Virus record (IMG/VR): IMGVR_UViG_3300017743_000125 | Location: 1-23,809 of that record | Strand: one strand, 5' to 3' | DNA length: 23,809 nucleotides | Source: a virus | Shown here: positions 1-23,809 of the stretch, piece after piece | Numbering within the stretch: position 1 is the stretch's first letter | Layout of the letters: each line of letters opens with the position of its first letter | Position numbers and translations under genes: made by a program | The notes under the pieces: model-generated | What the model saw: only the letters and a program-made list of their open reading frames with translations | The model's database searches: none | Told to the model about the DNA's origin: nothing

Positions 1-55
1 CAGTCTGGTTTGTGAAGCTATCTACTACGTTGACATCTTGGGCGATTGCAAACAT
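1..55 (-). CDS. Partial CDS, N-terminus of an unknown protein
   Basis: An ATG at 55 (minus strand) opens a frame that runs off the left edge of the window. The 18 visible residues begin MFAIAQDVNVVDSF and show no recognisable motif. The start is supported by a Shine-Dalgarno sequence (AAAGGGAAA) a few bases upstream and by a well-formed promoter at 88-116. The same leader and promoter arrangement precedes the genes starting at 8605 and 18879. It probably begins a new transcription unit, separate from the 289-946 operon that ends just upstream. The function cannot be told from what is visible. Confidence 0.7.
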   Translation of the reverse strand, partial: MFAIAQDVNVVDSFTNQT

Positions 56-87
56 TTTGTTTCCCTTTCGTTGTGGCTTATGTCTCT

Positions 88-116
88 AGTGTATACCGTA
101 TACAGTCAGGGCGCAA
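88..116 (-). promoter_or_regulatory. Promoter with palindromic operator (cassette copy 1)
   Basis: Read on the minus strand: TTGCGC (-35, 111-116), a 17-bp spacer, TACACT (-10, 88-93). A 15-bp palindrome, TGTATAC-C-GTATACA (90-104), overlaps the -10 and the spacer. A leader of about 32 nt with the AACGAAAGGGAAA ribosome-binding segment leads to the ATG at 55. The same layout recurs at 18908-18936 and, degenerate on one side, at 8635-8662. A repressor or activator binding the palindrome would block or gate the -10. Confidence 0.7.
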
Positions 117-139
117 GCCAAAACACAAACTTTCTCAAA

Positions 140-289
140 CTATTTTTTCGGCCTCACAACATTCAGAAACGCCAACAAATACAACACCGCAGACACCACA
201 AACCCGAAACCGGCAAGCAACCCCTCAGCCTCCCGCGCAAGCAGAAAGTAAAGGGTAGCCATCCCGCTCAGGATCAGAAACCCAAACAT
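140..289 (-). CDS. Small two-TM membrane protein (49 aa)
   Basis: The ATG at 289 overlaps the TGA of the SSB-like gene (TGATG), and the frame is open for 49 codons to TAG at 140. The product starts MFGFLILSGMATLYFLL and ends with a basic VVRPKK tail. Two hydrophobic segments, about residues 2-17 and 24-43, are separated by a short charged turn (AREAEG), so a two-pass inner-membrane protein with a cytoplasmic basic end is likely. It is the last gene of its operon; promoter copy 1 follows. Function unknown. Start-stop coupling and clean hydrophobic segmentation argue that it is real. Confidence 0.65.
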   Translation of the reverse strand: MFGFLILSGMATLYFLLAREAEGLLAGFGFVVSAVLYLLAFLNVVRPKK

Positions 290-675
290 CAGAACGGAGT
301 GTTCTCATCCACAGGCTTACCCTGACCAATCTTCGCCGTAGGCCACTGCTCCATGATCGCCGCCTCCTGCACCTTGTCACCCACAGAAACAATCTTCGAG
401 GCACGCACCTTCACCGCGGCACCCGTAGACCCATCACGCTTGCTGAAAGTATTAGTGCCAGTAATCCGGCCCGTCACAGTGACCTGCTTTGCGCCCTGCA
501 CATCAGGCACCTCATCAGTAGTCACATCGTAAATAGTCTTGTCCACCGTCTCCCACTCATCCTGGTGGTTCTTCTTGCGAACATCCACGCTCACCTTCAA
601 CGCAACACCCCAATCAAACTGCTTCACATCATTCAGCCAACCAGTGACCTCAATCAGAGCCTCATTCTTAACCAT
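289..675 (-). CDS. ssb: SSB-like single-stranded DNA-binding protein
   Basis: This 128-aa protein has an OB-fold/SSB-like pattern: an N-terminal strand region with IEVTGWLNDVKQFDWG, a central KQVTVTGRITGTNTF segment, and RASKIVSV closing the barrel. The C-terminus ends VDENTPF, reminiscent of the acidic, phenylalanine-terminated tip by which bacterial SSBs recruit partner proteins. It would coat ssDNA during replication and recombination. An upstream in-frame ATG at 681 exists, but 675 is chosen because GAAGGGA lies about 6 nt before it. The start lies inside the end of the zinc-ribbon gene, so the two are coupled. The SSB call rests on overall pattern, not a motif search; another OB-fold protein is the alternative. 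Confidence 0.6.
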   Translation of the reverse strand: MVKNEALIEVTGWLNDVKQFDWGVALKVSVDVRKKNHQDEWETVDKTIYDVTTDEVPDVQGAKQVTVTGRITGTNTFSKRDGSTGAAVKVRASKIVSVGDKVQEAAIMEQWPTAKIGQGKPVDENTPF

Positions 676-946
676 TCTCATTCCCTTCCCATTTGATAAT
701 GTGTGACGGGTTCACACAATCACTATGCCCACAACCCCTGACACCAGGCAACACAGGCTGCCCATCATCATCCAGCGGTGTCACATCATCCTTAGCGAAC
801 CCACCATGCCAGGGCAAACACTTGCCCTTCTTCGTGTGAACTGTCTGCACCTTTCGTGCCCTACAAGAAACACACAAAACCGTTTTCTGTCGCGTGCTGT
901 TCAAATCCCATTCAAACCCGCAACGCTCGCACTGAATCCTGGGCAT
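668..946 (-). CDS. Zinc-ribbon protein with HNH-like C-terminal Cys/His cluster
   Basis: This 92-aa protein has two cysteine clusters. C6-x2-C9 and C25-x2-C28 form a zinc-ribbon-like knuckle pair (QCERCGFEW, VLCVSCRA). A second cluster contains C43 (CLPWHG), C72, C77 and H82 in CGHSDCVNPSHI, which resembles the metal-binding end of HNH endonucleases. Such proteins recur in actinobacteriophages, usually without assigned function. The start ATG lies 35 bp inside the preceding gene in another frame; it is kept because the first Cys pair sits only six residues in. A DNA-binding or nicking role is inferred from the zinc clusters only. Confidence 0.65.
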   Translation of the reverse strand: MPRIQCERCGFEWDLNSTRQKTVLCVSCRARKVQTVHTKKGKCLPWHGGFAKDDVTPLDDDGQPVLPGVRGCGHSDCVNPSHIIKWEGNENG

Positions 947-1262
947 CTAAAACACCAGCAGCGATTTCAAGTTGCCGATCAGTGAACTCATAGCCCCTAA
1001 CTTTACGCGATTTCACAGGAGCCTGCTCAATCTCTGGTTCGTGTTTCACCTCAACCTGTTCCGGTTGCTTCACTGCCGGAATCATCGAGCGAGGCACCTC
1101 ATACTTGGCAAGAAACCTATGGTTAGCCCAATACTTGTCAGCTGCCCTGTTCTGTTTGCGCCTTAGTTTCACCTGATAAGGGTGTGTGGGCCTTTCCGTC
1201 TCCAGCTCCTCCAAATTGATAGCCATTTCCTCCGCCCAAAAGTTCTCAGAATAAGCGCTCAT
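912..1262 (-). CDS. Hypothetical protein (116 aa)
   Basis: The ATG at 1262 overlaps the end of the N6/N4 methyltransferase gene, a 17-bp overlap in another frame, with GGGGGAAAC upstream as ribosome-binding site. The product begins MSAYSENFWAEEMAINLEE. It is highly charged, with a basic central stretch (KLRRKQNRAADKYW) and an acidic/basic linker rich in E, K and P. The C-terminal YEFTDRQLEIAAGVLDAQ looks helical and could form a small DNA- or protein-binding module. I do not recognise the family. It sits between a methyltransferase and a zinc-ribbon protein in the early operon. Confidence 0.6.
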   Translation of the reverse strand: MSAYSENFWAEEMAINLEELETERPTHPYQVKLRRKQNRAADKYWANHRFLAKYEVPRSMIPAVKQPEQVEVKHEPEIEQAPVKSRKVRGYEFTDRQLEIAAGVLDAQDSVRALRV

Positions 1263-2445
1263 CAGTTTCCCCCTCCTGTTCGTTAGCCCAACGCAACCGG
1301 CCCTCAATAATCGGCAGGTATTCTTCAGTAAGTTCCGCACCCAAAAACCCAAACCCGTCAAGCAAGGCGGCTTTACCTGTAGACCCTGAGCCGGTGAACG
1401 GATCGAGGACCGTTCCCCCAGGTGGTGTTACAAGCTTGATCAGGTAACGCATTAGCTGTGTGGGTTTCACCGTAGGGTGCCCGTTGCCCTCCTCTAACCC
1501 CTCGTTGCGGTCACGCTTACAAGCCTTAGCTACATAGAAAAACCGTGAAGCCCCACCGCTGTCAGTCTTGCTATAATCGAACTTCTGAACAGTTTCCGTA
1601 TCGCCCTCAATAAACCTGTGTCCGCCCTTTGTCTTAGTCATTCCAACCTGGCCTTTGACATTGCCTGATTGTTCATCCAGCAACCCAGCCGTCACCTCAT
1701 CAAGAATCACATTCGCAGGCCAACGACCCTGAGGCGCAGAAGATAGTTCGCCGTTTCTACCGCCCTTGCCACTAAAAATCCCTCCACCTGTTTTCGGTTG
1801 TGGAACGCTCGGAACATCACCGGCAATCCGTGAGCCGTCAATGTTCAGCCCACCCACACCCCACGCGAGCACATTCTCCGCCACAGTCCCCACCAACGGT
1901 TTCCGCCCCACCACAACCGGTTCAAACGCAGGCTTCAACGCAGTACCCCACCCCTGCCACTGCTTAGCCTCATTAGTGGCAGCCACTGTCAAATCAAACT
2001 CGCCTCCAATAGTGCTGTTCCTATCTAGCAACCCAAGACCGTTGCCAGCGATATCTTTGCCAACAACCTCACGCTCAGCCCCAGCCCGCTTATCAATCGC
2101 CTTAGACACATCCAAAGACTTAGGAAACCCGCTCCCATAAATCCAGGCGATATTATCCCTAATCTCAAACCCAGCATCCTCAATCGCCACCGCCAACCGA
2201 TGCCAAGTACGCGACCCACCAAACGCCAAAATATGACCACCAGGCTTCAACACCCGCAAACAATCCATCCAAAGGTTCACATCATAAGCAATACCCGAGG
2301 AGTCCCACTTCTTCCCCATAAACCCCAACTCATAGGGCGGATCAGTAACAACCGAGTCCACCGAGTTATCCGGCAAACCCCTCAACACCTCACGACAATC
2401 ACCTAAAAACACACGCGCCCCACCAACCTCAATAACCGGATGCAT
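1246..2445 (-). CDS. DNA methyltransferase, N6-adenine/N4-cytosine class
   Basis: This 399-aa protein transfers a methyl group from SAM to an exocyclic amino group in DNA. The catalytic motif DPPY is at about residues 35-38 (VVTDPPYELGF). The SAM-binding LDPFTGSGSTG is at about 347-357. DPPY preceding the FxGxG-type motif is the order of the beta class. HPTVKPTQLMRYLI just before the SAM motif is typical of this class. The region between would hold target recognition. The start at 2445 (TGATG overlap with the upstream stop) is preferred over a GTG upstream. No restriction endonuclease is adjacent, so it is probably an orphan enzyme protecting phage DNA from host restriction. Confidence 0.9.
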   Translation of the reverse strand: MHPVIEVGGARVFLGDCREVLRGLPDNSVDSVVTDPPYELGFMGKKWDSSGIAYDVNLWMDCLRVLKPGGHILAFGGSRTWHRLAVAIEDAGFEIRDNIAWIYGSGFPKSLDVSKAIDKRAGAEREVVGKDIAGNGLGLLDRNSTIGGEFDLTVAATNEAKQWQGWGTALKPAFEPVVVGRKPLVGTVAENVLAWGVGGLNIDGSRIAGDVPSVPQPKTGGGIFSGKGGRNGELSSAPQGRWPANVILDEVTAGLLDEQSGNVKGQVGMTKTKGGHRFIEGDTETVQKFDYSKTDSGGASRFFYVAKACKRDRNEGLEEGNGHPTVKPTQLMRYLIKLVTPPGGTVLDPFTGSGSTGKAALLDGFGFLGAELTEEYLPIIEGRLRWANEQEGETDERLF

Positions 2446-2633
2446 CACACAACCCCCTCTAACCAATGATGCAACTCACTGCGCAAACTTTCAGCCTCCT
2501 CAGGAGACAAAACGACATAACCCCCCACAGTCCTCAAAGAGCCCCGCAAAGGTCGAATCAAAACATCCCCAGGGTAGGTGTTCAAGTATCTCTCCTGAGA
2601 ACCACTTGCCCTCACTTCAATCATCGGCTCCAT
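2445..2633 (-). CDS. Small hypothetical protein (62 aa)
   Basis: The ATG at 2633 overlaps the methyltransferase stop (TGATG), and its own TGA overlaps the next ATG at 2445. The product, beginning MEPMIEVRASGSQERY, contains GDVLIRPLRGSLR and a C-terminal helix LSPEEAESLRSELHHWLEG. The C-terminal LSPEEAxxLRxxLxxW pattern is shared in style with the 58-aa protein at 7510-7686 (LTRTQAHTLRLHLNAWA). The two may be distant paralogues of a small phage family. Function unknown. It lies in translational series between two DNA methyltransferases. Confidence 0.7.
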   Translation of the reverse strand: MEPMIEVRASGSQERYLNTYPGDVLIRPLRGSLRTVGGYVVLSPEEAESLRSELHHWLEGVV

Positions 2634-3214
2634 CACTTCTTCCCCTCCATCAGTAACCGTAACGCAAGCTCAGCCTGCTGGGGAACCACACCATTCCCGC
2701 AAGCCTTCAACTCATCCTTACGCGACAACCCCAGGCCAGTAATCCAACCCTTCGGCAACCCCATCATCCACTCAGTGAACTTGCTAGACAACCTGTGAGC
2801 GCCATCCTTACCATCAGGCTCAGTAGGTGCAGGAGCTTCCATGCCCGTTACCTGCTCCCAGCGTTTCACTGCAGGCTCAAAGCGGTCAAAGCGCGACGAA
2901 TAATTCAGCTGCCCTGACAAAGTGACCTGTCCGCCACGCGCCCTAGCCTTCTCCTCAGGCTGATGACCACGCTCAGCCTCACTAGCCGCGGGGGTGCGCA
3001 ATAACAAAGACTCTGAATCGCTGGTGGGGCGCTCCTGCATCGGAAGCTCGAACACCACGCCATTCCGCATCGTACCCGAGGTCATCCAACTCTCCGAGAA
3101 CAGCTCCAAGTGCTCGCAAAGCAGGCTCACCGTCTCCGGCTTCTCCCATACACCACGCACAGTGTTCCACATCGCCACCGGCCTTTGCGCTAAGTAACCC
3201 TCTGACATTTTCAA
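2633..3214 (-). CDS. C5-cytosine methyltransferase, C-terminal part (out of frame with N-terminal part)
   Basis: The frame ending at 2633 carries the second half of a C5-cytosine methyltransferase: RFDRFEPAVKRWEQVTG, then RLSSKFTEWMMGLPKGW, then motif X GNGVVPQQAELALRL. It lacks motifs I-VIII, which lie in the neighbouring frame (2982-3545). Only the portion left of about 2994 is homologous; the 2995-3214 part, in which the methyltransferase reading is the other frame, is probably a shadow. Removing one base from the five-C run at 2990-2994 would join the two into one protein of about 304 aa. No good separate start is seen, so independent translation is uncertain. Confidence 0.65.
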   Translation of the reverse strand: MKMSEGYLAQRPVAMWNTVRGVWEKPETVSLLCEHLELFSESWMTSGTMRNGVVFELPMQERPTSDSESLLLRTPAASEAERGHQPEEKARARGGQVTLSGQLNYSSRFDRFEPAVKRWEQVTGMEAPAPTEPDGKDGAHRLSSKFTEWMMGLPKGWITGLGLSRKDELKACGNGVVPQQAELALRLLMEGKK

Positions 3215-3545
3215 TAACCACCCATCTAGGTCTAATGACCTCTATTGCTTTAGCAAACTCACTCCACAAACCAGATCGAGTGCCATCACCCATCCCAGCT
3301 CTACGCCCCGCCAAAGAAACATCCTGGCAAGGAAACCCACCCGTAAGAATATCCACCGGCTCAACAGAAGCCCAATCCACCTGAGTCACATCACGATAGT
3401 TCGGGACACCAGGGAAGTTAGCCGCAAGGATTTTAGAAGGCGCATCCTCCCACTCACAATGCCAAGCAACCTCAGCATCGAACTGTTTAGCCACAGCAAT
3501 GTCAAGACCCCCATAGCCAGAAAACAGAGAACCAATTTTCATCAT
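2982..3545 (-). CDS. C5-cytosine DNA methyltransferase, N-terminal catalytic part
   Basis: The 187-aa product contains motif I (SLFSGYGGLDIA, residues 6-17), the catalytic PC motif IV (GGFPCQDVSLAG, Cys73), the ENV motif VI (VVIENVRGLL, 109-118) and motif VIII (QRFRVFVIA). It then stops at TAG right after AHPRG. It lacks the target-recognition domain and motifs IX-X, which continue in the +1 frame. A CAWC pair at about 129-132 is an extra feature. The start at 3545 makes an ATGA overlap with the replication gene's stop. As written it would be inactive alone, unless the two halves assemble or ribosomes shift frame at the C-run. It may equally be a sequencing error or a recent mutation. Confidence 0.85.
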   Translation of the reverse strand: MMKIGSLFSGYGGLDIAVAKQFDAEVAWHCEWEDAPSKILAANFPGVPNYRDVTQVDWASVEPVDILTGGFPCQDVSLAGRRAGMGDGTRSGLWSEFAKAIEVIRPRWVVIENVRGLLSAKAGGDVEHCAWCMGEAGDGEPALRALGAVLGELDDLGYDAEWRGVRASDAGAPHQRFRVFVIAHPRG

Positions 3546-4282
3546 TTGCAATCAAACTCCCCAGGCCGACACTCCCAATGCTCACCCTGATCATGCAAAG
3601 ACCTAACCCACTCACGCCTCCCAGGGCCATCCGCCGCGGGCTTCAAAGCCTGCTTATGAATCACAGTCCGAGGCTCCGCAAACTTCACCGCGTTCCTACA
3701 CCAAGTCCGAAACGCCGCATCCCAATCCTTGAACACTGATCCCTTAGCCGTATGAAAGTCTACAAACGCATCCAACTGGTCATCCAACTCCAAAGAAGGG
3801 TGCCTCGCCACCATTGCCTCGCGCAGTGAGTCGCTCAGGGCAAATCGGTCAGGGATTGATGTGGCCTTCTTGGACTTTTTTTCAATATAGTTATCTGGTT
3901 CTAGTTCAGTGGTTCTAGTTAGTTCATCACCTGTGATGACCCCCCTCGTCACTGGTGATGACCCCCCCTCATCATGGGTGAGTACCCCCATCGTCATGGG
4001 TGATGACACTTGCAAGGTATAAACAATCGAGGAGTTATGCCTTTGCTTCTTCGTCATTGCCCCCGCATCCACCAGCTCAAGCGCGGCACGATCCACAGAA
4101 GCCCTGGAACATCGTAGGCGCTCAGCGAGCGTTGCCCTCGATGGGTACGCCTTGTGAGTTTCACTATCCGCATAGCGAGCAAGCACCGCGTATAGCCTCA
4201 CAGCCCTGTCCGAAATGTCAAGGTTAAGCAGCCACTCATCAATGATTGCGAATCGGCGCTCTAGCCTGATGGATTGCTCCAT
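3542..4282 (-). CDS. Replication initiator-like protein with N-terminal winged helix
   Basis: This 246-aa protein has an N-terminal winged-helix segment (residues about 10-80, including YPSRATLAERLRCSRASVDR) like those opening lambda O-type and DnaD-type phage initiators. A low-complexity repeat region follows (about 90-120, with GVLTHDEGGSSPVTRGVITG). The C-terminal region has FVDFHTAKGSVFKDWDAAFR and WCRNAVKF, typical of phage and prophage replication/DnaT-like proteins. The repeat region is where iterons lie at DNA level. It would bind the origin and recruit the host helicase. The start ATG at 4282 is followed by a direct run into the N-domain, and the next gene overlaps by four bases. The family call is by pattern. 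Confidence 0.75.
   Translation of the reverse strand: MEQSIRLERRFAIIDEWLLNLDISDRAVRLYAVLARYADSETHKAYPSRATLAERLRCSRASVDRAALELVDAGAMTKKQRHNSSIVYTLQVSSPMTMGVLTHDEGGSSPVTRGVITGDELTRTTELEPDNYIEKKSKKATSIPDRFALSDSLREAMVARHPSLELDDQLDAFVDFHTAKGSVFKDWDAAFRTWCRNAVKFAEPRTVIHKQALKPAADGPGRREWVRSLHDQGEHWECRPGEFDCK
3877..4006. other. Putative replication origin: four iterons plus AT-rich tract inside the initiator gene
   Basis: Four copies of a 16-bp imperfect dyad start at 3924, 3946, 3969 and 3991, a spacing of 22, 23 and 22 bp (about two helical turns). On the plus strand they read TCATCACCTGTGATGA, TCGTCACTGGTGATGA, TCATCATGGGTGAGTA and TCGTCATGGGTGATGA, separated by runs of 5-7 C. Next to them (3877-3895) is an AT-rich tract with a T-run and AATATAGTTAT. 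Between lie two direct copies of TGGTTCTAGTT (3896 and 3910). Iterons plus an AT-rich unwinding region within the initiator gene match the lambda O/ori layout. Confidence 0.6.
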
Positions 4283-4297
4283 GTCTTGCCCTTCTAC

Positions 4298-4335
4298 CGG
4301 CTAGACTTGTAACTAGCCGATGCTCTATTCATCGG
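4298..4335. promoter_or_regulatory. Inverted repeats in the leader of the replication gene
   Basis: Just upstream of the initiator ATG are two perfect inverted repeats: CGGCTAG/CTAGCCG (4298-4304 and 4313-4319, 8-nt spacer) and CCGATG/CATCGG (4317-4322 and 4330-4335, 7-nt spacer). They share bases, so as RNA they would be mutually exclusive hairpins; as DNA they could be operator sites. No convincing -35/-10 pair was identified. They are the only structure in 4283-4342. Confidence 0.5.
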
Positions 4336-4342
4336 TTTTCAC

Positions 4343-4376
4343 GATGGCCTCCTGCCCCACCACGCGGGGGGCCATC
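4343..4376. terminator. Strong hairpin downstream of the HNH gene, possible terminator
   Basis: GATGGCC (4343-4349) pairs perfectly with GGCCATC (4370-4376), and an inner CCCC/GGGG pairing (4355-4358 with 4366-4369) extends the stem. It lies about 40 bp past the stop of the minus-strand HNH gene. On the minus strand it is not followed by a U-run; on the plus strand CAATTTTC follows. It may be a U-poor actinobacterial-type terminator ending the recombination operon before the replication operon. Confidence 0.45.
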
Positions 4377-4418
4377 TCAATTTTCAGTTATAGCAACACC
4401 CTACACCCGATGGCGCAA

Positions 4419-4760
4419 TCAAAACTCCCCAATATCCCGCACCGTTATCTTCCAACCGTTTGGCAGCAACACCCACCACCTGAAAGCCACACAATCAAAC
4501 ACAGGGTGTTCAGGTGACTCCCACACAGACAGTTTGTGCCCCCACCCTCGCGCCTTTGCGCCCACAGTAGCGTTGCCCTCCATATCCCCGTTGTATTGCC
4601 CGCACACCATCATCAAGTTCTCAGGGATGTCGAGAAGCTTTGAACCCCCCATGCCCCTATTGATTCTGTGGTGTGGCACCAGGTCATCCTCGCGCCCACA
4701 GTGCCAGCAATACTGGTCACGCTCCTGTACCTGCTTCAGAACCTTCTTAGGGATCGCCAT
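4419..4760 (-). CDS. HNH endonuclease-like protein
   Basis: The 113-aa product has an HNH/zinc-finger core: C18-x2-C21 (YCWHCGRED), the His pair H30-H31 (VPHHRINRGMGG), N48 (PENLMMVC) and C53. The third motif is not the usual CH-GW-H. Instead NGDMEGNATVGAKARGWGHK follows, a variant in which the C-terminal helix seems to be replaced. A nicking or recombination-junction role is possible, but catalytic competence is uncertain. The start ATG at 4760 is 9 nt after the M23 gene's stop. It is the last gene of the recombination operon, followed by a hairpin. Confidence 0.75.
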   Translation of the reverse strand: MAIPKKVLKQVQERDQYCWHCGREDDLVPHHRINRGMGGSKLLDIPENLMMVCGQYNGDMEGNATVGAKARGWGHKLSVWESPEHPVFDCVAFRWWVLLPNGWKITVRDIGEF

Positions 4761-4769
4761 GACGTAAGC

Positions 4770-5495
4770 CTAACCCCAGGACACTTCAGAACCCCGCATG
4801 CTCTGGCTCTGCGAGATAATCGGCAGCGGGTCTACAACAACCCCATCAATGTGCAACTCAAAGTGCAAGTGTGGCCCTGTAGAAATGCCTGTGTCCCCCA
4901 CTGCCCCCAGAGTTTGACCGCGAGCCACGTTCCCCCCCACACGCACATCATCAGGGATAGACCCCGCCTTCAGGTGAGCGTACACAGTAACCCAGCGCTC
5001 CACCTCACCCTCGGTTATCGGCACAATATGTTCAATTTTCACCCAGTACCCGTAACCCTGATTGATACCAGCCTCAGCCACAACACCGTTCAGGATCGCC
5101 ATGACCGGCTTACCCTCCCCAGGCACAAAGTCCACTCCCTGATGATCGCTACTGCAAGCGCCACAAGGCGCAACCCTCCAACCAAAATCGCTACTGATTT
5201 TCGGGTCATGGACAGGCAACACCGCGCGTGAATAGTTCAGCACATTAGGGCGTTCGATTACCTGCTCCACCTCAGAGGTCACAACCAAGCCCCCAGCCGA
5301 ATCCATATTGAACACAGGCACGCCCTCGAAGCTCAGCCCGTCAATTGGTGTATAAGGCACAGGCTCCCCAAGCGAGGTGCCAGAAGCCCGCAAGACCTCA
5401 GTACCGTTCAAAGTCACGAACATCGGCGCGAACATGTAGAAGAAGATAATCAGGGCACCTGTCAAGCGGTGATAATCCATAAAAGCCCTCAGCAT
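4770..5495 (-). CDS. Membrane-anchored M23-family metallopeptidase
   Basis: The 241-aa product has an N-terminal hydrophobic segment (residues about 12-28, GALIIFFYMFAPMFV), a likely signal anchor or uncleaved signal. A linker of about 65 residues follows, then a LytM/M23 domain (about 95-228). Zinc and catalytic residues are visible: H118 and D122 in SSDHQGVDF, H174 in VYAHL, and H209/H211 in GPHLHFEL. M23 enzymes cut peptide cross-links in peptidoglycan. This one would face the cell exterior from the membrane, unlike the cytoplasmic endolysin at 9643. Two cysteines (CGAC, 111 and 114) could form a disulfide. The ATG overlaps the upstream stop (TGATG). Its place in the recombination operon suggests early expression. 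Confidence 0.88.
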   Translation of the reverse strand: MLRAFMDYHRLTGALIIFFYMFAPMFVTLNGTEVLRASGTSLGEPVPYTPIDGLSFEGVPVFNMDSAGGLVVTSEVEQVIERPNVLNYSRAVLPVHDPKISSDFGWRVAPCGACSSDHQGVDFVPGEGKPVMAILNGVVAEAGINQGYGYWVKIEHIVPITEGEVERWVTVYAHLKAGSIPDDVRVGGNVARGQTLGAVGDTGISTGPHLHFELHIDGVVVDPLPIISQSQSMRGSEVSWG

Positions 5496-5821
5496 CAGAG
5501 TTTCATCTCAGCCTGCATGAGTTTTGACATAGTGGCCTGAGCCATCAAAGCAGACTCAATCACCCGCAACTTAGTGCGAACCCTGTTCACCTGAGCCTTC
5601 GCAAGGTCACGCTCAAACCGGATTTCAGCACACTCCAACTTTGCCCGCGCCTGCCGTTCAGCGACAGACCCAGCACCAGCAAGAAACGCGCTCGCCTCAG
5701 CCGTATCCAAAGCCTTCTCACAGTCAGCCAAATGAGACTCGGCAGAGAAAAGCGCCTCAACCCCCTTGCGGTTCTCCACAGTCAGCTCAGCAATCTCCTG
5801 CACAATCTCAGCGATAAGCAT
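5495..5821 (-). CDS. Predicted coiled-coil protein (108 aa)
   Basis: The product begins MLIAEIVQEIAELTVENRKG and is almost entirely helical and charged, with heptad-like spacing of L, A and I throughout. RFERDLAKAQVNRVRTKLRV runs near the C-terminus. No glycine- or proline-rich domain breaks it apart from a short LAGAGS turn near residue 50, so an antiparallel helical hairpin is plausible. It overlaps the annealing gene by TAATG and the M23 gene by TGATG, so it is co-translated with both. Function unknown; it could be an accessory of the recombination proteins. Confidence 0.7.
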   Translation of the reverse strand: MLIAEIVQEIAELTVENRKGVEALFSAESHLADCEKALDTAEASAFLAGAGSVAERQARAKLECAEIRFERDLAKAQVNRVRTKLRVIESALMAQATMSKLMQAEMKL

Positions 5822-6333
5822 TACTTATCACCTGCCTGCGCCTCAGCGTGCGCCTTCACCTGATCAAGCACATCCTGTGGTGCCCCAGCTTTCGAGGCTT
5901 CACCCCACAGCAACCGCAGCCGGTCTTTATCGGTCAGCAGTTTAGCTTCCGCAACCCAGTCACGGGCTTTCTCTGCCTGCTCGAACCGTTGCACCTTCTC
6001 CATCTCCTCACGCGAAGCACGCTTGTTCCCTGAGTAGCCTGCATTCGCGAGGGCGCGGCCTATGCTGCTGGTTTCGCACACCTCGAGGGCCGATGATTTT
6101 TGAGGCCCACTAGCGCTATCCACCTCATACGCGAGCCCTGTCGCTTTAGGGCAACCGCGTTCCAAATCCTCACCAGAGAAAAACACCAGCGACTTCACCA
6201 CCCACAGTTTTTCAGTCCGATACTCAGGCAGGGTCTCATTCTCAGTGATGATCCTGCCATCTGGATGGTCACTATAGAACCGGCGGATACGCTCCTCAAC
6301 AGTCTCATAATCCTGGAGCGAAAAACTAGGCAT
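5821..6333 (-). CDS. Erf-like single-strand annealing recombinase
   Basis: The 170-aa protein has the signature SALEVCETSSIGRALANAGY (residues 81-100), matching the ALExAETSAIGRALA block of Erf-type single-strand annealing proteins of phages. The N-terminus (DYETVEERIRRFY, then HPDGRIITE) matches actinophage versions of this family. The C-terminal part is a charged helical region. It would coat and anneal complementary ssDNA exposed by the exonuclease encoded just upstream. The ATG at 6333 (TGATG overlap) is chosen over the GTG three bases earlier. Confidence 0.8.
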   Translation of the reverse strand: MPSFSLQDYETVEERIRRFYSDHPDGRIITENETLPEYRTEKLWVVKSLVFFSGEDLERGCPKATGLAYEVDSASGPQKSSALEVCETSSIGRALANAGYSGNKRASREEMEKVQRFEQAEKARDWVAEAKLLTDKDRLRLLWGEASKAGAPQDVLDQVKAHAEAQAGDK

Positions 6334-6473
6334 CACTTACCTACCTTCTCAGCCAAAATGCGCCCCTCAATCTCCCAATAATCACGCCACAAGTCATCAG
6401 GCTGCTCACCACCATGCAAATCCTCAACATACTTAGTGGCAACCTTCCAGATGTTCTTATCCTTTGTATCCAT
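6333..6473 (-). CDS. Small hypothetical protein between exonuclease and annealing genes (46 aa)
   Basis: The ATG at 6473 lies inside the end of the exonuclease gene (17-bp overlap), and its TGA overlaps the annealing gene's ATG. The product, MDTKDKNIWKVATKYVEDL..., is acidic and aromatic-rich (DDLWRDYWEIEGRILAEKV). It has no recognised motif. Its placement between the two partners of a recombination pair suggests a linked role, but that is inference from context. Confidence 0.65.
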   Translation of the reverse strand: MDTKDKNIWKVATKYVEDLHGGEQPDDLWRDYWEIEGRILAEKVGK

Positions 6474-7065
6474 CACTAACCCTCTTCCATAGTTGTTCAG
6501 CCGTATCTTGTAACACGTCAATCATCCCCTCATCCCTTTCCATCCACAAACTTTCAGGCTCAAACCACGCGGGAGCAAACACACCCCCAACATCGATCCG
6601 CTTCATCCACGCAAACAAACACCGCTCAGCGCCCGTAACGTGAAGCTGCCACTGCACCTGCCTGCGGTACTGAATCGGGATAACACCATCAGCCCAATCC
6701 TTCCCCGTAGTCTTTATCTCCGCAATCATCGTGTGATCGGGTGACAGGCCATCAGGTGTAGCCAAATGGTGTGGTGACTTATCGTTTCTAATAAGCCACT
6801 CGTTCGGCAGGATGTCAAACTTCGTGTGAACAGCCCGAGCAATCACCGGCTCAAAGTCCCTCCCGAACGCCATATAAGGATTGTCAGGGATTTGTGTGTC
6901 ATCAATGTAGTCAGTGACCGCCTGTTCAAGCCCTGCCTTCGTTGCCGCCTTAGCCACCTGTGTCGCTGTCACCCCACCCCTGCGGGCAAGCAACCACCCC
7001 TGCGGGAAGTAATGCTTGTTCGCCACAAACCTGTCAGCGGTTATCAAGCGACCATCCTCATCCAC
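6457..7065 (-). CDS. YqaJ-family exonuclease (PD-(D/E)XK)
   Basis: The 202-aa protein carries the YqaJ/lambda-exonuclease core in order: GGVTATQVAKA (residues 30-40), FGRDFEPVIA with E72, LATPDGL with D105, AEIKTT with E116 and K118 (the ExK of the PD-(D/E)XK fold), and QYRRQVQWQLHVTG with Q136/Q138. It would degrade one strand of phage dsDNA ends to make ssDNA for the annealing protein two genes downstream, a two-component phage recombination system. The start is GTG at 7065, 22 bp inside the upstream gene; no better start precedes motif I. The ribosome-binding site is weak, so coupling is likely. Confidence 0.88.
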   Translation of the reverse strand: MDEDGRLITADRFVANKHYFPQGWLLARRGGVTATQVAKAATKAGLEQAVTDYIDDTQIPDNPYMAFGRDFEPVIARAVHTKFDILPNEWLIRNDKSPHHLATPDGLSPDHTMIAEIKTTGKDWADGVIPIQYRRQVQWQLHVTGAERCLFAWMKRIDVGGVFAPAWFEPESLWMERDEGMIDVLQDTAEQLWKRVSDGYKG

Positions 7066-7226
7066 TTCTGGAAAGCAACCTCGTAGCCCTTCTGTTTCGT
7101 CAGCTCATCCACCTGAGCAAGCGCATCATCTAGCGCCGCATAAGCCTCATCTCTGGCCTCACCTGAACCCGCAAGGTCAGCGCCCCACGATCCCACAATC
7201 ACCTTAGATAATTCTTCAACACTCAT
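7044..7226 (-). CDS. Small hypothetical protein heading the recombination operon (60 aa)
   Basis: The ATG at 7226 is preferred over a GTG at 7235 because GAGAGAGG lies about 8-9 nt before it. The product, MSVEELSKVIVGSWGADLAG..., is acidic and helical, with AALDDALAQVDELTKQKGY in its second half. No family recognised. It is divergent from the WhiB gene with only 32 bp between the two starts, so the promoters of the two must overlap or lie within each other's coding regions. It overlaps the exonuclease gene by 22 bp. Confidence 0.65.
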   Translation of the reverse strand: MSVEELSKVIVGSWGADLAGSGEARDEAYAALDDALAQVDELTKQKGYEVAFQKWMRMVA

Positions 7227-7246
7227 CACATTCACCCTCTCTCCGT

Positions 7247-7252
7247 TATCCT
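7247..7252 (+). promoter_or_regulatory. -10 element for leaderless WhiB gene
   Basis: TATCCT lies exactly 6 nt before the ATG at 7259, so a transcript starting at the usual distance would begin at the A of the ATG. No clear -35 is visible. The same spacing is seen at 8682 and 16905. Confidence 0.5.
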
Positions 7253-7258
7253 TACCCT

Positions 7259-7513
7259 ATGACCAACCGCAGACAAACCGCGCACCAGCGCTTGCAACAC
7301 TCCATCAATGAGGTTGGTTCTGTGCCCTGTATGGACAACCCCGCTGTGTTCTTTCCCGAGGATTACCCCAACAAAGAAGAACGGGAACAGACCACCCGCA
7401 TCGCCCGCGACCTCTGCAACAAGTGCCCTATCAAAGAACAATGTTTTGAGTACGCTGTCGAGGCTCAGGAGCCTTACGGGATATGGGCTGGCACACTGCC
7501 ATCAGAACGTTAG
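7259..7513 (+). CDS. whiB: WhiB-family iron-sulfur regulator
   Basis: The 84-aa protein has the WhiB signature: C24 (VPCMDNP), then C53-x2-C56-x5-C62 (DLCNKCPIKEQCFEY), the four ligands of a [4Fe-4S] cluster, followed by YGIWAGTLPSER. The G-I-W-A-G turn stands where host proteins have GVWGG. WhiB proteins bind the primary sigma factor and alter transcription; phage versions such as WhiB-TM4 are known to interfere with host WhiB2. The C-terminus stops soon after the turn, lacking most of the basic tail of host paralogues. It is on the plus strand against nearly all neighbours, leaderless, with no ribosome-binding site visible. Its TAG overlaps the TAA of the opposing gene. Confidence 0.93.
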   Translation: MTNRRQTAHQRLQHSINEVGSVPCMDNPAVFFPEDYPNKEEREQTTRIARDLCNKCPIKEQCFEYAVEAQEPYGIWAGTLPSER

Positions 7514-7686
7514 CCATCTTCATCAATGTCCTCAAACTGTGTGGCAATCGCCCAGGCATTCAAGTGCAAGCGCAGCGTGTGCGCCTGAGTCCTAGTTAGA
7601 GATAAAGTCCCAGGCTCCTCCATCGCCCACACATCATCCCGCAACCGGATATTTACGTCACGCCCATGAGCGCTCACATCCATCAT
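7510..7686 (-). CDS. Small hypothetical protein (58 aa)
   Basis: The ATG at 7686 overlaps the upstream stop (ATGA). The product, MMDVSAHGRDVNIRLRDD..., has short beta-like segments and ends with a helix LTRTQAHTLRLHLNAWAI and an acidic tail EDIDEDG. The helix pattern resembles the C-terminus of the 62-aa protein at 2445-2633. It is convergent with WhiB, the two stop codons overlapping at 7510-7513, and no terminator hairpin is seen between them. Function unknown. Confidence 0.65.
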   Translation of the reverse strand: MMDVSAHGRDVNIRLRDDVWAMEEPGTLSLTRTQAHTLRLHLNAWAIATQFEDIDEDG

Positions 7687-7832
7687 GCTGTCCCCTCCAT
7701 GTTCCCTGCTTCTATCTTCTGAATTATTGAATGAACCCAACCCTCTGAATACATCCCCGCGGGTAGACCCTCAATCAGGATGTCAAGAACCCTAGCCCTC
7801 TCCACCTGCACAGCCTCACCAATCTCATCCAT
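7683..7832 (-). CDS. Small hypothetical protein (49 aa)
   Basis: The start at 7832 gives MDEIGEAVQVERARVLDILI..., a compact helical protein ending KIEAGNMEGTA. It overlaps the end of the winged-helix gene by 8 bp and the next gene by an ATGA. An earlier in-frame start further upstream would read through the winged-helix coding region and is rejected. The -RVLDILIEGLPAGMYSEGWVH pattern could be a small helical DNA- or protein-binding unit; no assignment is made. Confidence 0.6.
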   Translation of the reverse strand: MDEIGEAVQVERARVLDILIEGLPAGMYSEGWVHSIIQKIEAGNMEGTA

Positions 7833-8118
7833 GTGAGACACCCCACACGATAGACCTGCGCCCCGAGGGGAGAACCTGCCGCGCATCAGTATCAGCCACC
7901 AAGCCCTTCCCCACAAGCTCAGCACGCCTAGACCTAATCCCTGACTCACTCGCCCGAGGTGCCGTCTTGTAGTTGCGGTAAGCCTCAATCAGCTCACCAT
8001 CAGTGCGAGGGCGCTTCTCCAACACACGCAGAATAAACGCCTGTGTCTGAGTCACATCGCTCACAGAGTCAGCAGCCTCCTGACTTGTCACCGGATCGGT
8101 TCTTCTTGCTCTAGCCAT
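7825..8118 (-). CDS. Winged-helix DNA-binding protein
   Basis: The 97-aa protein begins MARARRTDPVTSQEAADSV and contains QAFILRVLEKRPRTDGELIEAY, then GIRSRRAELVGKGLVADTDARQVLPSGRRSIVW. That is the helix-turn-helix plus wing layout common in small actinophage proteins that open with DPxTSxEAA. The recognition helix would be SESGIRSRRAELVGKG, and the wing the R-Q-V-L-P-S-G-R-R-S-I-V-W strand. A regulatory role, possibly at the palindromic operators of this phage, is possible but not shown. It starts with a TGATG overlap with the upstream membrane-protein gene. Confidence 0.7.
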   Translation of the reverse strand: MARARRTDPVTSQEAADSVSDVTQTQAFILRVLEKRPRTDGELIEAYRNYKTAPRASESGIRSRRAELVGKGLVADTDARQVLPSGRRSIVWGVSHG

Positions 8119-8264
8119 CAGTTACTCCCCTTCAGTAGTTTCATGGAAGCCCAGGCAACCAAACCCAGGCCAATAAGCGAGGCACCATTGATAGGTGCCA
8201 GCGGGTCAATCATCCCTGGCGCGAACAGGAACCCTGCCCCCACCACCATCAGCACCCAGCCCAT
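8118..8264 (-). CDS. Small two-TM membrane protein (48 aa)
   Basis: The ATG at 8264 overlaps the upstream stop (TGATG). The product, MGWVLMVVGAGFLFAPGMID..., has two hydrophobic stretches (about 2-16 and 27-42) around a short PLAPING loop, and ends KLLKGSN, a basic tail. A longer reading from 8336 is rejected because it would overlap the upstream gene. A membrane protein is clear; its role is not. It is encoded away from the main lysis block. Confidence 0.65.
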   Translation of the reverse strand: MGWVLMVVGAGFLFAPGMIDPLAPINGASLIGLGLVAWASMKLLKGSN

Positions 8265-8605
8265 CACAGGTTCACCCCGATAACGACAGCTGCCGTCACA
8301 AAGGCTGTGGCAATCAGCGACCACCCCGCAACACACATCCCCAAGCGCTTAGCCGGTCTGAGGTCACGCCTACGCACAGCGGGTTCCTGCAAAGCCACAT
8401 GCGAGCTTGCAGGCTTTGGCCCGAACCGTTCGTTATCCCACACTGTCAGAGCCTTCTGAAAGAAATCCTCATCAGTGAGAATTGCCCTCATCAGCTCCGG
8501 TGGCAACTGGTGAACGTGCTTCGCGTACCAGCGCACCGTATCTTGCAAGGCAGGGTTTTGGATTGCCTCCTGCATTGCCGCATCAATGTTCTTGTATAAG
8601 CCCAT
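8264..8605 (-). CDS. Membrane-anchored hypothetical protein (113 aa)
   Basis: The soluble N-terminal region (MGLYKNIDAAMQEAIQNPAL...) is helical and contains VRWYAKHVHQLPPELMRAIL. A basic linker (RRRDLRPAKR) precedes a single C-terminal transmembrane helix (MCVAGWSLIATAFVTAAVVIGV, described here by its ends at about residues 90-112). The topology is that of a tail-anchored cytoplasmic protein. The gene opens an operon with its own promoter at 8635-8662 and the shared AACGAAAGGGAAAA leader, and the next genes follow by overlaps. It may act with the small membrane protein just downstream. Function unknown. Confidence 0.75.
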   Translation of the reverse strand: MGLYKNIDAAMQEAIQNPALQDTVRWYAKHVHQLPPELMRAILTDEDFFQKALTVWDNERFGPKPASSHVALQEPAVRRRDLRPAKRLGMCVAGWSLIATAFVTAAVVIGVNL

Positions 8606-8634
8606 GATTTTCCCTTTCGTTAGGCGTTGCTAAA

Positions 8635-8662
8635 AGTGTATAGCATAACCACAGAAAAGCAA
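8635..8662 (-). promoter_or_regulatory. Promoter with degenerate operator (cassette copy 3)
   Basis: On the minus strand, TTGCTT (8657-8662), a 16-bp spacer and TACACT (8635-8640), then a 29-nt leader with AACGAAAGGGAAAA before the ATG at 8605. The operator position reads GTGTATAGCATAACCAC on the plus strand (8636-8652): one half-site GTGTATA is kept and the other has changed, 13 of 17 positions matching the copy at 18909. Confidence 0.6.
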
Positions 8663-8663
8663 A

Positions 8664-8680
8664 ACACCCAGCCAGGGTGT
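8664..8680. repeat. Inverted repeat between divergent promoters
   Basis: ACACCC-AGCCA-GGGTGT, a perfect 6-bp dyad, sits immediately upstream of the -10 of the plus-strand HTH gene and beside the -35 of the minus-strand gene. It could be an operator for the HTH protein itself. Confidence 0.4.
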
Positions 8681-8681
8681 G

Positions 8682-8687
8682 TATAGT
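8682..8687 (+). promoter_or_regulatory. -10 element for leaderless HTH gene
   Basis: TATAGT lies 6 nt before the ATG at 8694; the preceding bases TGTG resemble an upstream extension of the -10. No -35 is apparent. The transcript would start on the ATG. Confidence 0.6.
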
Positions 8688-8693
8688 GTAAGC

Positions 8694-8903
8694 ATGATTA
8701 GAACAGACAGCTACGACATAAGCGACCTGAGTACCGAACAGCTCGCAGACTTACGGGCATGGCAAACAGAGCGCCTAGAAACCGTCACCACAGAGCTGAG
8801 AAGGCGCGTAGAAGCCGATTATCAGGACAACAAGAACATCATGTCGCTCGCTAAAAAAGCGGGCGTTACAAGGCGCACAGTGTACGCCTGGGTAAACAGC
8901 TAA
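8694..8903 (+). CDS. Small helix-turn-helix DNA-binding protein (69 aa)
   Basis: The product begins MIRTDSYDISDLSTEQLADL. An N-terminal helical half contains LRAWQTERLETVTTELRRRV (possible dimerising helix). A C-terminal HTH follows: MSLAKKAGVTRRTVYAWVN (about residues 50-68), with the SLAKKAGVTRRTVY pattern of MerR-, resolvase- or Xre-like recognition motifs. It is likely a small regulator. The start at 8694 is preferred over a GTG at 8679 because the -10 lies 6 nt upstream, giving a leaderless mRNA. It is divergent from the gene at 8605 and ends one base from the opposing 29-aa gene. Confidence 0.8.
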   Translation: MIRTDSYDISDLSTEQLADLRAWQTERLETVTTELRRRVEADYQDNKNIMSLAKKAGVTRRTVYAWVNS

Positions 8904-8993
8904 CTACTGGCAGGAATCACAGAGCAGCGCTTCAGCAGGATCAATCGGGCAAGCATACCCATTCACTTCCTCAAGCAAATCAAGGTCAGCCAT
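8904..8993 (-). CDS. 29-aa cysteine-containing ORF at the end of the lysis operon
   Basis: The ATG at 8993 overlaps the holin's TAA (TAATG), and the frame stops at TAG 8904, abutting the stop of the plus-strand HTH gene. The peptide begins MADLDLLEEVNGYACPID and ends with LLCDSCQ. Three cysteines, C15 and the C25-x2-C28 pair, could bind a metal, alone or as a dimer. It is short enough to be missed by gene callers. Coupling to the holin gene and the clear Cys spacing make it plausible; function unknown. Confidence 0.55.
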   Translation of the reverse strand: MADLDLLEEVNGYACPIDPAEALLCDSCQ

Positions 8994-9196
8994 TAGGCAC
9001 CAGCCTTGTCATACACAAGCACCGAAGTGAGCAAAGACATCACACCGGCAAGCGCAGCAATACCCGCAACCTGCCCCCAGTCCACATCAATGACATTCAA
9101 AACCTGCGAACCCGTGATCACAGCAATCGCAGTCTGCGCCACAGTCTTGATGGCACGCTCCACCGAATACTGCAAATAACTTTTCAACTTATCCAT
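8993..9196 (-). CDS. r1t-type holin
   Basis: The 67-aa protein fits the phage r1t holin family: a short basic N-terminus (MDKLKSYLQYSVERAIKTVA), a first hydrophobic helix (QTAIAVITGSQVL), the family-typical VDWGQVAGIAALAGVMSLLTSVLV second helix (given by its ends, residues about 38-61), and a short YDKAGA tail. Holins oligomerise in the cytoplasmic membrane and release endolysin at a set time. The ATG lies 8 bp inside the upstream gene. It follows the endolysin and two other membrane genes. Confidence 0.85.
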   Translation of the reverse strand: MDKLKSYLQYSVERAIKTVAQTAIAVITGSQVLNVIDVDWGQVAGIAALAGVMSLLTSVLVYDKAGA

Positions 9197-9407
9197 CTTG
9201 TTCCCCTGTCTTTATATCTTCAAAAACACTTCCTGCAATATAGCTCGAAAGTAGAAGGGTTATGAGCGCTACACCACCCGTAATCAAATCGCGTGTGCCT
9301 GAGTCATTGTTCATCAGCGTTGCCACACTTCCAGTGACTAACATCAGCGAACCCAGCACAAACGCAACGAAAATGTAACGCCGCCTAATCTTCCACGAGG
9401 GTTTCAT
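9189..9407 (-). CDS. Two-TM membrane protein in lysis cassette (72 aa)
   Basis: The start at 9407 (TAATG with the preceding gene) gives MKPSWKIRRRYIFVAFV..., a basic N-terminus followed by two hydrophobic helices (about 11-31 and 42-62) and an acidic C-terminal tail (EDIKTGEQDG). The size and topology are those of a class II holin or an antiholin/pinholin partner. It is encoded between an XhlA-like protein and the r1t-type holin. No sequence family recognised. Confidence 0.75.
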   Translation of the reverse strand: MKPSWKIRRRYIFVAFVLGSLMLVTGSVATLMNNDSGTRDLITGGVALITLLLSSYIAGSVFEDIKTGEQDG

Positions 9408-9643
9408 TACGCCACCAACTTTGTCAAGAACGGTGCGAGTGCCGCCAGCAACCCGAAGCCACCAACTGCCCACCCAACCCTCATCTCTAATTTGCGAAGC
9501 CTGTTTTCATGGTCATCAATCTTGTCCTCCGAGTCAGGCAGACTGTTAGCGATCTTCTCAAGCAACCGGCCCTGCCGTTGAACCTCAAGATAAATATCTT
9601 TCATCGAAACCTTTACCGCCACAGTGTCAGTGTTCTCAGTCAT
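9407..9643 (-). CDS. XhlA-like membrane protein (holin-associated)
   Basis: The 78-aa protein begins MTENTDTVAVKVSMKDIYLE. It has a coiled-coil segment (EVQRQGRLLEKIANSL and DDHENRLRKLEMR) followed by one C-terminal transmembrane helix (VGWAVGGFGLLAALAPFL) and a KLVA end. A coiled coil plus a C-terminal anchor next to an endolysin is the layout of hemolysin XhlA-type proteins that act with a holin. The start at 9643 overlaps the endolysin stop (TAATG); an upstream GTG at 9655 in the same frame would give four extra residues. Confidence 0.75.
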   Translation of the reverse strand: MTENTDTVAVKVSMKDIYLEVQRQGRLLEKIANSLPDSEDKIDDHENRLRKLEMRVGWAVGGFGLLAALAPFLTKLVA

Positions 9644-10359
9644 TAGCAACACCACCGCTCATCATTGAGAGAACGCTGGATTGCCCTGTAAGTCACTCGA
9701 CCCCACACGCCATCCACCCTGCCTATGTAGTAGCCCCAGTTGTGCAGTTGTTCCTGCACAGCTTTACGGGTCTGTGGCCCCATCTGACCATCGACAGTGA
9801 CACCCACAGCTCTTTGGATAGCGCGGTAAGTGTAGCTACCTGGTTTGCCATCTACGCGCCCCTTGTAGTGCCCTGCTTCCGCAAGTTGTGTCTGCCATGC
9901 CCGCCAGGTGTTTTTCCCCATGCGACCATCCACACGAAGGGCAGGCTTTGCTCCCAGGTTGTTGCTCACAAGGTAAGGCTGAGGGTCTACCTGAGTGCCC
10001 CAAGTTTTGCGAGTCCTCACCTCAAAATGTAAATGATTTCCGGTGCTTGCGCCGGTGCTTCCGCTGGTTCCCAAGAACGCTCCGGGCGCTACCCGCTCAC
10101 CCAGTCTCAGAGGGGTTGCCTCCCGTAGGTGATAGTAAGCGGTGTGAATGTCCCCATGATCAAGGATGAGCGTGTGCCCACCACCGTTAGGACTCCACCC
10201 AATATGCACGACCACACCAGTAGCCGGTGCGCTAATAGGGAACTGCCCGCCAACATCAATGCCTCGGTGCAGTTGCCGTCTGCCATTTATCGGGTGAATC
10301 CGGTAACCGAACCCGCTACGTTCTTTCTTGTCAGCAGGCCAGGGCTTGCTCAGCCGCAT
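9643..10359 (-). CDS. Endolysin: M23 peptidase with C-terminal peptidoglycan-binding repeats
   Basis: The 238-aa protein has an M23 domain at residues 1-130 with zinc/catalytic residues H31 and D35 (LHRGIDVG), H77 (AYYHL) and H109/H111 (GNHLHFEV). A C-terminal cell-wall binding region follows, with three short repeats of the type VDG-x-xG-x-x-TxRA(I/W)Q at about 143-157, 169-184 and 189-200/214-229. There is no signal peptide, so export would depend on the holin. It would cleave peptide bridges of host peptidoglycan at lysis. It overlaps the preceding XkdW-like gene (TAATG) and the following membrane gene. It is the second M23 enzyme of this phage. Confidence 0.92.
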   Translation of the reverse strand: MRLSKPWPADKKERSGFGYRIHPINGRRQLHRGIDVGGQFPISAPATGVVVHIGWSPNGGGHTLILDHGDIHTAYYHLREATPLRLGERVAPGAFLGTSGSTGASTGNHLHFEVRTRKTWGTQVDPQPYLVSNNLGAKPALRVDGRMGKNTWRAWQTQLAEAGHYKGRVDGKPGSYTYRAIQRAVGVTVDGQMGPQTRKAVQEQLHNWGYYIGRVDGVWGRVTYRAIQRSLNDERWCC

Positions 10360-10679
10360 TACACAACCGCTGAGGGGTCAACAGGGTACGGGTGAGCACT
10401 CTTTACAGCCTCAACCGCATCCAACCAATCCTGCTCCGCAACTTCCCCACGCTGAAAATTGAAAAACACAGGGTCAGACTCAGCCTGGTATGCGGTCTGG
10501 CGTTCCTTCTGAACAGCCTCATACGCCACTTCATACTCAACCTGTGCCCACTCGGCCTGAAGCTCCTCAAGGGAAGGTTTCGGTGTGTCACCCAGCCAGT
10601 TCAGCCCCGAATAGTCGTTACCGTTCAGAGTCCACTCAGCATCAGGGTAACGCTTACTAAGAATCGTTGAAATGTCCAT
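10359..10679 (-). CDS. XkdW-like small tail-associated protein
   Basis: The 106-aa protein begins MDISTILSKRYPDAEWTLNG and continues NDYSGLNWLGDTPKPSLEEL. This YPDAEWTLNGxxYxGLxWL pattern, followed by a KPTxEEL helix, is the XkdW-type domain common beside tail-fibre genes of marine and soil phages. The C-terminal half is helical and charged. It lies between the fibre-like protein and the endolysin, overlapping each by TAATG. It probably acts in fibre assembly or as a small tail component; the role of the family is not settled. Confidence 0.75.
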   Translation of the reverse strand: MDISTILSKRYPDAEWTLNGNDYSGLNWLGDTPKPSLEELQAEWAQVEYEVAYEAVQKERQTAYQAESDPVFFNFQRGEVAEQDWLDAVEAVKSAHPYPVDPSAVV

Positions 10680-11371
10680 TAGCCTGCCACCTCCATGAGG
10701 GTAATAGTAGAAACGGTCCTAGCAACCCGGTTGTTATCGGCGGTTACCGCGCCCCTGTTCACATAAAAAGTTCCCGTTGAGGTCGAATTGGCAACGTTAC
10801 CGATTTCGACAGAGTAGGTAGTTGCGGAGGTTGTGCTAGGGCTGTCCAAGAATTGAAAAGCTACTGTTGTTGAATTTCCGGTACCATCTAAAGAATTCAA
10901 CGTGTGCGCGGTCACGCTGGTTCGAGAGCCGTCAGTGCCCCCCAAAGCAATATCGGTAGCGCCTCTTTGTAGTTTCAAGGCAAAGCTACCTTGTCTACTT
11001 GTGATGCTGTTCCCGCCGTAAACACTGACCATAGCCAAAATCTTGCTAGAAGTGCTGCTTGGCGTAATGGCCGCGGTCAAACCCGTGATTTCAGTAAAGA
11101 CCGCCGTAGCCAACGATGCGCTAAAAGTGTCCGTCTTAGTTGTAGACACAACCTGCAAAATAGAACCTTGGCCAACACCCGTAAAAGCTGAACCGTTATA
11201 CACCTCAACAGCGTTACTGTCCTCAAGGTAAGTGACCATCCCCTCAGAAGGGGAGGAGATTGCAGTGCTGCGTGCGGAAGAATCTGCAAACACCATCACA
11301 GACTGATCGGACACAACGTTCAGTTCCGCAGCGGTCAAAACCTGACCGGCAACAAACACTTCTCTCGGCAA
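10679..11371 (-). CDS. Tail fibre / receptor-binding-like protein
   Basis: The 230-aa protein begins MPREVFVAGQVLTAAELNVV, an N-terminus typical of fibre proteins. A middle part (SEGMVTYLEDSNAVEVYNGS) resembles the phage-attachment stretch found in many fibres. The C-terminal 150 residues are a Ser/Thr/Gly-rich beta domain (KILAMVSVYGG, FALKLQRGATDIALGG, TVSTITLMEVAG) like the receptor-binding beta-sandwich of phages of marine and freshwater bacteria. It starts at TTG (11371), supported by GGAG seven bases upstream. It would sit at the tail tip and contact the host surface. Confidence 0.75.
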   Translation of the reverse strand: MPREVFVAGQVLTAAELNVVSDQSVMVFADSSARSTAISSPSEGMVTYLEDSNAVEVYNGSAFTGVGQGSILQVVSTTKTDTFSASLATAVFTEITGLTAAITPSSTSSKILAMVSVYGGNSITSRQGSFALKLQRGATDIALGGTDGSRTSVTAHTLNSLDGTGNSTTVAFQFLDSPSTTSATTYSVEIGNVANSTSTGTFYVNRGAVTADNNRVARTVSTITLMEVAG

Positions 11372-11386
11372 AATATCTCCTAAATA

Positions 11387-12577
11387 CTAAAAGGCTAGAA
11401 CGCCTGCTCCGCTAAGTTTACCAAACACCGCATCATCCAAGACAAAGAGTGAGGTCTGCAACGAGCCTACCCCCACAGTGACAATATGGTCATCAGCGGT
11501 CACTTCATGCCCCAGTGAAATTACAAGCCCATAACGCTCAATGGCTGATCCCACGCTGTTCGGGGTGAACTTGATTTGAATAACCGAACCCATGTCAAGG
11601 GCAAACATGGAAGTTTTCTGCAACGCAGTCAGGTTGCTCATATCAATGGCGAGCTGAGCAAAGCGGTATTCAGGTTCACCGTAACGCCCCACGAGAAAAT
11701 CCGCATACCCGCTCACCTGTGTGGCATCAGAAAGCAAAGTGTTCACATCATGCTCAAGAATCCCGTAACGGGTTTGGGATAGCGCATTGTTAGCGGTGGA
11801 ACTGTCAGTGCCGTTAGTCACCGTTACCTGGTTATACAACTGTTCAATCCCATACTCAACCTGTGCAGGCGCAAACGGAATCCCAGAATTATCATCCGCA
11901 AACACAGTGACACTGCCCGTTGTGGGTGTGCTGAGCCGGTCTTTGAAAGCCACCCGCCCCTGCTTATCAATAAACAACAAACCGCCCTCGGACAGTTCCA
12001 CCTTCTGCAAGTAGGTCAAGGCGTTACCGGCAAACGTGTCAGTGCCGAGCGTGGAAGCACCTGTGGCAATGTCTCGCTCATCACTAGGCCAATCCACTGA
12101 AGCCATATCGAGAACCGCGCTCACCCGCGCCCCAGACTTCTGCCCCGTAGCAGTGCCCGCAGTGAGAACCTGTTGCGCCAAGAAGGTGAAACCATCAGCC
12201 GCCTCAAGCTGTGCAATGGACTGCCCGCTCTCATCATAGGCAAGGTTCCAGTCAGTGACAGTCCCCACATACTGTGTGACCCCATCAGCCTTCACCCGCA
12301 CCTCCCGCCTCGGCACAATGTTGCCCGCGTAAGGTGAAGAAGTATAGAGAGGGTCAAAGTCGCGGTTCGTGTTATTGAAGCTGATGCTCAAAGCGCCCGC
12401 GTTGAACCTGTCGAGGTCGCGGTTCTTGCCCCTGCTGATGCTCAGGCCGCGCACCTTGGACGTTACGTCTACGAAATCTACGCCGCCTAAAACAAACTCG
12501 GTCGAACCGATAACCCCAGCGACAGAATCATCAAGGGTGAAAGCTTTAGACAGGCCAAGCTCAACAGTGACCGCCAT
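11387..12577 (-). CDS. Minor tail protein (baseplate hub-like)
   Basis: The 396-aa protein follows the tape measure gene (TAATG), where actinophages encode a distal tail or minor tail protein. Visible features: DVTSKVRGLSISRGKNRDLD (about 37-56) and SISFNNTNRDFDPLYTSSPY, the LxRGRxxxxDxFxAGxxxxxLxNxDRxFDP pattern of actinophage minor tail proteins. RREVRVKADGVTQYVGTVTD follows, an FTxxV-type hub strand region. The C-terminal half is beta-rich, with IEQLYNQVTVTNG. It is likely a structural ring or hub at the tail tip. A 16-bp gap to the fibre gene carries that gene's ribosome-binding site. Confidence 0.82.
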   Translation of the reverse strand: MAVTVELGLSKAFTLDDSVAGVIGSTEFVLGGVDFVDVTSKVRGLSISRGKNRDLDRFNAGALSISFNNTNRDFDPLYTSSPYAGNIVPRREVRVKADGVTQYVGTVTDWNLAYDESGQSIAQLEAADGFTFLAQQVLTAGTATGQKSGARVSAVLDMASVDWPSDERDIATGASTLGTDTFAGNALTYLQKVELSEGGLLFIDKQGRVAFKDRLSTPTTGSVTVFADDNSGIPFAPAQVEYGIEQLYNQVTVTNGTDSSTANNALSQTRYGILEHDVNTLLSDATQVSGYADFLVGRYGEPEYRFAQLAIDMSNLTALQKTSMFALDMGSVIQIKFTPNSVGSAIERYGLVISLGHEVTADDHIVTVGVGSLQTSLFVLDDAVFGKLSGAGVLAF

Positions 12578-14334
12578 TAGGCACTCGCAAACACAGGGCC
12601 AGAAGTGCGCTCATAACGCTTGATCGCTGTCACAATCTGCTCACCAATCTGCGCCCCGTTAGACCCCATCCCAGCGTTCACCGTAATGTTGTAAACCGCC
12701 TTTTTGCTTGTGGACTTCGTGGCACCCTCAGAAAGCATCGAGTCAAGTTGCGCCAGCGGGATAACCACCTCAGGCTGCCCAACCTCAGCAAGCCTTCCAA
12801 ACACACCGCCAGGCTGAGGCATCACAACACCACCAGTGGCAAAACCCAAATACCCTGGGCTGCCCTCGATACCGCCGCGCCTCATCTCAGTCGTGACCTC
12901 ACCGAAAGATAAGCCCTTTAGAATGTCAGTCTGTCGCACAGGGCCAGACAGGAGCCGGTTGAACTCCACGAGAACATCATTCAAGAAATCAAGCGCCCCC
13001 GCAAGCGTTGTGATACCGCCCACAATGACACCGCTAGTAAGGTTCAGCAAGAAGGTGCCCAGGTCAGAATCAATGAACTTAATAACCTCATTCACGATAC
13101 CGATGAAGGCTTCCCCGATACGCTCCAGGGCAAACATGAAATCCTCATTAGTGAACAAATCCACCACAACCGGCATGATGGCCTCACCAAGCTCACCCAG
13201 CTTCCCAGTGAGTACCTCCACGACCCCGAAAATCTTGTCGAACATCTGTTCGATAACCGGCCCCTTGTCCTCCATGAACTGAAGGAAGTTGTCAAGGTAG
13301 GGCTGTAGCCGTTCCAGCAAAGCCACACCGATTTCAAGCAGGATAGCCTTAGCCCCAGCCATCGCCTTATTGAACTTAAACTCTGAAGTCTCAGAGGTTA
13401 TGGCTAACGCCTCATCGAGTACACCCACATCATCAGCCATCAGGCGCATGATGTTTGCGTTATCTTCTGCGTTTTTACCCATCAGGTCGAGAACACCCAT
13501 CAAGGCGCGAATGTTGCCAAAAACAGAGGATGCGGCTTCTTCGTTATCGCCAAACCTATCTTTCAAGGTTGCCAGCGTTGAAAGCAATCCTTCTTCCTTG
13601 ATTTGGTCACGCAAACCTTGCGCGGAAAGACCCATGCTTTCTAATGCATCATTAGCCCCCTTAGTGGGACTCAATATGGTTGCCATGACCTGGCGGAGCT
13701 GAGTAGTTGCAACCCGCGCATCAGAACCAGTCTTTGACATGGCTGCAACAGAACCAGCCACCTGATCGAATGAAATGCCCATCTCAGAAGCAATAGGCAA
13801 CACCATGCCGAGCGCATCAGCAAACTCAGCAGGCTCAGCTTTACCCAACCGGACGGCTTCAGCCAAAACATCTACAGCTTTAGTACCACTCAAGTTTTCA
13901 GCGCCAAAGGCGTTCATGGCTGAGGTGGCAAGATCAGCAATAGTTTTGGTCTCACCCAGGCCGATAGCGGCACCCTTCAGGGAAGCTTCCAAAACTTCTG
14001 TGGCCTCAGCGCCACGCAAACCAGCCGAGGTGATAAAGAACAGCGCATCGGCAGCCTCTATCCCACTCTTTCCGAACTCTGGGCCTAGCCTTTTCGCCGC
14101 CTCCTCAAGCACACCAATCTCATCAGCGGTAACACCCACCAAACCCTGAATCTTCGCAAAGCTAGTCTCGAACTGTGCCGCTTCACGCACGCCCGCAACG
14201 GCCACCCCAGCAATAGCAGCAGAAGCCACCCGAGCAATATCAGTCGCAAAGTTACTGAAACCAGCGAGCGCCTTCCTAGCGCCCTTCAGACCCTTATCAT
14301 CAAACTTAGTAACTAGGGGAATAAAAATAGCCAT
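12577..14334 (-). CDS. Tape measure protein
   Basis: The 585-aa protein starts MAIFIPLVTKFDDKGLKGAR and has a TP901-type tape-measure core: alternating Ala/Gly-rich helices, with FETSFAKIQGLVGVTADEIG, AADALFFITSAGLRGAEA and GSDARVATTQLRQVMATILS in the first 250 residues. Hydrophobic stretches occur at about 40-55 and 440-465. The last 100 residues contain FATGGVVMPQPGGVFGRLAEVGQPEVVIPL, given here only by position about 498-528, a tail-end segment common to these proteins. At about 0.15 nm per residue a tail near 90 nm is expected. It sits after a gp10-like gene and overlaps by TAATG at both ends. Confidence 0.93.
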   Translation of the reverse strand: MAIFIPLVTKFDDKGLKGARKALAGFSNFATDIARVASAAIAGVAVAGVREAAQFETSFAKIQGLVGVTADEIGVLEEAAKRLGPEFGKSGIEAADALFFITSAGLRGAEATEVLEASLKGAAIGLGETKTIADLATSAMNAFGAENLSGTKAVDVLAEAVRLGKAEPAEFADALGMVLPIASEMGISFDQVAGSVAAMSKTGSDARVATTQLRQVMATILSPTKGANDALESMGLSAQGLRDQIKEEGLLSTLATLKDRFGDNEEAASSVFGNIRALMGVLDLMGKNAEDNANIMRLMADDVGVLDEALAITSETSEFKFNKAMAGAKAILLEIGVALLERLQPYLDNFLQFMEDKGPVIEQMFDKIFGVVEVLTGKLGELGEAIMPVVVDLFTNEDFMFALERIGEAFIGIVNEVIKFIDSDLGTFLLNLTSGVIVGGITTLAGALDFLNDVLVEFNRLLSGPVRQTDILKGLSFGEVTTEMRRGGIEGSPGYLGFATGGVVMPQPGGVFGRLAEVGQPEVVIPLAQLDSMLSEGATKSTSKKAVYNITVNAGMGSNGAQIGEQIVTAIKRYERTSGPVFASA

Positions 14335-14942
14335 TAGAAACCGAACCTTGCTTTCCTGATCGCGGCGTTAGCATCCTTCATATATTTATTGACAGAGTCT
14401 CTGCCCTGTCTTTCAATACTGCCCGCCCGCTTGATTGCAGCATCGTAAAGGAAGAAACCACCCCGCTTATTGATACCCGTTTTTTTTCTAATCCCCTCAT
14501 TGAAAGCCGCACCCTGACCGCGAACAGCGTGCTGGAACCCAGGAATCCCGTTGCGCTCATAAACCTTTGTGAACTGTCTCCCAGGCCTCCTGCTCGAACC
14601 TGCAAGCTCAGCGTAAATCAAACCAAGCCCGCCCTGAGCCCCAGTGAACTTCATAGACAGAATACGCCTGCTCTTGCCCCCGCCAGTCCTAAACTGCACC
14701 CCAGCCTTTGGCACACCAGTCCACCGAGTCACACCATTCACAGGGTTCCCGCCCCTGCGAGTGTTTGGCCCCATACCAGACAGGGGAGGCGTAGAGTCCA
14801 CAGTGTTAGCGATCTCACGCGCAGTGGCAGCAATACCGGCACGCATATCCTTACGCAACCGCTTCTGAGTCTCATTGTCCATCTTGCGCAAAGTCGCAAC
14901 AGTGTCTTTCAACCCTGTGACACGCATCTTTGTAGACAGCAA
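14334..14942 (-). CDS. gp10-like tail completion/minor structural protein
   Basis: The 202-aa product contains VTGLKDTVATLRKMDNETQK, then RKDMRAGIAATAREIANTVD, an N-terminal helical pair like the HK97 gp10/tail-completion family. A basic Gly/Arg-rich region follows (NTRRGGNPVNG, RTGGGKSRR), with a C-terminal RDSVNKYMKDANAAIRKARF helix. The start at 14942 is a TTG with GGAG five bases upstream; an ATG 15 nt later lacks a good ribosome-binding site. Its position between the tail chaperones and the tape measure is unusual, since gp10-like genes normally precede the tail terminator. Assignment is by pattern. Confidence 0.6.
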   Translation of the reverse strand: MLSTKMRVTGLKDTVATLRKMDNETQKRLRKDMRAGIAATAREIANTVDSTPPLSGMGPNTRRGGNPVNGVTRWTGVPKAGVQFRTGGGKSRRILSMKFTGAQGGLGLIYAELAGSSRRPGRQFTKVYERNGIPGFQHAVRGQGAAFNEGIRKKTGINKRGGFFLYDAAIKRAGSIERQGRDSVNKYMKDANAAIRKARFGF

Positions 14943-14966
14943 CAGAACTCCAATCCTGCTTCTATT

Positions 14967-15140
14967 CTATCGCCTGCCCTTGCGTGGCTTCCTAGACTGA
15001 TTAGCCTTAGCGACCAGGGCGCGTTCAAGCGTGAACAACATCCGAGGTTCTAACGCCAGCAACTCAGTGGGGCTGATGCCAGTCTCAACCGCAATCTGAG
15101 CAATAAGCCAATGAGCTGAAGTCTCCCCCAGCCCCTGCAT
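14967..15140 (-). CDS. Tail assembly chaperone, downstream (T-type) part made by -1 frameshift
   Basis: This is the -1 frame after the upstream chaperone stop, carrying IAQIAVETGISPTELLALEP and RMLFTLERALVAKA, the pattern of the downstream tail chaperone of siphoviruses. An ATG occurs in frame at 15140 (57 aa from there), but expression is expected as a fusion with the 15140-15385 product through the slippery site at 15143-15149. The fusion spans 14967-15385 and has about 139 residues. The T-part would bind the tape measure protein while the G-part helps gather tail tube subunits. The C-terminus is strongly basic (RKPRKGRR). Confidence 0.8.
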   Translation of the reverse strand: MQGLGETSAHWLIAQIAVETGISPTELLALEPRMLFTLERALVAKANQSRKPRKGRR

Positions 15141-15385
15141 TATTTTGGGTTAGAGGCCTCCACGCCTTCCACAGACTCAACCCACTTATCGAACGTGTGC
15201 TTGCTCTCACCAGTGCGCTTCAGAACATGCCACGCCAGCCACAGCAAGTGCGTGATTTTCATGTCAGCGTTCAGGCGGGCCACACTCAAATCGAAGTGCG
15301 CCTCAAACGCCACAAGGTCAGCAGCAATGCCACTGACCTCGCGGTTTGTACCATCAAGAAAAGTTACTAGAAGATTGAAGTTCAT
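15140..15385 (-). CDS. Tail assembly chaperone, upstream (G-type) part
   Basis: The 81-aa product, MNFNLLVTFLDGTNREVSGI..., has a small alpha/beta layout with VAFEAHFDLSVARLNADMKI and HLLWLAWHVLKRTG, as in many actinophage tail chaperones. It ends ASNPK at a TAA that lies right after the heptamer CCCAAAA. It sits between the tail tube gene and the tape measure, the conserved place of lambda G/GT-type pairs. Most ribosomes should stop here; a minority shift to make the longer fusion. Confidence 0.85.
   Translation of the reverse strand: MNFNLLVTFLDGTNREVSGIAADLVAFEAHFDLSVARLNADMKITHLLWLAWHVLKRTGESKHTFDKWVESVEGVEASNPK
15143..15149 (-). promoter_or_regulatory. Programmed -1 ribosomal frameshift site (CCCAAAA)
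   Basis: Read in the upstream frame the codons are AAC CCA AAA TAA. C-CCA-AAA is a canonical X-XXY-YYZ heptamer with both tRNAs able to re-pair after a -1 slip. The new frame is open for 59 codons with tail-chaperone content. The stop codon follows the heptamer directly. Confidence 0.85.
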
Positions 15386-15405
15386 ACCTCAAACTTTAGC
15401 ACTAA

Positions 15406-15813
15406 CTAGCTTACGGCGCGGGTAACTGCTCCTGATACGGGGAAGGTCACATCTTGTGTGGCAAGGTCTCCAACGTTCGAGCTGAACGGGGTGATCTGCG
15501 TAACCAAAGCGTTGAAGGAATAGCTGGGGTTCCCAGCACCAACAGCAGCTGAGGTGGGCTTGAGAACGATAGCGACCTCAGTCCCAAGCGCCGCGTGCAA
15601 GGTGGCATCCACAGCCGAGGCCGCGAAGTCCTGGTGGAAGCTCAACGTGACCGAAGCCTCCTGAAGGCCCGCGACATACGTTCTCGCAGCATCGCCGAAG
15701 GCTGTCGTTTCAAGCTGCTCCCTACTTATATCTAAGGTCAGAGCAGCTAGGCTGGCGCTGAAGTCAGTGCCCCCGATAGTAATGTCAAAATCTGTAGCTG
15801 CGAAAACTGCCAC
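15406..15813 (-). CDS. Major tail (tube) protein
   Basis: The 135-aa protein starts at GTG 15813 with AAGGAG upstream. It begins MAVFAATDFDITIGGTDFSA and has the beta-rich content of small tail tube proteins: LAALTLDISREQLETTAFGD, then EASVTLSFHQDF, and a closing DLATQDVTFPVSGAV strand. The pattern of an N-terminal strand pair followed by a DxxxxTxFGD loop is common in actinophage tube proteins. Its location between the tail terminator and the tail chaperones supports it. Many copies would stack as hexameric rings around the tape measure. Confidence 0.85.
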   Translation of the reverse strand: MAVFAATDFDITIGGTDFSASLAALTLDISREQLETTAFGDAARTYVAGLQEASVTLSFHQDFAASAVDATLHAALGTEVAIVLKPTSAAVGAGNPSYSFNALVTQITPFSSNVGDLATQDVTFPVSGAVTRAVS

Positions 15814-15822
15814 AATGTCTCC

Positions 15823-16224
15823 TTATTCTGCGTAAACGACAACTGAAAACTCAGCTGCCAGATAACTTTGCTCACCTAATGTTATCGCACCGATGTTAGT
15901 CATCTCCTGCATCCTGACATCGAAAGCAGCCCCGCCGAGAGTCTTATCTGACTGGATTGCGTTCTTCACCCCGCCCGCCCCAGTAGAGGCGTAAGCGTTC
16001 AACCTGGCCTGTGCGGAGCGTTCTGACACGCGCCCCACAATCACAGTGATGGTGAAGTTGTAAAGTGCCAGACCCTGCTTGAAAGCCTGATCGTAAGAAA
16101 CACTGTTTAGGGACACAACCGCCACAGGTGGGGACGGGTTGTCAGGAATGTCAGCCTTAGTTCTCAGCCCCGAAATCGTTGCGAGGTTAGTTGCTAAGCC
16201 GTCACGAATTGTGCTGATGCTCAC
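15823..16224 (-). CDS. Tail terminator-like protein
   Basis: The 133-aa protein begins MSISTIRDGLATNLATISGL, an N-terminal helix, then KADIPDNPSPPVAVVSLNSV, a central strand block LYNFTITVIVGRVSERSAQA, and a strand end LAAEFSVVVYAE. This is the usual fold pattern of siphovirus tail terminators, which cap the tail tube and join it to the head. The start is GTG at 16224, overlapping the connector gene's TGA (GTGA). It precedes the tail tube gene, the normal position. The call is by pattern and order. Confidence 0.75.
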   Translation of the reverse strand: MSISTIRDGLATNLATISGLRTKADIPDNPSPPVAVVSLNSVSYDQAFKQGLALYNFTITVIVGRVSERSAQARLNAYASTGAGGVKNAIQSDKTLGGAAFDVRMQEMTNIGAITLGEQSYLAAEFSVVVYAE

Positions 16225-16832
16225 GCGGTTCTCATTCTCCTGAAGGGCATCAAAAGTTTCTCGACATCAGGGTCCACCCGACCCACCCGCATCACGCCCA
16301 AATCTCCGAAACCCATCACACCCGTTGGGGAGTCGTACCGCTTGAACTGGCGCATGGAAAGAATGATGCACGCCTGCTTCACCGCTGTAGGGATAGAAGC
16401 GAAACCGAACACGCCCACGATCTGCACAGAAGCCTGCTGAGCCTCCACGTTGCGGGGCTGATAAATCGGGAACAAGTAATCACCCACAGCGCTCACAGTG
16501 TTGAAGGGTGTCTCAATACCGCCCGCGATTCCATTCAGGGGAGAAAGTTGAAAGTCCGAGGTTGTCCAAGTCTGATTGAACACGCCATCACCGGCAGTGT
16601 CCACCTTCAAAGTTGTCACCGTTTGAATGTCATCGGTGTGGGTTGTCAGTGAATCGGTGGGCAGGTAAACCCTTGTGGCGCTTGTCGAGTAGAAGAAGCG
16701 CTCGCAGAACCCATCAATCTCACGCGATGCAGCCTCAATGCTTATCTCCAGTAGGCCGTCATCCACTGTGTCTGTAATACGCAAAGCAGCCTTCACATCG
16801 GCAAGTGGCGCGTAACCGTTCTCAATAGCCAT
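16221..16832 (-). CDS. Head-tail connector protein (gp6-like)
   Basis: The 203-aa protein begins MAIENGYAPLADVKAALRIT and continues DTVDDGLLEISIEAASREID, then GFCERFFYSTSATRVYLPTD. This is the N-terminal helical pattern of HK97 gp6/Phage_connect-type adaptors, with long loops and IPTAVKQACIILSMRQFKRY near the C-terminus as the second conserved helix. Such proteins form a ring beneath the portal. The ATG at 16832 has a strong GGAGG upstream and a candidate -10 at 16850-16855, so a new transcript for the tail genes may start here, after the capsid unit. Confidence 0.85.
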   Translation of the reverse strand: MAIENGYAPLADVKAALRITDTVDDGLLEISIEAASREIDGFCERFFYSTSATRVYLPTDSLTTHTDDIQTVTTLKVDTAGDGVFNQTWTTSDFQLSPLNGIAGGIETPFNTVSAVGDYLFPIYQPRNVEAQQASVQIVGVFGFASIPTAVKQACIILSMRQFKRYDSPTGVMGFGDLGVMRVGRVDPDVEKLLMPFRRMRTA

Positions 16833-16849
16833 GTAATCCTCCAGGTTCT

Positions 16850-16855
16850 ATTCTA
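16850..16855 (-). promoter_or_regulatory. Candidate -10 for the connector/tail operon
   Basis: TAGAAT on the minus strand, 17 bp before the ATG at 16832, within the string GCGATAGAATAGAA. The same 14-base string occurs at the end of the tail chaperone gene (about 14961-14974). The -35 is not clear. The terminator at 17302-17340 would stop capsid transcripts, so a promoter is needed about here. Confidence 0.45.
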
Positions 16856-16881
16856 TCGCGGGCAGTGTGCCTGGTTTGTGT

Positions 16882-16910
16882 TTGCACAATGAGTGTGTAG
16901 GCTATACAGT
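16882..16910 (+). promoter_or_regulatory. Promoter of leaderless plus-strand gene
   Basis: TTGCAC (16882-16887), a 17-bp spacer and TACAGT (16905-16910), then 6 nt to the ATG at 16917. This is the best-formed of the three plus-strand promoters. The -10 region (TATACAGT) also resembles the operator half-site of promoter copy 1. Confidence 0.7.
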
Positions 16911-16916
16911 ATGAGC

Positions 16917-17300
16917 ATGACAACAGAACGCCAGTGTGACCTCTCAAAGCGCACAGACCAGCAAAACATCCACCGCCTCAACCAGCAACTCAACGCCATC
17001 TGGCGCATAGGTGATCGTGACGAATGCTCCATCAAACACGTTGGGCACGCAATGGCGGCGCTCATCGCCTGTGGTGACTGGACTGAAGCAGTGGACTACA
17101 CCGAACCCTGGGACTACTACCCTCACGGGGAAACCCTAGAAATCCAGAAGCGCAGGGAAACGCTCGCCTACAGGTGGGGCAAAGTTGCAGACACCATCAC
17201 CCGCATTGACAACCATGAGCGCCTCACCACCCGCCTCATCCCAGGCAGTGACTTTGGCACCTATGTAAATCAGTACCTCGAAACCTATTGGGAGAAATAA
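16917..17300 (+). CDS. Unknown plus-strand protein (127 aa)
   Basis: The product begins MTTERQCDLSKRTDQQNIHR. It is soluble, rich in charged and aromatic residues (WDYYPHGETLEIQKR, YVNQYLETYWEK), with a helical N-terminal half (LNQQLNAIWRIGDRDECSIK) and a second helical region HVGHAMAALIACGDW. Family not recognised. The ATG at 16917, not 16911, is taken as start because it falls exactly at the expected transcription start, giving a leaderless mRNA. It stands alone on the plus strand between the capsid and connector genes, convergent with the capsid gene across a bidirectional terminator. It looks like an inserted accessory (moron) gene. Confidence 0.8.
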   Translation: MTTERQCDLSKRTDQQNIHRLNQQLNAIWRIGDRDECSIKHVGHAMAALIACGDWTEAVDYTEPWDYYPHGETLEIQKRRETLAYRWGKVADTITRIDNHERLTTRLIPGSDFGTYVNQYLETYWEK

Positions 17301-17301
17301 G

Positions 17302-17340
17302 AAACCCCCCACCACCCATGACAGGCGGGGAGGGGTTCCT
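17302..17340. terminator. Bidirectional terminator between capsid gene and plus-strand gene
   Basis: AACCCC (17303-17308) pairs with GGGGTT (17332-17337), with more C/G pairing inside. On the minus strand the stem is followed by TTTCTTATTT (good U-rich tail); on the plus strand it follows the TAA of the 16917 gene directly, with a weaker tail. Confidence 0.75.
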
Positions 17341-17354
17341 TGAACCGATAAGGC

Positions 17355-18500
17355 TTAGGCCATTGTCAGTTTCTTTATATGCGAGGATCCGTTAGCCACG
17401 CCGGCGGCGATGCGGTACGTGAACCTATAGCCGGTGATGTCGTTTGCGAAGTACGCATCGGTGGAAACGCTTGTTGCGAGTCCGGTGGTTGCGATTTTCA
17501 CCGAAGGCCAGTGACCGAAGAACGCGGCCTGGTTTCCAGTGGTAGCTGCATCCACAGCAGGGTTTTCGTAAACGGGGAACCCAAGCAGAGTAGCGCTTGC
17601 GTTGCCATCCACCGAGGAAACGATTGGGTCGAGAATGTAGCGACCATCCGAATCCTTCAGCTTACGGATCAGAGCCATGGTGCTAGGAGCAACCATAAAT
17701 CCGGTCCCTGGCAAAAGTCGAACCATGCCATCGGGAGCGAAGCAGAGCTCTATCAATTCGTCAGCGGTGATAGCCGTGGCTGAAGCGGCGGTTACGCCAG
17801 CGCCAGCAACAGCTTCAACTGCTGTGTTCACGATGGTGTTCACGCGCGTTCCGATTGCTACGCCCGCATTTTCGATAATCGAGCTTTCGATGTCGAATCC
17901 AGCATCGCTAATCAGCTCGTTAGCAAGCTTCACGATGAAGCCCTGCTTGGCAGGCTGGAGGAGGAGAGAACCATAAGTGTTCTCGGACTCATCCATGGCA
18001 GCGCCAGCAGCGCTTTCCGTTGCAGTGCTATAGGCCGTCATTACGGGCACCCGCAAATCTGATCCTGAGTCCCTGTTGAATACCTCAGAGGTCTCCAAGT
18101 AAGGGCCAACCAATTTAGCGAGCGCGTAAACGCGGTCAAGGAAGTCCACAGGAACAGTGTTCGCAGAAGGAACTAGCGTGGCACGCTTTTCCATCGTGAA
18201 GTCATGTCCACGGATTTCACCGCGAGCCATCGAACGGAACACATCGGCTGCGCCGCGTGCTTCCTCGACAACCTCAAGGCCACGCGAAGCTTCAGAAGCC
18301 TGTGCGAGACGGTCAGCGGAACGACGTGCAACCTCAAGCGCCTCATCAGCTTTGCGGATGTCGCTTTCGATACGGTCAATTTTTTCCAACTCAGCGGAGT
18401 CAAGTCCACGCGAGTCTGCTTCTGCACCGTCAATAACTTCACGGATTTGCATTGTCAGGTTTGCGCGGGCTTCTTCCTGAGTCTTGATGAACTCAGACAT
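17355..18500 (-). CDS. Major capsid protein (HK97 fold)
   Basis: The ATG at 18500 has GAAAGGG upstream, giving 381 aa; a longer frame from 18551 lacks a good site. The first about 100 residues (MSEFIKTQEEARANLTMQIR...) are a charged coiled coil, the scaffold-like delta domain that is normally cleaved by the prohead protease. The HK97-fold body follows, with VPVMTAYSTATESAAGAAMD, LQPAKQGFIVKLANELISDA, the A-domain stretch GFMVAPSTMALIRKLKDSDG, and the C-terminal FFGHWPSVKIATTGLATSVS and TGYRFTYRIAAGV. It has its own promoter and terminator, so it can be expressed at higher level than its neighbours. Confidence 0.93.
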   Translation of the reverse strand: MSEFIKTQEEARANLTMQIREVIDGAEADSRGLDSAELEKIDRIESDIRKADEALEVARRSADRLAQASEASRGLEVVEEARGAADVFRSMARGEIRGHDFTMEKRATLVPSANTVPVDFLDRVYALAKLVGPYLETSEVFNRDSGSDLRVPVMTAYSTATESAAGAAMDESENTYGSLLLQPAKQGFIVKLANELISDAGFDIESSIIENAGVAIGTRVNTIVNTAVEAVAGAGVTAASATAITADELIELCFAPDGMVRLLPGTGFMVAPSTMALIRKLKDSDGRYILDPIVSSVDGNASATLLGFPVYENPAVDAATTGNQAAFFGHWPSVKIATTGLATSVSTDAYFANDITGYRFTYRIAAGVANGSSHIKKLTMA

Positions 18501-18594
18501 AGTATGCCCTTTCAATAGTTTGATTAGTTTGTTTCGCAGTGGTGGTGACACTCAACTACTACCAGCAGCGGTAACGCACAAATCCGGTACTCCC

Positions 18595-18602
18595 ATTGTA
18601 TA
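18595..18602 (-). promoter_or_regulatory. Candidate promoter of the major capsid gene
   Basis: TATACAAT on the minus strand lies between the terminator at 18627-18654 and the capsid start, leaving a leader of about 90 nt. No good -35 is seen. Expression of the capsid gene needs a promoter in this 120-bp region because the preceding unit is terminated. Confidence 0.5.
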
Positions 18603-18626
18603 AGGTAGGCGTGTCTTTACTGTGGG

Positions 18627-18654
18627 CAAAAGAAAACCCCCTCCGTAGAGGGGG
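18627..18654 (-). terminator. Rho-independent terminator after accessory gene
   Basis: On the minus strand, CCCCCTC-TACG-GAGGGGG, a 7-bp perfect stem with a 4-nt loop, is followed by TTTTCTTTT. It ends the unit of the 69-aa gene at 18670-18879. Confidence 0.9.
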
Positions 18655-18669
18655 CTCTCTGATTTGTAA

Positions 18670-18879
18670 CTAGGCCGCATACTCAATTATTACCTGAAGC
18701 AAAAGCCTTTGCGCTTCCTGCCAGTTGGAGGCGAGGGCTCCTTTCTGAGATTCTGCCTGAAAGTTTGACCAAAGCATCAGGGCCGATTCAATGTTACTGA
18801 CATCGGTTTCCCATGATAAATAGTGAGCGAGTTCGCGCTTGGTCTGGTTGAACTCCTTGTTGGTAATTTGCTTGTTCAT
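18670..18879 (-). CDS. Accessory protein of unknown function in its own transcription unit (69 aa)
   Basis: The product begins MNKQITNKEFNQTKRELAHY and is helical, hydrophilic and neutral to acidic (LSWETDVSNIESALMLWSNF, then ALASNWQEAQRLLLQVIIEY). No family recognised. It has a full promoter with palindromic operator and the shared leader, and is flanked by strong terminators on both sides. It therefore behaves as an independent module inserted between the portal/protease operon and the capsid gene, as expected for a moron. The promoter cassette is shared with the genes at 55 and 8605, so these genes are probably co-regulated. Confidence 0.8.
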   Translation of the reverse strand: MNKQITNKEFNQTKRELAHYLSWETDVSNIESALMLWSNFQAESQKGALASNWQEAQRLLLQVIIEYAA

Positions 18880-18907
18880 TGTTTTCCCTTTCGTTGTTGT
18901 TACCTAA

Positions 18908-18936
18908 AGTGTATATCATATACACAATGAGCGCAA
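18908..18936 (-). promoter_or_regulatory. Promoter with perfect palindromic operator (cassette copy 2)
   Basis: On the minus strand, TTGCGC (18931-18936), a 17-bp spacer and TACACT (18908-18913). A perfect 17-bp palindrome GTGTATAT-C-ATATACAC (18909-18925) covers the -10 and spacer. A 28-nt leader with AACGAAAGGGAAAA leads to the ATG at 18879. The palindrome centre lies 9 bp from the left edge of the -10, as in copy 1. Confidence 0.75.
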
Positions 18937-18962
18937 CCCCAAACACAAACTTGCCCCAGGAA

Positions 18963-19007
18963 TGAGAAAACCCCCTGCCGGAATAACGAAGGGAAATCGG
19001 CAGGGGG
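18963..19007 (-). terminator. Rho-independent terminator of the terminase/portal/protease operon
   Basis: A 10-bp perfect stem (CCCCCTGCCG at 18971-18980, CGGCAGGGGG at 18998-19007) with a 17-nt loop is followed on the minus strand by TTTTCTCATT. It lies directly after the last gene of the operon. Confidence 0.85.
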
Positions 19008-19014
19008 AAACTCG

Positions 19015-19233
19015 TTAGCGCTGTTCGACAGCCTCCATGACACGAGTTTCTTTCTCTGCCTGCTGAACAGTGCCCCTAGCAGGCTTCACCTTCTTCGGTG
19101 TCTCAGCAGAAGAATCATCCAACGCGACCACAGCATCAGCCATCTCATCAGCAAGCGAAGCAATCGCCCCCGAAACCGGATCGCCAGCAACCCGCAAAAT
19201 AGCCTTCTTAATGTCATCCCTAGCAGCCATCAT
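19015..19233 (-). CDS. Small hypothetical protein after the protease (72 aa)
   Basis: The product begins MMAARDDIKKAILRVAGDPV. It has one helical region with SGAIASLADEMADAVVALDD, then a Lys/Pro linker (KKVKPARGT) and a C-terminal charged helix ending VMEAVEQR. The ATG at 19233 overlaps the stop of the 14-codon ORF upstream, with GGGAAG about 6 nt before it; a second ATG follows at once (19230). Proteins of this kind follow the protease in several actinophages; role unknown. It is the last gene before the operon terminator. Confidence 0.75.
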   Translation of the reverse strand: MMAARDDIKKAILRVAGDPVSGAIASLADEMADAVVALDDSSAETPKKVKPARGTVQQAEKETRVMEAVEQR

Positions 19234-19274
19234 TTACGCTTCCCGCCTTTTCCATACTTATCTTTACGAGGCAT
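19230..19274 (-). CDS. 14-codon coupled ORF
   Basis: The ATG at 19274 overlaps the protease stop (TAATG) and the TGA overlaps the next gene's ATG. The peptide MPRKDKYGKGGKRK is strongly basic. It may be a real micropeptide, or a translational bridge that carries ribosomes from the protease gene to the 72-aa gene. It is too short for a firm call. Confidence 0.4.
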   Translation of the reverse strand: MPRKDKYGKGGKRK

Positions 19275-20974
19275 TAGAGTCCCATCAAAAGTTCGAGCTT
19301 CTTCTTCTTCAAAGCAAGCATGTCCAGATCACCCTTAGACTCCTCGACCTGCTCCACAGGTGACAGCTTATCCAACACAGTCGTAATGAGTTGCCGGTCA
19401 TCACTGCTGATGTCCTCGCCACTCTCAATCTTCAACAGCGCATCAGCCAAAGCATCAGCATCCACATTGGCCCGTTCTGCAACCTTGTCCCAGCCGCGCA
19501 CCAAAGCGGTGCCGTTGGTCGTGGGGTATGCGGGGAACGCGACACCAGTGGAAACCTCCATCAGGCGAACAGCGTTCAACGTGCGCTCACTGCCATCCTC
19601 ATTCCAGGAGTCACCACCTGAAGGCACAGTAAAACCAAAGGAAAATCCTGTGACATCGCCACGGTTAATGAGCACCTTAGCATCGCGCCCCGCCTGAGTT
19701 TCGGGCAACGTGGCAGACACTCGCAAACCCTGTGCATCCTCAGTCAGCTTCAAAGTTCCACTGCGAGTGGAACCCAACACAGTGGAGCTGTCGTGGTTCC
19801 AAAGTAGTTTCACATCGTTGCGGGATTGCAGGGAACGCTTGAAAGCGCCAGGCGCAATGTATTCCCTGAACGGTAGAGGCTCTGATGCCTCGTTGAAACG
19901 GGCCGCGTACCCGGTCAGGTGCATCCCGTCAGCTTCTTCGCGCACCTCAAAATCGGTAACGGTAACGCGGGTTTCCATCTTGCTCAATGCTTGCCCCTTA
20001 GCTCGGCCTTCATTTTCTTCTTCTATTCTACCAATGACACCCTCGGCATAGTCCATAGCGCGTTGCGCTGATCGGCGGGAGGTGCCTCCACCCCACAAAG
20101 CGATTGCCACAACACCAGGGCTGGGGAAGTCATCGCTGTCAGGGGAAGCTGCCGGTGCATCAAAGTCCACCATGTGACGTGCAAGGAAAGCACGCAACCG
20201 AACCCACTTATCCGCTGTTACCGAACCGCTCTCTAACGCCCTAGCTTCTCGCACAGTCCTATCCAGTAGACCATCGCCGGAAAGTCCCTCAGAATGCCAC
20301 TCAAGCCCTCTGCGGGCACTCGCACGCATGTAAGCCGGTGGTGTCAAATCCACATCGCGGTTCTCAACCTCACCCTGCTCTACCGAGCGGGTGCTTTTCG
20401 GGTGCGCCTCAGGTAGTAAGTCATAATCGGTTATGTAGTTAGCGTTTTCGGGTTTCCCGTTCCGCAACAGATACAAGTAAGCGTTCACTCTCGCCATAGA
20501 CCATGCAGCGCGGGAAACCCCAGGCCGGTGTGAACTTGAATAAGCGCCAGAACCTCTGCGGTACACCGCGGCTAGTTGCCCATAAGTGGTGCGAGTGTAG
20601 GCGGGCTTGTCATCAGCTTCCATTTGCTCATTATGTTCAGAAACTTTGTTTCGCAGAGCAGTCTCAGTCCTCTCGGATAATTTGATGTCCCCGCCAGCGC
20701 CTGAAGCAGAACCATCGGGGTTCTTATCCGAGCCGGTAATCTGATCCTCTGCCGGTGCAGGTTCGGAATCCACGCGGGCTTCATCTTCCCCCTGCCAAGC
20801 GTTGCAATAATGCCCGCCCTGAACATAGTCATCCCAGCGCTCACAATAAGCGCGGCCCTCATCATCCAGCTTCTCCTCATTGAAGAAGATACAGTTACCG
20901 CAAGCGCGACCCTCGGGCACATCCTCGCTAGTGGCGGGCCGGTAGTTGTCCGGTAGTTCTCTGGCTTCTGTCAT
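19274..20974 (-). CDS. Multidomain prohead protease with N-terminal four-Cys module
   Basis: The 566-aa protein matures the capsid. An N-terminal module has C25-x2-C28-x15-C44-x12-C57 (ACGNCIFF, RAYCERW, GGHYCNAW), resembling high-potential iron-sulfur motifs. A middle module (about 100-190) contains KPAYTRTTYGQLAAVYRRGS and SHRPGVSRAAWSMARVNAYL. A third module (about 205-325) contains LTPPAYMRASARRGLEWHSE and VTADKWVRLRAFLARHMVDF. The C-terminal HK97-family protease (about 340-500) has TGYAARFNEAS, the catalytic-His region LLWNHDSSTVLGSTRSG and the catalytic-Ser region VTGFSFGFTVP. It is far longer than the usual 180-250 aa. The ATG at 20974 overlaps the portal stop (TGATG). Confidence 0.88.
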   Translation of the reverse strand: MTEARELPDNYRPATSEDVPEGRACGNCIFFNEEKLDDEGRAYCERWDDYVQGGHYCNAWQGEDEARVDSEPAPAEDQITGSDKNPDGSASGAGGDIKLSERTETALRNKVSEHNEQMEADDKPAYTRTTYGQLAAVYRRGSGAYSSSHRPGVSRAAWSMARVNAYLYLLRNGKPENANYITDYDLLPEAHPKSTRSVEQGEVENRDVDLTPPAYMRASARRGLEWHSEGLSGDGLLDRTVREARALESGSVTADKWVRLRAFLARHMVDFDAPAASPDSDDFPSPGVVAIALWGGGTSRRSAQRAMDYAEGVIGRIEEENEGRAKGQALSKMETRVTVTDFEVREEADGMHLTGYAARFNEASEPLPFREYIAPGAFKRSLQSRNDVKLLWNHDSSTVLGSTRSGTLKLTEDAQGLRVSATLPETQAGRDAKVLINRGDVTGFSFGFTVPSGGDSWNEDGSERTLNAVRLMEVSTGVAFPAYPTTNGTALVRGWDKVAERANVDADALADALLKIESGEDISSDDRQLITTVLDKLSPVEQVEESKGDLDMLALKKKKLELLMGL

Positions 20975-22341
20975 CAAGTAACCGCATCTTTATACACCGA
21001 ATCAGGATTTTCAGGGTCTACCTGTGCCACGCCCTGCAACTGCACTGAAGCCAAACCAGTGTGAGCCACAGCGGGCAACCCAATCATCTCCATAGCCTCG
21101 GCGGGGTCGAACCCAGCAAACACCAGATCGCGCACCATTTGAATCTTCTCGCGTTGCGCCTTCACACCAGATTCAGACAAGCTCACGTTCGCCAATGGGA
21201 CACGCACCGCGCTTGCAGCATCGCCCTCCTGTGGTGATAAGTCCTCCAAGCGGCGCACGTCATTGATCGCCAGGAACCCAGACTGCAACCCAGTGCTATA
21301 CGCGCTGAACCGGCTCTGAATGTCAGCCCTAAGCAAACCGTTCATGTTGAACTTGATAAAACTCTCAGCGCCGCCAGGGTAACGCGACATAAGAGAACTC
21401 ATCGCATCCTCAATCTTTGTCACATAAGGGCGCAACGTGTGAGTCACAAAACCAAGCATGTTCTGCTCAACGCTCGAATAAGTGTTCGTGCCAGGCAGGT
21501 TCAGCATGTGTGACGGTATCCGCCAAATCCGCGCAATATCCTCCACAGCCATTCTGCGGGCCTCTAATGCTTGAGACTTCTCTGGGTCTGCCTGTGTCGC
21601 TTTGAAGCTCGCACCACCGCTGAGAATCCCTGTGCGCCCACTCTTACGCCACCCCTTGTGAGCGTTATCGAATGAACCGCGCAAAGAATCAGCCTGCTCC
21701 AAAGTCAGCGCCCCAGGGTACTCAATAACACCCTGCAAGGTTGTGCCCTGCCCAAAGAAGGTAGCCGCGTAAAGTTCCAACGCCTTAGACAGCCCCAGGT
21801 TTTCTTTCAAAGCGTGAACCCGCGACACGCCGCGCACCGTACCAGGGCGCAACAAGTCAGGAATGTAAAGAATCTGCTCCGAGGTTAGTGGCCTGTCCTC
21901 GCCCTGCACAGTGAACACCAGCAAGCCCTTAGGGTTGCGGGTAATCTCCACAGTGTTCGGGTTCAACACAACCAGGTTCACAACCTCGCCAGCGCGGTTA
22001 CTGAACACCCGCACGAAAGCGTTACCATCCACCAGGAGCGACACCAGGAGACTGTTATAGAAAACAGCGTGCCCGTTGAAGTTCACATCAGGTTGCCCCA
22101 CCCATGAAGGCTTAGGCCGGAAAGGTCTACGGTTGCCATCAGAACGAAAGAAACAATCCACCGGCAAAGTGCTAACAGTGTCAGCGATCAGAGACACAGC
22201 AGAGTGAACCGCTGCAATGGTGAGCGCGTTCGCCTCATCAATGTGAGTGCCTGACTGATTACCCAAAGCAACGTCATCACCAGTCTCCCAAATTGACTGA
22301 AAACTAATTGCCCTATCTTCCCACAGTTTGTTGAATACCAC
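20974..22341 (-). CDS. Portal protein (HK97-type)
   Basis: The 455-aa protein forms the dodecameric DNA gate at one capsid vertex. Typical features: AVHSAVSLIADTVSTLPVDC near residue 45, FYNSLLVSLLVDGNAFVRVF around 90-110, LYIPDLLRPGTVRGVSRVHA with the RG-SP-like turn near 160, SYSSVEQ-like NTYSSVEQNMLGFVTHTLRP at about 285-305, and FIKFNMNGLLRADIQSRFSA toward the C-terminus. The start is GTG at 22341, abutting the TAA of the 43-aa membrane ORF, with GGGG upstream. It is followed by the coupled protease gene. Confidence 0.92.
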   Translation of the reverse strand: MVFNKLWEDRAISFQSIWETGDDVALGNQSGTHIDEANALTIAAVHSAVSLIADTVSTLPVDCFFRSDGNRRPFRPKPSWVGQPDVNFNGHAVFYNSLLVSLLVDGNAFVRVFSNRAGEVVNLVVLNPNTVEITRNPKGLLVFTVQGEDRPLTSEQILYIPDLLRPGTVRGVSRVHALKENLGLSKALELYAATFFGQGTTLQGVIEYPGALTLEQADSLRGSFDNAHKGWRKSGRTGILSGGASFKATQADPEKSQALEARRMAVEDIARIWRIPSHMLNLPGTNTYSSVEQNMLGFVTHTLRPYVTKIEDAMSSLMSRYPGGAESFIKFNMNGLLRADIQSRFSAYSTGLQSGFLAINDVRRLEDLSPQEGDAASAVRVPLANVSLSESGVKAQREKIQMVRDLVFAGFDPAEAMEMIGLPAVAHTGLASVQLQGVAQVDPENPDSVYKDAVT

Positions 22342-22473
22342 TTATCGCCCCAAAGCTAATCCGAGTAAAACTAGAACAGCGCCACCCACCACAAGCCCCA
22401 CAGGGACAGAAATGAGCATCACGCCTGCAACGACTGTCGCTGCGCCTACTATTTGCAAAGTTGAACTGACCAT
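22342..22473 (-). CDS. Small membrane protein between terminase and portal (43 aa)
   Basis: The ATG at 22473 lies 5 nt after the terL stop, with GGATAGG upstream. The frame is open to TAA at 22342-22344, abutting the portal's GTG. The product begins MVSSTLQIVGAATVVAGV, continues as one long or two short hydrophobic helices (residues about 8-42) and ends LGLALGR. It fills the whole gap between two otherwise contiguous head genes. It might be a membrane-associated head-assembly or DNA-entry factor. Function unknown; the hydrophobic composition and the exact fit make it credible. Confidence 0.65.
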   Translation of the reverse strand: MVSSTLQIVGAATVVAGVMLISVPVGLVVGGAVLVLLGLALGR

Positions 22474-22478
22474 CACAC

Positions 22479-23809
22479 CTATCCAAAGAATTCAGGCACT
22501 GGTTCTAGTTTAGCGCCTGTGAGTGCCCTATCTACGCATATCACCAAAGCAACCGCTGCATCTATCTTTCTAGGGCTGTTTCTTGAGTCTTTCACAATGC
22601 GTGGCCCCATGTTGTCAATCTTTGTAACCGCGTTGCTGAGGTGTCTGGCAAGTATCGGGTTCCCGTCATGGATAAGCCTCGACTCCATCACAGCATCAAA
22701 CACCTTGCTACAGGCAGGCACCATTCGGCGGGCCGAGGTGCTAGGCCATTCCACAATCGGCACACCCTTATCCTCCAAAACCTGCATCGAACGTTGCCAG
22801 CGGAAAGGGTCACACGCAACCTCACGCACCTTAGGGTGAGCCTGACAGAAATCCAAAACAGTCTGCTCAACCTCAGCAATGTCCACACGCCAATCATCAT
22901 CATGGATGTTCAAATCTTTCTCCCACGACTTCACCAGAAACACCTTCACCGGCTCATCATCCTTAGGCACAACCGCACCCACAATCACCGAGGCATCCCC
23001 ACTGAACGACCCGTCAAAGCCCAACACAATCTCATCATCAGGTGACACCACAAACTCACCCTCGCACGCCTCCCACGATCCGGTAGGCAGCCACGACATC
23101 TGCGAACTCACCCACTGATTACAACGCTTCGTTCTGAACTCAGCCTCAGGGGTGCGCCTCACAGCACTCTCGAAGTCGCTCACCGCGTTCAAGTCCCCAA
23201 ACCCAGGGTTCGCCTGTATCCAAGTCTCAGGGTTCTTATGATCGGCTTCTTCCGCTGACTCCCACCACGCCATGAAGAAACTAGGGTCATCCACCTCACC
23301 ACGCGCAACCTTTTGCCCATACTGGTAGAGCGAATAGGCAATCGAGTCGCGCCCTGTTCTGTCAGCCTTTACCCCAGCAGTAGTAATACCAATCATCGTA
23401 GACATCTTTCCACGCGCACCCATAGCCAAAGAAAAGGTGTCCCATAAATCGCGGTTTCCGATTGCGTGCACCTCGTCCACTAAACAAAGCGTAGGCGAAA
23501 GGCCCTCTTTTGAATACGCCTCAGCAGACACCACCCGATAAACAGACCCAAACTTAGGCAACTCAATCGCATCACGATACAGCTTCGTAATGCCAGACAG
23601 CTCACTAGAACTCTCAACAATTCGCTTAGCATCAGCGAACACAATCCGAGCCTGTTCCTTCTCTGCCGCTACCGAATATACCTCCGCGCCCTTAGGCCCA
23701 AGAATCAAACCATAAAGCGCAATGACAGAACCCAGCGCCGATTTCCCATTCTTCCGAGGCATGCCCACAAGCTGAGACTGGTGACGATACCCGCCACCCT
23801 CAACAGCGA
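22479..23809 (-). CDS. terL: Terminase large subunit, 5' end beyond window
   Basis: The frame is open to the right edge, so the N-terminus is missing. Visible motifs in order: Walker A GMPRKNGKSALGS, an EVYSVAAEKEQARIVFADAK segment, Walker B TLCLVDEVHAI, coupling motif GITTAG, then the nuclease domain with VLGFDGSFSGDASVIVGAVV (first metal-binding Asp), REVACDPFRW and SPRKIDAAVALVICVDRAL (last Asp). It pumps DNA into the prohead with ATP and cuts it. A GTG at 23768 is not the real start since homologous residues continue upstream. It ends with the stop at 22479. Confidence 0.95.
   Translation of the reverse strand, partial: AVEGGGYRHQSQLVGMPRKNGKSALGSVIALYGLILGPKGAEVYSVAAEKEQARIVFADAKRIVESSSELSGITKLYRDAIELPKFGSVYRVVSAEAYSKEGLSPTLCLVDEVHAIGNRDLWDTFSLAMGARGKMSTMIGITTAGVKADRTGRDSIAYSLYQYGQKVARGEVDDPSFFMAWWESAEEADHKNPETWIQANPGFGDLNAVSDFESAVRRTPEAEFRTKRCNQWVSSQMSWLPTGSWEACEGEFVVSPDDEIVLGFDGSFSGDASVIVGAVVPKDDEPVKVFLVKSWEKDLNIHDDDWRVDIAEVEQTVLDFCQAHPKVREVACDPFRWQRSMQVLEDKGVPIVEWPSTSARRMVPACSKVFDAVMESRLIHDGNPILARHLSNAVTKIDNMGPRIVKDSRNSPRKIDAAVALVICVDRALTGAKLEPVPEFFG

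Follow-up and report, generated by a model that had tools for sequence, protein, structure and literature searches.

IMGVR_UViG_3300017743_000125 is a virus record, and the window is the whole stretch of it that was analysed, 23.8 kb (23,809 nucleotides). Its head genes lie on the minus strand in the order large terminase, portal, prohead protease and HK97-fold capsid, and the protease ORF carries additional modules upstream of its catalytic domain.

20974..22341, minus strand: portal protein gene, upstream neighbour of the protease (PF04860, E = 1.2e-73)
19274..20974, minus strand: prohead protease ORF, long product of 566 aa, its ATG overlapping the portal stop (ATGA); S78/HK97 protease by Pfam and NCBIfam
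20435..20590, minus strand: DUF5824 module (PF19141, E = 1.3e-6, 29 bits, cut-off 25)
19988..20356, minus strand: "mid" module, matching phrog_2859, function unassigned (E = 5.8e-14)
19505..19951, minus strand: Peptidase_S78 domain, HK97-type prohead protease (PF04586, E = 2.2e-44; TIGR01543, E = 1.2e-33)
17355..18551, minus strand: major capsid protein gene, HK97 fold, downstream of the protease (PF05065, E = 1.4e-27)

The assignment to the HK97-type prohead proteases (S78) is given by the conserved domain, by the His and Ser (H394 and S445, invariant in the 8 relatives compared) and by the portal-protease-capsid block. DUF5824 and the phrog_2859-like "mid" region are the two further modules that the original prediction, made from the letters of the window, had placed before the protease. 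The latter is also found in most relatives with the N-terminal module described below.

The N-terminus of the ORF reads MTEARELPDNYRPATSEDVPEGRACGNCIFFNEEKLDDEGRAYCERWDDYVQGGHYCNAW. The four-cysteine pattern claimed for it, C-x2-C-x15-C-x12-C, is an exact match: it spans residues 25-57 (window 20804-20902, minus strand), with the cysteines at C25, C28, C44 and C57.

20792..20956, minus strand: HiPIP-like domain (HiPIP, high-potential iron-sulfur protein), residues 7-61 of the long product, by profile, profile-profile and fold comparison
20900..20902, minus strand: Cys25 codon, proposed cluster ligand 1 (invariant, 107/107)
20891..20893, minus strand: Cys28 codon, proposed cluster ligand 2 (invariant, 107/107)
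20843..20845, minus strand: Cys44 codon, proposed cluster ligand 3 (invariant, 107/107)
20804..20806, minus strand: Cys57 codon, proposed cluster ligand 4 (invariant in the 106/106 that reach the position)
20795..20797, minus strand: Trp60 codon, HiPIP-like aromatic three residues past the last Cys (invariant in the 105/105 that reach the position)

These counts are taken over 107 distinct HMM-aligned homologues, with contig-end truncations set aside. Because the regular expression used to collect modules itself requires four cysteines, their conservation was recounted on the HMM matches, and all four are invariant there. The Cys codons vary synonymously between TGC and TGT, the median pairwise dN/dS of the module is 0.105 (233 pairs), and by these codon comparisons the module is under purifying selection. 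One match in a Slackia genome contig was rejected as chance, its frame overlapping a phosphatase-like gene.

The phage probably has an actinobacterial host, as suggested by a WhiB-like gene, by the 74% identical module of the Pontimonas phage phiPsal1 and by matches to the module in an uncultured Microbacteriaceae MAG. The WhiB-like gene (window 7259-7513, plus strand; PF02467, E = 3.3e-15) lies on the strand opposite to most genes; the WhiB family is known for [4Fe-4S] sensor-type factors, and this gene encodes a second likely [4Fe-4S] protein in the phage. Elsewhere in the window, on the minus strand, a C5 DNA methylase (2633-3551) appears divided between two overlapping frames, the N-terminal half at 2982-3551 and a C-terminal-looking part at 2633-3214, through a frameshift, a sequencing error or a true split. 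Two M23 peptidase genes are also on the minus strand (4770-5495 and 9643-10359), one with peptidoglycan-binding domains and the other with an N-terminal hydrophobic segment.

How close is the module to a HiPIP? Residues 1-64 score 20.0 bits against PF01355 (HIPIP), and the whole protein 14.3, so that the window protein falls under the curated cut-off of 22 bits. Two relatives reach it (L011 and L041, 22.1 and 22.0 bits), and HIPIP also matches the modules of 26/29 relatives. The window module alone scores nearly as well with DUF7140 (19.1 bits, cut-off 27 bits). This family (PF23601) is haloarchaeal, occurs in Haloferax volcanii and has no assigned function; judged by its sequence, it may be another HiPIP-like family and a possible relative of the module. 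Searched singly against the PDB, the window module finds a HiPIP at E = 0.58, behind antibody chains. A profile of 29 modules has HiPIPs as its top six PDB matches, with 1hpi at E = 0.0084 and Cys aligned on Cys, and profile-profile comparison of the modules with 10 HiPIPs gives a probability of 95.9 and a score of 45.0. In 200 trials in which the profile was shuffled with the four Cys columns fixed, the mean score was 12.0 and the maximum 24.4, and within-segment shuffles reached at most 35.7. Since none of the 200 Cys-fixed shuffles comes near the real score, the similarity is more than cysteine spacing. It holds for type A modules alone, with the two type B members removed (42.4), and for the type B family described below (47.4).

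The four cysteines stand in HiPIP order and spacing, and the surrounding residues point the same way. Nearly all type A modules have aromatic residues where most HiPIPs have them (C2+3, C3+3, C4-1 and C4+3) and at C2+2, which is aromatic in half of the HiPIPs. The strict HiPIP signature, C-x(6,9)-[LIVM]-x(3)-G-[YW]-C-x(2)-[FYW], is found in all 10 control HiPIPs but in 0/57 type A and 0/27 type B modules. Because this signature fails in every phage copy and the window copy scores under the Pfam cut-off, the module is classed from its sequence as a divergent HiPIP-like domain outside the curated HiPIP family.

Structure prediction followed by a fold search, proposed as a check at the outset, places the module with the HiPIPs. 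Of the two outcomes named beforehand as refuting the HiPIP idea, an unrelated fold and cysteines that vary among homologues, neither occurred. An AlphaFold2 model built without templates from 39 phage sequences has a module pLDDT of 85.4. The first seven Foldseek matches in the PDB are all HiPIPs (E 0.32-0.75, TM up to 0.61), the next being unrelated (E = 2.2). In VIA-align eight HiPIPs come first (Z 4.3-5.3, 53-58 residues aligned), followed at Z 2.6 by 2y8n_B, a glycyl radical enzyme chain that is probably the HPAD small subunit. Zinc-ribbon and rubredoxin folds are absent from the PDB fold matches of the predicted module. Taken alone, the match of the predicted model is modest (Foldseek E 0.3-0.75, VIA-align Z about 5), and it is the agreement between methods that carries weight. 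A full-length protease model from 8 sequences has a pLDDT of 47.9, too low for use.

A second, intermediate phage family ties the modules more firmly to the HiPIPs. Type B comprises 53 distinct sequences with the pattern C-x2-C-x8-C-x12-C-K-x-W preceded by DGAHYVAESPF, found in loci L164-L242 (for instance L176 and L203). Its members lie on the N-terminal or C-terminal side of the protease, in a central position, or in small separate ORFs, such as the one for a stand-alone 111-aa protein that separates the protease gene from the capsid gene (L167:3902-4234). Its profile finds the Rhodothermus marinus HiPIP in the PDB at E = 2.7e-6, 1hpi at 0.0018 and PioC at 0.022; PF01355 matches 27/27 members at E up to 1, and the type A and type B profiles align with a probability of 93.9 and a score of 36.3. 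The HiPIP likeness first read from the N-terminus is therefore upheld by the Pfam match of 20.0 bits, the PDB profile search, the controlled profile-profile comparison, the predicted fold and this family.

Further arrangements occur in other phages. Both kinds of module, A and B, are combined in one protein at L099:3845-5314, with the protease as the next gene, and the Actinomycetia phage DSL-LC01 carries a HiPIP-like module at the C-terminal end of its capsid maturation protease (L155:622-3177). The Pelagibacter phages HTVC202P (L157:2953-3159) and HTVC111P (L156:2971-3180) encode possibly related stand-alone proteins of 68-69 aa with a similar four-cysteine pattern outside the head genes; Pfam HIPIP does not match these two proteins.

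The module behaves as a movable part. In about 150 ORFs from loci selected for the HiPIP-like module (some counted twice) it is shuffled among other modules ("GCHxTKxxA", Tudor-like, DUF5824 and "mid"), in most cases within the protease ORF. It can also have a gene of its own, which comes immediately after the protease in L060 and immediately before it in L099. A search made with the protease domain finds type A in 18/71 relatives with an intact 5' end. The closest comparison comes from L246 and L248, which share with the window the portal end (92%), DUF5824 (85%) and the protease (95%), and in which the module is absent from the stretch examined. As they keep a 95% identical protease without the module, the protease does not need the module in order to be retained. 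By these sequence comparisons the module is common among these phages and strictly conserved where it occurs, yet close relatives lack it.

Is the module really fused to the protease? The single ORF bears this part of the original prediction out; a conserved in-frame start with a Shine-Dalgarno-like sequence, lying between the modules and the protease, qualifies it.

19994..19999, minus strand: Shine-Dalgarno-like AAGGGG upstream of the internal TTG
19985..19987, minus strand: in-frame TTG start codon at residue 330, which would give a 237-aa protease without the modules (NTG in 55/69 distinct junctions)

An NTG codon occupies this one position between "mid" and the protease in 55/69 distinct junctions. 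The Leu and Val residues at this site all have TTG or GTG as codon (43/43), against 26-27% elsewhere in these genes, and Shine-Dalgarno-like runs of at least 4 occur at 49/69 junctions against about 24% of control sites. These figures are inflated by relatedness (a nearby site gives 17/20), but here the first base varies among T, G and A while "TG" is kept. Such a pattern suggests two products, a module-protease fusion and a free protease. At the L265 junction a stop lies two codons past the internal start (GTG TCG TAA), and this copy looks broken or misassembled.

The explanation that we favour, with fair though far from full confidence in it as a whole, is that of an exchangeable [4Fe-4S] domain of divergent HiPIP fold, carried on the long product as a docking or cargo unit in the prohead, with the protease also made alone. 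The first 61 or so residues would form a compact domain in which, most likely, C25, C28, C44 and C57 hold one [4Fe-4S] cluster packed beneath the conserved aromatics Y11, F30, F31, W47, Y56 and W60. It belongs to an exchangeable set (HiPIP-like A and B, "GCHxTKxxA", Tudor-like, DUF5824 and "mid") strung before or beside the protease, while free protease would be produced from the conserved internal start. Gene context and the attached protease suggest that the long product probably enters the prohead along with the protease; there the cluster domain could serve as a small, rigid docking or cargo unit, possibly freed by the protease, and this role is the least certain part of the explanation.

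The main rival concerns the metal. The same HiPIP-like fold could bind one zinc ion, or one ion of some other metal, and serve only as a structural knuckle, which we consider a real but clearly lesser possibility. Four cysteines are able to bind zinc, the phage copies diverge from HiPIPs, and some weakly similar viral models bear automatic zinc-finger names. Moreover, a four-cysteine accessory subunit of MASS, predicted to carry [4Fe-4S], proved to have a rubredoxin-like fold with one Fe, so that a metal predicted from a motif can turn out wrong (PMC12358834). Against zinc stand the lack of zinc-ribbon or rubredoxin among the PDB fold matches, the conservation of the cluster-shielding aromatics of HiPIPs at the same positions, and a profile similarity to HiPIPs that extends to non-Cys columns. 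A [4Fe-4S] cluster is the likely occupant on this sequence evidence.

What would the cluster do? The original prediction had offered it as a structural or redox element of capsid maturation, and one could picture a sensor of redox state, O2 or NO that controls prohead maturation or sets the time at which proteolysis occurs: HiPIPs are redox proteins, module and protease share a polypeptide, and the phage encodes a WhiB-like protein as well. The distribution of the module makes such a sensor improbable, as type A occurs in so few of the relatives with an intact 5' end, nearly identical proteases exist without it, the conserved internal start would yield a module-free protease, and L060 and L099 place the module on another polypeptide. 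Nor do these observations support the proposal of a part in capsid maturation. The 95% identical protease without the module, the separate module genes and the conserved internal start argue instead that the module is probably an exchangeable accessory domain, stabilised by a cluster and belonging to the long product, and not a redox part of proteolysis; a docked or carried mini-domain fits them better than a redox switch does. That the four cysteines took up this spacing by chance, or form disulfides in a domain with no relation to HiPIPs, is the least credible reading and is disfavoured, for although short Cys-rich sequences easily give weak matches and the window module alone reaches a HiPIP only behind antibody chains, the Cys-fixed shuffles stay far below the real score, type B reaches a HiPIP at E = 2.7e-6, the leading fold matches are all HiPIPs, and a cytoplasmic capsid-assembly protein is an unlikely disulfide site.

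In the open-access literature no study of HiPIP-like domains in phage head proteins was found. Some viral proteins bear the automatic name "High potential iron-sulfur protein like", so automatic annotation has already noted a likeness of this sort. Fe-S clusters of phage particles are known at tail tips (lambda gpL-like proteins) and are not known in head maturation factors. The occurrence of a HiPIP-like domain in environmental phage head genes, hundreds of them, would place this fold in a new setting, away from the periplasm and electron transport. Since modules swap beside a near-constant protease and the internal start is conserved, a neglected question becomes testable, namely the function of the variable extensions at the N-terminus of prohead proteases. 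More speculatively, phage head-assembly genes could harbour an extensive clade of HiPIP-like [4Fe-4S] domains, so far undescribed, that act as exchangeable internal-head modules, packaged with the protease and used in or delivered from the capsid, a conserved second start separating free protease from fusion; we put this forward tentatively.

Among known systems, the HiPIPs themselves (PF01355; Rhodothermus marinus 3h31, Ectothiorhodospira vacuolata 1hpi, PioC) share with the phage module the C-x2-C-xn-C-x12/13-C order and spacing, the aromatics after Cys2 and three residues past Cys4, an upstream Tyr and the predicted fold. HiPIPs are exported bacterial electron carriers, whereas the phage domain lies in a head-gene polypeptide a few residues from the N-terminus, with no room for a signal peptide; they also have the strict G-[YW]-C that the phage domain lacks, its window copy scoring under the Pfam cut-off. 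An intracellular precedent for a HiPIP-like [4Fe-4S] domain on a partner is offered by the accessory subunits of glycyl radical enzymes (HPAD gamma, BSS beta, MASS beta/gamma), which are HiPIP-like, have a CX2CXnCXnC pattern and aid the solubility of the partner enzyme or regulate it, the HPAD small subunit being described as HiPIP-like (PMC12358834). The chain 2y8n_B is the VIA-align row after the HiPIPs, and MasB turns up weakly in sequence searches. They differ in being separate subunits of anaerobic enzymes with no link to phages or proteases, and their sequence similarity to the module is marginal.

On the phage side, the phrog_80 profile of head maturation proteases (PHROG 80) spans both module (E = 5e-18) and protease, and the prohead protease of Pontimonas phage phiPsal1 has a 74% identical module in the same gene order, which its source paper does not discuss as HiPIP-like (PMC6106888). 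Both are annotated as plain proteases, with the HiPIP-like nature unmentioned. The internal start recalls the nested head genes of the lambda C/Nu3 type, in which a second start in one frame gives another head-assembly product; there the internal product is a scaffold, whereas in the window gene it would be the protease itself. For a packaged cargo the precedent, by analogy, is DarA of P1, an internal protein that the prohead protease trims and that leaves the head together with the ejected DNA (PMC12810830).
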